From assembly GCF_003173335.1 (NCBI RefSeq), contig NZ_QGMZ01000007.1:1-64000 (forward strand): a stretch of DNA of 64,000 bases, in the 5' to 3' direction. Source of the stretch: Methanospirillum stamsii. GTDB taxonomy: Archaea > Halobacteriota > Methanomicrobia > Methanomicrobiales > Methanospirillaceae. How positions within the stretch are numbered: the stretch's first letter is position 1; each line of letters begins with the position of its first letter. Below are positions 1-64,000 of this stretch, in pieces. The notes under the pieces were generated by a model, which made no database searches, had not been told where the DNA came from, and worked only from the letters and a program-made list of their open reading frames with translations. A program made the position numbers and the translations under genes.

Positions 1-165
1 GCCAACAGTTTCAAGATATGAATTTGCTACCGCTGCTTTAAGCAAATCACGATTGTACTGAAAACCGGACAATCCTTTTGCAGGGTACTCAATATTTAGT
101 GCACGATCAACAAAAATATCCAATGTTTTTAGAGTTCTAAATAACCTACTCTGATTCAGAGTCAT
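1..165 (-). CDS. Partial protein coupled to the DUF2080 gene, possibly a transposase N-terminus
   Basis: The frame opens at base 165 and runs off the left edge, giving only 55 N-terminal residues (begins MTLNQSRLFRTLKTLDIF). Its ATG overlaps the stop of the upstream DUF2080 gene as ATGA, so the two are translated together. DUF2080 proteins are known as transposon-encoded companions of archaeal transposases, which makes a transposase the most likely identity. No catalytic motif lies in the visible part, so this is inferred from context only. It could also be an unrelated mobile-element gene. Confidence 0.45.
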   Translation of the reverse strand, partial: MTLNQSRLFRTLKTLDIFVDRALNIEYPAKGLSGFQYNRDLLKAAVANSYLETVG

Positions 166-314
166 TTTATGACCAAATAGACTGTTTTATCGAGATATTC
201 TTTAGGACAATCTACTTTTGCCCCATTCCCAAATTTTGTGACTTTTCTGACCAAGTACCCCTGGATGCCCTCAATTGTCAATCTGGTAGATGGTTCAATG
301 TCAATGGTTCGCAT
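162..314 (-). CDS. DUF2080-family transposon-encoded small protein
   Basis: A 50-residue protein starting MRTIDIEPSTRL. The core VTKFGNGAKVDCPKEYLDK fits the DUF2080 pattern, a short AbrB-like beta fold with an invariant FGNGA segment found in archaeal transposon-encoded proteins. Its stop overlaps the start of the next frame by ATGA. It may bind DNA and autoregulate the element, since two GTATATAC palindromes lie just upstream of its start. Family assignment is by motif only and the function is inferred. Confidence 0.65.
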   Translation of the reverse strand: MRTIDIEPSTRLTIEGIQGYLVRKVTKFGNGAKVDCPKEYLDKTVYLVIK

Positions 315-315
315 A

Positions 316-351
316 GTATATACAAAGTATATACTTTAAAATATTTAAAGT
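316..351 (-). promoter_or_regulatory. Promoter with twin GTATATAC palindromes ahead of the DUF2080 gene
   Basis: Two identical 8-bp palindromes GTATATAC sit at 316-323 and 327-334, three bases apart and directly upstream of the ATG at 314. An A/T-only block that can serve as a TATA element lies at 335-351. The palindromes would cover the transcription start, as expected of an autoregulatory operator. This is seen in the sequence; binding is inferred. Confidence 0.4.
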
Positions 352-533
352 TTCGTTGAATGTCGTTGACAAAAAAACCACTATAGAAGAAATAGTTCAG
401 TTTCCAATGGAGGTATCAGTTTCTTTCGGAGATACTGGTTGGAGGGCCATATTGTCTAATAATATTTTGAAGAATCTGAATACTTTGGAATGATGAATCC
501 ATAATACAGCATTAATTTATTGTGTTTTTTGAT
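352..533. other. Intergenic, imperfect inverted repeat only
   Basis: No gene is visible. An imperfect inverted repeat (CCAA at 404-407 with TTGG at 439-442; GTATC at 413-417 with GATAC at 431-435) could be a weak hairpin or the worn end of the mobile element to its left. No convincing matching terminal repeat or target-site duplication was found. Confidence 0.3.
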
Positions 534-812
534 TTATTTATACCATTTGAATAGCAACAAAATAAAACGTGTAAAAAAACACCCATGAGGCGGAGCCTCA
601 TGGGTGTTTTTATAATCTGAACTTACTTGATCGGTCCCAAAAAATCCAAGTATCATCCAGATACCTACTCCGAATACTAAAATAACACCCAAAATTAAAA
701 AATAATGAATTCTGGATCTCGGTTTGTCATATCTATGTGTTCTGGAATTTTGGATCTGTTCCTGCTGATTTGATCTTTGATACCGATCATTTTGTTCAAG
801 GATATCCTGTGT
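534..812 (-). pseudogene. Start-less fragment of a small membrane protein
   Basis: An open frame without an ATG, bounded upstream by a stop at 813-815, encodes a polar stretch rich in Gln/Arg/Asn, then one strongly hydrophobic segment (FLILGVILVFGVGIWMILGF) and DQVSSDYK. It then reads straight through the palindrome at 573-611 before stopping, which a functional gene is unlikely to do. It looks like the C-terminal half of a single-pass membrane protein, perhaps zinc-ribbon plus TM, whose start has been lost. Chance open frame is the alternative. Confidence 0.3.
573..611. terminator. Bidirectional hairpin terminator
   Basis: A perfect 13-bp stem (ACACCCATGAGGC with GCCTCATGGGTGT, loop GGA) is flanked by an A run on the left and a T run on the right, so it can act on both strands. 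It is the strongest hairpin seen in the window and sits between mobile-element debris on both sides. Confidence 0.7.
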
Positions 813-841
813 CTACGATATCCAGAGAATGGAGTATATCG

Positions 842-874
842 AAAAAACCCCCTTCCAACAAATGGGGGTTTATA
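842..874. terminator. Hairpin, possible terminator
   Basis: AAACCCCC (845-852) pairs with GGGGGTTT (864-871) around an 11-base loop, again with A- and T-rich flanks. It lies in decayed mobile-element sequence with no clear gene to terminate. Confidence 0.35.
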
Positions 875-1053
875 TATTCTTTATAAACTTGAGATTGCCA
901 AAAGGGGTTTTTTGCTATCCTCAATGATAATTCGTTACTATTTAGCCATACTTAAGATGAAATATACTTATTTGATTCCTATCTATCAATTCACCTTCAT
1001 TTGACCGAAAATTCTTAGTATTATGAGTCTAAACTTATTATTCAGATTGTGAT

Positions 1054-1466
1054 ATGGAAATTAGTAATGAGGAACAGGTACTAATCCGAAAATCCCATCC
1101 AATTATTATCGTTCTCATCGCTCGTTACTATCTCATATTTTAATGTTAAAAGAACGGGTTTTCGAATTGGAAAGTAGGAATAAAGAATTAGAAACCCGAT
1201 TAAATCTCAATAGCACAAATAGCAGTATTCCATCTTCGAAGAATCCATTAAATCACAAAAAAATTCCCAATAGTCGTGTCCCGAGTGGAAAGAAGTCAGG
1301 GGGACAGACTGGACATAAAGGAACCACATTAAAATCTATTGAGACAATCGACATTAAAATTAATCATGCACCAAAAGTTTGTTCAGGATGCGGCGCCACT
1401 GTTCAAACTGAGATTTTCCAGCTACTAAAAATGCTGGGGCCTGAGTGCGAAAAATTCTACACCTAA
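1054..1466 (+). pseudogene. IS66-type transposase, N-terminal remnant with frameshift
   Basis: A frame from ATG 1054 (MEISNEEQVLIRK) ends at 1141-1143, and a second frame from 1143 continues with a coiled coil (VFELESRNKELETRLNLNS), the TNSSIPSSKNP segment and a zinc-finger-like HAPKVCSGCGATV. This order is that of the N-terminal region and zinc-binding domain of IS66-family transposases. The full family length is several hundred residues with a DDE core, none of which follows: the frame stops at 1466 and continuation appears in another frame to about 1498. The element is dead, truncated and frameshifted. Confidence 0.75.
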
Positions 1467-1579
1467 TCAAAGTTCTGGCGAATGTGGGATAAATGAGAAA
1501 AATGTCTGAATTCTAAATTTCAATTAATTAATTATAGTGCATTGAACGGCTGAATAAAAAAATATTAGTAATTTTTGTC

Positions 1580-2749
1580 TTAACAACATTGATCAGCATG
1601 GTTACATTCCGGATGAGCATCTAAAGCCTCCTCATTAAGTGCGTATAACCACTGGCAACACGTTTCACATGATACGGTTTGTTCAATAGGTTTCATAGTT
1701 GGAGTAGGAGTTGGAGTTGGAGTTGGAGTAACTGTTGGAGTAAGATTTGAGGTAGCTGATGGGGTGGAATTTGTATCAATTTTTGATTGAATATTATTAA
1801 TTTTGGATTCCACTGAACCTTTGAAGGAATCAGGAAATGAATCCATTCCAATTGCAATTTTTAATGCATCAATAGCCTCTTCATATCTACCTAGTGCTTC
1901 TAGAACTCTACTTTTTTCTAGATAAACAGCACAATTTTCAGGATTGTTCGGGATAAATTTATTTTGATCTTCGAGTAACTCACCATAAGTTTTCTCAGTC
2001 ATTGGATCTATATCATTTTCCTGTGGAAAAACAGGGGCATTGATTTCAGATTTTATATTTGAAGATGGAAAAGTGTTAGAAGCTAATGGTTGATTTTGAA
2101 AATTACTAAAAATATTTGAAGGCCCTGATTCAGAATTTGACGAACTAATAATTATTGACCAATCGATATATTTATTATAATAAGTATTTGAGGGCTGGTT
2201 AGCTAGACTGTTTATACCAGATCCATATCCTATTGGTCCAGTTGATACTGATCTATCGGGATATATATTGGAAAAAGAATTCGATTGTTGATAATTATCA
2301 GGGCTTGTTTCTTGAGTGGCCTCACTAATTGTAACTGATGTATCAGAAGGATTGTCCACTTGTGTTTTTAATTGGGCTGCTATCTCCTTTGCTTTGGTGT
2401 TTGATTCATCAGCTTCCTCAATACGTCCAAGCATGCGAAGGATATTTGATTTAAAATCCCATAAACCAGGTAAATTTGGGTTTAATTTAATTGCCATATC
2501 AAAGGCTGTCAAGGATTTTTCTAAATCTCCTAAAATCATAAGAGCATACCCTTTTCCAGCCCAGACATCTGGAATAGTCGGATCCAATTCAATAGCCTGG
2601 TTAAAGTAATTAATTGCATTAAGATTTTCAGAAGCATTAAGGGCATTGTAACCTTCATCACACAATTCAAAAGCAGTTTCTGCCTGAACAATTGAGACAA
2701 GCGATGCAATTACACAGATAAAAAGGATTAAAAAAGGCTTTCTTTCCAT
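1580..2749 (-). CDS. Secreted TPR protein with Pro-Thr stalk and Cys-rich tail
   Basis: A 389-residue protein with an N-terminal signal sequence (about residues 5-23), two or three TPR units at about 30-125, a low-complexity Ser/Asn-rich middle, a further TPR-like unit at about 265-310, a Pro-Thr repeat at about 335-350 and a tail holding CETCC, PEC and QCC motifs. TPR units suggest protein contacts outside the membrane; the tail may bind metal or form disulfides. A TATA-like GTATATATGG at 2770-2780 on this strand implies a nearly leaderless transcript. It is separated by 145 bases from the signalling genes upstream, so membership in that locus is possible but unproven. No enzymatic function is visible. 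Confidence 0.75.
   Translation of the reverse strand: MERKPFLILFICVIASLVSIVQAETAFELCDEGYNALNASENLNAINYFNQAIELDPTIPDVWAGKGYALMILGDLEKSLTAFDMAIKLNPNLPGLWDFKSNILRMLGRIEEADESNTKAKEIAAQLKTQVDNPSDTSVTISEATQETSPDNYQQSNSFSNIYPDRSVSTGPIGYGSGINSLANQPSNTYYNKYIDWSIIISSSNSESGPSNIFSNFQNQPLASNTFPSSNIKSEINAPVFPQENDIDPMTEKTYGELLEDQNKFIPNNPENCAVYLEKSRVLEALGRYEEAIDALKIAIGMDSFPDSFKGSVESKINNIQSKIDTNSTPSATSNLTPTVTPTPTPTPTPTMKPIEQTVSCETCCQWLYALNEEALDAHPECNHADQCC
1698..1743. repeat. Hexanucleotide repeat encoding the Pro-Thr stalk
   Basis: Near-perfect GTTGGA repeats on the + strand (TCCAAC on the coding strand) encode alternating Pro-Thr. Such tracts can expand or contract by slippage in units of two residues, changing stalk length without a frameshift. 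Confidence 0.7.
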
Positions 2750-2894
2750 AAATAGTAATAAATAATTAAGTATATATGGTTATTTAATTGATTTTAAAAA
2801 CTGTGCCGCTAAATAAATATGATATATATATAATTAAGTATTTTTTATGGTAATTGGGTATGATATTTCTTTATTAGTTAGGATACCATCATGT

Positions 2895-4181
2895 TTAACG
2901 ATTCAATAATTCCATTGTAATTTTGACATATTCTCCTTGATAAGTAATTATAAGGTCTTCAGTTTTTGATAATTTATAGATTTTTTCATAACCCGGATTT
3001 CCCTGAGAATCACTACCTGCAAAAACCCCGAATCCATTTTTTTTCCCAAATCCATCATGAATTATTTCTTTGTTGTTTCCATTTAATACTTGAAAATCAA
3101 TCCATGAACCTGGAGAAAAATGCCGTGATTTTACACATTCTATTTGGGACTCTTTTTCTGAACAAAATTCTTCATTTATGAATTTTGGATAACATGTTAT
3201 AATGATATTCTTAGAGGGTTTATCCATTTTCCAGGTAAATGTATCACTTACTACGTCATTACTATTAAAAAAGTTTTTTTCATAAAAAAAGTTTGAGTTT
3301 TGTACTGAAGTTAAAGGATGTGAAGAAGTAGGTATGGGTGTTGTCTTTATCACTCCATTTTGCAATTTCTCTACAGAATTACCTGCCATAGACACAGCAA
3401 TTAATAACCCTAAAATAAACAGGCCGGAAAGCACTGCACCTATGATAAATTGAGTTGTATGATCGCTAGTCTGTGAGATTGGGTTCGACACGTTTTTTTG
3501 TTGGATTTTTTTCTTTTCACTATTATATGCGGTTGAATTCGGTTTCTGTGGTTTATTGCGATAAATTTTTTCCGGAGTCCTTATTTCTGGTCTCGGATGC
3601 GAAGGCAAATTTTCTGGGTTGACATCAATAATATTCGATAGTTTTTTTTCCGTGACATCACCATCCCCAGAGATTTGAAGAGTCACTGAATAGGTTCCAG
3701 GATTTTTATATGTATGAACTGGATTTACCTCTGCAGAGGTTTCACCGTCTCCAAAAATCCATTTATATTCTGTAACTGTCCCTTCACTTCTATTAGTAAA
3801 ATGAACCTGAAGTGGAGCAGTCCCGTTAACTGGTGTTATAGAAAAATCCGCAACGCATGGTTGTTTTTGATATAATCCAAGTGCCTGGCCCCAACCTTCA
3901 ATTGCCCATGTGGCTGCATTAATATCAATACCAAAATTCGTGTGAAGGTAGGTCACCAGCTGATTACACAGAATATCAAACGGAGTCTGTTGACCCTCTT
4001 TCATCAGTCTGAAAACCAAACCCTGTTCCAAGGGTAATTTTAACAGGTTTAACTCACGGGGATAATCGACCAAAAGATCCTGCATGAGTCCTTTGTACAT
4101 ACTAATATTTGACTCAGTAGGAGGACCGTATTTTACAATAATGTCCTTAAGAATCTGAATACTCTGGTTTAATGGATCCAT
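2895..4181 (-). CDS. Membrane protein: helical N-domain, PKD domain, TM segment, extracytoplasmic beta domain
   Basis: 428 residues. Residues 1-105 form a helical domain (starts with LKDIIVKYGPP, ends with WAIEGWGQALGL) that resembles an N-terminal domain I know from many bacterial multidomain signalling proteins; I cannot name the family with certainty. A PKD domain follows at about 110-190 (KWIFGDGE and HTYKNPGTYSVTL are diagnostic). A basic Lys/Gln/Asn linker leads to one TM helix at about 245-266, then a beta-rich domain of about 150 residues. It starts 22 bases after the PP2C gene, so it is probably co-transcribed with the vWA and PP2C genes as a membrane output or sensor. The PKD domain lies on the same side as the cytoplasmic-looking N-domain, unusual for a domain usually found on surface proteins. 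Confidence 0.75.
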   Translation of the reverse strand: MDPLNQSIQILKDIIVKYGPPTESNISMYKGLMQDLLVDYPRELNLLKLPLEQGLVFRLMKEGQQTPFDILCNQLVTYLHTNFGIDINAATWAIEGWGQALGLYQKQPCVADFSITPVNGTAPLQVHFTNRSEGTVTEYKWIFGDGETSAEVNPVHTYKNPGTYSVTLQISGDGDVTEKKLSNIIDVNPENLPSHPRPEIRTPEKIYRNKPQKPNSTAYNSEKKKIQQKNVSNPISQTSDHTTQFIIGAVLSGLFILGLLIAVSMAGNSVEKLQNGVIKTTPIPTSSHPLTSVQNSNFFYEKNFFNSNDVVSDTFTWKMDKPSKNIIITCYPKFINEEFCSEKESQIECVKSRHFSPGSWIDFQVLNGNNKEIIHDGFGKKNGFGVFAGSDSQGNPGYEKIYKLSKTEDLIITYQGEYVKITMELLNR

Positions 4182-4203
4182 ATTATCACTTCACAGCAAA
4201 TAT

Positions 4204-5742
4204 TTAGGTGGATTTTGAAGAGTTATTTCGAAAATTTTGTTCAATCGTATGGTTAATTGTTGGAATAATATTCGTTGAATCAGCCTTTTTATTCATTGGT
4301 AAAAAACCATAAGATTCATTAGATGACCTATTCAAATCCTGAAAACTACTATTAAATTGAGTTGAATTATTTACTCTCTCGAATATCACACTGGAAGAGT
4401 TGTTATGAAATTCTTGTATTTGATGTATGGAACTCAAATTCGAGAAATTTGATTCGTTCATAACCGGAATTGGAAAATTTGTAAAATTATAATCCACGAA
4501 TGATGAATTATTTGTAACTTCAGAGGAGTTTGGTGATATCATGGAGGTAATTTGAGGAGCAAAAAACCCGGATTGGATCAAACCTATTCCACAAACACAA
4601 AGAATCAAAATACTAATGGTGGAAATGAACATTTTTCCTTTTGAAATACGTTTCTTCTTTTTTAATGTTTCTTTTTTTTGAACCTGCTCTCTTATGGGAT
4701 TATCTTCAATAACATCCGGTTTTTGTTCAACAGGATTAACTGGAATCTCCAAAGGTACTTCATCATGAGGTTCTGGAGATTGAATTGTCTCCTTTGGTAC
4801 CAAAAACGAATAACTATGAGGCTCCGGAGTAACCGGATTTATAATAAAAATTTCCTCGTTCAACTCTTTTCTGTTGATATTCGACTCTCTTTCCGGATCC
4901 TGGGCCATAATGATAAGAGTAATGTCATCCCCACTTCCTTTCTGGGTGGTTGTAGTTAACCATTGATGGATATTTGATTCGATTGAGTGCACTCCTGCAT
5001 CAAAGTCATCAGCCTTAAAAATGTAGGAATAAAAATCACGTGCAGCGGTGAAGAAACCTTCCTCATCGATAAATGAATTTGTGTATCCATCAGTAGATAG
5101 CATGATAAAGTCAGGGATAAAATCTAACCGTTTGACCTTAAAGTCCCTCCAGGATTCATGCATACAAAGGGAATGCGTCTCATTACCTGTGATACTTTTA
5201 TCCGGAGAAATGGGCTGAAAAAATGATCCATCTGGTGAATGGATGATAATATCGCCATCACCAAGTTGGAAAAAAATACTCTGCTCATTGGTAATTAACG
5301 TTGCAAGGAGTGTTGATCCATATGGGCGGATTTGTGAGTAGTCAGGATCAACCGGAGTATTAAACTTAAGACCTTTTTTTCCCTCTTCAATTATTACCCA
5401 TTCATTATCATTATACGGATACTTTTGAATATCCAATAATACCTCTCGTCTCCATTCTAAAACGATCTCCTTGCAGATCATCTCGCTGAAATGTGAGCGT
5501 GCTAGTGTTGGCTCCTGTGCAACAAACCGGGATAGAACTCTGATTGCGACTTCGACAGCAAATGCAGATCCCCGGTCACTTCGGAAATAGTCTTTTCCTC
5601 CATGACCATCTGCAACTGCACCAATCAGAGGATATCCATTATTATCTTGTTTTAATCCCCCGTTATCCTGGTTAGGCCGATTCTTCCGGATATGTGAATG
5701 TCCTGTTACCGAATCAGCGATTATTCTCCACATATTATGCAT
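4204..5742 (-). CDS. Membrane-anchored PP2C-family Ser/Thr protein phosphatase
   Basis: 512 residues. The PP2C core spans about 1-285 with the metal-binding motifs RPNQDN (Asp26), VADGHGG (Asp45), GSTLLATL, QLGDGD, LSTDGY and GDDITLI in the correct order. A Pro/Glu/Lys linker follows, then a single TM helix at about 370-392 and a roughly 115-residue tail very rich in Asn, Ser and Thr, presumably outside the cell and a target for N-glycosylation. The enzyme would remove phosphate from Ser/Thr at the inner membrane face. It lies 12 bases after the vWA gene, and opposes the kinase encoded at 7035. ATG 5733 is an alternative start three codons downstream. PP2C plus vWA plus kinase is the TerY-P triad composition. 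Confidence 0.88.
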   Translation of the reverse strand: MHNMWRIIADSVTGHSHIRKNRPNQDNGGLKQDNNGYPLIGAVADGHGGKDYFRSDRGSAFAVEVAIRVLSRFVAQEPTLARSHFSEMICKEIVLEWRREVLLDIQKYPYNDNEWVIIEEGKKGLKFNTPVDPDYSQIRPYGSTLLATLITNEQSIFFQLGDGDIIIHSPDGSFFQPISPDKSITGNETHSLCMHESWRDFKVKRLDFIPDFIMLSTDGYTNSFIDEEGFFTAARDFYSYIFKADDFDAGVHSIESNIHQWLTTTTQKGSGDDITLIIMAQDPERESNINRKELNEEIFIINPVTPEPHSYSFLVPKETIQSPEPHDEVPLEIPVNPVEQKPDVIEDNPIREQVQKKETLKKKKRISKGKMFISTISILILCVCGIGLIQSGFFAPQITSMISPNSSEVTNNSSFVDYNFTNFPIPVMNESNFSNLSSIHQIQEFHNNSSSVIFERVNNSTQFNSSFQDLNRSSNESYGFLPMNKKADSTNIIPTINHTIEQNFRNNSSKST

Positions 5743-5754
5743 ATTTTAGAAATC

Positions 5755-6519
5755 CTACCAGACCAGGTCATTATAGGAAGTATTCGAGGTATTAATCTGG
5801 TTGGGAGGACCAATTTGTGGTGGTTTAAAGGTTGGTACATCAAGAGTGGGCTTTTGAGATGATAGTGCAGGAGTTGAGTCGGAGGTTTGATCTGGTGAAA
5901 AATATTCCCGTGAGGCATATTGAAGCACTTCTGTTGAAGCCCATTTGATGTAGTTAATAAGCTGTTGAGGATTACTTGCATTCAGCAATGCAATTTCGTC
6001 AAATCCAATAAATCTTCGGAGTACGTCTGTATCTGCATCTGCTCCAATTGCAATGGCTATCCTCACAGCCTTATTTCCCCAAGACTCCCCCATTAATGCT
6101 CGTAATCCTTTATCAAAATCATCAGTTGGATGACCATCAGATATGAGGACAATAACTGGTGGTAAAGCGCGCTTTGGCATTGGAGGTACCTTCAGTTCTT
6201 CTGCAATCGTTTTTAATGCCGCACCCATGTCTGTCACTCCATCTGCAGATAGATCTGTCCATGAATATTGTTCAATCGGAATCAATGAGGAATTCATCCA
6301 CTTTGCTCCACTACCAAAGGCGAGAGTTCTCGCAAATACCTGGGCATTAGGATTCTGGGTTGCAACATTTTTCATGAGGGGAAGAGCTTCACGAATAGCA
6401 TAATTCAATTGTTCAATTTTCCCCCTACCTTTCATAGACGATGAAACATCACATACCCAATAAAAATGAAGTGGTCGCGTTGCTAGTTGACCGCCTGGCA
6501 TATTGAGCTGATTAGACAT
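5755..6519 (-). CDS. TerY-like von Willebrand factor A domain protein
   Basis: 254 residues. The vWA fold covers about 15-205 with an intact MIDAS metal site: DVSSS (Asp24, Ser26, Ser28), the Thr in DGVTDMG, and the Asp in LISDGHPTDD. The surrounding FYWVCDVSSSMKG and the order of blocks match the TerY group of cytoplasmic vWA proteins. TerY proteins are known to occur with a PP2C phosphatase and a kinase (TerY-P triad), exactly as here. The last 50 residues are Pro/Ser-rich and disordered, perhaps the phosphorylated part. It is first in a vWA-PP2C-PKD gene run. A TATA-like element at 6556-6566 fits this strand. A generic vWA protein is the alternative. Confidence 0.85.
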   Translation of the reverse strand: MSNQLNMPGGQLATRPLHFYWVCDVSSSMKGRGKIEQLNYAIREALPLMKNVATQNPNAQVFARTLAFGSGAKWMNSSLIPIEQYSWTDLSADGVTDMGAALKTIAEELKVPPMPKRALPPVIVLISDGHPTDDFDKGLRALMGESWGNKAVRIAIAIGADADTDVLRRFIGFDEIALLNASNPQQLINYIKWASTEVLQYASREYFSPDQTSDSTPALSSQKPTLDVPTFKPPQIGPPNQINTSNTSYNDLVW

Positions 6520-7034
6520 ATAATCAGATTTAGTAATTTATTAGAAATAAGTTGTGATTTATATCGTCTTTAGGCATATTGGGTATATTATACTTTAAAT
6601 TTAAAAATAATGCTAAAATGTCAGATTTTATTATAATTGTCTTTACTCTTATGCACTTTTTTGTTGCCCTAATGAGGCATTTTTTTCCATGAAGTAAATA
6701 TGTAATTGAAAAGAATTCTGTTACTATTTTGCATAATTCTTATATTCGAGTAATTTTTGAATTTAATATTTGAGAAATTCATTTGGTAAAAAAGCCAGCC
6801 TGAAAAATTTTCGTCGGAGGTAGTTTTAATTTTTTTTAAATTTTCTTGATATATAGTTATAGATTTTTTAGATTTTTTTTACTCAGTTTTTTAGGTATTC
6901 AACACGATTATCTTAATGTATGGAGTCGTTGAAATTGAGTCAAAGTTTTCTTATGTCCCCTTCATTAACTTACAAAAAAATGATTAAATTACTAATACTG
7001 TTATACTCATTAGTTGTTGTAAAAGAGTAATATC
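6520..7034. promoter_or_regulatory. Divergent promoter region of the signalling locus
   Basis: 515 A/T-rich bases separate the leftward vWA-PP2C-PKD genes from the rightward kinase. A TATA-like GATTTATATCG at 6556-6566 serves the left operon (about 40 nt ahead of its ATG). TGTTATACTC at 7000-7009 lies about 26-35 nt ahead of the kinase ATG, predicting an almost leaderless transcript. The middle of the region holds no frame with coding character on either strand; its length is generous for two promoters. Confidence 0.45.
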
Positions 7035-8372
7035 ATGACATATAATCAATGTTTTAACATTGGCGATATAATCACTTCGCAATCCGGAATTGCCCTTGTT
7101 ATTAAAGAATATATAGGAGAGGGAGGACAAGGTCAGGTTTATGAAGTTGAATCAGGCAGGAAAAAATGGGCTCTTAAGTATTATACTAAAGGTAACTTTG
7201 CCACTCCCGGACATATGGAAAATTTGAAGAATCTCATTGAGATTGGTTCACCGAATCAAACTTTTTTATGGCCAATTGATCTGGTTCAAAAACCCGGAGA
7301 TTCTTCTTTTGGTTACATTATGCCATTACGACCTCAAAATTTTTCAAACCTTATTGATTATGTAAAAAGGAGAATAAATCCCACATTCTATTCTATCATT
7401 ACAGCATCTTTCAATCTTGCAGATAGTTTCTCTAAGTTACATGCTCAGGGATTATGTTATCGAGATATATCTTTGGGAAATGTATTTTTTGATTCAATTT
7501 CAGGAAACATTCTTATTTGTGATAATGACAATATTTGCTATAATAATTCTCAAAACGGTTCAGGCATTGGAGGAACTGCAGGTTTTATTGCACCTGAGAT
7601 TGTAATGGGAAAAACATTCCCAAACCGTAATACTGATCTCTATTCACTATCTGTCCTTCTTTTTCATTTGCTATTTATCTCTCATCCATTAAATGGAATC
7701 AGAGAATCTCAAACTGAATGCTGGGATCCTGAAGTTGAAAAGAAAATCCATGGCTCTGAAGCATTATTCATTTTTGATCCTGATAATGATGCAAATCGAC
7801 CGGACCCCGCAATCCATCAAAATGCAATAATGTTCTGGAACCTCTATCCAAATTCAATAAAAAAGTATTTTATCAAGTCATTCACTGAAGGGCTTTTCAA
7901 TCCTGAAAATGGACGTGTTAGGGAGAATGAATGGAAAAGCGCTTTGATTGAATTGCGTGACTCAATTTTTTATTGTTCACATTGTGGTAGTCAGGTTTTT
8001 TTTGATCCAGGTATGATTAAAAATTCTTCAGCCTCTATGAAAAATTGCTGGCAGTGTAATACTCCTCTTAACATTCCTCCAAGAATCAAAATTGGAATGA
8101 ATGGAGTTACCCTTCTAAATTCAGATACTTATCTCTATTTACATCATCTGAATCCAACCAGTTTTGATGTTACAACACCAATTGCCAAGGTTTCTAAGCA
8201 TCCGAATTTAGAATTATATGGTCTTCAAAACCTTACTGAGCAAAATTGGATTGTATTATCTAAAGATGGAAAAACAGGGGATGTTCCACCACAAAAAAAT
8301 GCACTTCTTCAAGATGGAGTTATCATTGATTTTGGCTCCGTTAAAGGAGAAATTCGATTCGGTGAAAACTGA
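7035..8372 (+). CDS. Ser/Thr protein kinase with zinc ribbon and FHA-like domain (TerY-P type)
   Basis: 445 residues. Kinase core at about 25-300: glycine loop GEGGQGQVY (29-37), ATP-binding Lys48 in WALKYY, catalytic loop YRDISLGN (Asp about 142), DND in place of DFG, and TAGFIAPE. The catalytic-loop Lys is replaced by Ser and the metal motif Phe-Gly by Asn-Asp, known variations in this kinase group. A zinc ribbon (YCSHCG at about 315, CWQC at about 337) precedes a beta domain at about 365-445 with GLQNLTEQNW, a phosphopeptide-binding FHA-like signature. It should phosphorylate Ser/Thr on partners such as the vWA or PKD protein. It is divergent from those genes across 515 bases and low in G+C like them. 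Confidence 0.88.
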   Translation: MTYNQCFNIGDIITSQSGIALVIKEYIGEGGQGQVYEVESGRKKWALKYYTKGNFATPGHMENLKNLIEIGSPNQTFLWPIDLVQKPGDSSFGYIMPLRPQNFSNLIDYVKRRINPTFYSIITASFNLADSFSKLHAQGLCYRDISLGNVFFDSISGNILICDNDNICYNNSQNGSGIGGTAGFIAPEIVMGKTFPNRNTDLYSLSVLLFHLLFISHPLNGIRESQTECWDPEVEKKIHGSEALFIFDPDNDANRPDPAIHQNAIMFWNLYPNSIKKYFIKSFTEGLFNPENGRVRENEWKSALIELRDSIFYCSHCGSQVFFDPGMIKNSSASMKNCWQCNTPLNIPPRIKIGMNGVTLLNSDTYLYLHHLNPTSFDVTTPIAKVSKHPNLELYGLQNLTEQNWIVLSKDGKTGDVPPQKNALLQDGVIIDFGSVKGEIRFGEN

Positions 8373-8770
8373 AATAGTGAATTATTTCATTAATCGTTTT
8401 CCTTTTTTCTAACATTTTCCTAAAATTATTCAGTAAAAACGTAACAAATTTTTCTAGATAAAACTTAAAAACGGAAGTTTATCTGGTGAACTCTTCCTTA
8501 TTTTTAATAATCGGAAAAGAAGGCTTATCTAAAAATTTCAGCAATGGCCTTCTAAAAATATGGATCAGATCTTTATTGCATTAGAGAGCGGATGGATAAA
8601 TTCAGGGATGAAAAAAGGGCTGTAGAGATAGATAATGCCATCTTTACAAGAAACTAAATTCACTTCCAAAAAATAATTCTCCATTCTGTGTTGAATTAAT
8701 TATTCTGGAATATCTTTCCCGGAAGATCTGAACAAAACTGGTCCGGTTCTTGAGATCAGATGTACTAATA
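8373..8770. other. Intergenic, no gene seen
   Basis: The first 60 bases are T-rich and probably terminate the kinase transcript. The remainder, between two genes that converge, shows only short frames (the longest plausible, from 8561, has about 20 codons). No repeat or RNA gene was recognised. Confidence 0.5.
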
Positions 8771-9289
8771 CTATGATTGTTCTATTAAGGCACGATGAAA
8801 ATCCCGATACATCGGAATTGAATCTGATTGTTTTCTAATGGTCCGGGTAAACCCGTATTTTTCATAGAAACCAAAAGAACCCGGTTTCACATCAACGGTT
8901 AAAATCCTGCATCCAACATGGTGAGATAAATTAATCGCGGTTACCAGAATTTTAAGTAGCATGTTTTTACCAATATTCCTTTTCTTAAACCGATCATCAG
9001 TTGCAAGTCGCGCAATTTTTAGAGCAGGGTATCGTGAATATGGATATCCGCGAATTCCATCATCTTCCTGAATTCCACGAACTTCAATGCTATCCGAGAT
9101 GAGGGTATAAAAACCCACCAATATTTTATCCCAATACACCAGATGAGTCACTGATATCCGGTTTTTTTGACTGTCGAGTGCATCATATTTTAAAAAACCT
9201 TCAAGATCTTTCTCACAACAACTAAAACCGGAAAGATCATCATCAGATGAAAGAATCGAAAAGGTGAGTTCTTCTTTTGATATCTTCAT
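8771..9289 (-). CDS. GNAT-family acetyltransferase, probable toxin of a type II pair
   Basis: 172 residues with the GNAT fold: an acceptor-side start (FSCCEKDLEGFLKYDA), beta-strand THLVYWDKILVGFYTLI, acetyl-CoA segment LKIARLATDDRFKKRNIGKNML and the late FYEKYGFTR motif. The sequence pattern and size are like TacT/AtaT-type toxins that acetylate aminoacyl-tRNA. Its ATG overlaps the stop of a 49-codon gene as ATGA, the usual antitoxin-first arrangement. The conserved pyrophosphate-loop Arg/Gly is present as RNIGKN. A housekeeping acetyltransferase is possible, but the context favours a toxin. Confidence 0.78.
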   Translation of the reverse strand: MKISKEELTFSILSSDDDLSGFSCCEKDLEGFLKYDALDSQKNRISVTHLVYWDKILVGFYTLISDSIEVRGIQEDDGIRGYPYSRYPALKIARLATDDRFKKRNIGKNMLLKILVTAINLSHHVGCRILTVDVKPGSFGFYEKYGFTRTIRKQSDSIPMYRDFHRALIEQS

Positions 9290-9435
9290 TTAAGATAGGA
9301 GTTTTTCGCCTCTTCATAGGCTTCCAACAGTAATTTCTTACCTTCAGGGGTATCTGTGGGATTACGTATGTACCTATGGAAGGTGAGTGCATCTTCACCA
9401 TCAAGAATAAGTCCGAGTTCAATTGGTTTAGCCAT
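9286..9435 (-). CDS. Small partner of the GNAT protein, probable antitoxin
   Basis: A 49-residue protein, MAKPIELGLILDGEDALTFH at the start, with a short beta-like N-terminus, the segment RNPTDTPEGKKL and an amphipathic helix LLLEAYEEAKNSYLK. Its stop codon overlaps the GNAT start (ATGA), which indicates coupled translation. It lacks the ribbon-helix-helix (DUF1778) character of the antitoxins usually paired with TacT-type toxins, so the pair may be a different class. Identity as antitoxin is inferred from size, order and overlap. Confidence 0.7.
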   Translation of the reverse strand: MAKPIELGLILDGEDALTFHRYIRNPTDTPEGKKLLLEAYEEAKNSYLK

Positions 9436-9600
9436 ATATACTTAAGACATATTGAAAATGAAATACGATAATAGTATCACAAAAGTACTTTGTCTTTGAT
9501 GAATGGCTCTTCTGTGAAAAAATGAACTCATTGTAATCTTGAATGCCTTATACAATGGGCAATTTACCTGTGAAAAGAAGTTTTATTTAGCCTTTTCATT

Positions 9601-9957
9601 CTAAATAAATTCATGTTTTTCAAGTTCCTGCCAGGCGATCATGGCAACCGTTGTACTATTACTGACAGCAGCTCCGATACTCTTCATTGCCTGATCATAA
9701 TCATTACTCTCAACAAGACTGATAGCCTGGTTCAGGTTGTCGATTGACTTTTGAAATTCCTGATTATTAGTTGCCCGGAGAGCAAACTGAAGTTCTATCC
9801 GGACTGATTCAAGGCACTGAAGGACGATCTTTTTTCCGCCGGTGCGTTCAGCATCTTTGAGACCTGAAAGCACCGTTACCAGTTGTGAAGCGATGATTAA
9901 TTCAGATTTAGCCCGTTCACCATACTGGTATGCAGAAACGGCACCTTTTTTGTCCAT
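9601..9957 (-). CDS. Helical hypothetical protein
   Basis: 118 residues, predicted almost entirely alpha-helical and soluble, starting MDKKGAVSAYQYGERAKSEL and containing LESVRIELQFALRATNN and AISLVESNDYDQAMKSIG. It resembles a small four-helix bundle. I do not recognise the family. It is a monocistronic gene downstream (leftwards) of the DUF5350 gene, with normal codon use for the core part of the window, which marks the boundary of the A/T-rich region. Confidence 0.65.
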   Translation of the reverse strand: MDKKGAVSAYQYGERAKSELIIASQLVTVLSGLKDAERTGGKKIVLQCLESVRIELQFALRATNNQEFQKSIDNLNQAISLVESNDYDQAMKSIGAAVSNSTTVAMIAWQELEKHEFI

Positions 9958-10143
9958 AATACATACTGACCATAAGAGTAAAAGTTACTGGTCTTTTTGT
10001 CTGTAAGAGGTATTATTCCAGAAAAGTATCCTCATGCCGCATTTCATGGCAATGCCCTGTTCTCTCCGGTTACCCCTGAAATTATCCTATACCTATCATC
10101 GTGCGGGATAATAACCGGGGAAAAAAGAGAGACGGGTATTAGG

Positions 10144-10470
10144 TTATTTCGAGCGCTGTTTCGGGCCAAGCATGGAAACTTTCGGACGTCCCATTCTTCT
10201 CCGGGCAGCCATGACCCGAAGTGGCTGAGCCTGTCCTGCTCCCTTTCCGCCGCGGCCACCGCGGCCGCCTCTGCTTCCGCCACGCATATCGCCACGACCG
10301 CCTCTGCCGCCACGTCCTGCTGCTCGTTCCATTCTCTTTATAGTTGTCTGTGCTTTGAATCGCTGGTTAGGACCCGGCTTCTTTGCCGTGGACTCCTTCT
10401 TTGGAACAAGGCGAATCTGTCCCTTGCTTCCCTTTACCTGCATCCATTCCGTGGTTCCTGTCTTGCCCAT
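10144..10470 (-). CDS. DUF5350-like basic protein with RGG repeats
   Basis: 108 residues beginning MGKTGTTEWMQVKGSKGQ, with KKPGPNQRF and then a run of Arg-Gly-Gly repeats (about residues 53-82) followed by a basic tail. The N-terminal block matches the methanogen family DUF5350 as I remember it. RGG boxes bind RNA and disordered partners, so a role with RNA or ribosomes is plausible. The gene begins 73 bases after gatE and may share its transcript, which also points to translation. The high G+C of the repeat contrasts with its surroundings. Function is inferred. Confidence 0.75.
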   Translation of the reverse strand: MGKTGTTEWMQVKGSKGQIRLVPKKESTAKKPGPNQRFKAQTTIKRMERAAGRGGRGGRGDMRGGSRGGRGGRGGKGAGQAQPLRVMAARRRMGRPKVSMLGPKQRSK

Positions 10471-10543
10471 AATTGCACCTCGCGAATGCCTGTACTATTG
10501 CCTGTTATCATCAATTAAAGATTGCCTAATATTCATCAAACTT

Positions 10544-12388
10544 TCAGGGTGTATTGAGAACCTGGGATATGGCCTCGCGGAGTATCTGGTTTACAATCTT
10601 TCCATCTACAGATCCCCGCACTTCTTTCATCACAATGCCCATTACCGGGCCTGTTGCTGCATTTCCGCGCTCTTTGATGAAGTCAGATCGTTCAGTAACA
10701 ATACGCCTGATGATGGCTGCAAGTTCATCTTCAGAAACTTTTGGAGCTGCAATTGCACAGGCTTCATCCGGAGACTTCCCTTCGGAGAGCGCTTTGAGGA
10801 TTGGGGAGAGTGCTTCCTTTGCAACATCTCCGGATTGAATGGACTGAAGAATTTTCCCGATATCCTCATCATCAATCCGGCTTACCTGTGCACCTTCACG
10901 GCTGAGTTCACGAAGTGTAGAGTTAAAGGCACGTTCTGCAAGGGCCGGTTTTATCCCTGCAGCAATTGCCTCTTCAAAGGCACTTCTCCGTTCTGAATAC
11001 GCCATCTGCCTGGCAACTTCCTTTGTAAGACCATAGTCTTTCAGATACCGGGAGATGGTGTCATCAATCATCTCCGGAACTTCGAGGGCTTCGAACCGTT
11101 CTCTGGTAACTCTGACCTGGAAGACATCGGTCTCCGGATACATCCTGGCAGCTCCCGGAAGCGGTCGCATATAAGCAGTTGACCCACCTTCGAGCATCTT
11201 TCTGGTCTCTTTTGCCACTCCTTCAAAAGCCATCTCTGCCCTTCTGATGATCTGTTTCATTGCACACTGACACCGCTGCGGTTTGTCTGCAACAATGATG
11301 ACACAATCCTGTTCCTCAGCAGAGAGTGCAGCCTTTAGTTTTGCAACTTCTTCTTCGGTGACTCCGTAAGCCGGAAGTTCATCGGTATGGAAAAGCCCGC
11401 CAACTCCGCACTTCTTGGCATAATCAGACATCTCACTCCCAAGTCTGCGTCCGGGCTGAATTTCACGGCCGACAAGTCCGGCAAATCCGTTCAGTTTGAT
11501 GCCCAGGATCATCGGGGCTTTTTTAAGGACTCTGCTGCCACATTCGGCAAAGAGAGCTGTCACATCAACCGGAGTCTTCTCTATTGAGGCTCCCCGTCTT
11601 TTAAGTTCTTCCCTGATTTCGAGGAGAGCGACCTGACGCTGCACCTCTCTCCTGACGACTTCAGCGATGAGGTCAAGTTCCTGCACTCCCTTTATCTCAA
11701 CCCGTGCTCCTTCACGGATGGAGATATTGATGTCCTGCCTGATAGTTCCAAGCCCGCGTTTGACCCTTCCGGTTGACCGGAGGATCATCCCTATCTGTGC
11801 TGCGGTCTCCTGGACTGCTTCCGGAGTATGCATACAGGGACTGGTGGTGATCTCAATGAGCGGGATTCCAAGACGGTCCAGTGAGAAGAAGGTATCTTCA
11901 ATCCGTTGTGCTGCTTCTTCTTCCAGACAGACGGTCTCTATCTCCGCTCCTCCGGGAAGTGTTCCGTTCATTGCGACAAGAGCAGTACGCTGAAAACCGC
12001 TGGTGTTAGACCCGTCGATAACAAGTTTTCTCATCGTATGGATCTCAGGGACCGGTGTCATACCGCAGACCTTTGCTATTGTCAGGACGATGTCAAGGGC
12101 CTCATTATTGAGCGGGGCCGGAGGTTCCTCATCATTCTCCACAAGACAGGTGGTATCATAAGTCAGGTACCGAAATTGTCTGACCTGCATCATCTCTTCT
12201 TCAGCAGCCCGGTCAAGTTCACCCATCTCACTTTTTGTTGCCCGGAGGTACCGGAAAAACTCCCCGGTTGAATCTTCAGTCTCCCGGATCGTGGTCGGAC
12301 ACCGGCAGAACAGTTTCTCTTTTGTATTCAGCTGCTGGTGGATCTCAATACCGGCGATAAGCCCGAGAGCCTGATAATCGTCACTCAT
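10544..12388 (-). CDS. gatE: Glutamyl-tRNA(Gln) amidotransferase subunit E
   Basis: 614 residues, the usual length for archaeal GatE. With GatD it converts Glu-tRNA(Gln) to Gln-tRNA(Gln), the only route to that tRNA in archaea. Recognised by GLIAGIEIHQQLNTKEKLFCR, KLVIDGSNTSGFQRT, the GTIRQDINISI segment and the C-terminal YqeY-like helical region (about 480-614). The stop of gatD overlaps its ATG (ATGA), ensuring equal synthesis of both subunits. It is third in an argH-gatD-gatE run. Confidence 0.96.
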   Translation of the reverse strand: MSDDYQALGLIAGIEIHQQLNTKEKLFCRCPTTIRETEDSTGEFFRYLRATKSEMGELDRAAEEEMMQVRQFRYLTYDTTCLVENDEEPPAPLNNEALDIVLTIAKVCGMTPVPEIHTMRKLVIDGSNTSGFQRTALVAMNGTLPGGAEIETVCLEEEAAQRIEDTFFSLDRLGIPLIEITTSPCMHTPEAVQETAAQIGMILRSTGRVKRGLGTIRQDINISIREGARVEIKGVQELDLIAEVVRREVQRQVALLEIREELKRRGASIEKTPVDVTALFAECGSRVLKKAPMILGIKLNGFAGLVGREIQPGRRLGSEMSDYAKKCGVGGLFHTDELPAYGVTEEEVAKLKAALSAEEQDCVIIVADKPQRCQCAMKQIIRRAEMAFEGVAKETRKMLEGGSTAYMRPLPGAARMYPETDVFQVRVTRERFEALEVPEMIDDTISRYLKDYGLTKEVARQMAYSERRSAFEEAIAAGIKPALAERAFNSTLRELSREGAQVSRIDDEDIGKILQSIQSGDVAKEALSPILKALSEGKSPDEACAIAAPKVSEDELAAIIRRIVTERSDFIKERGNAATGPVMGIVMKEVRGSVDGKIVNQILREAISQVLNTP

Positions 12389-13617
12389 ACCCGTGACCTC
12401 CGTGTCATCTCGCCAGCGAGATCCTGTTTCATCAGTTCCCTCGCTTCATCCGGATTTTTGCTGTTTCCAAGTACCCACATAAGTTTCACAAGAGCAACCT
12501 CCGGAAGCATGTCTTCTCCCTCAATGACTCCTGCACCAAGGAGATCTCTTCCGGTATCATACACCCGGTCACAGACCCTTCCGTTCAGGCACTGGGATGT
12601 CATTACAAACACGGTTCCTGCTGCATGCATCTCCTTGATCCGGGCAATGAAGTCAGTACCCGAGTGCCCAAGACCGGTTCCGGCAAGGATAATTCCCTTG
12701 TAGCCGTTCCATGCCGAAAGAGTGTCCGGGGACATGCCCGGATAATACCAGACAATACCACACTTTTCTTCGAGCTTCTCCTTCAGGAAAAGTTCCGTAG
12801 CACCTCTCCTGACAGCCCCTGAATTGAGAGTAACTTCAAGAGCGGGGTACGAAACAGTTCCGAGAGTTTCAGTTCCAATGGTCTGAAATGCATCACGCCG
12901 TGATGTATGCATCTTCCTGACCCTGGTTCCCCGGTGAATGGCACAGAAATCATCGCTTGTTGATCCGTGCATGACAACAACAACCTCGCCAAGAGTGGAA
13001 AGGGCTGCTCCGGCTGCACACATCCCGTTCATGACATTATCACTGCTTGGCCGGTCAGCAGATCGCTGGGATCCGACAAAGACCACAGGCACCGGGGTCT
13101 TGAGCATAAAACTGACCGCAGCCGCACTATATGCCATCGTATCAGTTCCGTGTGTCACAATAATTCCCTGTGCTCCTGCTTTTATTTCATCATGAATTGC
13201 CCGTGCAAGCTGCTGCCAGATGGCAGGAGTCATATTTTCTGAAAGGATATTACAGAGCTGGACTGCCCTGAACTGAGCAATGGTTGCAAGGCCGGGAATA
13301 GCATTCAGGATATCAGATGCCCGAAACTGGCTGGTTACTGCCCCGGTCCGGTAATCTATCTTACTTGCGATGGTCCCACCGGTTGAAACGATTGATATCA
13401 GGGGAAGGTCACTCTTCTGACGTATTTCGGTGATCTGTGGTTCGGCCATCTCTGATGATCCGGTCTTTGTCAGTGCATCCTGCGGTACTCCGATATTGTA
13501 TCCTGATGTCAGTTTTACGGTTGCCATCCCTTCACGGGTAGCAATGTAGGTGCCTTCGCAGGTACATCCCTTCAGGGTGCATCTGACGATATCTCCTGTT
13601 TCCAGTTTTTCATTCAT
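12385..13617 (-). CDS. gatD: Glutamyl-tRNA(Gln) amidotransferase subunit D
   Basis: 410 residues. GatD is the asparaginase-like subunit that releases ammonia from glutamine (or asparagine) for GatE. The N-terminal beta-barrel (1-80) is followed by the L-asparaginase fold with STGGTIASKIDYRTGAV (catalytic Thr), THGTDTMAYSA (Thr-Asp pair) and GSQRSADRPSSDN. Overlaps with argH upstream and gatE downstream are both ATGA. Length and motifs are standard. Confidence 0.96.
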   Translation of the reverse strand: MNEKLETGDIVRCTLKGCTCEGTYIATREGMATVKLTSGYNIGVPQDALTKTGSSEMAEPQITEIRQKSDLPLISIVSTGGTIASKIDYRTGAVTSQFRASDILNAIPGLATIAQFRAVQLCNILSENMTPAIWQQLARAIHDEIKAGAQGIIVTHGTDTMAYSAAAVSFMLKTPVPVVFVGSQRSADRPSSDNVMNGMCAAGAALSTLGEVVVVMHGSTSDDFCAIHRGTRVRKMHTSRRDAFQTIGTETLGTVSYPALEVTLNSGAVRRGATELFLKEKLEEKCGIVWYYPGMSPDTLSAWNGYKGIILAGTGLGHSGTDFIARIKEMHAAGTVFVMTSQCLNGRVCDRVYDTGRDLLGAGVIEGEDMLPEVALVKLMWVLGNSKNPDEARELMKQDLAGEMTRRSRV

Positions 13618-15125
13618 AATTGTGCGATTCTCCGTGCCTGTGTGATTAATTCCTGAATTGATTCTGTAATCTTTGTTCTCTTATCCAAAACCAGTTCCCT
13701 GTCCTGTGCAAGTACTTCTCTTCTGTCCTGAAGTGAAGAACTGACCATCTCCGGAGCAGGTCCTCCGGGAAGATTCCGGACTGAAAGGGATCTTGTCACC
13801 GAAAGAGCGGATGTTATTTTTTCCTGGGTAAGGCCGAGTGAAGAGAGTCTTTCTCCATGGAATTCTTCTGCTGCCCTGTCAAGAGTTGCAAGGTCCAGTG
13901 CCCCTTCTTTTACCGCTCTTCCCACGATATGGTGAGCAGTTCTGAAAGGAATATTATACTCCCTTACCAGGGTGTCAGCCAGTTCAGTTGTGGTGCTTCC
14001 ACCCTTTCCCGCTTCCTCTTCCATACGGCTGAGGTTAAATTCTGCCGTTGCAATCATCCCGGCCAGGAGATCCAGGTCTCTTCTCACGTCAATGATTCCC
14101 CGCCAGAGGTGGGGGTTAAGGTCCTGCATATCCCGGTTGTATGCCATGGGCAGTCCTTTCATGATAGTGACTGCTGATACAAAACTCCCAAGAAGTGTCC
14201 CGGATCGTGATCTTAAAATCTCTGCAACGTCCGGGTTTTTCTTCTGTGGCATAATGGAACTCGTGGAGCAGTACCGGTCATCAAGGGTGACAAACCTGAC
14301 AAATGACGAACTCCAGATGATCAATTCTTCGCAAAACCGGGAAACATGTGTTATGAGCATCGTGTCGCAGGCAAGTACTTCCTCGGCAAAATCCCGCGAC
14401 GCAACTGCATCCATGGAGTTGCCCATGTATCCGTTAAAGCCTAAGAGTGCAGCAGTAAATTCCCTGTCCAGCGGATAGCCGGTTGATGCAAGTGCTGCAG
14501 ATCCAAGAGGAGAATAATTCACCCGGAAAAGGGCCTCTATGAGCCGGTCAAAGTCCCGTGCAAAGATCTGCTCATACGCAAGCAGATGGTGGGCCAGGGT
14601 AACCGGCTGTGCATGCTGCAGATGAGTAAATCCGGGCATCACAGATGTTACATTCTCTGATGCAACGTTAAGCAGCACTTCCCGAAGTCGTGCAAGTGCC
14701 TCAAGCTGGTCAAGAACAGTATCCCTTGTCCGGATACGAAGACAGGTGGCAACCTCGTCATTGCGTGACCGGCCGATGTGCAGTCTGCCTCCTGCATCCC
14801 CTCCGGTCTTTCGTGTCAGGATGGTTTCAATTCCTGCATGAATATCCTCAAAAGAAGGATCATATGCATCGGCAGGGACTCCGGATTCGTACATCATAAG
14901 AAGTTCCCGCATCAGGGTTTTAGCATGTACCTCACTTACGACCTTCTGTCTGGTCAGCATCAAAAGATGCGCCATATCGACCAGAACATCTGAAGAAGCA
15001 ATATTCCTGTCCGCCTCCATGGAAGAGAGGAGTGATTCGATATCTTCAGTTCTCTTCCCGGAGAGCCGTGCCTTTCTGACGACATCTCTGGTCATAATCC
15101 CGTACTTCTTTCTTCTGAGGATCAT
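13614..15125 (-). CDS. argH: Argininosuccinate lyase
   Basis: 503 residues from ATG 15125. Cleaves argininosuccinate to arginine and fumarate, last step of arginine synthesis. Diagnostic blocks are HIGRSRNDEVATCLRIRTRD, FTHLQHAQPVTLAHHL (catalytic His) and the signature SSIMPQKKNPDVAEILRSR. An upstream ATG at 15152 would add nine hydrophobic residues, but GGTG lies seven bases ahead of 15125, so the shorter start is chosen. The partner argG is about 32 kb away at 47244. Fumarate released here can enter the fum-kor-suc pathway. Stop overlaps gatD as ATGA. Confidence 0.95.
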   Translation of the reverse strand: MILRRKKYGIMTRDVVRKARLSGKRTEDIESLLSSMEADRNIASSDVLVDMAHLLMLTRQKVVSEVHAKTLMRELLMMYESGVPADAYDPSFEDIHAGIETILTRKTGGDAGGRLHIGRSRNDEVATCLRIRTRDTVLDQLEALARLREVLLNVASENVTSVMPGFTHLQHAQPVTLAHHLLAYEQIFARDFDRLIEALFRVNYSPLGSAALASTGYPLDREFTAALLGFNGYMGNSMDAVASRDFAEEVLACDTMLITHVSRFCEELIIWSSSFVRFVTLDDRYCSTSSIMPQKKNPDVAEILRSRSGTLLGSFVSAVTIMKGLPMAYNRDMQDLNPHLWRGIIDVRRDLDLLAGMIATAEFNLSRMEEEAGKGGSTTTELADTLVREYNIPFRTAHHIVGRAVKEGALDLATLDRAAEEFHGERLSSLGLTQEKITSALSVTRSLSVRNLPGGPAPEMVSSSLQDRREVLAQDRELVLDKRTKITESIQELITQARRIAQL

Positions 15126-15187
15126 TAATGCCCACCGGAGTAATGCCGGCATCCGAAGAACTCATTGATATGATTTCGTCCGATTAC

Positions 15188-15198
15188 GATTATACAAA
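15188..15198 (-). promoter_or_regulatory. argH: TATA-like element for argH-gatD-gatE
   Basis: On the minus strand the sequence reads TTTTTGTATAATCG, an A/T-rich archaeal TATA candidate. A transcript would begin near 15167, leaving a leader of about 40 bases to the ATG at 15125 and excluding no candidate start. Confidence 0.4.
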
Positions 15199-15228
15199 AA
15201 GGGCACAAAAATCAGAAAAAATGCCCTT
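15199..15228. promoter_or_regulatory. Inverted repeat AAGGGCA-N16-TGCCCTT in divergent promoter
   Basis: Perfect 7-bp arms at 15199-15205 and 15222-15228 lie between the argH promoter and the TATA box of the transporter. Position and symmetry suggest a repressor or activator site controlling one or both directions. No known regulator consensus was recognised. Confidence 0.45.
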
Positions 15229-15234
15229 AAAGGA

Positions 15235-15257
15235 TTTATATCGACCTCATTTGAGGT
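15235..15257 (+). promoter_or_regulatory. TATA box and ACCTCA-TT-TGAGGT operator of the ABC transporter
   Basis: TTTATATC at 15235-15242 is a good archaeal TATA box. It is followed at once by a perfect palindrome, ACCTCA (15244-15249), TT, TGAGGT (15252-15257), lying between TATA and the expected start near 15265. A protein bound there would block assembly of the transcription machinery, so a repressor site is the natural reading. Confidence 0.5.
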
Positions 15258-15300
15258 ACTTTAAAAAGAAGTATTTCCTACCTTAGTCCAGGTGATTGTG

Positions 15301-16314
15301 TTGAAGAACATATGGTTCATTGTTTCTCTCTTTCTCATCACTGGTCTGGTACTTCTGTGCGGATGTACCGGCACTCAGGAAACAGCCCCGGTTGCAGATC
15401 AAAAAACCACAACCGGAGAAAAAACAGTTCTTAATGTCGGGTATCAGCCAAGTACGCATCAGATGGCATTCATGACCGCGTACAGCAAGGGCATGTATAA
15501 TGAAACCCTGGCTCCAATGGGAATAAAAGAAGTAAAAGCCTTCAGTTTCCCGACAGGAGCTCCTGAAATGCAGGCAATGCTCGCAGGAGATCTTGACTTT
15601 GCCTATGTTGGTTCTGCACCGTTTGTAACCGCCGTTGCCACCGGACTTGACGGGAAGATCATCGGCGCTGTCCAGACCCAGGGGTCATCACTCGTTCTGA
15701 AGACCGGTCTGAATTATACTGCTCCGGCAGATCTGAAAGGTCTGACCATTGCAACATTCCCGGCAGGAACAATCCAGGATACAATTCTGCGCACCTGGCT
15801 GAAAGAGCAGGGAATTGATACAGAAAAAGACCTTAAGATTGTTGGAATGGGTCCTGGTGACGCAACCACTGCAATCATGGCCGGAAAAGTTGATGCAGTC
15901 TTCCTCCCCGCTCCTTCACCAACAACCATCGAAGAAGCTGGAGCAGGAAAAATCATCGTTCAGTCTGGTGAGATGAGTCCGAACCATGCATGCTGTGTTC
16001 TTGTTGCAAGCGGAAAAATGATCAAGGAACACCCGGAGATAGTGGAAGAAGTCTTGAGAATTAACCAGCAGGCGACCGATTATAATAATGAGCACTGGGA
16101 AGAAGCAGCCGGATACATGAATGAGATGACCTCCATGGAAACGCCAATCATTCTCAAGTCTCTTGAAGAATGGGATGGAAAATGGGTATCTGATCCAAAC
16201 ATTATCCTGGAATCTGTCTCTAATTACGCAACCGATCAGGTCGCTCTCGGGTATATCAAAACACCTGTTTCTGCAGATGATCTCTTTGATACTACCTTCT
16301 GGGGTAAGCTGTAA
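15301..16314 (+). CDS. ABC transporter substrate-binding lipoprotein, nitrate/sulfonate/taurine type
   Basis: About 337 residues from TTG 15301, which sits six bases after the GGTG core of AGGTGAT; GTG at 15292 or 15298 would overlap or abut that site. An N-terminal signal sequence ends in a lipobox-like LLCGC. The mature part has the periplasmic-binding fold of the SsuA/TauA/NrtA group (LNVGYQPSTHQMAFM, FPTGAPEMQAMLAGDLDFAYVG). The ligand cannot be read from sequence: sulfonate, taurine, nitrate or a thiamine precursor are all possible. First gene of a three-gene transporter operon. Confidence 0.9.
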   Translation: MKNIWFIVSLFLITGLVLLCGCTGTQETAPVADQKTTTGEKTVLNVGYQPSTHQMAFMTAYSKGMYNETLAPMGIKEVKAFSFPTGAPEMQAMLAGDLDFAYVGSAPFVTAVATGLDGKIIGAVQTQGSSLVLKTGLNYTAPADLKGLTIATFPAGTIQDTILRTWLKEQGIDTEKDLKIVGMGPGDATTAIMAGKVDAVFLPAPSPTTIEEAGAGKIIVQSGEMSPNHACCVLVASGKMIKEHPEIVEEVLRINQQATDYNNEHWEEAAGYMNEMTSMETPIILKSLEEWDGKWVSDPNIILESVSNYATDQVALGYIKTPVSADDLFDTTFWGKL

Positions 16315-16397
16315 CGCTGAACCCATACCTTTTCTTTTTCTCTAACCTCAGTATACTGATTACCTGTGCCTGTTCACGGCACGTTGTGAGATAAGGA

Positions 16398-17183
16398 ATG
16401 AAAGGAAATCTTTCGGGATCCCGATCCCCTGGCTATATTGTCTTTTCAATATCAGTAGTGCTGATAATCTGGCAGATATTAGCAGATGTGATAGTCCAGA
16501 ACCGGTTTATTCTGCCGTCTTTTACCGATGTGGTCTTTGCGTTTTTTGGACTGCTCTCGGTTGGGACCCTCTCAATGGATTTTCTGGTGAGTATGGTTCA
16601 TTTCTTCATCGGCCTTGGTTTATCCATACTTGTCGGGGTTCCTTTGGGCATCCTTATCGGATGGTTTCCGCGGGCGAACCGGTTCCTGGACCCCATCATT
16701 GAAATTATTCGTCCTATCCCGCCACTTGCATGGATTCCCTTTGCAATTGTCTGGTTCGGGCTGACTGATCTGGCAGCGGGTTTTGTCATCTTTATTGGCT
16801 CGGTTTTTCCGGTACTGATAAATACCTACGAGGGGTTTCGAAATATTCCCCGGATATTTGTCGAGGCAGGAAAAATGCTTGGGTGCACGAGTAATGCTGC
16901 ATTGATTCGGCATATTGCCCTTCCTGCTGCTCTTCCACATCTTGCAGCCGGTTTTCGGGTTGCAAGCGGGGTAGCATGGATGTGTCTTGTGGCAGCCGAG
17001 ATGTTTGGAGTTTCAAAATTTGGTCTTGGACAGAAAATATGGTGGTATTACAACCTCCACCAGATGGACAATGTCATGGTGTATATGTTGATCCTGGGAT
17101 TTGTCGGCCTTATTATTGATTATCTCTTCAGGTATGCGATGAACAGGACACTTCTGAAGTGGCGTGAAGGGGAGGTGAACTGA
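16398..17183 (+). CDS. ABC transporter permease, SsuC/TauC family
   Basis: 261 residues with about six TM helices and the cytoplasmic EAA loop EAGKMLGCTSNAALIRHIALPAALPHL that docks on the ATPase. Forms the membrane channel for the substrate captured by the lipoprotein encoded upstream. There are 83 bases between the genes, with a pyrimidine-rich stretch at 16327-16345 that could partly terminate. The stop overlaps the ATPase start (TGATG). Confidence 0.92.
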   Translation: MKGNLSGSRSPGYIVFSISVVLIIWQILADVIVQNRFILPSFTDVVFAFFGLLSVGTLSMDFLVSMVHFFIGLGLSILVGVPLGILIGWFPRANRFLDPIIEIIRPIPPLAWIPFAIVWFGLTDLAAGFVIFIGSVFPVLINTYEGFRNIPRIFVEAGKMLGCTSNAALIRHIALPAALPHLAAGFRVASGVAWMCLVAAEMFGVSKFGLGQKIWWYYNLHQMDNVMVYMLILGFVGLIIDYLFRYAMNRTLLKWREGEVN

Positions 17184-17974
17184 TGGGCCGGGTTGAGATA
17201 ACAAACCTTTTCAGGGAGTTTACCCGGGATGATGGAGGTCGCGTTGTTGCTCTCTCTGATGTGAACCTTACCATTGCGGACGATGAATTTGTCTCATTTG
17301 TCGGGCCGTCCGGATGTGGAAAGACAACTCTGCTCAGAATTATTGCCGGGCTTGACACTGCCAACTCCGGCGAAGTCAGGGTAGATGGGGAGCTCATCAC
17401 CGGTCCGGGTCAGAAAGTCGGGATGGTATTTCAGGAGTACTCTCTATTCCCCTGGCAGAATGTACTGACCAATGTGGCATTCGGTCTCCGTATGAGGGGT
17501 ATCGGAAAAGAGGAGCGGTATTCGATTGCAAAAAAATTCATCGCACTTGTCGGACTCACTCAGTTTGAAGAGAGTTACCCGTACGAGTTGTCCGGAGGAA
17601 TGCGGCAAAGAGTTGCAATAGCCCGTGCTCTCGCAACCGACCCTGACCTCCTCTTAATGGATGAACCGTTCGGGGCACTTGATGCCCAGACAAGAAATCA
17701 CATGCAGTGTGAATTGCTTGACATCTGGGGGACAAAAAAGAAGACTATTCTGTTTGTCACGCATAGTTGTGATGAAGCGGTCTTTTTATCAGACCGGGTT
17801 GTGGTTCTCTCCCCTCGTCCTGGAAGGATACGGGAGATCATCAACATCTCCATTCCGCGTCCGAGGGATCGGACCAACAAGGAATTCATCGATCTCAGAC
17901 GTTCTTTGCTTGAGATGATAGATGAAGATGAACGTAAGGAAGAAAGGATTAAGTGCAAATCCGGCAATTTATAA
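17183..17974 (+). CDS. ABC transporter ATP-binding protein, SsuB/TauB family
   Basis: 263 residues. Walker A GPSGCGKTT, Q-loop FQEYSLFPWQN, signature LSGGMRQRVAIARAL, Walker B LLLMDEPFGALD and the switch His in FVTHSCDEA are all intact. It powers the uptake system with the two genes upstream. The stop codon overlaps the TATA box of the following ribosomal protein gene. Confidence 0.94.
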   Translation: MGRVEITNLFREFTRDDGGRVVALSDVNLTIADDEFVSFVGPSGCGKTTLLRIIAGLDTANSGEVRVDGELITGPGQKVGMVFQEYSLFPWQNVLTNVAFGLRMRGIGKEERYSIAKKFIALVGLTQFEESYPYELSGGMRQRVAIARALATDPDLLLMDEPFGALDAQTRNHMQCELLDIWGTKKKTILFVTHSCDEAVFLSDRVVVLSPRPGRIREIINISIPRPRDRTNKEFIDLRRSLLEMIDEDERKEERIKCKSGNL

Positions 17975-17977
17975 AAG
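17967..17977 (+). promoter_or_regulatory. TATA box for the L10e gene
   Basis: ATTTATAAAAG lies across the stop codon of the ABC ATPase gene and about 30 bases ahead of the L10e ATG. A start near 17997 would give a leader of about eight bases, with AGGAG overlapping the start region. Confidence 0.5.
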
Positions 17978-18004
17978 CACAAATCAATACAGGAGTTCGG
18001 GTTC

Positions 18005-18517
18005 ATGGTCAGAAAACCAAACAGCATGTACAGAAACCTTGCAAAAAAGGCCTATACTCGCAAGGAATATATGGGAGGTATCCCTGGTGTTAAGGTTGTC
18101 CACTTTGACATGGGGAACCTGACAAGCGAATTTCCAATGGAAGTTTCCCTGGTTGTCAACGAGAGCTGCCAGATTCGGCACTCTGCTCTCGAAGCAGCCC
18201 GTATGAGCATTAACAGAAAGTTGAACAAGGAACTGGGGCGTATGAACTACCACCTCAAACTGCGGACCTATCCTCATCATGTTCTGCGTGAAAACAAGCA
18301 GGCAACCGGCGCAGGTGCAGACCGTGTGTCACAGGGTATGCGCCTTGCATTTGGTAAGGCAGTCGGCACTGCAGCACGTGTCCAGCAGAACCAGAAGATC
18401 TTTTCTGTGTTTTCATCCCCGGCAGGTGTTGAAAAGATCAAGGATGCCCTCCGTCATGGTGGTCATAAACTCCCATCTTCTACCCATCTTGAAATACAGA
18501 TGAAACAGGAATCATAA
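18005..18517 (+). CDS. rpl10e: Large-subunit ribosomal protein uL16, archaeal L10e type
   Basis: 170 residues. [20 protein letters not shown] at the start, [29 protein letters not shown] and [12 protein letters not shown] are hallmarks of archaeal L10e. It binds near the peptidyl-transferase centre and the A-site tRNA elbow. It has its own TATA box and is followed by a T-rich stretch (18519-18539), so it is probably a single-gene transcript. Confidence 0.97.
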
Positions 18518-18586
18518 CTTCTTTTCCTGTTCTTTTTTTGGTTCATCACATCAGTTCTTTACCGCTATCATACAGATATGTAATTC

Positions 18587-19423
18587 ATGTCTGGTTCAGG
18601 TGATCCGGCATTATTACAAAAAATCTCTGATGCTACATATAATGCAGTCCGGAATTCTGAAATCTATCTTCCCGATGATGTAAAGGACCGGCTCCTTTGT
18701 GCCAGAAATACTGAGTCAAGTCCTGTAGCAAAACAGGAACTTGAAAATATTCTGGAAAATATTCGTCTTGCAGAAGAGAGGCTGGCGCCGCTCTGCCAGG
18801 ATACCGGCATTCCGGTAATCTATGTGACCATTCCTCCTGGTCTTTCATGGACCAGGGAGATGGAAGAGGCAGTTCATGCGGGTATCCGTGCTGCTACAAC
18901 CAAAGTTCCACTCCGGCCTAACCTTGTAGATCCCTTAAGCCGGGAGAACACCGGAACAAATACCGGACTTATGATGCCTCCGGTTCATGTGACCACTGGA
19001 GAGCGGTTTACCATCACTGCTCTTCCGAAAGGAGCAGGATCAGAAAATGTCTCCCGTATTAGGATGATGAATCCTTCTGAAAAGGATCGTATCGTAAAGT
19101 TTGTGGTCGAGACCATGCTAAAAGCAGGTGGGCGTCCATGTCCTCCGGTTATCCTTGGTGTCGGTATTGGGGGTACATTTGATGTTGCTGCATCTCTTGC
19201 AAAAGAAGCATTGTTAGAACCGGTATCCTGCATGTCCTCATATGAACAGGATATCTGTGACAAGGTAAACCTGCTTGGTATTGGGCCCATGGGTCTTGGC
19301 GGAGATACCACCTGTCTTGCAGTAAAAGTAAAAACTGCCGGTTGTCACACCGCTTCTCTTCCGGTGGCGGTGAATATCCAGTGCTGGGCAGCCCGGAGAG
19401 CCAGTGAGGAGGTTATCATATGA
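18587..19423 (+). CDS. fumA: Class I fumarate hydratase, alpha (N-terminal) subunit
   Basis: 278 residues. Class I fumarases are oxygen-sensitive 4Fe-4S enzymes interconverting malate and fumarate; archaea split them into two subunits. Motifs seen: APLCQDTGIPVIYV (cluster Cys), NTGTNTGLMMPPVHV, GIGGTFD and GPMGLGGDTTCLAVKV. First gene of the fum-kor-suc run, with the beta subunit start overlapping its stop (ATGA). No clear ribosome site precedes the ATG. Confidence 0.94.
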   Translation: MSGSGDPALLQKISDATYNAVRNSEIYLPDDVKDRLLCARNTESSPVAKQELENILENIRLAEERLAPLCQDTGIPVIYVTIPPGLSWTREMEEAVHAGIRAATTKVPLRPNLVDPLSRENTGTNTGLMMPPVHVTTGERFTITALPKGAGSENVSRIRMMNPSEKDRIVKFVVETMLKAGGRPCPPVILGVGIGGTFDVAASLAKEALLEPVSCMSSYEQDICDKVNLLGIGPMGLGGDTTCLAVKVKTAGCHTASLPVAVNIQCWAARRASEEVII

Positions 19424-19977
19424 AACACCTGAAAACACCGCTCGGTGATGAGATCCTTGATCTGAAAGCAGGAGATGTGGTCACCCTTTCCGGGACCGTC
19501 TACACCGCCAGGGATGAGGCCCATATGCGAATACAGGAGGAAGGATTTCCCTTTAATCCGGATGGTGCGGTTATTTATCACTGCGGTCCGGTAATCAGTG
19601 ATAACCGGATCGTTGTTGCCGGGCCTACTACCTCTGCCCGGATGAACAAACTGACCGGGTTCATGCTTGATGCCGGAGTTCGCGGGTTAATCGGGAAAGG
19701 CGGAATGTCGGCACAAGTAAGGAATGAACTTAAAGGGAGGGCTGTTTACTTTGCGTTCACCGGAGGATGTGCCAACCTTGCCGCTGCATGTATGACCCTT
19801 ACCGGGGTTCATTATAAAGACCTGGGTATGGCCGAAGCGGTCTGGGAAATCAAGCTTGATAAACTTCCGCTAACTGTTGCAATGGATGCACATGGCGGGG
19901 ATCTCTTTGCCGTGGTTGATGAGCATGCACATGAAGTATTTCAGGGTATGTATCCAACCAGTACGACCGAAATATGA
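19420..19977 (+). CDS. fumB: Class I fumarate hydratase, beta (C-terminal) subunit
   Basis: 185 residues, typical for the split subunit that completes the active site. Motifs: LSGTVYTARDEAHMRI, YHCGPV, GPTTSARMN (substrate binding), GKGGM and the TGGCANLAA segment. Four-base overlaps join it to fumA and korD, so fumarate formation is coupled with the 2-oxoglutarate synthase genes. Confidence 0.94.
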   Translation: MKHLKTPLGDEILDLKAGDVVTLSGTVYTARDEAHMRIQEEGFPFNPDGAVIYHCGPVISDNRIVVAGPTTSARMNKLTGFMLDAGVRGLIGKGGMSAQVRNELKGRAVYFAFTGGCANLAAACMTLTGVHYKDLGMAEAVWEIKLDKLPLTVAMDAHGGDLFAVVDEHAHEVFQGMYPTSTTEI

Positions 19978-20246
19978 AACTCGAGATTGACGAGTCCCGG
20001 TGCAAAGGATGTAACCTCTGTACCATGGTCTGTCCATACAAAATTTACAGGCCGGGGAGTCGTCCAAACCGCAAGGGGATTTATATTCCTGAACTGGACC
20101 GGCCTGAAAGGTGCCCGAACTGCCGGCTCCAGGAATTATACGGACGAAGATTATGCGGAGTGTGTGCGTTAATCTGTCCGGACCAGGCAATCCGATGGGT
20201 ACCTGAAAAACCCTATGAACCGATGAAAGTGGTGATTGAGTATTAG
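19974..20246 (+). CDS. korD: 2-Oxoglutarate:ferredoxin oxidoreductase, delta (ferredoxin) subunit
   Basis: 90 residues. The first cluster motif is CKGCNLCTMVCP; the second set is RCPNC ... RLCGVCALICP, with an eleven-residue insertion between its Cys pairs. It carries electrons between ferredoxin and the thiamine-diphosphate centre made by KorA and KorB. Starts inside the stop of fumB (ATGA). Confidence 0.92.
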   Translation: MKLEIDESRCKGCNLCTMVCPYKIYRPGSRPNRKGIYIPELDRPERCPNCRLQELYGRRLCGVCALICPDQAIRWVPEKPYEPMKVVIEY

Positions 20247-21354
20247 CCGTATTACATTCATGCAGGGGAACATTGCAAGTGCTGAGGGAGCACTTGCGGC
20301 CGGCTGCACTTTTTTTGGTGGGTATCCGATAACTCCGTCAACCGAAGTTGCAGAACATATGGCTGCACGAATGCCAAAGATAAAAGGTTCATGTTTCATC
20401 CAGATGGAGGATGAGATTGCCTCCATGGCTGCCATAATCGGGGCCGCATGGACTGGAGCACGTTCCATGACGGCGACTTCAGGACCCGGGTTTTCTCTGA
20501 TGATGGAGAACATCGGGTATGCGGTTATGACTGAAACTCCATGTGTTCTGGTAAATATTCAGCGTGGAGGTCCGTCAACCGGACAGCCGACCATGGGAGC
20601 ACAAGGGGATATGATGCAGGTCAGGTTCGGTTCACACGGAGATTACAGTATCATTGCCTTGTGTCCGTCTTCTGTTCAGGAATGTTTTGACCTGACTGCA
20701 AAAGCGTTCAACCTAGCTGACCGGTTCAGGACTCCGGTCTTTCTCATGGCAGACGAAGTAATCGGGCATATGCGGGAGAAGTTAGAAATCCCTGATTCTG
20801 TGGAGATAGTACGCCCGAAAACTCTTCCGGAAGGAATGCTCCCCTTTACTCCCGGCCCGGACGGGGTTCCGGGATTTGCACCCTTTGGAACCGGCAGATA
20901 TACTCATGTGACCGGTCTTACCCATGACGAGCGTGGATACCCGGATACTACAAACCCGGCCCGTCATGATGCCCTTGTTCGCAGACTTGTCTCAAAGATT
21001 GAAGATGCCCGGCATGAAATCGCCGATTATACCATAGTCAATGAAGATGCAGAGTATGTTTTTGTCTGCTACGGGGCACCTGTCCGGACGGTAAAAGAAG
21101 TAGTCGATAAAAGGAAGGTTCCAAAAACCGGATACCTGCAACTCCGGATCGTATGGCCATTTCCTGAAGAACTCCTGAAACGGTTCCCTAAATGTCGGGC
21201 ATTTATCGTTCCTGAGATGAATCTTGGTATGATAGTTCGTGAAGTCGGTCGTCATGTAAAAATCCCGGTGATACCAGTAAGCCGGATTGGTGGAGAACTC
21301 CATACTCCTGAAGACCTTATCGAGGCAGTCAAAATTGCGGAGAGTACCACATGA
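20236..21354 (+). CDS. korA: 2-Oxoglutarate:ferredoxin oxidoreductase, alpha subunit
   Basis: 372 residues from TTG 20236. Motifs: FMQGNIASAEGALAAGC, GGYPITPSTEVAEHMA and TATSGPGFSLM. The four-subunit enzyme makes 2-oxoglutarate from succinyl-CoA, CO2 and reduced ferredoxin (or the reverse). The start is uncertain: GGTGA directly abuts TTG 20236, while the next ATG at 20260 would remove eight residues usually present before QGN. The TTG overlaps korD by 11 bases. Confidence 0.94.
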   Translation: MSISRITFMQGNIASAEGALAAGCTFFGGYPITPSTEVAEHMAARMPKIKGSCFIQMEDEIASMAAIIGAAWTGARSMTATSGPGFSLMMENIGYAVMTETPCVLVNIQRGGPSTGQPTMGAQGDMMQVRFGSHGDYSIIALCPSSVQECFDLTAKAFNLADRFRTPVFLMADEVIGHMREKLEIPDSVEIVRPKTLPEGMLPFTPGPDGVPGFAPFGTGRYTHVTGLTHDERGYPDTTNPARHDALVRRLVSKIEDARHEIADYTIVNEDAEYVFVCYGAPVRTVKEVVDKRKVPKTGYLQLRIVWPFPEELLKRFPKCRAFIVPEMNLGMIVREVGRHVKIPVIPVSRIGGELHTPEDLIEAVKIAESTT

Positions 21355-22142
21355 GAGATGAGTGGTTCCGGGCTGACCGTCTTCCCCATATCTATTGTGC
21401 TGGTTGTGGAAACGGCACAATAGTTAACTGTGTCCTGGAAGCGGTCTCAATGACGGGATGGGATCGGAAAAATACCGTATTTCTCTCTGGTATCGGGTGC
21501 TCTTCCCGTGCTCCCGGATATATCTTGACCGATTCACTCCACACCACCCATGGTCGTGCGATAGCCTTTGCGACCGGGGTAAAGATGGCAGATCCCTCCC
21601 TGCATGTAGTAGTTTTTACCGGAGATGGAGATCTTGCGGCAATCGGAGGTAACCATTTCATCCATGCATGCCGGAGAAATATCGATCTCACGGTTGTCTG
21701 CATGAATAACCATATTTACGGGATGACCGGCGGACAGGGAAGTCCCACAACACCACTCGGAAAAACATCAACTACTACCCCCTATGGTGCTTCAGAGACA
21801 CCGTTTGACCTGGTTGATCTGGCTGTTGCCGCCGGTGCAAATTATGTTGCACGGTGGACATCATTTCATGTAAAACAACTGACCGAAGCGGTGCTTAATG
21901 GTTTAAATACTCCTGGTTTCTCCCTTATTGAAGTCAGGTGCCAGTGCCCGACATCTTATGGAAGACGCAATAAATACCGTGAACCGGTTGATTACATAAC
22001 CCACCTGAAAGCTCATGCAATTCTGAAGGATAAATGGGAAAGCATGGAAAAATCCGGGCAGGATATGCCTGCAGATTCGTTTCCGGTAGGTGAATTTGTC
22101 CGGAGAGCACGTCCGGTCATGGGGGTGCCTGATGAGGCATGA
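21351..22142 (+). CDS. korB: 2-Oxoglutarate:ferredoxin oxidoreductase, beta subunit
   Basis: 263 residues. This subunit binds thiamine diphosphate and a 4Fe-4S cluster: HIYCAGCGNGTIVNCVLEA, SGIGCSSRAPGY, and the ThDP motif GDGDLAAIGGNHFIHA followed by NNHIYGMTGGQ. Overlaps korA by ATGA. Confidence 0.95.
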   Translation: MRDEWFRADRLPHIYCAGCGNGTIVNCVLEAVSMTGWDRKNTVFLSGIGCSSRAPGYILTDSLHTTHGRAIAFATGVKMADPSLHVVVFTGDGDLAAIGGNHFIHACRRNIDLTVVCMNNHIYGMTGGQGSPTTPLGKTSTTTPYGASETPFDLVDLAVAAGANYVARWTSFHVKQLTEAVLNGLNTPGFSLIEVRCQCPTSYGRRNKYREPVDYITHLKAHAILKDKWESMEKSGQDMPADSFPVGEFVRRARPVMGVPDEA

Positions 22143-22671
22143 AGTCAGGTTCTCCGGATTTGGTGGTCAGGGGATCATCCTGTCTGCGGTGATTCTTGGC
22201 CGTGCTGCTGCTCTTTACGATGACAAACATGTCGTGCAGACCCAGGTGTATGGTCCGGAAGCGAGAGGCGGTGCGTCAATGAGTGCGGTCATCATTGATG
22301 ATGAACCGATTTTATATCCGAAGGTTCGTGACCCTGATACGTATGTCATTATGAGTCAGCAGGGATTTGAAAAGTATGGGTCAAATCCCAGAAAAGACGC
22401 GGTAATGCTCCTGGACTCTGACCTTGTCCATGACCGGCCTTCCTGCCCGTGGGTAGGAATTGCGGCAACTGGTGTTGCCAAAAAGGAACTTGGACGCGAA
22501 ATTGTAGCAAATATCATCATGCTCGGAGCATTAAGCAGTGCCACTCCGGTAATATCCGGTAAGGCTCTTGAAAAAGCAATTCTTGACAGTGTACCGAAAG
22601 GAACAGAAGAACTCAATCTGAAAGCGATGAAACGAGGCCAGGAACTTGGAAGTGCGGGTGGTTCGTCATGA
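22132..22671 (+). CDS. korC: 2-Oxoglutarate:ferredoxin oxidoreductase, gamma subunit
   Basis: 179 residues from ATG 22132, preceded by GGGGGTG; an upstream frame extension to 22090 would lie inside korB and lacks similarity to the family. Motifs: RFSGFGGQGIILSAVILGRA and TQVYGPEARGGASMS. Completes the KorABCD complex. Its stop overlaps sucC (ATGA). Confidence 0.94.
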   Translation: MRHEVRFSGFGGQGIILSAVILGRAAALYDDKHVVQTQVYGPEARGGASMSAVIIDDEPILYPKVRDPDTYVIMSQQGFEKYGSNPRKDAVMLLDSDLVHDRPSCPWVGIAATGVAKKELGREIVANIIMLGALSSATPVISGKALEKAILDSVPKGTEELNLKAMKRGQELGSAGGSS

Positions 22672-23747
22672 AAATGAAAGAGTACGAAGCAAAGGAGATA
22701 CTAAGTAAAGCAGGAATACGGATCCCCCGGGGACTCCACATAAAAAAAGGTGTTGAATTCATGGTTACCCCTGCTATCAGGGAAGCTGTCGTAAAAGCCC
22801 AGGTAGAAGTGGCCGGCAGGGGAAAGGCCGGTGGGATTCTCATGGCAGAATATGACCAGATTCCTAAAACCGTTGAACAGCTCTTTAATGCAGAGATAAA
22901 AGGAGTTCCGGTTGAAGAGATCCTGATCGAAGAGAAACTCAACATTCAGCATGAGTATTATCTTTCCATAACCATTGACCGGTCTAAAAAAGCGCCGGTG
23001 ATTCTTTTCACTACAGAGGGTGGGGTGGACATCGAGGAGGTAGCACAAAAAAACCCCGACGCAATCCGGAAGGCAATGGTTCATCCTCTCCTCTCTACGA
23101 TTCCCGGGTACACTCTCCGGTACCTCCTGAACGGGGCTCCTAAAGAGATAGGTCAGGTAATCCAGAAACTATATACTGTTTTCATGACACAGGATGCCAT
23201 CCTTGCCGAGATTAATCCCCTGGTCATGACCCCTGACGGGCTGTATGCAGCGGACGGGAAAATTATCCTTGATGACAATGCCCTTGCCCGGCATGGTATT
23301 ACAGAAAACCGTGACCTTTCCGAACGTGAACGCCAGGCAGATGCCTATGGTTTTTCCTTTGTTGAACTCTCGGGAAATATCGGGGTCATCGGAAACGGGG
23401 CCGGACTTACCATGGCAACCGTTGACCTCATCAATAACCTGGGAGGAAAACCTGCAAATTTCCTTGATGTCGGAGGTGGGGCTGACCGGGTCAGGGTTGC
23501 CCATGCAGTCAGGCTGCTTGGGAAAATGCCTGATGTGAAGGTCATTATTGTCAATCTCCTTGGTGGTATCACCCGGTGTGATGAGGTTGCTGCAGGGATT
23601 ATTGAGGCCGGAGTTGGTCAGAAGATTATTGTCAGGCTTGCCGGGACTAATGAAACAGAAGGGAAGGCCCTCCTCTCTTCGAAAGGATATCTGATGCTGG
23701 ACACTATGGAAGAAGCAGTAAAAGCAGCAGTGGAGGCAGCATCATGA
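22668..23747 (+). CDS. sucC: Succinate-CoA ligase (ADP-forming), beta subunit
   Basis: 359 residues. ATP-grasp N-terminal domain (MKEYEAKEILSKAGIRIP, KAQVEVAGRGKAGGI, EINPLVMTPDG) and the C-terminal CoA-ligase domain (GNGAGLTMATVDLINNLGG, NLLGGITRCDEVA). Activates succinate to succinyl-CoA for KorABCD. Joined to korC and sucD by four-base overlaps. Confidence 0.95.
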   Translation: MKMKEYEAKEILSKAGIRIPRGLHIKKGVEFMVTPAIREAVVKAQVEVAGRGKAGGILMAEYDQIPKTVEQLFNAEIKGVPVEEILIEEKLNIQHEYYLSITIDRSKKAPVILFTTEGGVDIEEVAQKNPDAIRKAMVHPLLSTIPGYTLRYLLNGAPKEIGQVIQKLYTVFMTQDAILAEINPLVMTPDGLYAADGKIILDDNALARHGITENRDLSERERQADAYGFSFVELSGNIGVIGNGAGLTMATVDLINNLGGKPANFLDVGGGADRVRVAHAVRLLGKMPDVKVIIVNLLGGITRCDEVAAGIIEAGVGQKIIVRLAGTNETEGKALLSSKGYLMLDTMEEAVKAAVEAAS

Positions 23748-24610
23748 TCTACGCCGATAAAAAAACCGGTGTCATCGTGTGTGGTGCGACCGGAAACCAG
23801 GGTTCTTTTCATATTGACCGGATGAACCAGTATGCAAGGTCCGTTGGTGGCAGAGGCGTTGTTGCAGGAGTTACTCCGGGAAAAGGCGGGCAGGAGGTTC
23901 ATGGTGTTCCGGTTTATGATTCAATTCTACAAGCTGCCAAAAATCAGGATGCATCAGCAGCCGTCCTTTTCGTTCCAGGCTCTGCTGCCGGGGATTCCAT
24001 CATGGAAGCGGCGGATGCAGGACTTGACCTTGTTGTTGCCATCACCGAACACATTCCGGTCCACGATGTCATGAAAGCAGTGACCTATGCAGAGTTCCGG
24101 GGTTGTAATGTCATCGGCCCGAACTGTCCGGGTCTCTTCTCACCCGGAGAGATCAGCATGGGTATCATGCCTGCCCACCTTGCCAGCAGAGGTCCGGTCG
24201 GGGTTATTTCCCGGAGTGGTACCCTGACGTATGAAGTTGTGCATGAACTTACCAGAGCAGGAATCGGCCAGAGTTCAATTGTTGGTATTGGGGGTGATCC
24301 AATCATCGGTCAGACCTTTGCTGATGCACTCGGACAGTTTGCAAAGGATCCGGAGACAAAAGCGGTGGTAATTTTAGGAGAACTTGGTGGCAACCTTGAA
24401 GAAGAGGGCGCACGTGCAGCTGAACTTCCGGTTGTTGCATTTATCGCCGGAACTACTGCTCCTCCTGAAAAAAGAATGGGTCATGCCGGGGCAATTGTCA
24501 CTGGTGGTGAAGGTGACGCGGTAGCAAAAATTGAGCGGCTTAAAAAAACCGGTGTTCCGGTCGCAGACCGGCTTTCACAGATACCATCTCTTATCAGGGA
24601 GCTCTTGTAA
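23744..24610 (+). CDS. sucD: Succinate-CoA ligase (ADP-forming), alpha subunit
   Basis: 288 residues. CoA-binding fold with CGATGNQGSFHIDRM, GVTPGKGGQEVHGVPVYDS, IGPNCPGLFSPGE and the phosphorylated His in MGHAGAIVTGGEGDA. Together with sucC it links succinate to the reductive route to 2-oxoglutarate. The next gene begins at the base after its stop. Confidence 0.95.
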   Translation: MIYADKKTGVIVCGATGNQGSFHIDRMNQYARSVGGRGVVAGVTPGKGGQEVHGVPVYDSILQAAKNQDASAAVLFVPGSAAGDSIMEAADAGLDLVVAITEHIPVHDVMKAVTYAEFRGCNVIGPNCPGLFSPGEISMGIMPAHLASRGPVGVISRSGTLTYEVVHELTRAGIGQSSIVGIGGDPIIGQTFADALGQFAKDPETKAVVILGELGGNLEEEGARAAELPVVAFIAGTTAPPEKRMGHAGAIVTGGEGDAVAKIERLKKTGVPVADRLSQIPSLIRELL

Positions 24611-25579
24611 ATGTCATTCATGGACAATATCAGGGGTGGTCGAGACGGAGAAGAATCCGGAGGGGGTAAGTTTAATCCGTTTCGTATCCTTGAAATCGGT
24701 GAAAGCATGACCCGGTACTGTGATGGTATCCGGATAAAAAACTATAGTTTTCTTGCAATACTGACCAGTGACCGGCTGGTTCTGATGGACAGTGCAAAGC
24801 AGAGTGCCGGCACTATCGCGAAAGAAATCCCCGTTTCAATGATACAGGGGGCAGTGTTTGAACGGGATGAAAAAGACCGTCCGTCACTTGCCGTTTCCAT
24901 GGAAGTCGGTGGTCAGACCCGTCTTATGAAACTGGTTTTTTCCGGACTGATTGATGAACCTGAAACAGAATGTCGTGAATGGTTTACTGCAATCAATGGA
25001 TATCCTCCTGAACCTGAAGAAAAACCAGTACCAGAGCCTGAACCATTACCGGTGTCTGAACCGGTACTGTCTTCTCCTCCGGTGGAAGTCCCTCCGGTTA
25101 CTCCGGTACCGCCGGTTTCCCAGGTAGTCCAGGAACCTGCTCCCATCAATGTCGCAAAAGAAGCGCCTCCTGAGGTCCCGGCCCCTCCTGCACCAATTCA
25201 GGCCGCGCCCGTTCCAGAACCAGTTATCCAGGCGCCTGCACCTGTTCCAGTTCCAGAGTCTGTGCCGGCTTTTAGTCCTGAACCGGCATCATTACCTCCG
25301 GATGCCATAACAAAGCCTGTTCCGGCTCCTCAAATCCCGGTAAAAAATGAACCGGTATCTCAACCAGTCCAGAATCAGCGTTTATCCGTTTCTGCTCCCG
25401 GAGACGATTCAGTGCAAATTTGCATCGAAAAACCTGGGATTACACCCATATTTCTAGAAAGAAAAACTCTGGTTCCGGAGGGAAGCAGTACTGGAAAAAG
25501 CAGGTTCTGCATTCACTGCGGGGTTCGTATTCCGGGTTTGGCACGTTTTTGTCCGGTCTGTGGGAAGACACAGGTCTGA
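24611..25579 (+). CDS. PH-like domain, Pro/Glu-rich linker and zinc ribbon protein
   Basis: 322 residues in three parts: an N-terminal beta-rich domain (about 20-130, with TRYCDGIRIKNYSFLAILTSDRL split by short turns) that looks like a PH-like fold, a roughly 140-residue Pro/Val/Glu-rich linker, and a C-terminal double-CxxC zinc ribbon (RFCIHCGVRIPGL, RFCPVCGK). No TM segment. It begins immediately after sucD (TAAATG), so it is likely co-transcribed, yet nothing ties it to that pathway. Function unknown; protein-protein or membrane-surface binding is plausible. Confidence 0.7.
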   Translation: MSFMDNIRGGRDGEESGGGKFNPFRILEIGESMTRYCDGIRIKNYSFLAILTSDRLVLMDSAKQSAGTIAKEIPVSMIQGAVFERDEKDRPSLAVSMEVGGQTRLMKLVFSGLIDEPETECREWFTAINGYPPEPEEKPVPEPEPLPVSEPVLSSPPVEVPPVTPVPPVSQVVQEPAPINVAKEAPPEVPAPPAPIQAAPVPEPVIQAPAPVPVPESVPAFSPEPASLPPDAITKPVPAPQIPVKNEPVSQPVQNQRLSVSAPGDDSVQICIEKPGITPIFLERKTLVPEGSSTGKSRFCIHCGVRIPGLARFCPVCGKTQV

Positions 25580-25586
25580 ATTATTC

Positions 25587-26324
25587 ATGGCAGAAAAGCC
25601 GGTCCGGTATCCGGAACTTGACGGATGCCGTGGTCTTGCTATTGCCATGATGATCGTATTTCACTTCTTTGTAGATCTGAATTTTTTTGGATTACCTGGC
25701 CCTTCGCCTTATCATGGCTTTCTAAAAATTTTCGGTATCAGCACTGCAACGTTATTTATACTTATCGCCGGCATTTCTGCACATTTAAAAGCAGAAAAGA
25801 CTCCAGGTTTTCACAAACAAGTAGAGGTGTTTCTGCTCCGTGGCGGAAAACTAATCCTGATTGGTTTTGGAATCACCATTGTTACCTGGTGGTTTTTACA
25901 CGGAGAAGGGTATGTGGTATTTGGTATATTGCATCTGATAGGACTAGCGCTTATCTTGTCCCCTCTTTTTCATCGGTTCTTCTATACAAATCTGGTTCTT
26001 GCATGCATTCTGCTTATTGTGCCGCTGTATTTTGACATACCCTCCGGACCATTATGGATGGCATGGACAGGAATGAACCCGGAAGGTTTTACGTCGATTG
26101 ATTATACCCCGGTTATTCCCTGGTTTGCACCTTTCCTTCTCGGATTATGTATTGGAAAACTCATGTATCCTAAAGGAAATCAATTGAGAACCTGGAATCC
26201 GGAAGTGCCAAAATGGGTTTTACCCATCATTGCAGCAGGAAAAAATTCTCTCGTAATTTATCTGATTCATCAGCCGGTTCTGATAATTCTCCTAATGTTT
26301 TTCACTGGAAAAACAGTGGGATAA
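25587..26324 (+). CDS. DUF1624 (HGSNAT catalytic domain-like) membrane protein
   Basis: 245 residues from ATG 25587; an earlier ATG at 25560 lies within the previous gene and adds a polar extension. Begins RYPELDGCRGLAIAMMIVFH, the signature of DUF1624, related to acyltransferase membrane domains, with conserved Asp, Arg-Gly and His. Six or seven TM helices. May acetylate a sugar or surface component across the membrane; substrate unknown. Confidence 0.82.
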   Translation: MAEKPVRYPELDGCRGLAIAMMIVFHFFVDLNFFGLPGPSPYHGFLKIFGISTATLFILIAGISAHLKAEKTPGFHKQVEVFLLRGGKLILIGFGITIVTWWFLHGEGYVVFGILHLIGLALILSPLFHRFFYTNLVLACILLIVPLYFDIPSGPLWMAWTGMNPEGFTSIDYTPVIPWFAPFLLGLCIGKLMYPKGNQLRTWNPEVPKWVLPIIAAGKNSLVIYLIHQPVLIILLMFFTGKTVG

Positions 26325-26327
26325 AAG

Positions 26328-27056
26328 TTATTTGAGAAAATCCAGGATTCCGGATAAGATATTCTTTGAATCGCCGGTTTCTGATCCTGCATGAGTGGTA
26401 TTTTCTGATGAATTACTGGTAAGATTATTCCGAATCGATTTAAGGCGGTTATTTACCATGGTAAGATTTGGTGAAATCTCGATTGCTTTCTCAAATGCAC
26501 CAATCGCATCAGGTAATTGTTCGGTTTTTTCATAGACCGTCCCCAGGTAATACCAAGCAATTGCATTGTCAGGTTCATATGCCGTCTCGTTTCTGAATGC
26601 ACTAATGGCCTCTTCATACTTGCCCTGATCAAAATATGCAACCCCCATATTTTCCCATGCACTTGAAAAGTTTGGTTTAATGCTTAAAGCCTGCCTGTAT
26701 GAGTCAATCTCTTCGTTATATCGTTTGAGCATTCCAAAGGTGTACCCCCGGTTATACCAGGCATCTGCATCATTTGGATTAATCCTGGTTGCATTATCTG
26801 AAGCTAAAAGCGCTTCATTATGTCTTCCCAGTCTGTTTAACGCAAAACCAAGATTACTCCATGCATCGGTAAAATCAGGTTTTAACTCTACCGCCCGACG
26901 ATATTCAATGGTTGCATTATCAAACTGACCAAAGGATGAATATGCATTTCCCATGAGGTAATGTTCATCTGCGGTCATTTCACCTGTTTCTGCAAACGTT
27001 ATCTGGACAAAAAGTAATAGTGTCAGAAAAGTGATGACGGGTAGTAATATTTTCAT
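26328..27056 (-). CDS. Secreted or membrane-attached TPR protein
   Basis: 242 residues: signal sequence (about 1-22), then about five canonical TPR units from 30 to 200 with the alternating W-N-G-A-Y-P pattern (for example AWSNLGFALNRLGRHNEALL), ending in a Ser/Asn/Thr-rich tail and ILSGILDFLK. It converges with the DUF1624 gene (stops three bases apart). It faces the archaellum operon across a 278-base divergent region, but no direct link is shown. Confidence 0.82.
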   Translation of the reverse strand: MKILLPVITFLTLLLFVQITFAETGEMTADEHYLMGNAYSSFGQFDNATIEYRRAVELKPDFTDAWSNLGFALNRLGRHNEALLASDNATRINPNDADAWYNRGYTFGMLKRYNEEIDSYRQALSIKPNFSSAWENMGVAYFDQGKYEEAISAFRNETAYEPDNAIAWYYLGTVYEKTEQLPDAIGAFEKAIEISPNLTMVNNRLKSIRNNLTSNSSENTTHAGSETGDSKNILSGILDFLK

Positions 27057-27334
27057 TCATTACCCGGTTGGAATGATATGAAATAAGGGTTGTGGAGATG
27101 AGATGTTTTTTCACATTTATATATTTGGAATGTCCAGGGTCTTTTCTTCGACGGTTGTAGTATATCCATATGATCATCACCGGTTCTTTCATCATTTCCG
27201 GCTGGAAACAAAAAAAGTTAAAAATTAGGCTGTCTATTAAAAAACGCCCGGCATGGTCTTAAAAATCTGAAAAATCATCATTTATCCAATCAAAACAATG
27301 TATTTATACTTCTGATGGTAATGATTACATCATT
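27057..27334. promoter_or_regulatory. Divergent promoter region with TATA box of the archaellum operon
   Basis: TATTTATAC at 27301-27309 lies 26-34 bases ahead of the arlCE ATG at 27335. No Shine-Dalgarno-like site separates them, so the first message is probably leaderless or nearly so. The left half serves the TPR gene on the minus strand. A run of A/T-rich sequence at 27210-27300 has no obvious operator symmetry. Confidence 0.5.
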
Positions 27335-28231
27335 ATGCCAGTCAACCAGGCGCAGGTAGACAGCATCATTTCTTCGGCATCTGCCGAAGATCCGGAGATT
27401 CAACTTCTCAAACTAAGAGATGAAGTTGAACTGCTGAAAACCTCGATTAAACGCCTGCTCATCGATATACGGGAACGTATGAATGATGCGGAAAATCCGC
27501 TCGTTCAGGCGTTAAAGGGGAACCCGGTGGAGTTTGTTGGTCAACAGACCGCAACACCCACTCCCATGGAGGGGTATATTGATGATTATGATGAAGAACC
27601 TACAGTCGGAGGTTTTTCAGGAGATGAGGGGGCGATGTCTATGTCAGAGGAGCCAGAAGCAATTGAGCCGTCAGGTCAGCCGGATATGGGAACTACTGCC
27701 GGAATCGGTGGGGGAGCAGCAAGTGTCTCATCAGCATTGTCCTCTCTTGCAGCAGAGAAAGGAATGCTTGAAGCGCTCAGAAATCAGTTGTTTGCCCAGC
27801 CTGCCACGGCTGCAGAGCCAGTAAAACAGAAAAAACCGCGTGAGAAGGTGAAAATTCAAAAAGTTTACAGCCTGTTTGAATGGACGACAAACAACGTGAA
27901 ACGGTATGGGCATGACCGGGTTGATCTTATGCTTGAGTCCTATAAGGAGATGGGTCACATCTCTGAAGAGCACTGCAAACAGGTTAAGGATATTGCCCGG
28001 CTCATGGCACCCTCTATCGGAGAGGTCCATGAGATGAAAGCCGATGAATTCGTGCTTGCACTCTATGAACTCAACCGCATTCTTCAGCCCGAAGATCCAG
28101 GTCTTGACCGTGATATGCTTGATGTGCTGATTGAAAAGCGGAAGATGACCATGCCATCCGGACGGATAGAGGAAACAGATAACCTGGTAGAGGATGACTC
28201 TGAGTTTGAGTATATTCCTTCCCGTGAGTAA
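27335..28231 (+). CDS. arlCE: Archaellum cytoplasmic protein, ArlC-ArlD/E type
   Basis: 298 residues. N-terminal coiled coil (LKLRDEVELLKTSIKRLL, about 25-55) as in ArlC, a Gly/Ser/Glu-rich linker, and a C-terminal ArlD/E domain (about 170-275, VYSLFEWTTNNVKRYG, PGLDRDMLDVLIEK). Such fusions are known from haloarchaea and Methanomicrobiales. It forms the cytoplasmic ring that links the motor to CheF and CheY. First gene of the motor operon. Confidence 0.9.
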   Translation: MPVNQAQVDSIISSASAEDPEIQLLKLRDEVELLKTSIKRLLIDIRERMNDAENPLVQALKGNPVEFVGQQTATPTPMEGYIDDYDEEPTVGGFSGDEGAMSMSEEPEAIEPSGQPDMGTTAGIGGGAASVSSALSSLAAEKGMLEALRNQLFAQPATAAEPVKQKKPREKVKIQKVYSLFEWTTNNVKRYGHDRVDLMLESYKEMGHISEEHCKQVKDIARLMAPSIGEVHEMKADEFVLALYELNRILQPEDPGLDRDMLDVLIEKRKMTMPSGRIEETDNLVEDDSEFEYIPSRE

Positions 28232-28239
28232 CTGCCAGT

Positions 28240-28719
28240 ATGGCGAGCGAAGCGATATCATCATCAATAATGATAATAGGGGCTGTCCTTGGGGCGGCAG
28301 TCCTTATTACCGCGATTCTTCCGGCGATATTTTCTGCCGGAGATACCTTCGGGACTGTCTCGTCGTCGGCTGAGCAGAAACTAAAGACGGATTTTCGGAT
28401 TATTAATACGTATGCCTATAATACACCAGATACTGTAAAGGTCTGGCTAAAAAATGTCGGTGCAAATCGTATATCAATAAGCGAGATTCAGAATTCAGAT
28501 GTCTTTTTTGGAGTAGATAATCAGGTATCTATGAGAACTTATAGTAGTGGATTCACTTATGATCTGATGGGAGCAACAGATGATGGATACTGGGATATTG
28601 GTGAGACATTAGAGATAACCATTGTAAGTCCTACCATCGATTCCGGAGATCAGATATCGTTCTCATTTGCCTTACCTAACAGTGTGAGAAGAACCATTGC
28701 ATTCTCTACGAATAACTAA
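28240..28719 (+). CDS. arlG: Archaellum stator protein ArlG
   Basis: 159 residues: N-terminal membrane helix (AISSSIMIIGAVLGAAVLIT) followed by a beta-sandwich domain outside the membrane (VKVWLKNVGANRISISEIQNS). With ArlF it anchors the rotor to the S-layer and acts as stator. Position between arlCE and arlF is that of the usual operon. Confidence 0.88.
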   Translation: MASEAISSSIMIIGAVLGAAVLITAILPAIFSAGDTFGTVSSSAEQKLKTDFRIINTYAYNTPDTVKVWLKNVGANRISISEIQNSDVFFGVDNQVSMRTYSSGFTYDLMGATDDGYWDIGETLEITIVSPTIDSGDQISFSFALPNSVRRTIAFSTNN

Positions 28720-28721
28720 TC

Positions 28722-29186
28722 ATGGCATCTTCACTCATTTCAGGTGCAGTGAGCCTTATTCTGATATTGTTAGCCGGATATGTAATTGCGACAGGGATAT
28801 TAACTATCGCTGAGACCACGATTTATACTCAAAGTGAAATGTCGTTAATCCATGATTCTATTCAGCAGACAGATCTCTCAATGGCTAATCCCAGTCCTGT
28901 TTACAGTGGAGGCACTCTGACCTTTTATATTTCAAATAATGGTACAACCTCATTTAAGAAAACCGATGTCGGCTTTGATTTTTTTATAACCAATGATGCA
29001 ACAAAAGCGACATCACGTTATTCATTGACTGATTTGTCGACTTTTGACATTACTGAGGATATTATTAATAAGGGTTTTTGGGACCCTTCTGAAATAGTAC
29101 AGGCAGAAATTTCTCTTGCGTACACTCCGAACTTTGTTAAAATTGTAACCCCGAACGGGGTTTCTGCATCAGGTGCAGTTACATAG
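28722..29186 (+). CDS. arlF: Archaellum stator protein ArlF
   Basis: 154 residues with an N-terminal TM helix (SGAVSLILILLAGYVIATGI) and a beta-sandwich that binds the S-layer protein. Starts two bases after arlG. An 83-base gap to arlH follows. Confidence 0.88.
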   Translation: MASSLISGAVSLILILLAGYVIATGILTIAETTIYTQSEMSLIHDSIQQTDLSMANPSPVYSGGTLTFYISNNGTTSFKKTDVGFDFFITNDATKATSRYSLTDLSTFDITEDIINKGFWDPSEIVQAEISLAYTPNFVKIVTPNGVSASGAVT

Positions 29187-29269
29187 ATTAAAAAATATAC
29201 ACAAGATTGAATTTAATAGAGAACACGTATTAGCATAGTAATACCAATTTATTTAGGGGCATTCATCAC

Positions 29270-30037
29270 ATGGCAGAATTAGACTTATCGGGGGGCGAGG
29301 ATACACGGGGCGATATTGCCGATCTCCTGGGCAAGGAAGAACGTAAGATCCTCACGACCGGAAACGCTGAAATCGATAAAAAAATTGCAGATGGTTTACC
29401 ATTAGGGTCATTAACTCTCATTGAAGGGGAAAATGATACCGGAAAATCTGTACTGACCCAGCAGTTTATGTGGGGAAGTATGCATAACAACCTCCGGGTA
29501 GACCTCTTTTCTACAGAACTTACGACAAAAAGTTTCCTGACCCAGATGGAATCGATGTCACTTGACATCTCTGATTTTTTTGCCTGGGGTTATATCCGGC
29601 TTTTTCACTGTCACCTGGTGGAATTCAAGTGGACACCGGATGCAATGAACGATATCCTGGATAGGATTATCACCCATGTAAAATTCAGTAATACAGATGT
29701 GGCAATCATCGATTCACTGACTATTTTTACCGAATATACCACAAATGAATCGGTCCTTTCGTTCCTGACCCAGGCAAAGAACATCTGTGACCAGGGAAAA
29801 ACCATTCTCATCACCATGCATAGTTATGCATTTACTGATGAGGTGCTGACCCGGGTTAGATCTATTTGTGATGCACACCTGCTCCTCATGAGAAAACTGA
29901 TGGGTGACAAGTACGTCATGGTCCTTGAAGTGGTTAAGGTCAGAGGGGCCAGGAAAACCACCGGTAACCTTGTAAGTTTCGAAGTACATCCCGGTTATGG
30001 AATGAAGATTATTCCTGTCTCGGTTGCAAAAGTCTGA
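29270..30037 (+). CDS. arlH: Archaellum ATP-binding protein ArlH
   Basis: 255 residues of RecA/KaiC-like fold. Walker A EGENDTGKSVLTQQ at about 50-63 and a Walker B region VAIIDSLTIF at about 144. It binds ATP and regulates the ArlI motor within the ArlCE ring. Gap of 83 bases before it contains A/T-rich sequence (29245-29255) that could be a minor internal promoter. Confidence 0.93.
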   Translation: MAELDLSGGEDTRGDIADLLGKEERKILTTGNAEIDKKIADGLPLGSLTLIEGENDTGKSVLTQQFMWGSMHNNLRVDLFSTELTTKSFLTQMESMSLDISDFFAWGYIRLFHCHLVEFKWTPDAMNDILDRIITHVKFSNTDVAIIDSLTIFTEYTTNESVLSFLTQAKNICDQGKTILITMHSYAFTDEVLTRVRSICDAHLLLMRKLMGDKYVMVLEVVKVRGARKTTGNLVSFEVHPGYGMKIIPVSVAKV

Positions 30038-30039
30038 AT

Positions 30040-31902
30040 ATGTCCCGTCTGCAGATCCAGGGAAAGATACCTTTTCAGGAGGCAGAGAGTCATGATACTG
30101 AGGAGTGTGTATTAAATCCTGAATCCTGTGCATTATTCCGAATGCTCCCGGCCAATGCAAAAGAATATGCAAAAAATTACCCCCACCTCCTAGAATACCT
30201 GCACATCTTTCCGGTTGATGAGTTTGGAATTCCACTCTTTTTTTCCGAACTTAAACGTGATCTGAAAGGGATAAAAGATCCAAACCTGATTTATCCGGCT
30301 AAACCACCAATATTTATCCATATTTTTTTTGATCCAAATGATGTCCGGAACTTCTACATCCCAATTGAACCTTCCTTCATGCATAACATCGGGAGATTGC
30401 TCCCGGCCATAGAATACCGGTTGGTAGACCTTCTGGACGCCCTTGATGAAGATCCGGTAACTCCTGAAGAACGGACAGCAGTCCTGAAAAGGTTGTTACG
30501 TCAGGTTATGTTTGTGAAAAAACCCGGAGAGGCAATCGACCCGTCTCTTCTAAAAATCGAAGGGCCTCAGGGTTTTGGTGACAAAATAAAAGGGTTTTTG
30601 GCAACTGATCTTACCGCAAAAGAAGAACCAGGAGCAGAGAGATTATTTGCTGATGTTCCTCACCTCGCAGATGGGAGAATTATTGTAAATCCCCAGGAAT
30701 TTGAGGCAATTGAATACCAGATGATCAGGGATAAGATTGATGTGGGAATCTTGTTCCCTTTTATCTCCGACAACTTTATTGAAGATATTACCTGTGACGG
30801 ACTCGGGCCGATTTTCATTGAACACAAGATCTTCAAAGGTCTGAAATCAGTCGTCGGGTTTGATAAGGAAGAATTACTGGATGATTTCTGTATAAAACTG
30901 GCTGAAAAGTCCCGTCGTCCAATTACATACCGTAATCCGATTGTGGATGCCACCCTTCCGGACGGGTCACGTATTAATATTGTTTACTCTACTGAAATCA
31001 GCCGTCAGGGAAGTAACTTCACCATCCGTAAAGCGATGGATGATGTCATCTCCATAACCAAACTGGTTGAATTCGGAACCTGTAGTTATGCCCTTGCTGC
31101 ATACCTCTGGATATGCATCGAGAACGGAATGTCCCTTTTCATGTCAGGTGAGACGGCATCCGGAAAAACAACCTCGATGAACGCTCTTACCACCTTCATC
31201 TCTCCGGAGTCAAAGATAGTAAGCATTGAAGATACTCCGGAACTCATCATTCCGCACCGGAACTGGACAAGAGAAGTATCAAAGGGTAAGGGGAAAGGAG
31301 AAGGAGAAGGTGGGGATGTAACAATGTTCGATCTGCTGCGTGCTGCACTTCGTCAGCGGCCGAACATGATCATGGTCGGAGAGATCCGAGGAGTTGAGGG
31401 TTCCGTCGCTTTTGGTGCGATGCAGACTGGTCACCCGGTCATGAGTACGTTTCACGCTGCGACGGTTGAAAAACTTATTCAGCGTCTTACCGGAGATCCC
31501 ATTCTTATTCCAAAAACCTTCATTGATAACTTAAACCTTGTCGTCATTCAGAGCGCTGTCCGGCGACCGGATGGAGCAATGGTCCGGAGACAACTCAACG
31601 TTTCTGAACTGGTCGGCTATGATCCGCAGAGTGGGGGTTTTTCTTTTGTTGAGGTTTTCTCCTGGGATCCGGTTACGGACACTCATGAATTTACCGGAAA
31701 AGGATCCAGTTTCCTGCTTGAAAATAAGATTGCAACCATGCTTGGTATACCTGAACATAAAAAATCCATGATTTATATGGAAGTAGATAAAAGAGCAAAA
31801 ATCCTTGAACGGCTTCACAAGGCTGGTTATACTGATTTTATTGAACTCTTTCTGATGCTTACCAAGCTCAAAAAACAGGGTCTTCTCACGATAGATTATT
31901 GA
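30040..31902 (+). CDS. arlI: Archaellum motor ATPase ArlI
   Basis: 620 residues, longer than many ArlI because of its N-terminal part (1-190). Walker A SGETASGKTTSMNAL at about 368-382, Walker B NMIMVGEIRGVEG at about 441, His-box GHPVMSTFHAA. It forms the hexamer that assembles and rotates the filament. A Lys/Gly/Glu-rich insertion (KGKGKGEGEGG, about 417-427) precedes the Walker B strand. Confidence 0.95.
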   Translation: MSRLQIQGKIPFQEAESHDTEECVLNPESCALFRMLPANAKEYAKNYPHLLEYLHIFPVDEFGIPLFFSELKRDLKGIKDPNLIYPAKPPIFIHIFFDPNDVRNFYIPIEPSFMHNIGRLLPAIEYRLVDLLDALDEDPVTPEERTAVLKRLLRQVMFVKKPGEAIDPSLLKIEGPQGFGDKIKGFLATDLTAKEEPGAERLFADVPHLADGRIIVNPQEFEAIEYQMIRDKIDVGILFPFISDNFIEDITCDGLGPIFIEHKIFKGLKSVVGFDKEELLDDFCIKLAEKSRRPITYRNPIVDATLPDGSRINIVYSTEISRQGSNFTIRKAMDDVISITKLVEFGTCSYALAAYLWICIENGMSLFMSGETASGKTTSMNALTTFISPESKIVSIEDTPELIIPHRNWTREVSKGKGKGEGEGGDVTMFDLLRAALRQRPNMIMVGEIRGVEGSVAFGAMQTGHPVMSTFHAATVEKLIQRLTGDPILIPKTFIDNLNLVVIQSAVRRPDGAMVRRQLNVSELVGYDPQSGGFSFVEVFSWDPVTDTHEFTGKGSSFLLENKIATMLGIPEHKKSMIYMEVDKRAKILERLHKAGYTDFIELFLMLTKLKKQGLLTIDY

Positions 31903-31906
31903 TAGC

Positions 31907-33511
31907 ATGGTTCTTGATGGTGTTTTTGACAAAATTCGTGCCGCAAATGCAGGGAAAATTCCATTTGAGGATTCATTTGCTACATTAAAAGCCCGATTGT
32001 ACAAATTTTTTATTGAAGACAAGTACATGGGTTCAGACCTTCTTTTTATGCTAACCTACATGGCAGCAATTATTACTGCTGATGCGTCCCGTCCGGAGAT
32101 CTTTTCAAACACCGGTGCACGGATGGAATACGTTTCGACGAAATATATCCGTCGTGCTGACATATTGGTTAAAAGGTGGGGATACAGTTATGTTGAGGCA
32201 CTTGTCAATGTAGCAAAAAAAATAGAGAATGAAATGCTCTTTTCCATGATAAACCGGTATGCAAATGCCATTGAATCCGGAGTTCCTGATAATGATTATC
32301 TGATTGGTGAACTTGAAACAACCAGAAATGTGTATAAATCCACTTTTGAGCAGGGAATTGAAATGCTTAAAAAATGGGGTGATGCATACATCTCCATGCT
32401 CTTTTCAGGTGCTCTGGTTGGCATTATTATCATGATCTCTATTGCAATTTATGCACCGGAGGACATTCAGGGCACATTGATGACTTCATACATCATCATC
32501 GCTTTTATCTCCATACTTGGAATTGGTACAATGTATAAGGCAGTTCCGGCGGATCCAAGAACTCACCGACTGCCTCAGGGATCACCTGAACAGAATATGA
32601 TTCACCGGATGGAAAAGAAAATTGTCCCCATCCTTATTGTAATTGTATTTCTTCTGATCCTCCTTGGAATGAACTATGGTCTGGTGTTAATGCTTGTCGG
32701 TATGCTACTCTTTCCACTTGGCATTATTGCCTTTATTGATGATGGTAATGTTGTGTTAAGAGATACAGAATTTCCCACATTCATCAGGGGTGTCGGTTCA
32801 ATCCAGGGAGGAAAAGGAAGTACCATGACACCGGCAATTCAGGGTGTTGATAAAAAATCATTGCCAAATCTGGAACCTCTAATTGATTCAGTATTCTCCA
32901 AACTGAATCTGGGGCTTGATGAGGACCGGACCTGGCAACGGTTTATCAATGATGGCGGAAGTTACCTGATTTACAAGTATCTTAATATCTACAGGGATGC
33001 GCTCCGCCTTGGGGGGAAAGCGGATATTGTTGGTCAGGTTGTCAGTTCTTCAATGCTTGATCAGATTCTGCTCCGGGATCACCGGCATACCATTTCAATG
33101 GGTTTTCTGACCCTTTTGGTTCCAATGCATGCTATGATGGTGGCAATTTTCCTTTTTCTGTTTCATATTCTTGTAACAATGTCTGATGCAATAACAGAAC
33201 GGATGGCATCATTAGGAGAAGCAAGTGCTGCTCTTTCATCCGGTGAGGGTGCATCAATTGCAGGTGCAATGGGGGGAAGTATGTTTGTTTTTGCAAATTT
33301 TGACAAAGATGCAATTGGATTGTACGTGATTATCATTGTAACAATGCTTACCATTGCAAATGTTGTTGCAGGGAAAGTGATGTCAGGTGGTGACAATGCA
33401 CTGTCATATTTTTTTACCAGTCTGATATGTTCAGTATCTGGAATTCTTTATATTGTAGCTCCAATAATAACCGGAATGTTATTTATGATTCCCGTCTTTG
33501 AAGGTGTATAA
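31907..33511 (+). CDS. arlJ: Archaellum membrane platform protein ArlJ
   Basis: 534 residues, GspF/TadC-like, with two membrane bundles: about 165-250 (ALVGIIIMISIAIY, ILVIVFLLILLGMNYGLVL) and about 390-534 (MGFLTLLVPMHAMMVAIFLF). The cytoplasmic part contacts ArlI. Last core motor gene; five bases separate it from arlI and three from the next gene. Confidence 0.94.
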   Translation: MVLDGVFDKIRAANAGKIPFEDSFATLKARLYKFFIEDKYMGSDLLFMLTYMAAIITADASRPEIFSNTGARMEYVSTKYIRRADILVKRWGYSYVEALVNVAKKIENEMLFSMINRYANAIESGVPDNDYLIGELETTRNVYKSTFEQGIEMLKKWGDAYISMLFSGALVGIIIMISIAIYAPEDIQGTLMTSYIIIAFISILGIGTMYKAVPADPRTHRLPQGSPEQNMIHRMEKKIVPILIVIVFLLILLGMNYGLVLMLVGMLLFPLGIIAFIDDGNVVLRDTEFPTFIRGVGSIQGGKGSTMTPAIQGVDKKSLPNLEPLIDSVFSKLNLGLDEDRTWQRFINDGGSYLIYKYLNIYRDALRLGGKADIVGQVVSSSMLDQILLRDHRHTISMGFLTLLVPMHAMMVAIFLFLFHILVTMSDAITERMASLGEASAALSSGEGASIAGAMGGSMFVFANFDKDAIGLYVIIIVTMLTIANVVAGKVMSGGDNALSYFFTSLICSVSGILYIVAPIITGMLFMIPVFEGV

Positions 33512-33514
33512 GTA

Positions 33515-34597
33515 ATGGTTGAACTCTCTGACTCTACCCGGCGGCTGGTAATATTTGTAGCGATAGTTCTTGGGGGTTCAATCCTTCTGATCTTTGATAT
33601 TCCTGTTTTATACCTCATGATGGGAGTCATCGGGATTGCCATCGTATTGCTGGTGATTACCGGAACTATCATTCTGTCAGAATTAATCCGCGATCTTCGT
33701 TCATGGCTGAAATCAAGGCCGAAAAAACCTAGAAGAGAAAAACCTGCAAAAGATAAAGGAAAAGAGAAGAAGAAAGGAGAGGGGCTTTTCTCCTCCTTGT
33801 CCGGAAAAATCAAGATGCCCGCTCTTACCCTGCCTTCCCTTAAACTTCCGGAGCGTCCTGCAAAGAGCAAAGACGACAAGAAAAAGGTAAAAGAGGAGAA
33901 GAAAGGAAAAGAGAAGAAGGCGGATGAAAAGCCGGATAAAGGAAGAGGTACTTCTGCTGATGATGAATCTTCTTCATCAGATTCCGGAAAAGATAGTGAT
34001 GTCTCACTTGATTCAGACCTTCTCGATGGCCTTGACCTTGATGACGGTCTGGACCTTGATGCAGAACTCGATTCGGTAAACCCTGAATTTGATAACATCA
34101 GGACTCCATATGGTGATGATTCGCTTGACATCCCCTCTGATTCAGATGTGAAAAAGATGGATATCTCCACCCGTGAGGAAGAGGAAGATATCATTCTTGA
34201 TGATGACCAGGGTCCGGATGAGATAGATGCAATTTACTCCAGTACCATCGATATTGGTTCTGATAGTGGAGGGGATGTCATCTCAAGCATGGAGGGCGGG
34301 GATACGATCAGTTCATCTGATCTCTCCACCTACAGTTCTTCAGACGACAGTCCCTATATGTACGGGCAGGAGGAAGAGGACTCCGGCGGGGAAGAACAAT
34401 TTGAACTGAGCCAGATGAAAGGTGGAAGTGATGATGACCTTATCGCTTCACTCAAGGCTGATATTGAAGACCTGAAAAAACGGGATGATGATGTGCTCCT
34501 GAGAGATCTTAAGGATATTCATGTATCTGCAGAAGAACTTGCAGAAGAACTCCAAGAGGTTATGACCATTATCAACCGAAAAATAAAGAGAAGATAA
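33515..34597 (+). CDS. Acidic membrane-anchored protein between archaellum and chemotaxis genes
   Basis: 360 residues. Two TM helices at about 11-52, a strongly basic Lys/Arg/Pro stretch (about 65-150), a long Asp/Ser/Glu-rich low-complexity region (150-300) and a C-terminal coiled coil (about 305-355, LIASLKADIEDLKKR). It starts three bases after arlJ and 30 bases ahead of cheF. I do not recognise a family. Layout fits a scaffold reaching from the membrane into the cytoplasm between motor and taxis proteins, for example in a polar cap, but that is inference from position and composition. Confidence 0.75.
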   Translation: MVELSDSTRRLVIFVAIVLGGSILLIFDIPVLYLMMGVIGIAIVLLVITGTIILSELIRDLRSWLKSRPKKPRREKPAKDKGKEKKKGEGLFSSLSGKIKMPALTLPSLKLPERPAKSKDDKKKVKEEKKGKEKKADEKPDKGRGTSADDESSSSDSGKDSDVSLDSDLLDGLDLDDGLDLDAELDSVNPEFDNIRTPYGDDSLDIPSDSDVKKMDISTREEEEDIILDDDQGPDEIDAIYSSTIDIGSDSGGDVISSMEGGDTISSSDLSTYSSSDDSPYMYGQEEEDSGGEEQFELSQMKGGSDDDLIASLKADIEDLKKRDDDVLLRDLKDIHVSAEELAEELQEVMTIINRKIKRR

Positions 34598-34627
34598 ATA
34601 ACATAAAAAGATATTTTAAAGGGGAGT

Positions 34628-35449
34628 ATGGCAGAGGTTCCGGCAAAACTGGAAAAGGGCGGGTCATGGGTGACCTCACGCATCGATATCGGAAATGATG
34701 GTATCACCCTGAAAGACCCTTGGAATACCTCAGTTAGCTACCGGAGTATTGTAGACTATCAAAAGCGGGGGCAGATGGTTACGATGATCGTAACCATGCC
34801 TGACAAAACCGAGCGCACGTATAAAATTGCCTCGGTTGACAAAGTACTCACCATTCTTACCCGTAAAATCATCATGGCCTGTAATGCCTACAGGATCATG
34901 GCCCATTTTATGTCGCCGGCAATCAGAGGGGGTGTGCTGGTAACTGATGCAAAATGGGAGAAGGGAGCTATTGCAGTTCTTAAGACGGGTATCTGGTTTG
35001 TCAGCCAGGAAAAACAGATAAGTGTTCCACTAAAAGAAGTTGCAAGTCTTGAGCTTACCAAGCGGGAACTCCAGAAGAAGAAACTTGATGTGATTAAGAT
35101 TGATCATCTTGAAGGTGGTGAAGTAGTAACCAGTTTTATTCTCTGTCCTCTTTCCACACTTCAGGTTCTCTATAACTTCCTTCGTGATGCAACCAAGGAT
35201 ATGGATATGAAGGGCTCTGAGCTTGACCAGCTTGATGCCCAGACCGCCCAGGTTGCTATGCTCATTTACAGCGGGATGGATACAAAATCTATTGAAAATA
35301 TGTTGAATCTCCCACCAGAGGAACTCAACGCTGTATATGAGACTCTTTTAAAATTAAAACTGGTTGATGTTGTCATGGTCAGGAAAGAAGTGCAATTGAC
35401 TCCGAAGGGTGTCAGGTACATTACTGATGCACTCAAACCACCTTCATAG
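34628..35449 (+). CDS. cheF: Archaeal chemotaxis adaptor CheF
   Basis: 273 residues of the DUF439 family that couples phosphorylated CheY to the archaellum. It begins MAEVPAKLEKGGSWVTSRID and has two beta-rich halves (about 10-90 and 95-185) and a winged-helix-like C-terminus (MLIYSGMDTKSIENMLNLP, LTPKGVRYITDA). GGGGAG lies eight bases before the ATG. Located exactly between the motor genes and cheY. Confidence 0.9.
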   Translation: MAEVPAKLEKGGSWVTSRIDIGNDGITLKDPWNTSVSYRSIVDYQKRGQMVTMIVTMPDKTERTYKIASVDKVLTILTRKIIMACNAYRIMAHFMSPAIRGGVLVTDAKWEKGAIAVLKTGIWFVSQEKQISVPLKEVASLELTKRELQKKKLDVIKIDHLEGGEVVTSFILCPLSTLQVLYNFLRDATKDMDMKGSELDQLDAQTAQVAMLIYSGMDTKSIENMLNLPPEELNAVYETLLKLKLVDVVMVRKEVQLTPKGVRYITDALKPPS

Positions 35450-35515
35450 ACCCTGACATTCCACAATCCTTTTACCATTTTGTAGCGTTTAATTCATAGG
35501 AGGAACCGTTCACCC

Positions 35516-35878
35516 ATGGGACGAATCCTGATTGTCGATGATACATTGTTTATGCGAACCTTGCTCAAGAACATCCTCAGCTCTGGAGGACACGAAATTG
35601 TCGGTGAAGCTGAAGATGGTGACATCGGTGTCAATAAGTATCGTGAACTGAAGCCTGACCTTGTTACGATGGATGTTGTCATGCCAAAAATGAATGGCAT
35701 TGAGGCATTAAAGGCAATTAAATCACTTGATGCAAATGCAAAAGTGATCATGTGCACAGCTGTCGGTCAGGAACAGATGGTCAAACTTGCAATAAAAAGT
35801 GGAGCGAGGGGATACATCGTAAAGCCGTTCCAGGCCCCTAAAGTCCTGGAAGAAATTGGAAATGTCCTTGGTGCTTAA
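35516..35878 (+). CDS. cheY: Chemotaxis response regulator CheY
   Basis: 120 residues, a single receiver domain. Acidic pair Asp8-Asp9, phosphorylated Asp53 (VTMDVVMPKMNG), Thr81 (CTAVG) and Lys103 (IVKPFQ) are present. It is phosphorylated by CheA and signals through CheF to the motor switch. AGGAGG at 35498-35503 is a strong ribosome site, 12 bases from ATG. Confidence 0.95.
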   Translation: MGRILIVDDTLFMRTLLKNILSSGGHEIVGEAEDGDIGVNKYRELKPDLVTMDVVMPKMNGIEALKAIKSLDANAKVIMCTAVGQEQMVKLAIKSGARGYIVKPFQAPKVLEEIGNVLGA

Positions 35879-35881
35879 TAC

Positions 35882-36910
35882 ATGATCAGGGTTCTCGTCA
35901 TCGACGATTCACTCTTTATCAGAACTGTAGTGCAGGACATGCTCTCTGATGATCCGGATATCCAGATTGTCGGAGTGGCATCAGACGGACTTGAAGCGTT
36001 GGATAAGATACGGGATTTAAAGCCTGACCTTATCACCCTGGATATTGAAATGCCACGTCTTGATGGTCTTTCAATGCTTGGAAGGAAGAAGGAGATTGAC
36101 AAATTTCCAAAAACCCTCGTGTTAAGTTCGCTTACTTCTGAAGGGGCAGAGATGACCAAGAGGGCAATATCTCTTGGTGCAGATGATTTCATGCTAAAAC
36201 CCCGTGGAATAAAGAATATCCGGGAAATTGGCGGGGAATTGCGGCAAAAAATCAAAAACATCTGTACAATTGCATATATTGAATCCAAACCAATTCAAAA
36301 GGACGTTAATGCCCGGAATATTGTTCTGATTGGTTCATCTGCAGGAGGGCCGCCAATGCTTGATACAATCGTGTCAAAACTGCCGGCCAATCTGAATGCT
36401 GCGGTGATAATTACCCAGCATATGCCAAAAGGCGGATTTACTGCGGCACTTGCGGCGCGTCTGAACCGGATTTCACAGCTTCAGATACGTGAAACAGAAA
36501 ATGGTGACATTTTAAAGAACGGGACAGTACTGGTTTCCCGCGCCGGGTTTCACACGGTTATTTCATCGGTGCTTGACAAGGGTGGCAGCCAGAACGGAAA
36601 GATCATTCTGACAGATTCACCCCCGGTTCATAACGTAAAACCTGCTGTTGACAAGACCTTCGTCTCTGCAGCACAGGTCTTTGGTTCTCACTGCGTTACT
36701 GCAATCCTTTCCGGAATGGGCAACGATGGTGGTGAAGGAACAGAAGCGGTGAAAAAAGCGGGAGGTGTGACCATTGTCTGCAAGGAGGAAGATTGTCTTG
36801 TATATGGGATGGCGCGCTCAGCATTGTCCCGGAACTGTGTTGACCATGTTCTTGCTCTGAAGGCTATCCCTGACAAAATTTCTGAAACAATCCGATCAAT
36901 GAACGGGTGA
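35882..36910 (+). CDS. cheB: Chemotaxis protein-glutamate methylesterase/deamidase CheB
   Basis: 342 residues. Receiver domain (1-125, Asp54) and methylesterase domain (about 145-340) with catalytic Ser in IGSSAGGPP, His in ITQHMPKGG and Asp in SGMGNDGGEG. It demethylates and deamidates chemoreceptors for adaptation. No cheR is in the window, so its counterpart lies elsewhere. Confidence 0.95.
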   Translation: MIRVLVIDDSLFIRTVVQDMLSDDPDIQIVGVASDGLEALDKIRDLKPDLITLDIEMPRLDGLSMLGRKKEIDKFPKTLVLSSLTSEGAEMTKRAISLGADDFMLKPRGIKNIREIGGELRQKIKNICTIAYIESKPIQKDVNARNIVLIGSSAGGPPMLDTIVSKLPANLNAAVIITQHMPKGGFTAALAARLNRISQLQIRETENGDILKNGTVLVSRAGFHTVISSVLDKGGSQNGKIILTDSPPVHNVKPAVDKTFVSAAQVFGSHCVTAILSGMGNDGGEGTEAVKKAGGVTIVCKEEDCLVYGMARSALSRNCVDHVLALKAIPDKISETIRSMNG

Positions 36911-36913
36911 TCT

Positions 36914-39900
36914 ATGTCTGACCTTGATGCATACCGGAGTCTCTATGTTGCTGAATCGAGAGAAAACCTTGAAGGTATTGTAAGTAATCTTCTGATTCTT
37001 GAAAAAGGCACTGACTCTCACGCAATTGATGAAATATTCCGGTCTGCGCATTCGCTCAAGGGCATGTCTGCGTCGATGGGCTTTATGCACATGGAAGAGA
37101 TCTGTCATGCCTTAGAGGATGTCTTTTCTCAAATCCGGAGTCAGAAACTCGATGTTACCCAGTCCCTGGTGGACGATCTGCTTGGTGGGGCTGATGACAT
37201 CGAGCAGATGATCGATGAGATTGAAGCAGGTGGAGATGGTCAGCTTGATCATAAGGATCAGCGGGTAAAAACCCTTAAAAAATGGCTGGTTCAGGAAGGA
37301 GAAGATAAAAAGCCAACTCCTGTCGTCCAGCCAGTAGTGCCTGAACCGGGAATCGCTGAAGAAACCACTGGAGATATGTATGAAGGCCCCTCTTATGAAC
37401 AGGATTTCGGAGAGGGCTGTAGGGATTACACACTTGATATCGTTCTTGCTGATAACGTGGACAATAAAAACCTCCGCGGAATGCTTATCCTTCAAAACCT
37501 TGAATCAATCGGGGAAATAACCAGATTCAGCCCTGAACGGGATATCATCGAGGATGATGAGAATTTTTCCGGAACTATCAGTCTGGTCTTCAGGACCAAT
37601 GCCGGAGAAGAAGCAATAAGGACCATTCTCAACATCTCTGATATCAAGTCGAGTGATGTCACCGGAGTCCCAAAAACCTCCCCTGTCATTCCTACTCCGG
37701 AAATCCCTGAGCCTGCTTTGATTCCTGGGGAAATTCAATCTGAAAAGGGTACCTGTTATGATATACGTATAGAGATCAGTCCTTCAGTTGATTCAAAGAA
37801 TCTGCGTTCAATGTTATTACTCCAGAATCTGGAAGTTCTTGGAAGTATTACAGAAATATCTCCGAAAAGGGATATCATAGAAGATAGTAGTACCTTTGAT
37901 GGCACAATTTCTCTGACTCTTCGATCAGAATCTTCAAAAGATAAAATTGAATCTCTACTCAAAGGTTCTGACGTACGCACCCATTCAATAGCAGTTCAGG
38001 AAAACCTTCCGGTCGGTGATATTACTCCCTCTTTTTCTGTGGAAGGATCGGATGAGGTTTCTCTTTCGAAATTTCGATCTACCACTACTGAAAAGGTCGA
38101 GAAAAAGCGGGAAGTAAAAAACATCAGGGTTGACATCGACCGTCTTGACCACATGATGAACCTGGTTGAGGATCTGGTCATCAACCGGGGAAGACTGGAA
38201 CAGATTGCCCAAGAATATAAGATAAAGGAACTGGATGAGACACTCAACATGGTTGGCAGGTCTGTGTCTGACCTGCAGGTCATGATGATGGATATCCGGA
38301 TGATTCCACTCAACCAGATCTTTAACCGGTTTCCACGAACCGTCCGGGATATTGCTGCAAAGGAAGGAAAAGAAGTAGACTTTGTGGTAGAAGGAGGGGA
38401 TACAGAACTTGACCGGTCAGTTCTTGACGGACTTAATGATCCCCTTCTTCATCTCATCAGGAACGGGCTTGACCATGGCATAGAATCTCCGGAAGTGAGG
38501 GTTGCCAATGGAAAAAACCCGAAAGGAAGATTAAAACTCTCTGCATCCCGGGATAAAGACAACGTAGTCATTGTTATAGAAGATGACGGATGTGGAGTGA
38601 ACGTAGAAAAAATTAAGAAAAAGGCCCTGGAACGAGGACTCGTGAGTGAAGACGTGCTGGCTTCCATGAGTGACCAGGATGCTTATGATCTTCTCTTTCA
38701 ACCCGGATTTTCCACCGCGGATAAAATTACTGATATCAGTGGTCGCGGAGTCGGTCTTGATGTGGTAAAGACCACGATTGCATCACTTCAGGGAACAATA
38801 AAACTTGAATCGTTTCCAGGAGAAGGGAGCCGGTTTGAACTGGTGCTTCCACCAACCATGGCAATTGTCATGGTAATGATGATCCGGATAAACGGAAAAC
38901 GGTGTGCTATTCCTATCACCAACGTCGCCGAGGTTGCAAGTCTTGCAGCATTCCCTATTCAGAATATCGGTAATGGGGAAGGTCTCCTGATGCGTGACGA
39001 GATCATCGTTCTATATCGCCTTGATGACATGTTTGGCCGGTCTAAAAAAGAAGAAGTTATTGTGGTCCTTCAGAATGTTGAAAAGAAAGGGGCTATCATC
39101 GCAGATTTAATAGAGGGTCAGCAGGAAGTTGTGATAAAACCCCTTTCAAAATTTGTCGGGACCTGTGAGGGTGTCAGTGGTGTTACGATACCTGGAGACG
39201 GAGAGGTAGTTCCGGTTCTTGATGTAAAAGCAATACTACGAGAGGGAGGACAAAAAGCCGGTAGAAAGGCTGCTGGCAGTGGAAAAAGGGTGAAAAAAGT
39301 GATCAAAAATGTGGTGACAGATACTGATCTGATGATAAGTGAACAACAGGCGGATGAACTTCGGGAACTGGGTAACATAGGCGCAGCACACGCTGCAACC
39401 ACGCTCTCTACCATTCTAAGTACCATGATCCAGATCCGGGTTCCTGAAATCATTCTGGTCAACCTGGCAAACCTGCGTAATTATCTTGATGACGTCAAAG
39501 CTGCAATGGTTGTTTTCCAGATTCAGGGGCAGATTAAAGGGGATGGGTACCTCATTATCCACATTCCTGAAGATTCGATCATCCGCTTGACCAATATCAT
39601 GATTGGAACCACAGAAACCAATCGCAGCATAGATGACATGGATAGAAGTGCCATCACTGAAATTGGAAATATCATGACCTCCTCATTTCTGGATGCCTGT
39701 GCTACCCTGCTCAGCATTATCATGATACCCTCTCCTCCGTCGATGGTGATTGATATGCCTCATGCAGCATTACAGTCCATCATAGCAACCCAGGAGATCC
39801 GGGAAAATGTTGACCAGGTAGTTCTATTCAGAACCGAACTTACCTGTTCCATGTACGAAATTAAGGCAAATATCATCCTGCTGCCGAGCAAGTCTCTGCT

Positions 39901-39949
39901 TCAGGAGATATTTGCCAGAATGGAAAATGTTATCGCGACAGCAGGCTGA
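36914..39949 (+). CDS. cheA: CheA histidine kinase fused to a CheC phosphatase domain
   Basis: 1011 residues in one uninterrupted frame. P1 phosphotransfer domain with His46 (RSAHSLKG); two tandem homologous domains at about 168-253 and 280-365 in the P2 place; P3 dimerisation about 400-470; P4 ATPase with LIRNGLDHGIE, DDGCGV and GRGVGLDVV; P5 CheW-like about 650-780; then a complete CheC domain at about 802-1011. Both CheC active sites fit D/S-x3-E-x2-N-x22-P (DELRELGNI; SAITEIGNI). The protein thus carries the kinase that charges CheY and the phosphatase that discharges it. Normal CheA lacks the last domain and CheC is normally a separate gene beside cheD. Confidence 0.95.
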   Translation: MSDLDAYRSLYVAESRENLEGIVSNLLILEKGTDSHAIDEIFRSAHSLKGMSASMGFMHMEEICHALEDVFSQIRSQKLDVTQSLVDDLLGGADDIEQMIDEIEAGGDGQLDHKDQRVKTLKKWLVQEGEDKKPTPVVQPVVPEPGIAEETTGDMYEGPSYEQDFGEGCRDYTLDIVLADNVDNKNLRGMLILQNLESIGEITRFSPERDIIEDDENFSGTISLVFRTNAGEEAIRTILNISDIKSSDVTGVPKTSPVIPTPEIPEPALIPGEIQSEKGTCYDIRIEISPSVDSKNLRSMLLLQNLEVLGSITEISPKRDIIEDSSTFDGTISLTLRSESSKDKIESLLKGSDVRTHSIAVQENLPVGDITPSFSVEGSDEVSLSKFRSTTTEKVEKKREVKNIRVDIDRLDHMMNLVEDLVINRGRLEQIAQEYKIKELDETLNMVGRSVSDLQVMMMDIRMIPLNQIFNRFPRTVRDIAAKEGKEVDFVVEGGDTELDRSVLDGLNDPLLHLIRNGLDHGIESPEVRVANGKNPKGRLKLSASRDKDNVVIVIEDDGCGVNVEKIKKKALERGLVSEDVLASMSDQDAYDLLFQPGFSTADKITDISGRGVGLDVVKTTIASLQGTIKLESFPGEGSRFELVLPPTMAIVMVMMIRINGKRCAIPITNVAEVASLAAFPIQNIGNGEGLLMRDEIIVLYRLDDMFGRSKKEEVIVVLQNVEKKGAIIADLIEGQQEVVIKPLSKFVGTCEGVSGVTIPGDGEVVPVLDVKAILREGGQKAGRKAAGSGKRVKKVIKNVVTDTDLMISEQQADELRELGNIGAAHAATTLSTILSTMIQIRVPEIILVNLANLRNYLDDVKAAMVVFQIQGQIKGDGYLIIHIPEDSIIRLTNIMIGTTETNRSIDDMDRSAITEIGNIMTSSFLDACATLLSIIMIPSPPSMVIDMPHAALQSIIATQEIRENVDQVVLFRTELTCSMYEIKANIILLPSKSLLQEIFARMENVIATAG

Positions 39950-39954
39950 ATTGA

Positions 39955-40455
39955 ATGAACGAGACGATTTCTGTCAACGATCAGCGGGAGGTCATCATTA
40001 TCGGAATCGGTGAATGGAGCACCGGCAATTCTGTGATGACTTCAATTGGTCTTGGTTCATGTATCGGCCTCGTAATTCACGATGATACGAAAAAAATCGG
40101 CGGGCTTGCCCATGTTATGCTCCCTAAATCCAGTGGAAAACCGAATGAAAGGGCTGGAAAATATGCGGATACTGCTGTTGAGATACTCATTAAGGAACTG
40201 ACACAAAAGGGCAGCAAAATTTCGAATATGAAAGCCAAACTAGCAGGAGGTGCCTCGATGTTTCAGAACTTTTCCGGCAATCTCAATATCGGGGAACGAA
40301 ATGCTGAGGCATTACGGGCAATTTTAAAAGATCTCTCGATTCCGATAATCCGGGAAGACCTGGGTGGGACTATCGGAAGAACTGTTACTTATTATCCAAA
40401 AGAAAATGGCCGGTATGTTATCAGACAGGCCGATGGAACAACCAGGGAGATATAA
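39955..40455 (+). CDS. cheD: Chemoreceptor glutamine deamidase CheD
   Basis: 166 residues. Catalytic Cys36 ([12 protein letters not shown]) and His53 (LAHVMLPKS), with AGGASMF downstream. It deamidates receptor glutamines and stimulates CheC-type phosphatases. It follows cheA-cheC by five bases, so it remains next to the fused CheC domain. Confidence 0.93.
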
Positions 40456-40458
40456 GTT

Positions 40459-42105
40459 TTAGATTCCTGCTGCGGAATCTTCAATAATTTTTTCAAGCAT
40501 CCGGACGATGTCAAGCAGAACCGGAGGATTTGGTAACATGAATATATTCAGGTTTAATTCATGTTCGTCGCATATTAACTCGGTTTTGAAAAATACAACA
40601 TTGTCGTAGAGAATATTACTCTCTTTAATTACCAGGTCAAAGACATTTTGCGGCATATCAAAGATAGTCCGGGGTGGTGAGGGAAGCATGATGATTCCAA
40701 GGAGCTCTGCAGTGCCGTCAAGGAAGGCGGAAACCATGATGTTTCCAATCTCATTAATGGCACTTTCATCCATTTCGTTCAGTGGTCTTTCAGGTTCAAT
40801 CGGGAGACCGAGCATGATACTGGTCATCTGGATGACTGATTCCTGTGGAACATGTAAAATGACATAACCGGCTTTTGCCATCTGCCCTTCCATGGTGAAA
40901 ATCACCATTGCTGACATGCTCTGCTGTATCTGCTGGTTAATGACATCAATATCGACGATGCTTATCTCCGGAACATTCAGCATAATAGGAGTGTTCAGCA
41001 TCGTTGAGAGGGTGGTTGCTGCATGGGATGCACCAATATTCCCGAGTTCCCTGAGAGCGTCTTTCTGATTATCATTCAGTTCGACACGGACTCCTTGTTT
41101 ATCATTTTCGGTCATGGTTCCTGAAAGTGGCGCTGCACCAGTTTGCGGAATGGTGTCTTCCTGTTCTTTTTGATCATCAGCATTCTGACCATCTTCAGGG
41201 ATCTCATCCTTATATTGCATCAGGATACTCATGACCGGATCATCAATCAAAGCTGCCGGGGCTTCCTTTTTATCCTGAGTAGTGATCTCTTCACTGACCG
41301 GTTTTGCGATCTCCTCTTTCTCTTCTTTATCAGAGGAATACTGCGCGAGTATCGACATGACTATGTCGGCATCTGACTGGGGTTTTTCCGGAGCCACCGG
41401 TGGTTTTATGACAGGGATCTCTTTAACCGGTTCTTCTTCATAGAGGTCGGCATCGGCGACTTCTGGCATTTTATCCGGCTTTTTTTGAGTGGGTCCTGTC
41501 ACTTTCCTGTCTGGTTTTTCCATGCCATTATATGCCTGACACCGCTGTAGATGCTCTTTTGCGATTGGGTCTCCGGGAAAAATTCCAAGAGCTTCTTCAA
41601 ATGCCTTAGCTGCCAGTGAATATTCTCCAAGTTCTTCGTATGACTGACCGATTTTTATGAATGGTTCAATAAAATCAGGATGGATGGTGCCTGCAGATTC
41701 AAAATACTGAATAGCTGCATAGAAATTTTTACTCTCCATCTGGAGATTTCCCCACTGCATATATCGTATATATATCTCTTCTTCAGGCCTTGACCGGTAC
41801 TTGGGGCGATACATGTCTGATTTTTGTCCCGGACGTAAAAGGAGGCTTAAATTTTTTCGTGCCACCGGGTTATCCGGATCGATATCAAGGGCCGTGGTAA
41901 AGCATTTCCTGGCATGGGAAAACCGCCTCATCCGGACATATGTGTATCCCAGATTTATTATTGCAGCAACATTCTCCGGATCCTGCGTAAAGGCTTTTCT
42001 GAAAAGAAACGATGCCTGATCAAAATCCTTCCGTTCAAGGGCAGACTCGCCCATCCGGAGTAGATTCCTGACTTCCTTACGTAATGCGGCATCCATGTCA
42101 ATCAT
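40459..42105 (-). CDS. TPR-CheC fusion protein
   Basis: 548 residues. Five or so TPR units at about 15-185 (AIINLGYTYVRMRRFSHARK, PFIKIGQSYEELGEYSLA), an acidic Lys/Glu/Pro linker at 190-330 and a complete CheC domain at about 335-548. Both phosphatase sites are intact: DALRELGNI and SAINEIGNI with Pro 23 residues after each Asn. No receiver or kinase domain. It converges on cheD with stops three bases apart, so it is transcribed separately, from a TATA-like TGTATATAATC at about 42172-42182. It probably dephosphorylates CheY while tethered through the TPR part to another protein. Confidence 0.92.
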   Translation of the reverse strand: MIDMDAALRKEVRNLLRMGESALERKDFDQASFLFRKAFTQDPENVAAIINLGYTYVRMRRFSHARKCFTTALDIDPDNPVARKNLSLLLRPGQKSDMYRPKYRSRPEEEIYIRYMQWGNLQMESKNFYAAIQYFESAGTIHPDFIEPFIKIGQSYEELGEYSLAAKAFEEALGIFPGDPIAKEHLQRCQAYNGMEKPDRKVTGPTQKKPDKMPEVADADLYEEEPVKEIPVIKPPVAPEKPQSDADIVMSILAQYSSDKEEKEEIAKPVSEEITTQDKKEAPAALIDDPVMSILMQYKDEIPEDGQNADDQKEQEDTIPQTGAAPLSGTMTENDKQGVRVELNDNQKDALRELGNIGASHAATTLSTMLNTPIMLNVPEISIVDIDVINQQIQQSMSAMVIFTMEGQMAKAGYVILHVPQESVIQMTSIMLGLPIEPERPLNEMDESAINEIGNIMVSAFLDGTAELLGIIMLPSPPRTIFDMPQNVFDLVIKESNILYDNVVFFKTELICDEHELNLNIFMLPNPPVLLDIVRMLEKIIEDSAAGI

Positions 42106-42211
42106 TGTGGTGTCATTATAACCTGGCGGAAAACCGGGCTATAAGGCTGATACTAGAACTATTCTGTGTATAGATTATATACATTGCTCAATGCGTTTAA
42201 AAAATTACAAT

Positions 42212-42766
42212 TCACATAATGAATATTGCAGCTGCTATGACCGTTGTCCATCTCCCATTCGGGTCTCCCTTGTCTGATGTACAGACATGAGATGTCTTGA
42301 TTATCTTTCCGCTGGCTTTGTATATCTGTTCCCGTTCCTGCCAGGCTGTGTCCGGATCAAATTCTATTCCAAGCGTTGTTGCAAGCATTGTTGCCGCAAG
42401 ATCTTCGGCGTACTCCCCTGCCTGAAGGCTTGTCTCGCCAAATGAATGGTGCTCGGAGAGATATCCATAATGGTTTTTTTCTTCAGGTACTGCGAGACCT
42501 ACGGCTGCACTGACCAGTCTGTTTGGTTCATTCGTATCATTCCTGGCCATAACGGTGTAGATAATTTCACCAGGTTTTACCAGTTTCAATCCTTCTTCAC
42601 GGGTGATTTCAATGCAATTTGGCGGGAAAATGCTTGAGACATTTACCAGGTTGAGCATCTCTATCCCTGCTGAACGAAGAGCAGCCTCAAAAGAAGCAAG
42701 TCTGTCTTTATGCACTCCCACTCCCCAGGTGAAGAAGACCTTCCGCGGAACCATCATTGTATCCAA
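42212..42766 (-). CDS. pdaD: Pyruvoyl-dependent arginine decarboxylase proenzyme
   Basis: 184 residues. It converts arginine to agmatine for polyamine synthesis. The self-cleavage site is the Ser-Ser pair in [13 protein letters not shown] (about residue 44), the second Ser becoming the pyruvoyl group; [20 protein letters not shown] is also typical. Two Met codons three and four positions in are alternative starts. Confidence 0.93.
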
Positions 42767-42902
42767 TTATTAGTTGCTATCCTGCTTAAAAAATACCCGG
42801 ATATCTCACCCTCTCTACAATGGTATGGAAAAAAGAGAGGCGTTATCCGGGAATTATTTTCTGTATGGTATATGAGTGACCGGATGCTTCTCCCTGTCGT
42901 AC

Positions 42903-42911
42903 CTTATAATC
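42903..42911 (+). promoter_or_regulatory. carA: TATA-like element for carA-carB
   Basis: CTTATAATC lies about 32-40 bases ahead of the carA ATG, predicting a short leader of about ten bases. Confidence 0.4.
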
Positions 42912-42942
42912 TTATCATGCTTACTTATATGGGATATTCACC

Positions 42943-43998
42943 ATGAAGGCAGTGCTCGGACTCGAGAACGGACGATATTTCTTCGGAGAGGGCTTTGGAG
43001 CAGAGGGCGTGACAGGAGGCGAACTTGTGTTTACGACCCAGATGACCGGATACATGGAAGCTCTTACTGATCCGAGTTATCATGGTCAGATACTTCTTTT
43101 TACGTACCCCTTGATCGGAAATTATGGCGTTGATAAAGAGAATTTTCAAAACCCGCGGGTTTGGGCAGGGGGATGCGTTGTGCATGAACTCTGCCGAAAA
43201 CCCGCGCAATATCAACCCCTCCACTCTTTTTTTGAAGAACAAGGTCTTTTAGGCATTTCCGGTATAGATACCCGGAACCTAACCATCGGCATTCGTGAAC
43301 AGGGAACAATCAGAGCAGCACTTCTGACCGGAAGTGACGATCATGAAGCAGCCGTTGAACTTGCGAAAAAGACACCGGATATTACTGCAAGGTCTCTCAT
43401 TCCTGACGTCAGTTGCAAACAGTACTGGCACATGCCCGGAACTGGTCCACGGATTGCGGTTATCGACCTTGGTATCAAGACAAATATGCTCAAATCCCTC
43501 TCCTGCAGGGGAGGAGATCTTCATATCTTCCCTCACAATGTAAAGCCTGATGAGATTCTTGCCTGCAGGCCGGACTGTCTGTTTATCAGTAACGGCCCGG
43601 GCGATCCGGAGCAGGCTGTGGATACAGTGAAAACGGTTCGCGAACTCATCGGACAATTACCCGTTTTTGGAATTTGCATGGGGAACCAGATTTGCGGACT
43701 TTCACTTGGCGCCAGATGTGAAAAGATGAAGTTTGGTCACCGGGGGGCAAATCAGCCGGTTCGGCATATGGACGGGACCATTGCAATATCCTCGCAAAAT
43801 CACGGATTTGTCGTTGATGGAGAGACACTTCCGGAAGGGTGTGAGGTTACTTTTGTGAACTGTAATGACGGGACTCTTGAAGGGTTCCAGGATACCTCTC
43901 TTGATGTCCATTGTGTTCAGTTCCACCCTGAAGCGCATGCAGGTCCGCATGATACGGAAAAACACTATTTTGACCGGATGTTTCGGAGGATGAACTGA
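42943..43998 (+). CDS. carA: Carbamoyl-phosphate synthase, small (glutaminase) subunit
   Basis: 351 residues. N-terminal domain (FTTQMTGYMEALTDPSYHGQ) and class I glutamine amidotransferase domain with nucleophile Cys in FGICMGNQ and the His-Glu of VQFHPEAHAGP. Provides ammonia to carB for carbamoyl phosphate, used for pyrimidines and arginine. Stop overlaps carB start (TGATG). Confidence 0.96.
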   Translation: MKAVLGLENGRYFFGEGFGAEGVTGGELVFTTQMTGYMEALTDPSYHGQILLFTYPLIGNYGVDKENFQNPRVWAGGCVVHELCRKPAQYQPLHSFFEEQGLLGISGIDTRNLTIGIREQGTIRAALLTGSDDHEAAVELAKKTPDITARSLIPDVSCKQYWHMPGTGPRIAVIDLGIKTNMLKSLSCRGGDLHIFPHNVKPDEILACRPDCLFISNGPGDPEQAVDTVKTVRELIGQLPVFGICMGNQICGLSLGARCEKMKFGHRGANQPVRHMDGTIAISSQNHGFVVDGETLPEGCEVTFVNCNDGTLEGFQDTSLDVHCVQFHPEAHAGPHDTEKHYFDRMFRRMN

Positions 43999-46900
43999 TG
44001 CCACGGGATCCGACAATTAAAAAGGTTCTGCTCATCGGTTCCGGCCCGATTCAGATAGGGCAGGCTGCTGAGTTTGATTTCTCCGGTTCGCAGGCATGCA
44101 GGGCACTCCGTGAAGAAGGGGTGTCAGTCGTCCTGGTAAATTCAAACCCGGCAACTATTCAGACTGATCCTGATATGGCTGACGTCACCTATGTGGAACC
44201 CCTGCAGGCTGAAATAATCGCGAAAATTATCAGAAAAGAAAAACCCGATGGTATTCTCTCCGGAATGGGAGGTCAGACCGGCCTTAACCTTACCGCAGAA
44301 CTTGCGGAGATGGGTGCCCTTGAGGGAGTCAGAATCCTTGGAACACCCCTTAAAGCAATATATGAGGGAGAAGACAGGGAGAAGTTCAGGGATCTTATGG
44401 TCCGGATTGGAGAGCCGGTCCCGAGATCAGTTATTGTCAACTCCCTTGACCAGCTTGCTGAAGCTGCAGAAACCGTTGGGTTCCCGGCAATTATCCGGCC
44501 GGCATACACCCTTGGCGGGGCTGGAGGAGGTATCGCCCATAGTCCTGACGAACTCCGACGGATTGTGGAGCTCGGAATTGGAAAATCCCGTATTCACCAG
44601 GTTCTCATAGAAGAGAGTGTCGCCGGATGGAAGGAGATTGAATTTGAGGTTATGCGTGACGCCAACGATACCTGTATCACCATATGCGGAATGGAAAACG
44701 TGGACCCCATGGGCATTCATACCGGTGAGAGTGTTGTCGTTGCTCCTATTCTGACCCTGCGCGATGATGAGTACCATGTTCTCCGGAACGCAGCGTTAAA
44801 GATTATCCGGGCTCTTGATGTCCAGGGTGGGTGCAATATCCAGTTTGCATTCCGGGGAGATGATGAATACCGGGTTATTGAGGTAAATCCTCGTGTATCA
44901 CGGTCATCTGCCCTGGCATCAAAAGCAACCGGATACCCGATTGCCCGGGTTGCCTCCAAGATTGCAATAGGACTCAGGCTTGAAGAGATCCTGAATACCG
45001 TTACCGGAAAAACACCCGCTTCATTTGAGCCTTCCATCGATTATGTCGTGGTAAAGGTTCCACGCTGGCCATTTGACAAGTTCAGAACCGCAGACAGGAC
45101 CCTGACAACCGCCATGAAGAGTACCGGAGAGGTCATGGCCATCGGAAGATGTGTTGAGGAGGCCTTTTTAAAAGCGATGCGGTCACTTGACACGGATGCT
45201 GATCATCACTCGGTAATGTCAGAGATCCGGATGATTCTTTCCCGCCCGACTGATGAACGGTTCTCCACTCTTTTTGATGCACTAAGGCAGGGCATGAGTC
45301 TTGAGGAGATCGCAGAAATTACCCGGATCACTCCGTTCTTCCTGGAAAAGATTAAAAATATTGTCGATCTTGAGCAGGAACTGGCAAAGAATCCGGATGA
45401 AATTACCATCAGGAAAGCAAAGCAATTCGGGTTCTCAGACTCAGAAATTGCCACGTTTTCAGGAAAGGATGAATTTGCGGTTGCATCGATAACCGGTCTT
45501 CCGGTATACAAGATGGTGGATACCTGTGCGGCTGAATTCCCTGCACAGACTCCTTATTTCTACTCAACCTATGGGGACGAGTCCTGTGAGATTACCTGTT
45601 CTGATAAACAGAAGGTTATGATTCTTGGGTCCGGGCCTATCCGGATAGGGCAGGGTATCGAATTTGATTACTGCACGGTTCATGCCATCAGTGCTCTTCG
45701 GGATGAAGGTTTCGAGGTTCATGTGGTAAATAATAATCCGGAGACGGTCTCAACCGATTTTGATACCTCTGACCGGCTCTTTTTTGAACCCATGACTCTT
45801 GAGGATGTCTCTCACGTCCTTCGAAAAGATAATTATTTTGGGGTGATGGTTCAGTTCGGCGGTCAGAATGCAGTGAACCTTGCAGTGCCTCTAAAAAATG
45901 AGATAGAACGCCTATCACTTACGACGAAGATCCTCGGGACCTCTCCTGATGCAATGGATATGGCTGAAGATCGTGACCGTTTCAGTATCCTGCTGGATTA
46001 TCTGGCCATTCCAACTCCTCCAAACGGTTCGGCATATAGTGAGCAGGAAGCGTACGCTACTGCAAAGAAGATAGGATACCCGGTTCTGGTTCGTCCTTCC
46101 TATGTTCTTGGGGGCCGGGCAATGGAGATCGTGCATGATGATGAAGAACTTGCAACATACATGCGTGAAGCCGTTCGTGTCTCAAAGAACCATCCTGTAC
46201 TGATTGACCGGTTCCTGCAGAATGCCATCGAACTTGATGTTGATGCGGTATGTGACGGGACCGATGTTCTCATCGGCGGGATCATGGAACATATCGAGAC
46301 TGCGGGTGTGCATTCCGGAGATTCAGCCTGTGTCATCCCACCCCAGTCATTATCTGAAAAGGTAATGGCTGATGTCAGGGAGTATACCAAAAAAATCGCC
46401 CTGGGTCTTGGGGTTGTGGGTCTTGTAAATATTCAGTTTGCCGTACAGGGCACAACGACTTTTGTTCTTGAAGCAAATCCACGGGCCAGCAGGACGGTTC
46501 CGTTTGTGGCAAAGGCAACCGGTATACCCCTTGCAAAGATTGCCGCTCTCGTGATGATGGGCAAAAAACTTGCTGTTCTGCCCTACAAAGAGAAGGATAT
46601 CAGTCACGTGGCGGTAAAGGAAGTTCTGCTGCCATTTAATAAATTACCCGGAGTAGATACCGTTCTTGGACCTGAAATGAAATCTACCGGAGAAGTTATG
46701 GGTATTGACCTGGATTTCGGACGGGCATACTATAAGGCAAGTATAGCTGCTCAAAACCGTCTGCCAAAGTCCGGAAATGTATTCATATCAGTTACCGATG
46801 ATCTGAAAGATCAGATTCTGCCGGTAGCAAAGACATTTACCGAAAATGGTCTTTCCATCTATGCTACCGGGGGAACGGTTGAATTCTTTGCAGAAAATGG

Positions 46901-47165
46901 TATTACAGCAAATCTGGTCAGAAAAATTGCTGAAGGTTCACCCAATGTCCTTGATATGCTCCGGGCCGGTGAGATAAGTCTTATTATCAATAACTTTGCA
47001 GATAAACAGTCCCGCCACGATCATATGCAGATCATGCGGATTGCAGTGGATTATGGCATTCCGTATATCACAACGCTCCAGGCAGCGGTTGCAGCAGCAG
47101 AAGCGATAAACTCTGTACGGGAAGAAAACCTTACCATCGAGTCACTTCAGCACTACCTGGGCTGA
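43998..47165 (+). CDS. carB: Carbamoyl-phosphate synthase, large subunit
   Basis: 1055 residues, full length. Two homologous ATP-grasp halves (GSGPIQIGQAAEFDFSG near the start; GSGPIRIGQGIEFDYC near 540), and the C-terminal allosteric domain (about 925-1055, ENGLSIYATGGTVEFFAENG). Coupled to carA. argG begins 78 bases on, giving a carAB-argG arginine cluster, separated by a T-rich stretch at 47168-47200. Confidence 0.97.
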   Translation: MPRDPTIKKVLLIGSGPIQIGQAAEFDFSGSQACRALREEGVSVVLVNSNPATIQTDPDMADVTYVEPLQAEIIAKIIRKEKPDGILSGMGGQTGLNLTAELAEMGALEGVRILGTPLKAIYEGEDREKFRDLMVRIGEPVPRSVIVNSLDQLAEAAETVGFPAIIRPAYTLGGAGGGIAHSPDELRRIVELGIGKSRIHQVLIEESVAGWKEIEFEVMRDANDTCITICGMENVDPMGIHTGESVVVAPILTLRDDEYHVLRNAALKIIRALDVQGGCNIQFAFRGDDEYRVIEVNPRVSRSSALASKATGYPIARVASKIAIGLRLEEILNTVTGKTPASFEPSIDYVVVKVPRWPFDKFRTADRTLTTAMKSTGEVMAIGRCVEEAFLKAMRSLDTDADHHSVMSEIRMILSRPTDERFSTLFDALRQGMSLEEIAEITRITPFFLEKIKNIVDLEQELAKNPDEITIRKAKQFGFSDSEIATFSGKDEFAVASITGLPVYKMVDTCAAEFPAQTPYFYSTYGDESCEITCSDKQKVMILGSGPIRIGQGIEFDYCTVHAISALRDEGFEVHVVNNNPETVSTDFDTSDRLFFEPMTLEDVSHVLRKDNYFGVMVQFGGQNAVNLAVPLKNEIERLSLTTKILGTSPDAMDMAEDRDRFSILLDYLAIPTPPNGSAYSEQEAYATAKKIGYPVLVRPSYVLGGRAMEIVHDDEELATYMREAVRVSKNHPVLIDRFLQNAIELDVDAVCDGTDVLIGGIMEHIETAGVHSGDSACVIPPQSLSEKVMADVREYTKKIALGLGVVGLVNIQFAVQGTTTFVLEANPRASRTVPFVAKATGIPLAKIAALVMMGKKLAVLPYKEKDISHVAVKEVLLPFNKLPGVDTVLGPEMKSTGEVMGIDLDFGRAYYKASIAAQNRLPKSGNVFISVTDDLKDQILPVAKTFTENGLSIYATGGTVEFFAENGITANLVRKIAEGSPNVLDMLRAGEISLIINNFADKQSRHDHMQIMRIAVDYGIPYITTLQAAVAAAEAINSVREENLTIESLQHYLG

Positions 47166-47243
47166 ACTTTTTTTTCTTTTCCTTACCGGGGTTTTTTTCA
47201 TCTGGAAACTCTCATATGTACGGGATTAACCGGTGAAATTTCC

Positions 47244-48431
47244 ATGGGAAAAGGAACTGTAGTACTTGCATATTCCGGCGGTCTTGATACTTCTATTTGT
47301 ATTCCGCTCCTCAAGGAGGAGTACGGGTATGATCGGGTTGTGACCGTCGCTGCTGATGTTGGTCAGCGAAAGGAAGAAATTTCGGTTGCAGAAGAGAAAG
47401 GGAAAAGACTGGCAGATAAGCATTACACGCTAGATCTTATCGAGCCATTTGTTTCCCGGTGCCTGATGCCGTCTATCAAGGCTAATGGTCTGTATGAAGG
47501 ATATCCGATGGGAACATCCCTTGCCCGTCCGGTCATTGCCGAAGCGGTTGTTGAGATTGCCAAAAAAGAAGGGGCTGTTGCAGTTGCTCACGGGTGTACC
47601 GGAAAGGGTAATGATCAACTCAGGTTTGATGTGGTCTTCCGTTCTGCAGATCTTGAGGTAGTCGCTCCCATCCGGGAGAGGAATATGACCCGTGAATGGG
47701 AGATTGAGTATGCAAAAGAGCACGGTGTTCCGGTTCCGGTCGATAAGGAGAAACCCTGGTCTGTTGATGAAAATCTCTGGAGCAGGTCAATTGAAGGTGG
47801 AAAATTAGAGGATCCGGCGTTTCACCCGCCTGAAGAGATCTATGCCTGGACTGCATCTCCGCTGAAAGCCCCTGATGAGCCAAAGATCCTGACAATTACG
47901 TTTGAAAAGGGAATTCCGGTAGCTCTTGACGGTGTCCGGATGAAGGGGGCAGATCTCATCAGGAAGATGAATGAAATCGCCGGAAGTCATGGAATCGGCC
48001 GGAATGATATGATGGAGAACCGTGTCCTCGGAATCAAGGCACGTGAGATCTATGAGCATCCGGCAGCTACCGTTCTTCTTGCCGCCCATGCAGACCTTGA
48101 ACGGCTAGTTCTGACAAGGGAAGAGTATTCTTTCAAGCAGGGTGTGGATGCAAAATGGGCACAACTTGCATATTATGGGCTTATTTATGAACCGCTCTGG
48201 GATGCCCTGAATGCATTTATTGATACTACCCAGCTCCGGGTGAATGGAGATGTGGATGTCCGGCTGTTTAAGGGTTCAGTGACAGTAATCGGAAGGTCTT
48301 CGAAGGATTCGTTCTATTCGATTGATATTGCTTCGTTTGATTCAACGACGGTTGATCAGACCGATGCCATCGGATATTCCATGTACTATGGTCTCCAGGC
48401 ACGTCTGGTCCGGAAAAAACAGAATAAATAA
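47244..48431 (+). CDS. argG: Argininosuccinate synthase
   Basis: 395 residues. PP-loop [13 protein letters not shown] at the N-terminus, [15 protein letters not shown] and [16 protein letters not shown]. Joins citrulline and aspartate; ArgH (13614-15125) completes the pathway. GGTGAAA lies 8-10 bases before the ATG. T-rich sequence after the stop (48434-48490) likely terminates. Confidence 0.96.
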
Positions 48432-48648
48432 TTTTTTCGATAAAATCTGGAATATCTTAATTTTTGATTTAATTTTTTTGGTTTTTTATCCAGTCTGAAT
48501 CATAACGATTTGAATTAAAATTTATTTTTCGAAACATTAGAGTCAATGTGCATTGCTGAATAGTACCTTTTTATTTTCTATTCCCATTAAAAAACAAGAA
48601 TAAGGTGATATGAGGTGAACCAACAACTATATGTAATCTCTTAAAAAA

Positions 48649-49155
48649 ATGCTTTTCATGCAACGTCTGGTAGTATGGACTCTAATAATCTTTGTAATAA
48701 CAGTGTCTGTTCTCCCAGGATCAATAGGGAATGACAGCCAGGCCATAAATCCAATTCTGAAGGGACAAACAGGTCATATCGATTTTGATGTAAGTCTGGA
48801 TTCAAACCCTTTTTTTTCTATAAATCTGCTGAATATGCCTTCCATCCCTCGTTTGTACTGCAATTCTCTTCCAAATGGGATTGAACGTCAATGGATTGAT
48901 CTTTCATGGACCAACCTGAAAAATCCGCACTCAATTATTATTTATGCACCTGATACATCGCTCGGACCGTTTCATAATATCGATGACGGGAGAATAGATC
49001 AGAGAATCTATCTTGAGATACTATCTCCCAGGAACCTTACACCAGGTACCTGGTATTACACTATTCAGGCAGATGGAACATCAACTGGTGAAAATGAATA
49101 CTTCCGAATCTATCGGGAGTGTGAAGGCATTCTTCCATTAGAATTGGAATCATGA
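48649..49155 (+). CDS. Secreted hypothetical protein, partner of a membrane regulator
   Basis: 168 residues with a signal sequence (about 5-28, ending near LPGSIGND). The mature part is predicted beta-rich, with WIDLSWTNLKNPHSIIIYAP and GTWYYTIQADG, like a small carbohydrate- or surface-binding sandwich. The family is unknown to me. ATG 48658 is an alternative start. Its stop overlaps the start of the regulator gene (ATGA), so the two are made together and may interact outside the membrane. Confidence 0.72.
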   Translation: MLFMQRLVVWTLIIFVITVSVLPGSIGNDSQAINPILKGQTGHIDFDVSLDSNPFFSINLLNMPSIPRLYCNSLPNGIERQWIDLSWTNLKNPHSIIIYAPDTSLGPFHNIDDGRIDQRIYLEILSPRNLTPGTWYYTIQADGTSTGENEYFRIYRECEGILPLELES

Positions 49156-49850
49156 AGATCTGGCTTATCATTATTCTGGTCCTTATCATCCCACAGATTG
49201 TATTTGCTGACTATTATGTCCAATCTGGTTATGAAGATCCTCAACATCCAATCTCTTCCATATGTGTAATTCCTCATGAGATCCCTGCATGGGAACTTCC
49301 GATTGATATCTTTCTTCTTCTTCTTGGAGTATATTGTATTGATATTCTCATTTTTTTAAAAATTTGGATGGTGTTAGGATACCGCCGGGTAACGCGAACC
49401 AATGTTCTGGAACATGATGTCCGACTATCAGTTCTTAAAGCAATACAAAAAAATCCCGGAATACATATGCAGAGTCTCTCCAGGGAGACAAAAATTCACC
49501 TTGGAACTCTACGACACCATCTCCATATGCTGAGTATAACTGGAAAAATCACCTGCTGTCAGGATACTGCAACAATCCGGTTTTTCGAGAACAACGACAT
49601 GTATTCAGAAACCCAGAAAATGGTTCTTAAACACCTCAGAAATAATACCCGTAATCAGATCCTGAGTCTTCTAAAAAACCAGCCATCAGTTGGACGTGAT
49701 GAAATAGCACGACTACTCGGGTTTACTGGTGCATCCATCACCTGGCATATGAAACTACTTGAAGCGGATCAGCTCATTCAGGTTCAACGGAGTGGAAGAA
49801 TTGTCCGCTATCTGATCTCTGAAGATGTTACCCGCTTTCTGGATAAATAA
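49152..49850 (+). CDS. Membrane-bound transcription regulator with two winged-helix domains
   Basis: 232 residues: signal sequence (1-19), a short external segment (about 20-50), one TM helix (about 50-75, IDIFLLLLGVYCIDILIF) and two cytoplasmic ArsR-like winged helices (about 85-150, SVLKAIQKNPGIHMQSLSRE; and 155-230, ILSLLKNQPSVGRDEIARLL). The layout is that of a one-component sensor that reads an outside signal and binds DNA. Coupled to the secreted protein before it. Target genes are unknown; its own operon is the first candidate. Confidence 0.82.
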   Translation: MKIWLIIILVLIIPQIVFADYYVQSGYEDPQHPISSICVIPHEIPAWELPIDIFLLLLGVYCIDILIFLKIWMVLGYRRVTRTNVLEHDVRLSVLKAIQKNPGIHMQSLSRETKIHLGTLRHHLHMLSITGKITCCQDTATIRFFENNDMYSETQKMVLKHLRNNTRNQILSLLKNQPSVGRDEIARLLGFTGASITWHMKLLEADQLIQVQRSGRIVRYLISEDVTRFLDK

Positions 49851-49967
49851 ATAAGGCTTTTATCAAATAAACTGCAATTCGGTTGTTTTTATAAAAAATG
49901 CCGGATTGTCATATCCTATACTCACCTTAAGGAATTACTAATAGGTTAAGAGTTATGCGAAAAATGA

Positions 49968-49980
49968 TTTTTATATATCC
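49968..49980 (+). promoter_or_regulatory. TATA box fixing the start of the next gene
   Basis: TTTTTATATATCC lies 24-35 bases ahead of ATG 50003. Transcription would begin close to that ATG, so the in-frame ATG at 49955, upstream of the box, cannot be the start. Confidence 0.5.
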
Positions 49981-50002
49981 CTCAAAATTTATCCGAAGAA
50001 TT

Positions 50003-50866
50003 ATGAAATCTGATAAAAACCAATGTCCGTACCGGATACAAACAAAAATATTAATATCTTTATTAATATTCGCGATTTGTTTGTTTTTTTCAGGATCACA
50101 GGCATCCTCATCATCTACATTTGTAAAAGAGTTTGTGAATGGAACTTTGTCAGAAGATGCCAAAGGTCAGACAAATGATACCTGTACATTCGAACATCTC
50201 ATCCGGAATAAAGAGGAACATCTCAATACTGGAGATTCCTGTTACTTCAAGAATCATTCTCCGATGGATTTTCTGAATGATCTAAGGATTCATCCGAAAC
50301 AGGCAGTTATGGTACTTGATGTTCCTGATTCCTGGATTTCTTTGGAAGATGCAAATTTGTTGATTCAAATTATTGACTCAGATGAACCTGCTGCCCCGGT
50401 TATATCTCTATTAAGTTCATTCTGGCCGGTTAATCAGACCTCAACCGTGGGTAATGAAGCATTATTCCTCCTGAACGGGTATCGAACCGGGTTATATCCA
50501 CCGAGCCTTTGTTCATTAAATGATAACGGATATAATAAGACTGAAATGAGAAGTTGGTGGAATACTTATGGGATGGCAGGTCTACCTGATGAGCAGGACG
50601 CAATCCGAATTGTGAAAAGACTCAATCCTGAACTGAATGACTATCCATCAGACCAGTTCCCGGAAAAAACGATCCGAGTAGAGAAAGATCCCGGTGGCTG
50701 GTATGTTTCATTTATTCAGGAAGGTTCCGGAGTTCCTATCATTTCAGCTCAATGTTATTATGTGGGAATTGATGGAGTTGCACGGCCTACCGGTTCTCTC
50801 AATGAGACCTGCATGGTTCAGACAAAGGATTTCTCAGCACAGATGTGTGGATGTTCAGGACTATGA
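50003..50866 (+). CDS. Secreted hypothetical protein with Cys-rich C-terminus
   Basis: 287 residues from ATG 50003. A signal sequence (about 14-34, ISLLIFAICLFFSGSQA) is followed by a mostly polar globular part, with DLRIHPKQAVMVLDVPDSWI and NPELNDYPSDQFP, and an end with CMVQTKDFSAQMCGCSG. I recognise no family. Monocistronic, probably leaderless. Confidence 0.68.
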   Translation: MKSDKNQCPYRIQTKILISLLIFAICLFFSGSQASSSSTFVKEFVNGTLSEDAKGQTNDTCTFEHLIRNKEEHLNTGDSCYFKNHSPMDFLNDLRIHPKQAVMVLDVPDSWISLEDANLLIQIIDSDEPAAPVISLLSSFWPVNQTSTVGNEALFLLNGYRTGLYPPSLCSLNDNGYNKTEMRSWWNTYGMAGLPDEQDAIRIVKRLNPELNDYPSDQFPEKTIRVEKDPGGWYVSFIQEGSGVPIISAQCYYVGIDGVARPTGSLNETCMVQTKDFSAQMCGCSGL

Positions 50867-51204
50867 ATCAAACCCGGATAGATATTCCTTGTCTTCATGA
50901 GTCCAATTTCGATAACAATTGTTTCCGATTTATTGGTAAATGAGAACACCTTTGTGAAATTTTTTCCCTTCATTTCTTACACCTTATCTCGAATACAGTG
51001 TTCTAAAAAAATTACCGTAATAGTGATATCATTTATTCATAATGGGGAAAAATATCCAAGTAACTGCCGTTTTTTGTGTTTTTTCTGTTATTTCAAACGT
51101 TGTAACACATCGTTCAATCGGAAATCTGTATGAGACGAACTAAAAAAGTGGTAATTTGCCATTCTCACTAATCATTTATCACCGACATTATCGATTTAAT
51201 AAGA
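50867..51204. other. Intergenic, no gene seen
   Basis: 338 bases with T-rich stretches. The only open frame of note (50897-51133) has no ribosome site, no coding composition and no recognisable domain. The region leads into a decayed gene. Confidence 0.4.
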
Positions 51205-51453
51205 ATGGGATTATTTGATACTCTTTGTAGAAGAAAATCTAGCTGAAAATATCGCCCGGATCCAGTGTCACATTCAGATATGGTAACTATTCTACTGGCA
51301 GCAAACATAGCCCCATCCGCGATGAATCATAAACCTTGGGAATTTCTTGTAGTTAGTGGTGAAAAACTCCAGGAGATGAAAGCAAGTTATGAACAGTTTC
51401 TTAACATGATCCAGGAAATAAGGTTTTTGTCGGTTTTTCAAGTGATATATTAA
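51205..51453 (+). pseudogene. Nitroreductase family, N-terminal remnant with in-frame stop
   Basis: From ATG 51205 the frame reads MGLFDTLCRRKSS, TGA, KYRPDPVSHSDMVTILLAAN, then APSAMNHKPWEFLVVSGEKL. This is the N-terminal FMN-binding region of nitroreductases, whose usual R-S-I-R-K-Y has become R-K-S-S-stop-K-Y, a change explained by CGA to TGA. The frame ends at 51453, far short of the 170-200 residues of the family. The gene is dead. Confidence 0.8.
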
Positions 51454-51734
51454 AAACCATTTCAGCATCACTCGGTTTTTCTGGTCTTTCCCATTGGATT
51501 ATTCAAAGGTAAATGCCTGAATTAAAAAACACAGAATATGAGAGTGGGATTGAGTGCACGATATCACCTGATTTTTAGACCGAGCCATCAATTTACAATT
51601 GGTCAAGAATTATTAATCTTTTCCGGCAGGCATGTTACCTTGGGTGTGGTGAACCTCATCGTTGCATATGAATTCAAGCATTGATCTCTCTGCTATGAGT
51701 ATTTTTCAGATATGATCTCGCGTATTATTTCCTG
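51454..51734. other. Decayed sequence after the nitroreductase remnant
   Basis: A short open stretch at about 51425-51512 (VGFSSDILKTISASLGFSGL) has protein-like composition but no start, and may be a separate gene scrap. The rest shows nothing. The last 30 bases lie just downstream of the convergent Na/Pi gene. Confidence 0.3.
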
Positions 51735-53330
51735 TTACTTCTTCCCAAGCATCCGGGCAGACTTACGAATCTCACGGATGGTTGCTGCCATCCCTTCAAC
51801 CTGGAAGAGGGCACGGGAGAATTCGGTTCCTGATGGCGTCGAGTGGGAAGTGAACCGGTCAAGGTATTCCTGGTACTGCAACATCACCATTTCCCGTAAT
51901 GATTCATCCTGTTTTCTCATTTCCTGGTTTTTTTCATCCGATATCGTTGGAAAAATTTCTGATAGCGTTTTCATATTCTTACCGGAGGGAAGCAGAAGGT
52001 CCTGTAAAGCAGCTTTTGAAGTTTCTGAAATGAGAATACCTCGTTCCTGGATCTGATATATAATCTCTACCAGTTCTCCTGTCTGTTCAGCAAGCACCTC
52101 GGCTAGTTTGGAGATTCTGACAAGACGTGCCAGGCGTTTTGATTCATCAGGTGACAGATTCCTCTCGGATATTTGCAGAGCTGTTTCACTAATCTGCTGG
52201 TCGAGAAATACTGCATAATCACGGAGTTGGCGAATATGTGTTGAATAATTTTTCCTATCAGTAATAATGTCCGTCAGTTCTGTAAGAAGTGACTGCGAAA
52301 TTGAGAAGATGTTGATGATCTCTTCCTCAATCTGCATGATTACCGTTGGATTGTTTTTATTTGGAGGGTGCTCAAGGTTATGAACCACGAATACAACATC
52401 ATCTTTTCTTCCCGGGACCATCCATGTTACGATTCGTTCAAAGGGATTGATTAGGATGAGAAAGATAAAACAGGAGGTCAGATTGAATATCAGGTGAGCG
52501 TTAGCTACCTGTTGTCCTGCATCACCACCGAGTGAGAGGATGAAATCGGTCAAAAGCGGAAGAATGGGAAGGAATATGAGGGCTCCACCGAAGTTGAAGA
52601 TGAAGTGTGCAACTGCCGCACGTTTAGCCGAGGTATTCATCCGTGCCGCGACCAATAGGGCAGTTGTTGATGTGCCAATATTTGCACCAAGGATGATCGG
52701 GATGGCCATATATGGAGTAATAAGGCCGCTTTGAGACATCAGGACAACAAGGCCGGTCGTTACTGAGCTGGACTGAAAGATGTTGGTGATAATAAATCCA
52801 AATGCAATCTGAAGAAAGACCGTATCCATGAGGGCTAAAAAGGCAATCAATTGTGGATCAGTCCGGTACGGGACCATGACACTTGAAATGAGTGAGAGAG
52901 AGAAAAATACGAGTCCGAAATAAAATACTGGTCTGCCGAAGATACGGTATTTTCCGGGGATGATCCCCATGACAAATCCGAGAAGGATGAAAATAGGAGC
53001 AAAAGCAGTCAGGTTAAATGCTACAAGCTGGGAAGTAAGGGTTGTCCCTAGATTCGCACCGAAAATGACCCCCAATGATGCAGAAAATGAAATAATTCCC
53101 GCATTAACAAGTCCAATCGTGATGACGGTGGTAGCAGTGCTGGACTGGACAAATGCAGTAACGAGTGTACCGGCAGCAGTTCCCCGCAATGGAGTCTTTG
53201 TCAGGCGCTGTATGAATGATCTGAGAAACTCTCCCGATGCAATCTGAATTTCACGGGAGAATTGCTCGATTCCGTACAAAAAAAGAATAATTCCCGGAAT
53301 TATAGCAAAAACAAATTCCCATGATACCAT
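51735..53330 (-). CDS. Na/phosphate cotransporter family protein with PhoU-like C-terminus
   Basis: 531 residues. Two inverted repeats of the NptA/PNaS family carry FVQSSTATTVI and IFQSSSVTTGLV with GANLGTT and GANIGTS; about eight to ten TM helices in 1-310. The C-terminal part (about 330-531) is a helical PhoU-like domain. It imports or exports phosphate with sodium. Monocistronic. Confidence 0.92.
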   Translation of the reverse strand: MVSWEFVFAIIPGIILFLYGIEQFSREIQIASGEFLRSFIQRLTKTPLRGTAAGTLVTAFVQSSTATTVITIGLVNAGIISFSASLGVIFGANLGTTLTSQLVAFNLTAFAPIFILLGFVMGIIPGKYRIFGRPVFYFGLVFFSLSLISSVMVPYRTDPQLIAFLALMDTVFLQIAFGFIITNIFQSSSVTTGLVVLMSQSGLITPYMAIPIILGANIGTSTTALLVAARMNTSAKRAAVAHFIFNFGGALIFLPILPLLTDFILSLGGDAGQQVANAHLIFNLTSCFIFLILINPFERIVTWMVPGRKDDVVFVVHNLEHPPNKNNPTVIMQIEEEIINIFSISQSLLTELTDIITDRKNYSTHIRQLRDYAVFLDQQISETALQISERNLSPDESKRLARLVRISKLAEVLAEQTGELVEIIYQIQERGILISETSKAALQDLLLPSGKNMKTLSEIFPTISDEKNQEMRKQDESLREMVMLQYQEYLDRFTSHSTPSGTEFSRALFQVEGMAATIREIRKSARMLGKK

Positions 53331-53611
53331 GATTTCAGTAATCTCCTGAGTATGTACTATGAAGATAACCTGAGCAGAGCTGGGTAAAAATGGTTATGGA
53401 ATAATCTGTCATGTTTGATATGGAACAAAATTCCTGATGAGGTGAATAAATGGAACCCTATAAAAAATTTTAGAAAACTGGTATGTGGCAGGTAAAAAAA
53501 TATTCCTAATTTTTCCTTATTATTAATCGAAATCAACATAAGAAATCCTAATAATAATACCTCCCGACGTATGAAGAAACCGGTGAAATGGGGATGTAAT
53601 TACCGATTTTT

Positions 53612-53660
53612 AGGATCAAGATCCCCGGAATAATGCTGATGATGCAGGATCTTTGATCCT
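53612..53660. repeat. Inverted repeat, potential RNA hairpin
   Basis: AGGATCAAGATCC (53612-53624) pairs with GGATCTTTGATCCT (53647-53660), with one bulged base and a 22-base loop. Each arm is itself a near-palindrome (GGATC-AA-GATCC). No T run follows on either strand, so it is not a simple terminator. Confidence 0.55.
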
Positions 53661-53710
53661 GAAAAGATCATACAAAGTAAAAAAAGGGATCAGGTACAGG
53701 AAGTCTTCTC

Positions 53711-53732
53711 CCCGGATGAGATAATATCCGGG
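53711..53732. repeat. Hairpin CCCGGAT-N8-ATCCGGG
   Basis: A perfect 7-bp stem around the loop GAGATAAT, about 50 bases from the previous repeat and downstream of the small gene on the minus strand. It may be part of the 3' end of that transcript. Confidence 0.5.
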
Positions 53733-53771
53733 AGGATTTGAACCAGATGAGCAGATGGTGCCCGATAATAT

Positions 53772-53981
53772 TTAGATCTTATCTTTTCCGGCAATATAAT
53801 TCAGCGGCTTTTGTCTCTTGCCCTTGACGACATCAAAACCCTGGGTTCTTTTCAGCTTCTTCACTTCTTCCTGTAACTCTTCGATAATACCAAGTAACCG
53901 GTTTACCAAAGCAGGGTCAGAATTCGAACTGATAATTTCAGGGGTGATCTCTTTCAGATATTCAGAATTTTCAGATTTCAT
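53772..53981 (-). CDS. Small coiled-coil hypothetical protein
   Basis: 69 residues from ATG 53981 (MKSENSEYLKEITPEIISSN), with a heptad-like helix (NRLLGIIEELQEEVKKLKR) and a basic end GKRQKPLNYIAGKDKI. A longer frame to 54056 adds 25 residues of no clear character. I do not recognise it. Size and charge fit a small DNA- or protein-binding factor. Confidence 0.5.
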   Translation of the reverse strand: MKSENSEYLKEITPEIISSNSDPALVNRLLGIIEELQEEVKKLKRTQGFDVVKGKRQKPLNYIAGKDKI

Positions 53982-54291
53982 ACAATTATTCGTATATACA
54001 AATGGTTTCTGTGAATAAGTAGATTCGTCTACTGTTAGATTCAGCCAGGTTAACATACCTTTTTTTCAGGAGCCAATGTATTGCTTTATCCTAATTGTTA
54101 CTGATAATGAAAGTAATGATGTTAATGAAAGGAATTCATCAACCATTGGTTTATTTCAGGACAGCACCCCATTGATAAAATTCTTAATCAAAAAACCCTT
54201 GAGAAGTGCGGTTCTTTCTGTTATCAATGCTAATACTCAAGAGAAATCTTCCGTCTCCCTGTTTCTCCGGAGAACGCAATTAATCGGAAAG

Positions 54292-55845
54292 TTATTCGTG
54301 AACCCGTTCCCCAGGCAGCCGGGACCGGATCGAAGGATCCAACTTTCGTGCCATGTTCATTGCCCGGTACGCCTCTTGTTTTTTTCCCAGTTCATTAAGA
54401 ACCCGGGCTTTCCATAAGAGAGCCTTCGCATGGTCAGGGGCGATCCGTAATGCCTGATCCAGGCAGGTCAACGCATCAGGGAATCTTACAAGGCTGGTGT
54501 ATATCTGGCCCAAAGAGAACCAGGCATCTGCATTTCCGGGGTTATATCTGATGACTTCTTTAAATGCCTCAACCGCTTGTCTTGTCTCGTGAAGTGCCTG
54601 ATGAGCCCTCCCTTTATTCAGCATGGCATGAACATCACCGGCGGTGAATGACAGGGCCTTCTGGTAGCATTCTATCGCTTCCCTGAATTTTCCTGCCTGA
54701 TGAAGCAGGAGCCCCTTATTGTACCATGCTGATGAGTTCCGTGGTTCCTCTTCGGTCAAATACTCGTAGTACTGCAGGAGATCTCCGTAACGTTTCAGCC
54801 GTCTGAGAGCAGAGAGCCGGTAGGATCGTGCCACCGGATCGAAAGGGGATATCCTGAGGGCTTTCTCCAGAGGCGTTAGTGCTTCCTGAAAACGTTCCAA
54901 TCGAATAAGGGAAAGCCCTTTCAGGGTCCATCCGGTACTCTGGAGAGGGTACTTCCGAATCAGGTTTGTGGCTGCTGTTAGGGCTTCCTCGTCCTTCCCC
55001 ATCTTCAGAAGCGAGTAGCAAACGATAATCAGACCCTCGAGGTTCCTGGGATCAACCCGAAGAAGCCGGCGGGCGGATGAGAGGGATTCAGGATACCGCC
55101 CAGCATCAAACAAAGCACGGGATTTCCATTCCCAGGACTGGATCCTGGTATCATCGAGTTCGAGGAGATGATCCAGGTACCCGATCGCGGTATGAGGGTT
55201 TCCCATCCTGATATGACAGTACCCGGCAAGCAGGAGGGCACGATCATGATCCGGGCTCTTTGCGAGGACTGCCTCAAACTCATGAACTGCCTGGGAGTAT
55301 TGATTCAGCCTGACCAGGCAGAGACCCAGCAGGAACCGGGTGCGGATATTTTCAGGATCGAGGGTGACCAGTCTCTGCAGATGATCCCGTGACTGGGGAT
55401 AATCACCAGTCCGGTACAAACCGAGAGCAATAAAGAAGATTGCGGTCTTTGCTGTCTTTTCAGAGCGAGATGCGGTACTGAGAGGTGACAGGGCAGCGGA
55501 GATCTGGTTGGTTGAGAGCAGGACAATCCCGTGATAGAGTGATCCGAATGGGTTGTCCGGGTCCTGACTGAGTACCTGGTGGATGAAGGGCAGGGCTTTC
55601 TCCCACTCGTGATCCTTTAAAAGTTGGCGGATAATCGTCAGGTAAGGGCCGAGGGAGGAATCTTTTGGGCCGGGTTCATAGATAATGCAGGAAAGTTCTT
55701 CATCCTCGTCACAGACGTTCGACCGATCATCGGGGATTTCTGGAACCTCAGAGAGATCCTGTACCTCATCGTCACCTGGCAGGTCCGGGATGAGCCTGGG
55801 AGTATCGCCTGTCAGGTCTGTGGTGCGGGGGATATCAGGCTCCAT
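54292..55845 (-). CDS. TPR repeat protein, cytoplasmic
   Basis: 517 residues without signal sequence. An acidic N-terminal stretch (about 1-50) precedes some twelve TPR units from about 70 to 505, regular in the Y/F-G-A-Y-P pattern (for example SAWYNKGLLLHQAGKFREAI). A scaffold for protein contacts; partners unknown. One of four TPR proteins in this window and the longest array. Confidence 0.85.
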   Translation of the reverse strand: MEPDIPRTTDLTGDTPRLIPDLPGDDEVQDLSEVPEIPDDRSNVCDEDEELSCIIYEPGPKDSSLGPYLTIIRQLLKDHEWEKALPFIHQVLSQDPDNPFGSLYHGIVLLSTNQISAALSPLSTASRSEKTAKTAIFFIALGLYRTGDYPQSRDHLQRLVTLDPENIRTRFLLGLCLVRLNQYSQAVHEFEAVLAKSPDHDRALLLAGYCHIRMGNPHTAIGYLDHLLELDDTRIQSWEWKSRALFDAGRYPESLSSARRLLRVDPRNLEGLIIVCYSLLKMGKDEEALTAATNLIRKYPLQSTGWTLKGLSLIRLERFQEALTPLEKALRISPFDPVARSYRLSALRRLKRYGDLLQYYEYLTEEEPRNSSAWYNKGLLLHQAGKFREAIECYQKALSFTAGDVHAMLNKGRAHQALHETRQAVEAFKEVIRYNPGNADAWFSLGQIYTSLVRFPDALTCLDQALRIAPDHAKALLWKARVLNELGKKQEAYRAMNMARKLDPSIRSRLPGERVHE

Positions 55846-56167
55846 GAATACCTATATGAACCAGTATGACTTCAATCCATTGGTTTGGCGGATTAACTCT
55901 GACATTGCCCGGACCATATGAGATAACATGAAAAGAGTTTCGATCCAGGAGAAGGATGTGAGACCATTTCTTCCGGGCCTGCTGTATTTATTCCGGATGG
56001 TTGGATTTAAAGATCCGGCAGGATCTGGTATCCCCGGCATCTTTTCAAACTATATGTTCTCTCCCTCTCTATTCCTTTTTTCTGTCCGGAATCGGTTATC
56101 CACCCACTCTTCCAATCGCCGGGTTTGAGTGCTGAATCCCTATTATGTATCTATATCCCAAGGACGA
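55846..56167. other. Intergenic, no convincing gene
   Basis: 322 bases upstream of the TPR gene and downstream of the OpuC permease. A frame at 55928-56128 could encode 66 residues but lacks a ribosome site and shows no domain. The remainder is without visible structure. Confidence 0.35.
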
Positions 56168-56761
56168 TTACAGGGGATATGCCTTTTTTTCAAGATATGA
56201 AAGAACCAGGTCAGTGGACAAGGCGATACCAATTGCAGGAAGCACTCCGGCAAGAATCCCCGGAGTATGAAACCTCACCAGCCCCTCCAGAATAATTGTT
56301 CCAAGTCCGCCGCTGCCAATAAAAACAGTCATAATAGCAACAGCATTTGCTACAATGGATGATAACCTGAGTCCGGAAAAAATGGGCCTTGTTCCAAGAG
56401 GAAATCGTACCTTGATTAGTATCTGGTTCCAGGTCATACCAAGACCGGTTGCTCCTTCAATGAGTATCGGATCAATCGAAGAAAGACCAATAATGGTATT
56501 TCTGATTACCGGAAGAAGTGTGGCTGCAACGATAACTACCAGGGCCGGAATAAACCCGATACCCAGGAACGGGACGATAAGTGCAACAAGCGTAAATGCG
56601 GGAATTGCCTGGAGAAGGCTGGAACTCACCAGAAGAATTGTTTTTAATGGGCTGATCCGAACTGCTGCCACTCCTCCGGTAATACCAATCACGGCTGAAA
56701 TCAGAAATCCACTGTAGGCAAGGAGGAGATGCTGACCGATGGCTACAGAAAGGGTGGTCAT
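56168..56761 (-). CDS. OpuC-type osmoprotectant ABC permease (second)
   Basis: 197 residues, five TM helices and the EAA-like ATGLGMTWNQILIKVRFPLG loop. It pairs with the other permease in the channel for glycine betaine, choline or similar. Its start overlaps the end of the preceding permease by four bases. Confidence 0.9.
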   Translation of the reverse strand: MTTLSVAIGQHLLLAYSGFLISAVIGITGGVAAVRISPLKTILLVSSSLLQAIPAFTLVALIVPFLGIGFIPALVVIVAATLLPVIRNTIIGLSSIDPILIEGATGLGMTWNQILIKVRFPLGTRPIFSGLRLSSIVANAVAIMTVFIGSGGLGTIILEGLVRFHTPGILAGVLPAIGIALSTDLVLSYLEKKAYPL

Positions 56762-57405
56762 GTCTTATCCCCATACTTCCAGATGAGTATCCGCTCTCCT
56801 CCTGCAGCGAAAAGGTCCATACAGATAGCAAGTATTCCTATCCATAAACCGGCGATAAGAATTACGGTCATATTGTTTCGGGTGATTCCTGCCTGAAGGA
56901 CGGCCCCAAGACCCCGTGCCCCGATAATACCTCCCAGGGTGACGATTCCCATGGTATAAATCACTGCAGTCCTGATTCCACCAGCAATAAGAGGCAGGGC
57001 AAGAGGAAGTCTGATGCGTAAAAGCATATCTTTCTCTGTCATTCCGAGTGCGATTCCGTTCTCAATTAATTCCGGCCTAATTGAAATAATGCCGATACTG
57101 GTATTTCTCACGATAGGAAGAAGTGAATACAGGACCGCTGCAACAATTGTCGGGACAGCCCCTATCCCGGTTATCGGAATGAGTAGAAGAAGGAGGGCAA
57201 TGTCTGGGATCATCTCAATAACGTTGAGAATCTGAATAAGAATACCCCCCCATCGCTTATTCATACCCGCCGCAATTCCAAGAGCAAGTCCGAGAATAAG
57301 TACGATTATCAGGGCTGAAAAGAACAGGGTCAGGTGAACCATGGTCTGATCAGTGATATCGTGAATCGTCCAGAGTTGCTCAATTGCAGGTGCTGTGAGG
57401 TTCAT
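56758..57405 (-). CDS. OpuC-type osmoprotectant ABC permease (first)
   Basis: 215 residues, about five or six TM helices with the coupling segment NGIALGMTEKDMLLRIRLPLA. Overlaps both neighbours by four bases, so all three transporter genes are translationally coupled. Confidence 0.9.
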   Translation of the reverse strand: MNLTAPAIEQLWTIHDITDQTMVHLTLFFSALIIVLILGLALGIAAGMNKRWGGILIQILNVIEMIPDIALLLLLIPITGIGAVPTIVAAVLYSLLPIVRNTSIGIISIRPELIENGIALGMTEKDMLLRIRLPLALPLIAGGIRTAVIYTMGIVTLGGIIGARGLGAVLQAGITRNNMTVILIAGLWIGILAICMDLFAAGGERILIWKYGDKT

Positions 57406-58538
57406 GCCTGCTTTGCCCCCGAAAGAAACCGGATGAGGTCTTCAAGCAGGATAACGGGTCCCTCGTTATGTTCTGAAAGTATTGCTACCCGAGCAGAAGA
57501 TCGTGAAAATTTAAAAAGGGCTTCCTGAATTGTAGTTTCAGGAGATAACCGCACTAACGGACTTTTATTCTCTCCGCCTGTTGTTATCTCATCATCCGGC
57601 AGGATGGCATATAATCGCCCATCAGGTGGTGTAATGACTGCTACCCGGATCTCTTTTCTTTGAATGGCCGATTGCAGCCGGGGGATTTCTTGTGTATCAG
57701 AACAAAAGTATACCTCTCCGGGATCAACACAAAGAACCTGGACCGGGGCGGTTCTTATTCGGCACAGCCTGTCTCCTCCGGTCAGGAGAGCGAGATATGG
57801 GTCATTCTGTGCGGCAACCAGAAGTTCAGGCGGAGTAGTGAGAGCATGCAGAGATCCTTCGCGTAAAACTGCAATCCGGTCGCTTAGGAGAAATGCCTCG
57901 TCAATATCATGAGTAACAAAGATGATGGTCTTTCCAAGACTCTTTTTTATCCGGAGAAATTCTTCCTGTAACTGCCTGCGTAACAGGGGATCCAATGCTC
58001 CAAACGGCTCATCCATGAGCAGCAGGGGAGGATCAGCAGCCAGAGCCCGGGCAAGACCTACCCGTTGCTGCTGTCCGCCGGAGAGTTCGGAAGGTTTCCG
58101 GTCCCTGAACGTATCCGGAGAAAGGCTTACGAGAGTGAGGAGTTCATCAATCCGGTTCCTTATCCTGTCCTGATGGACTTTTCCCAGGGTTAGTGGGATG
58201 GAAATATTCTCTGCAACCGACATGTGGGGAAAGAGGCCGATCTGCTGGATGACATACCCGATAGATCGTCGGAGGGCAACCGGATTAAATGATAAAAAAT
58301 TCTGGCCGTTGATGAGAATTTCACCGGAATCAGGTTCAATCAGCCGGTTTATCATCTTCAGGGTGGTTGTCTTTCCTGAACCACTTCCCCCGATAAGGGT
58401 TATTAATTCTCCTCCCTGTATCGAAAGTGTAAGGTAAGAGACCGCACAGGAATTATTGTACCATTTAGATACACCGGTAAGATCAAGGGAGGTAATCGTA
58501 TCAAACAGACGAATATTTCCGCCCCGGGTTCCGATCAT
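57402..58538 (-). CDS. OpuC-type osmoprotectant ABC ATPase
   Basis: 378 residues. Walker A GGSGSGKTT, signature LSGGQQQRVGLARAL, Walker B LLLMDEPFGALD. The C-terminal 130 residues are a degenerate CBS-domain pair (VRLSPETTIQEALFKFS), which in OpuCA-type ATPases senses ionic strength. Starts eight bases after the binding-protein gene. Confidence 0.93.
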   Translation of the reverse strand: MIGTRGGNIRLFDTITSLDLTGVSKWYNNSCAVSYLTLSIQGGELITLIGGSGSGKTTTLKMINRLIEPDSGEILINGQNFLSFNPVALRRSIGYVIQQIGLFPHMSVAENISIPLTLGKVHQDRIRNRIDELLTLVSLSPDTFRDRKPSELSGGQQQRVGLARALAADPPLLLMDEPFGALDPLLRRQLQEEFLRIKKSLGKTIIFVTHDIDEAFLLSDRIAVLREGSLHALTTPPELLVAAQNDPYLALLTGGDRLCRIRTAPVQVLCVDPGEVYFCSDTQEIPRLQSAIQRKEIRVAVITPPDGRLYAILPDDEITTGGENKSPLVRLSPETTIQEALFKFSRSSARVAILSEHNEGPVILLEDLIRFLSGAKQA

Positions 58539-58545
58539 AAAAAAA

Positions 58546-59454
58546 TTAAATCAGTCCCTGCTCAGTCAGGAACTCATTTGCTATCTCTCTGGCATCCTTC
58601 TTGTCAATATCGAACATCTTATTCAGAGATCGCATTGTCTTTGTATCAATCAGGTTTTGCATGTTTGAGATTGCATCCATGAATGCCGTATCATCTTCCC
58701 GTGTTTTTGTAATGAGAAGAATACTGTCATAAGGAGCAAGAGCTGCCTTATCGTCATTGAGTGTGGTAAGATTGAAGAGATCTATCCGGGAATCTGTAGA
58801 ACTTGCCGGTATGATGTCAACCTGGTTGTTTTTTATCGCTTCAAACATTAACGTGGGCTCCATGGGTTTTACTTCCCTGAATGAATACCCGTATGTTTTC
58901 TCAAGGTTTGGCAGCCCGTATATCTCATCCAGGTGGAAGACAAGGTCAGAACCGAGCACCATATCCTTTGCATTCAATGCAAGATCGCTGAGGTTTTCTA
59001 CCCCTTTTTCTCTGGCAAATGTATCTTTCACCGCCATCTGGTAATCATTCCGAAACCCGATTTTGTCCCCCCAGCCAACACCATCGGCAATTACCATCTC
59101 TTTGACTTCGGCGGTGACAGAATCCGGATCCAGATTCTTTAATGCCTTCTGTTCTTCAAAATATGTCGGAATGGCACTGGTGTAGTCGATGTAGAGATCA
59201 ATCTGGCCTTTTTTAATTCCCTGATATAGCATGGCATTGTTCAGGCCAGAATTAATTTCATAGGTATATCCGGCGTTTTCAAGCAACTGGCCGGCTATCT
59301 CTGCAAGAATATACTGTTCGTTAAAAGGCATAGCCCCTATGATAACTTTTTTCCCAGAGGAGGCTTCTTCTGCGGTGCATGTAATAACACATGTTCCTGA
59401 AAAAACAAGCAGTGTAATGAAAACCAGTAGTACCCGTTTGAAATCCATACTCAT
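58546..59454 (-). CDS. OpuC-type osmoprotectant substrate-binding protein
   Basis: 302 residues from ATG 59454 (or 59448). An upstream ATG at 59496 is excluded because a TATA box lies downstream of it. A Sec signal sequence (VLLVFITLLVFSG) leads into the OpuAC/ProX-type fold (VIIGAMPFNEQYILAEIAG, YIDYTSAIPTYFE, MVIADGVGWGDK). It binds betaine-like compounds outside the membrane; first gene of the operon. Confidence 0.9.
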   Translation of the reverse strand: MSMDFKRVLLVFITLLVFSGTCVITCTAEEASSGKKVIIGAMPFNEQYILAEIAGQLLENAGYTYEINSGLNNAMLYQGIKKGQIDLYIDYTSAIPTYFEEQKALKNLDPDSVTAEVKEMVIADGVGWGDKIGFRNDYQMAVKDTFAREKGVENLSDLALNAKDMVLGSDLVFHLDEIYGLPNLEKTYGYSFREVKPMEPTLMFEAIKNNQVDIIPASSTDSRIDLFNLTTLNDDKAALAPYDSILLITKTREDDTAFMDAISNMQNLIDTKTMRSLNKMFDIDKKDAREIANEFLTEQGLI

Positions 59455-59474
59455 CGATGAGTATGAGATTTTCA

Positions 59475-59485
59475 GATACATAAAG
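59475..59485 (-). promoter_or_regulatory. TATA box of the osmoprotectant operon
   Basis: On the minus strand CTTTATGTATC lies about 21-31 bases ahead of ATG 59454, predicting a start of transcription at or next to the initiation codon. Confidence 0.45.
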
Positions 59486-59594
59486 TGTGCATTCACTATT
59501 CAGGAAAAAATGGGGATATGAGATTGCCCTAAAACCAGAGTGTGGACAGATAGTTAATTCAGCCGGATTTCTAAAATTCCGGATTTCGCCCCTT

Positions 59595-60581
59595 TTACTC
59601 CTTCCACATATTCCTGCCCCGGTCGGTTATCTCTTCAGGGAGATCTGCAAGAGCTACAGGATATGGGGTAAAAAAGGTCTGATTCTCCAGATAATGTTCC
59701 TGGAATCTGATAACCCAGGAGTACAGGAGATTTCTGGGCTCAGCAAGGGTTGCCTGATTATGACGATACCGGTCGATAACCTCCAGACAGTATTCCTTCT
59801 CTTTTAATGATACTTTGTCACTGAAATATCCAAGAATGTGTAAAAGAACATTGATGTTATTGGTATACCGGGGAACCTTTGCGAGAGCCTCACAAAGAAG
59901 CGTGCGATATGTAAAAAATAGTTCATCAGGATCCATTCCTGTCCGGGAAGCAACAAGCCGGCCCATTTTACGCATGTTCTCCTGGTGGCAGGCAATAAGG
60001 AGGTATTTGTTTTTTGCATGAAATTCTGCGAGATTTTCACGGTTTTTCTTTTCTTCTATATTTCTGAATGCTGCAAGGGTAAACACAGCGGTAAGAAAAT
60101 GGTCACGGATCCTGATGTGGTTGAGTCGTAGTTCATCTTCCATGGGAAGTGAAGAATATTTTCGGAGCACTTCACGTGCAAAAAATCCGGCCGTCTTTTC
60201 TATCGCCATGGACTTTCCGACCGACGGATACACCTTCACTCCCCGGAGTCCTGATGTGGGGGAACCTGCTTTTAGTATGAATCCATCAACCGGAGGGAGA
60301 TTACTTAGAAATCTCTGTGCAAATTCTGACATCTTCTTCGTGTAGTCCAGTCCGGTTGCCGGCTGGATCAGGTGATCAATCCCGTCGGTTTTCACAATCC
60401 TGACGGTTGCCCGTGGAATCCCAAGACCAATCTCGACTTCCGGACATACCGGGATACAATCAGCATAGTCCCGTATTCTGGCTACCAGAGGAGAAGGGAT
60501 CTTTGATCCATCGTACCGGCAGGCTTCAAACTCGATACAGCGACTTATGACCAGGAGCGGCCGGGCATATACCTGTTCCAT
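59595..60581 (-). CDS. DUF523-DUF1722 fusion protein
   Basis: 328 residues. N-terminal DUF523 (about 8-150, RCIEFEACRYDG, CIPVCPEVEIGLGIPR) with conserved Cys residues, and C-terminal DUF1722 (about 180-310, LAEFHAKNKYLLIACHQENM). The pair occurs as one gene in many bacteria and archaea (YbgA-like); the biochemical role is not known to me. The conserved Cys may bind metal or sulfur. Monocistronic. Confidence 0.9.
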   Translation of the reverse strand: MEQVYARPLLVISRCIEFEACRYDGSKIPSPLVARIRDYADCIPVCPEVEIGLGIPRATVRIVKTDGIDHLIQPATGLDYTKKMSEFAQRFLSNLPPVDGFILKAGSPTSGLRGVKVYPSVGKSMAIEKTAGFFAREVLRKYSSLPMEDELRLNHIRIRDHFLTAVFTLAAFRNIEEKKNRENLAEFHAKNKYLLIACHQENMRKMGRLVASRTGMDPDELFFTYRTLLCEALAKVPRYTNNINVLLHILGYFSDKVSLKEKEYCLEVIDRYRHNQATLAEPRNLLYSWVIRFQEHYLENQTFFTPYPVALADLPEEITDRGRNMWKE

Positions 60582-60661
60582 AAGAAAAGTACCTGATGAA
60601 TGATCTCTCTTTAACGTTATATATCTACATCCTTCCCTGGATTACCCTGATTCAGAAGATA

Positions 60662-60890
60662 GGCAGATAAACCCGGTGTTATATCTTATGATGAAAAACG
60701 AATTCATGTTCTTGGTTTTTTTGAAGGTTCAAACGAGTATATCCTGATAAATCAGGAAATAATTGACCGGGCAAAAAGGTCATGGGAACAGGGATTGATA
60801 CGTATGATGCATTACATATTTCATGTGCTAATGAATCAAAGGCAATATTTCTCACTGTTGATGAAGTCCTCATAAAGTCCTGTTTGAAAA
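60662..60890 (+). pseudogene. PIN-domain toxin remnant, frameshifted
   Basis: Two frames together resemble the C-terminal half of a PIN-domain nuclease: ISYDEKRIHVLGFFEG ... EIIDRAKRS in one frame up to about 60780, then GTGIDTYDALHISCANESKA and IFLTVDEVLIKSC in another (from 60782). The acidic active-site Asp residues (YDALH, TVDE) remain, but the N-terminal half is missing. A frameshift lies near 60775. Confidence 0.6.
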
Positions 60891-61059
60891 CCCAATCTTC
60901 CATAGTTATCCAATCCCGGGGTGATTCTGGATTAGGGCACACCGATTCAGTTTTTTCATGGGATTCTGCCACACTGCATGATATTAAAACCATCGAAATA
61001 ACCAATGCAAGGAAAACCCTGATTGCATGTCCTGTCAAAATGATACTATGGGATTCCAA
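60880..61059 (-). pseudogene. Secreted-protein N-terminus truncated into PIN remnant
   Basis: From ATG 61059 the frame starts with a good signal sequence (AIRVFLALVISMVLISCSVA) and continues to about residue 60 (CPNPESPRDWITMEDWVF). After that it only reads the antisense of the PIN remnant to 60679. The gene seems cut off by a deletion that joined the two scraps. Original function unknown. A 126-residue real protein is the alternative. Confidence 0.45.
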
Positions 61060-61074
61060 TCACCCGATTTTGAC

Positions 61075-61308
61075 ATGAAACTCATCATCGGCAGTGCCAT
61101 CGTAAGTGTCATTGCCATCATCCTCTTCTGGTTTGTCATGTATGGAGAGTTCCCCTGGGTAGATCTCTTCGATCAGGCAGGTTCTAATACATCAGTCTCT
61201 GATAACGGCACACCACTTGACCCGGCTCTGGAGAAGATAGCCGCAGTTCAGTCCTATTTTACCGACATGGGAACGGCGATGATAAACGGATCCTACTGGC
61301 AGGGGTAA
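61075..61308 (+). CDS. Small single-pass membrane protein
   Basis: 77 residues from ATG 61075 (MKLIIGSAIVSVIAIILFWF), an N-terminal membrane helix followed by a short polar part outside, with ALEKIAAVQSYFTDMGTAMI. A longer start at 61027 overlaps the opposite-strand remnant and adds no hydrophobic or basic sense. Unknown family. Confidence 0.6.
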   Translation: MKLIIGSAIVSVIAIILFWFVMYGEFPWVDLFDQAGSNTSVSDNGTPLDPALEKIAAVQSYFTDMGTAMINGSYWQG

Positions 61309-61344
61309 GGGCCTTTTCATTTAAGTCTTCCAAAAGACATTCTG

Positions 61345-61551
61345 ATGGAAAAAGTGGAGGTTACGCTTCCTTCCGGCCTGTTCATTCCTCTGTCAGCTGA
61401 ATACTTTGATAGAAAACGGGTTATTGAGGCAACAAAGGAACTATGTGGGGCACAATGCCCGGTAATTCTTATCGGCAGCGGAGCGATTGCATCCGGCAAA
61501 CCCACCGTCATTGATTGTTCTATCAATCCGGTGGAAAAACCTCCGGTCTAG
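61345..61551 (+). CDS. Small hypothetical protein
   Basis: 68 residues, MEKVEVTLPSGLFIPLSAEY at the start, then a region with two Cys (KELCGAQCPVILIGSGAIAS). Composition is that of a folded alpha/beta protein. I do not recognise it. It sits 36 bases after the small membrane protein and may be co-transcribed. Confidence 0.6.
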   Translation: MEKVEVTLPSGLFIPLSAEYFDRKRVIEATKELCGAQCPVILIGSGAIASGKPTVIDCSINPVEKPPV

Positions 61552-61660
61552 TCATTTGCACAGGGAGCTCGTGACCATGCAGTGCGGACATTGCATTAAT
61601 TGAAATTTTTCCCTCTATATGGTAAGAAGATTCTCATAGTTTTCTTTCATATGGTACCGG

Positions 61661-61969
61661 ATGGTACTAAAAGTAGCTTTTATGTTTGTGGCTCCCGGAG
61701 CAGACCCTGCTATTCATCGTTCAATAATTAAGACAACTGAAGTAGAACTAATCACGGTTGGTGTGGGGAATTATTCTGTAGCAGAACAGATCGCCCGGGA
61801 CCTGGTGAATGAAGGGGTAACTGCCATAGAACTCTGTGGCGGATTTGGCATTCTTGGAACTGCGAGAGTAAAACAATCAGTTGGAAATAAAGCAGAAATC
61901 GGCGTTGTCAGATTTGATACGCACCCGGGGCTTGGAAATATCTCCGGAGATCAGTGTTCCTCTCAATAA
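61661..61969 (+). CDS. DUF6506 family protein
   Basis: 102 residues. AFMFVAPGADPAIHRSII, GVTAIELCGGFGILGTARV and VGVVRFDTHPGLG-like C-terminus (here IGVVRFDTHPGLGN) match DUF6506, a small alpha/beta family of unknown role seen in methanogens and anaerobic bacteria. Conserved Cys and His could be catalytic. Confidence 0.8.
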   Translation: MVLKVAFMFVAPGADPAIHRSIIKTTEVELITVGVGNYSVAEQIARDLVNEGVTAIELCGGFGILGTARVKQSVGNKAEIGVVRFDTHPGLGNISGDQCSSQ

Positions 61970-62355
61970 TGCATCCCTTTTTTGTATGAGTTGTTTATCT
62001 GGATATGTTCCTGAACAGTTAAATCAAAAAAAGACGTCTCTCTCATGTTATTTGATTACAACATCCTAACTCACGGTGTAGTGCATTTATCGGAGTAAGA
62101 GGGCTCATTTGAAAGAAGTGACATGGGCACTTTCTCGTATTCAAAAAAAATGGAAATTTTTTTAAACTGTTTGGACGCCTTTCTGGTTCTTTTCGATACC
62201 TTCAACTGATTCCTTCGATACAAATCCGTAGGTACCGTTGAAAGAGGTTCCATACTCGGAAAGAATGAATGAAAATGATCCAATCTGACTCCAGGATCTG
62301 GATAGATCCCTATTTATCTGCTAAAAGTCTTTATACCCTGTAGAGAGGTGATAGG
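61970..62355. other. Intergenic, promoter of the reductase gene
   Basis: 386 A/T-rich bases. GAGGTGAT at 62344-62351 is a strong ribosome site for the next gene. A minus-strand frame at 62071-62283 has no start signal or domain. No other feature seen. Confidence 0.4.
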
Positions 62356-63513
62356 ATGCTTTATAGAAAATTCCCCCGTTGTAATCATGATATTTCAATA
62401 CTCGGTTTTGGGTGTATGCGGTTACCACTTGCAGGGGATAGACAGGACCCGGGAAATGTTGACGAACAAACGTCAATTGATATGATCCGTACCGCCATTG
62501 ACAATGGGGTCAATTATCTCGATACGGCCTATCCATATCACAATGGTGAGAGCGAGAGGGTAGTTGGAAGAGCTCTTGATGGAGGATACCGCAAAAAAGT
62601 CTTTTTAGCCACAAAACTCCCGAGCTGGCTGATAACCACGAGAGAAGACATGGATCGGTACCTGGATGAACAACTCGCAAGGCTCGCAACCGATAACATC
62701 GATTTTTATCTCCTTCACGGGCTCAACGGTGAAACGTGGAAGAATCTATTACGTTTGGGTGTCATTGAATTCCTTGAAAATGCCAGGGAGGATGGCAGGA
62801 TACGATACCCTGCATTTTCCTTCCATGATGATCTCCCGGTTTTCCGGGAGATTGTCGATGCCTATGAGTGGGTATTTGCCCAGATTCAATACAACTACAT
62901 GGATGAATTGAACCAGGCCGGAACAGAGGGGCTCAGGTTCGCTCACGAAAGGGGTCTTGGTATTGTCGTCATGGAACCTCTCCGTGGTGGTCTCCTGTCC
63001 GGAGATGTTCCTGTTATCCACCAGCATATCCTTGATGCTCCGGTCAGACGTACTCCTTCTGAATGGGGACTTCGATGGGTCTGGAATCACCCGGAAGTGA
63101 CGGTTGTGCTCTCTGGTATGTCATCAATGGAACAGGTTCGGGAAAATCTGGCTTCTGCAACACAAGGTCTGCCAAATTCTCTTTCTCCTGAGGAACTCAC
63201 CGTTGTAGAAAAAATGAGGGACACCTTTGCTTCCCGTGTAAAAATCCCCTGTACCGGGTGCCGATATTGCATGCCATGTCAGAATGGTGTAGATATCCCC
63301 GAATGTTTCAATTATTACAACCAGGCGTACACCTACGAAGCAGAGGAGAAAGCAAAAGGGGTATACCTCTGGGCTCTCAGCGGAGCATTTTCCGGAGGGA
63401 TACCGGGATACGCTTCGTGTTGTATCGAGTGCGGAGAATGTGAGGATAAGTGTCCACAGGGTCTTTCCATACGGGAGTATTTACTGGACGTAGCTCAATA
63501 TTTTGGGAAATAA
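62356..63513 (+). CDS. Aldo/keto reductase with C-terminal 4Fe-4S domain
   Basis: 385 residues. AKR barrel at about 1-275 with the catalytic set Asp and Tyr in YLDTAYPYHNGESE, Lys in FLATKLPSW and His in FYLLHGLN. The C-terminus carries two ferredoxin-like Cys groups (CTGCRYCMPCQNGVDIP; CCIECGECEDKCPQG), suggesting electron supply from ferredoxin. Common in anaerobes; the substrate is unknown. Confidence 0.92.
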   Translation: MLYRKFPRCNHDISILGFGCMRLPLAGDRQDPGNVDEQTSIDMIRTAIDNGVNYLDTAYPYHNGESERVVGRALDGGYRKKVFLATKLPSWLITTREDMDRYLDEQLARLATDNIDFYLLHGLNGETWKNLLRLGVIEFLENAREDGRIRYPAFSFHDDLPVFREIVDAYEWVFAQIQYNYMDELNQAGTEGLRFAHERGLGIVVMEPLRGGLLSGDVPVIHQHILDAPVRRTPSEWGLRWVWNHPEVTVVLSGMSSMEQVRENLASATQGLPNSLSPEELTVVEKMRDTFASRVKIPCTGCRYCMPCQNGVDIPECFNYYNQAYTYEAEEKAKGVYLWALSGAFSGGIPGYASCCIECGECEDKCPQGLSIREYLLDVAQYFGK

Positions 63514-63945
63514 TTGGCATATGCAGAAAAATACGCCATTATCGGAAAGAGTCCGGGTTTACTCGTAGAAATACTCCCTTTTTGTATCTGATACCTTCTC
63601 ATATATGTCCAAATATTCGGTGTTTAGGATAGACTGCTTTGGAGTCTTTCAATTATATGCGACTGGGGCAGGTTATCTGGCTGGATAATTAATATTTCCT
63701 AAAATTTGTCCAATTGGCAATCTCTATATATAAATGGGTTGGGGCGTCTCCATCAAGGCTCATAAAAATGAGGATCAGATCCAATGTCCTAGATTCCCTT
63801 GAGTAAATCAAGTGCATTAATAGCGACCCTCTAATGAAAGGCAATTTATATCTTAATTTTAAAAAAATGCCCATAATGGCGGTATTTTTTATATTGAATT
63901 ATTGAGTCTTTAAATTGGGGTTCTATTCATGAATTACTATTGAAT
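63514..63945. other. Intergenic, nothing recognised
   Basis: 432 A/T-rich bases after the reductase gene. No frame with coding character, no hairpin of note. Confidence 0.4.
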
Positions 63946-64000
63946 ATGGCGTATTTTGTGGATGGGATCAGGGCGGAAGAGGTCAGTTCAATAGATCAAA
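63946..64000 (+). CDS. Possible start of a gene running off the right edge
   Basis: From ATG 63946 an open frame reads MAYFVDGIRAEEVSSIDQ to the window end. There is no clear ribosome site. Too short to name. Confidence 0.25.
   Translation, partial: MAYFVDGIRAEEVSSIDQ

Follow-up and report, generated by a model that had tools for sequence, protein, structure and literature searches.

Gene content of the locus

The window analyzed here, a stretch of 64,000 nt from Methanospirillum stamsii (contig NZ_QGMZ01000007.1, positions 1–64,000), contains near its left end three genes on the minus strand and a fourth that diverges from them on the plus strand. The leftward genes encode a TerY-like vWA protein (5755..6519, 254 aa), a PP2C phosphatase (4204..5742, 512 aa) and a 428 aa protein with a PKD domain (2895..4181), with gaps of 12 bp (vWA/PP2C) and 22 bp (PP2C/PKD gene); the Ser/Thr kinase gene (7035..8372, 445 aa) is separated from the vWA gene by 515 bp. 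This ORF map confirms the leftward operon of three genes and the divergent kinase of the initial annotation; within the 515-bp gap, promoter and terminator signals did not rise above those of shuffled sequences. The PKD protein comprises an N-terminal domain of about 105 aa, which we designate ND (3870..4181), the PKD domain itself (3645..3824, aa 120–179; Pfam PKD_4, E 8e-16), and a TM helix followed by a C-terminal region (2898..3449). A gene for an exported TPR protein (Pfam) with a Cys-rich C-terminus (1580..2749), on the same strand and 145 bp downstream of the PKD gene, is a possible accessory; its C-terminus recurs adjoining another ND-PKD gene of the same genome (locus L091).

The unit is contained in an A/T-rich accessory island (1..9604) whose outer end is not assembled. 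As initially described, the region is A/T-rich and close to mobile-element debris: the GC content is 35% up to ~9.9 kb of the window vs. 46% beyond, and a truncated transposase-like fragment (DUF6444, Pfam) adjoins the A/T-rich part. The window is collinear with six same-genus genomes only from position 9605 rightwards, yet these genomes are mutually collinear across the matching point, so at least 9.6 kb, including the unit, has been inserted or rearranged. The genome contains a single kinase of this family, one vWA gene and five NDs (one in the window, three in contig C39 and one in contig C50), and an assembly check found no end overlaps among these three contigs. The five NDs are diverse, with only the three PKD types close to each other, and a single kinase for all of them is therefore an assumption. 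The initial annotation had not included the four further NDs, nor several features described below: ND itself, the C-terminal motif of the vWA protein, and the TM helix of the PP2C with the sequon-rich tail behind it.

The three core proteins retain their active-site residues. In the PP2C (catalytic domain aa 1–280; Pfam PP2C_2, 3e-37), the metal residues D45-G46, D218-G219 and D272-D273 are intact, in agreement with the initial reading, and 100% conserved in its relatives. Likewise, the MIDAS of the vWA protein (D24, S26, S28, T96 and D128) is intact, as had been stated, with at least 97% conservation among relatives. The vWA domain was recognized by Pfam (VWA, E 3e-5) without a TerY_C domain, and the match to TerY from PADLOC was weak (E 0.0066, over 49 residues only). 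The kinase domain (aa ~20–285; Pfam Pkinase, 6e-15) is followed by a zinc ribbon (aa 314–341) and a tail (aa ~347–445); residues K48, D144, N149 and D163, as well as the four cysteines of the ribbon (C314, C317, C338 and C341), are the same in all 63 kinases of the alignment.

The FHA-like domain first proposed for the kinase tail was also found in structural comparisons. A model of aa 296–445 (pLDDT 90.5) matched FHA structures with Foldseek (E 1.2e-3, prob 1.00) and VIA-align (Z up to 9.8), and all 50 VIA-align matches listed were FHA domains or FHA-containing entries. In the alignment of kinase tails (A4, examined by eye), a His, an Asn and a Trp are conserved and the Arg and Ser that usually bind phosphothreonine are not evident, so that the phosphopeptide-site residues look degenerate; the FHA reading consequently holds for the fold alone, and phosphothreonine binding is putative. 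In the kinase tree, the window protein and that from genome G204 were placed apart from other archaeal kinases, which may reflect separate acquisitions; they are also long branches, and their join was flagged as unsafe.

The vWA protein ends in S248-Y-N-D251-L-V-W254 (5758..5778, minus strand), a near-invariant [S/T]xx[D/E]-hydrophobic-[W/F] motif in the tails of 72 relatives. The final residue is W or F in 71 of them (W in 51, F in 20), with D/E at position −3 in 67 and S/T at position −6 in 50 (38 Ser vs. 12 Thr), in counts that treat related species separately and so inflate the apparent number of independent cases. The pattern [S/T]xx[D/E] occurred in 53 of 69 tails, vs. 18 (maximum 30) when the same tails were shuffled 1000 times. 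The window protein ends in SYNDLVW and its nearest relative in TYNDLVW; several Methanoregula PP2Cs are likewise W-terminated. Some FHA domains (Rad53-type) prefer the shape S/T-xx-D when the threonine is phosphorylated, and canonical FHA domains bind phosphoserine poorly, so that the excess of Ser at position −6 counts against a reading of the tail by the FHA fold. The same shape is also compatible with an acid-directed kinase site. We predict S248xxD251 as the best candidate for the site that is switched in this system.

Linkage of ND to the core genes

The ND of the window protein was predicted to form a six-helix bundle (pLDDT 95.5) and matched no Pfam model at E<1. Searches of Pfam and NCBIfam with this domain and 29 diverse relatives retrieved scattered weak matches, none of them consistent, and nothing credible was found among PDB sequences (best E 0.018). 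No PDB chain exceeded a VIA-align Z of 4.5 with the ND fold; we therefore claim neither a link to Death-like domains nor a new fold. ND was not found in the viral sequences of IMG/VR (pattern and tblastn searches) and INPHARED. We know of no interaction, phosphorylation or phenotype reported for ND. No prior description of it was found in the literature searched, whose scope did not extend to Anantharaman 2012 and Gao 2020, and priority is uncertain.

The archaeal class of M. stamsii contained the vWA gene in 22 of 232 genomes and ND in 19, most of them among the 22 vWA carriers, with the ND matches mostly within a few kb of the vWA gene. The statement that triads of this type are mainly bacterial was thus an understatement as regards this class. 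With vWA as query, an ND gene was adjacent to the complete triad in all 14 other methanogen triads contained in one contig, or 15/15 with the window. Methanoregula and relatives have a fixed order vWA-PP2C-kinase-ND in their ORF maps, and one same-genus genome shows the order ND-kinase-vWA-PP2C plus two further ND genes.

ND was then searched for in 84,980 species genomes with the tighter alignment A2, since the mixed alignment A1 was too divergent, and 71 loci were retrieved. The archaeal ones were from Methanomicrobiales, and the bacterial ones from Gammaproteobacteria (Thiotrichaceae, Methylococcales, Competibacteraceae and Chromatiaceae), Chloroflexota, Acidobacteriota, Planctomycetota, Armatimonadota and Verrucomicrobia. 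The fetched DNA of 62 non-redundant ND-first loci contained all three core genes in 34 cases, two in eight, one in seven and none in 13; for seven of these 13, the kinase was found elsewhere in the genome. Because this sample had been chosen by ND, we also ran the reverse test, kinase-first, in Anaerolineae; the methanogen loci above had been obtained vWA-first. The kinase query gave 14 positives among 298 genomes from the class of an Anaerolineae member, and ND was present in 11 of 12 loci examined, three of which were already in the ND scan; the twelfth was cut at a contig end. In the class of Crenothrix only two of 369 sampled genomes were positive, indicating that the system is rare and patchy. 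Additionally, ND is not obligatory in cis, because two triads (L206 and L209) have none nearby.

The divergence of the core proteins was strongly correlated (Mantel r 0.94–0.95), and that of ND was correlated with that of the kinase (r 0.72; null maximum 0.18). ND was also seen joined to a core gene in two loci only, as a fusion with the vWA domain in L128 and in frame with PP2C in L166. No plausible fifth conserved gene was found among the top clusters of 2091 flanking ORFs; these clusters looked like antisense shadows of core genes and housekeeping neighbors from Methanoregula, and were rejected as partners. The linkage of ND to the triad in methanogens (15/15) and Anaerolineae (11/12) rules out an accidental cluster, the outcome against which the initial annotation had set the co-occurrence of PKD-protein homologs with the triad. 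The fourth gene does belong to the unit, its homologs co-occurring with the triad; however, what is conserved in them is the N-terminal ~105 aa and not the PKD domain.

ND payloads, hypermutation and membrane topology

ND is almost always N-terminal and is followed by about twenty unrelated families of payloads, which are almost all binding modules; the C-terminal parts of 132 ND proteins fell into 29 clusters. The payloads include PKD (seen in ND proteins of the window genome only), HEAT, right-handed beta-helix, TPR, PQQ propeller, PEGA, zinc ribbons with TM helices, LRR, MORN, the lectin-like Lcl_C and FGE-sulfatase domains, WD40, bacterial SH3, an MCP signaling domain, ankyrin, Clp_N, a ClpX zinc finger, GYF and several unknown regions. 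No toxic effector, be it a nuclease, protease, TIR or pore domain, was found among the payload representatives scanned, and no enrichment of defense genes was shown near ND loci.

Loci contain one to five ND genes, often two to four. The plasmid of a Methylomonas strain (CP157007, L114) carries five NDs that are ~93% identical and joined to five different partners. Median ND identity was 78% within the same locus with different payloads, 43% for NDs that share a payload cluster but not a locus, and 37% for the remaining pairs. The idea that NDs within a locus are always mutual closest relatives failed, as they were closer to each other than to their best match elsewhere in no more than 8 of the 28 loci. 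Clear cases of payloads exchanged on a common label are accordingly limited to some bacteria.

In locus L185, from a proteobacterial MAG, an ORF for a reverse transcriptase (IGNLTSQ, YMDD) lies between two ND-FGE genes, and a template repeat starting at position 7908 matches the 3′ ends of both. The mismatches of the two variable repeats fall on template adenines (13/14 and 9/10), showing that both genes are mutated by a diversity-generating retroelement (DGR). DGRs are known to act on FGE domains, and a role in antigen sensing has been suggested for such targets (PMC10907252).

The nature of the payloads bears on whether ND proteins are receptors, as we prefer, or outputs, in which case the core would phosphorylate or release ND-tethered effectors, or decoys that bind to targets of the invader or the host and block them. 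Kaur et al. 2020 (PMC7159879) interpret the variable modules that are attached by effector-associated domains (EADs) as effectors or decoys, and the Clp_N, ClpX zinc finger and MCP pieces, which lack catalytic or sensory parts, resemble borrowed decoys. Conversely, the predominance of binding folds, together with the lack of destructive domains in the scanned representatives and the sensor role proposed for DGR targets, makes a role as outputs somewhat unlikely in our view.

In the window, two proteins of the unit have a predicted TM helix. That of the PP2C (aa 366–384) is preceded by eight K/R and followed by none, and 17 of the 18 sequons of the protein are within the ~130-aa tail behind it (Asn-Xaa-Ser/Thr-rich, aa 385–512; helix plus tail, 4207..4647, minus strand), a pattern that fits a cytoplasmic enzyme whose outer tail is glycosylated. 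This arrangement was not seen in the PP2Cs of relatives; putative TM matches at ~aa 145 in these were read as hydrophobic core strands. Around the TM helix of the PKD protein (aa 245–263), the flanks of 20 residues are equally positive, but with ~45 residues counted the upstream one is more so; ND and the PKD domain are therefore probably on the side of the kinase, with aa 264–428, for which no relative was found among the fetched loci, probably outside. Thus, the initial annotation was right in that the system contacts the membrane here, since both proteins appear to be anchored, and the sequon-rich tail of the PP2C resembles an exposed glycosylated stretch. Nevertheless, a surface-wired switch along its lines, with a PKD domain on the cell surface for sensing or adhesion and the kinase and phosphatase relaying the signal to the inside, is very doubtful: the PKD domain precedes the TM helix, on the side of ND and of the positive charges, and ND proteins from other species are mostly soluble (predicted TM helix in 35 of 132) and have unrelated payloads. 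For this last reason, any surface wiring would be a local version only.

Related systems and a proposed phospho-switch

According to the account in PMC11090510 of the TerY-P triad of Anantharaman et al. 2012, this comprises a TerY-like vWA protein, a PP2C and a Ser/Thr kinase with a C-terminal zinc ribbon. The core described here agrees with that definition, as the initial annotation had proposed, with the three genes encoded together, active-site residues kept in all three products and a zinc ribbon at the kinase C-terminus; it differs from that account in the additional FHA-fold tail of the kinase, the aromatic C-terminal motif of the vWA protein and the fourth family, ND, with its swapped payloads. 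From the shared activities and the kinase-zinc ribbon layout, it could be a plain TerY-P triad that responds to tellurite or metal stress and in which ND is incidental. We consider this highly improbable: the linkage of ND is far too regular, the PADLOC match to TerY is weak and TerY_C is missing from the Pfam results. Of the neighbors scanned with Pfam, none was a Ter or CoCoNuT gene.

The antiphage TerY-P-like modules of Gao et al. 2020, as described in PMC11090510, share the three core activities, whereas their kinase ends in an OB fold, in place of the zinc ribbon and FHA fold found here, and that description does not mention ND receptors; these modules are antiphage, a role that is putative for the unit here. 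An actinobacterial GAP1-N2 theme (Kaur et al. 2020, PMC7159879), in the part describing it, includes an active kinase with a zinc ribbon and a beta-strand-rich domain, an active PP2C and a standalone vWA protein, an organization like that of our core, but it is embedded with GAP1-N2 GTPase genes and no ND family is described there. Also similar in logic are the EADs and the MoxR-vWA ternary systems (PMC7159879, PMC8195603) and DGR-diversified sensors (PMC10907252): these have in common with ND systems a small tether domain, several copies per locus, at times closer to local paralogs (in the 8/28 loci above), and variable modules that include DGR-mutated FGE; unlike here, their core is MoxR, STAND or GTPase instead of kinase/PP2C/vWA. 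By analogy, ND may work like an effector-associated domain; we do not claim homology.

We favor, as the reasonably probable reading, a phospho-switch core of the TerY-P type that reads interchangeable ND proteins as plug-in receptors. ND would dock each receptor to the kinase/PP2C/vWA core, and engagement of the payload, which here would involve the PKD domain and the TM-anchored outer region, would shift the balance between kinase and PP2C on a substrate. The most likely substrate would be the S/T-xx-D/E-hydrophobic-W/F tail of the vWA protein, which once phosphorylated might be read by the FHA fold of the kinase or by another part of the core; the vWA protein, as a metal-dependent adaptor, would in turn gate an output. 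The choice of payloads, the DGR hypermutation in one bacterium and the patchy location in islands and plasmids point to conflict (anti-invader) or surface sensing, and probably not housekeeping, as the function of the unit.

TerY-P triads have been described by comparative genomics and include antiphage members; swappable ND receptors would provide an answer in principle to what these triads sense. Receptors mutated by a DGR would tie kinase signaling to hypervariable recognition, and the archaeal members indicate that the system is not confined to bacteria. We suggest tentatively that ND is the hallmark of a class of prokaryotic recognition systems not described before, in which a single switch would serve swappable receptors, partly hypermutated by retroelements, and signal through a C-terminal SxxD-hydrophobic-W phospho-motif in the vWA protein. 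If true, this would amount to an immune-like repertoire of receptors distributed across archaea and bacteria.

ND proteins and their neighbours in M. stamsii

Four further proteins with the ND, the N-terminal domain of the window's PKD protein, are encoded on two other contigs of the same genome (L090, contig C39, 7408–14494; L091, contig C50, 1567–3201). Their payloads are zinc ribbons plus TM, five PKD domains plus TM, TM with an outer region, and multiple PKD domains; genes for exported PQQ-repeat and TPR-Cys proteins lie nearby. TPR proteins with a common CETCC-type Cys-rich C-terminus (window 1580–2749; L091, 2–661) are each encoded next to an ND-PKD gene, and are a possible outer partner.

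The island holding the core unit also contains a GNAT acetyltransferase (window 8771–9289), which belongs, by family resemblance only, to the kind that serves as the toxin in toxin-antitoxin pairs, and a truncated transposase-like fragment (DUF6444; 1143–1466). At 572–614, an almost perfect 20-bp hairpin leads into a T-rich stretch; no clear gene lies upstream of it within the assembled contig.

Additional kinases

The M. stamsii genome contains another kinase (1114-aa frame) and PP2C pair (contig C2, 191427–194032), of a different family from the core unit. In two Anaerolineae (L193, 5280–7976; L194, 7209–9761), a second, doubled kinase adjoins the normal one; it joins an ordinary kinase domain to a copy of the core-unit kinase with an altered metal-binding motif, and is perhaps a pseudokinase regulator.

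Variant loci in bacteria

Prevotella plasmid NZ_CP091789 (L216, 8618–16379) encodes, in order, a TerY-C protein, kinase, vWA, PP2C and two further proteins, one carrying FGE. These last two share an N-terminal, helical-looking domain of ~110 aa, different from the ND, with a local profile match to the ND over the last helices (P 1.2e-5), and this domain may be a Bacteroidota counterpart of the ND.

A proteobacterial MAG (L185) carries a diversity-generating retroelement (repeats at 4909–5014, 7908–8020 and 10602–10714; reverse transcriptase at 5967–7073), whose template repeat matches two ND-FGE genes at their 3′ ends; the mismatches fall at template adenines. In a Methylococcales genome (L128, 9986–10885), a second TerY-like vWA domain is directly fused to the ND. 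On Methylomonas plasmid CP157007 (L114, 15093–22522), five ND genes come after kinase-vWA-PP2C, and in two of the five, Clp_N or ClpX zinc-finger pieces stand N-terminal to the ND; this cluster is a compact candidate for laboratory work.
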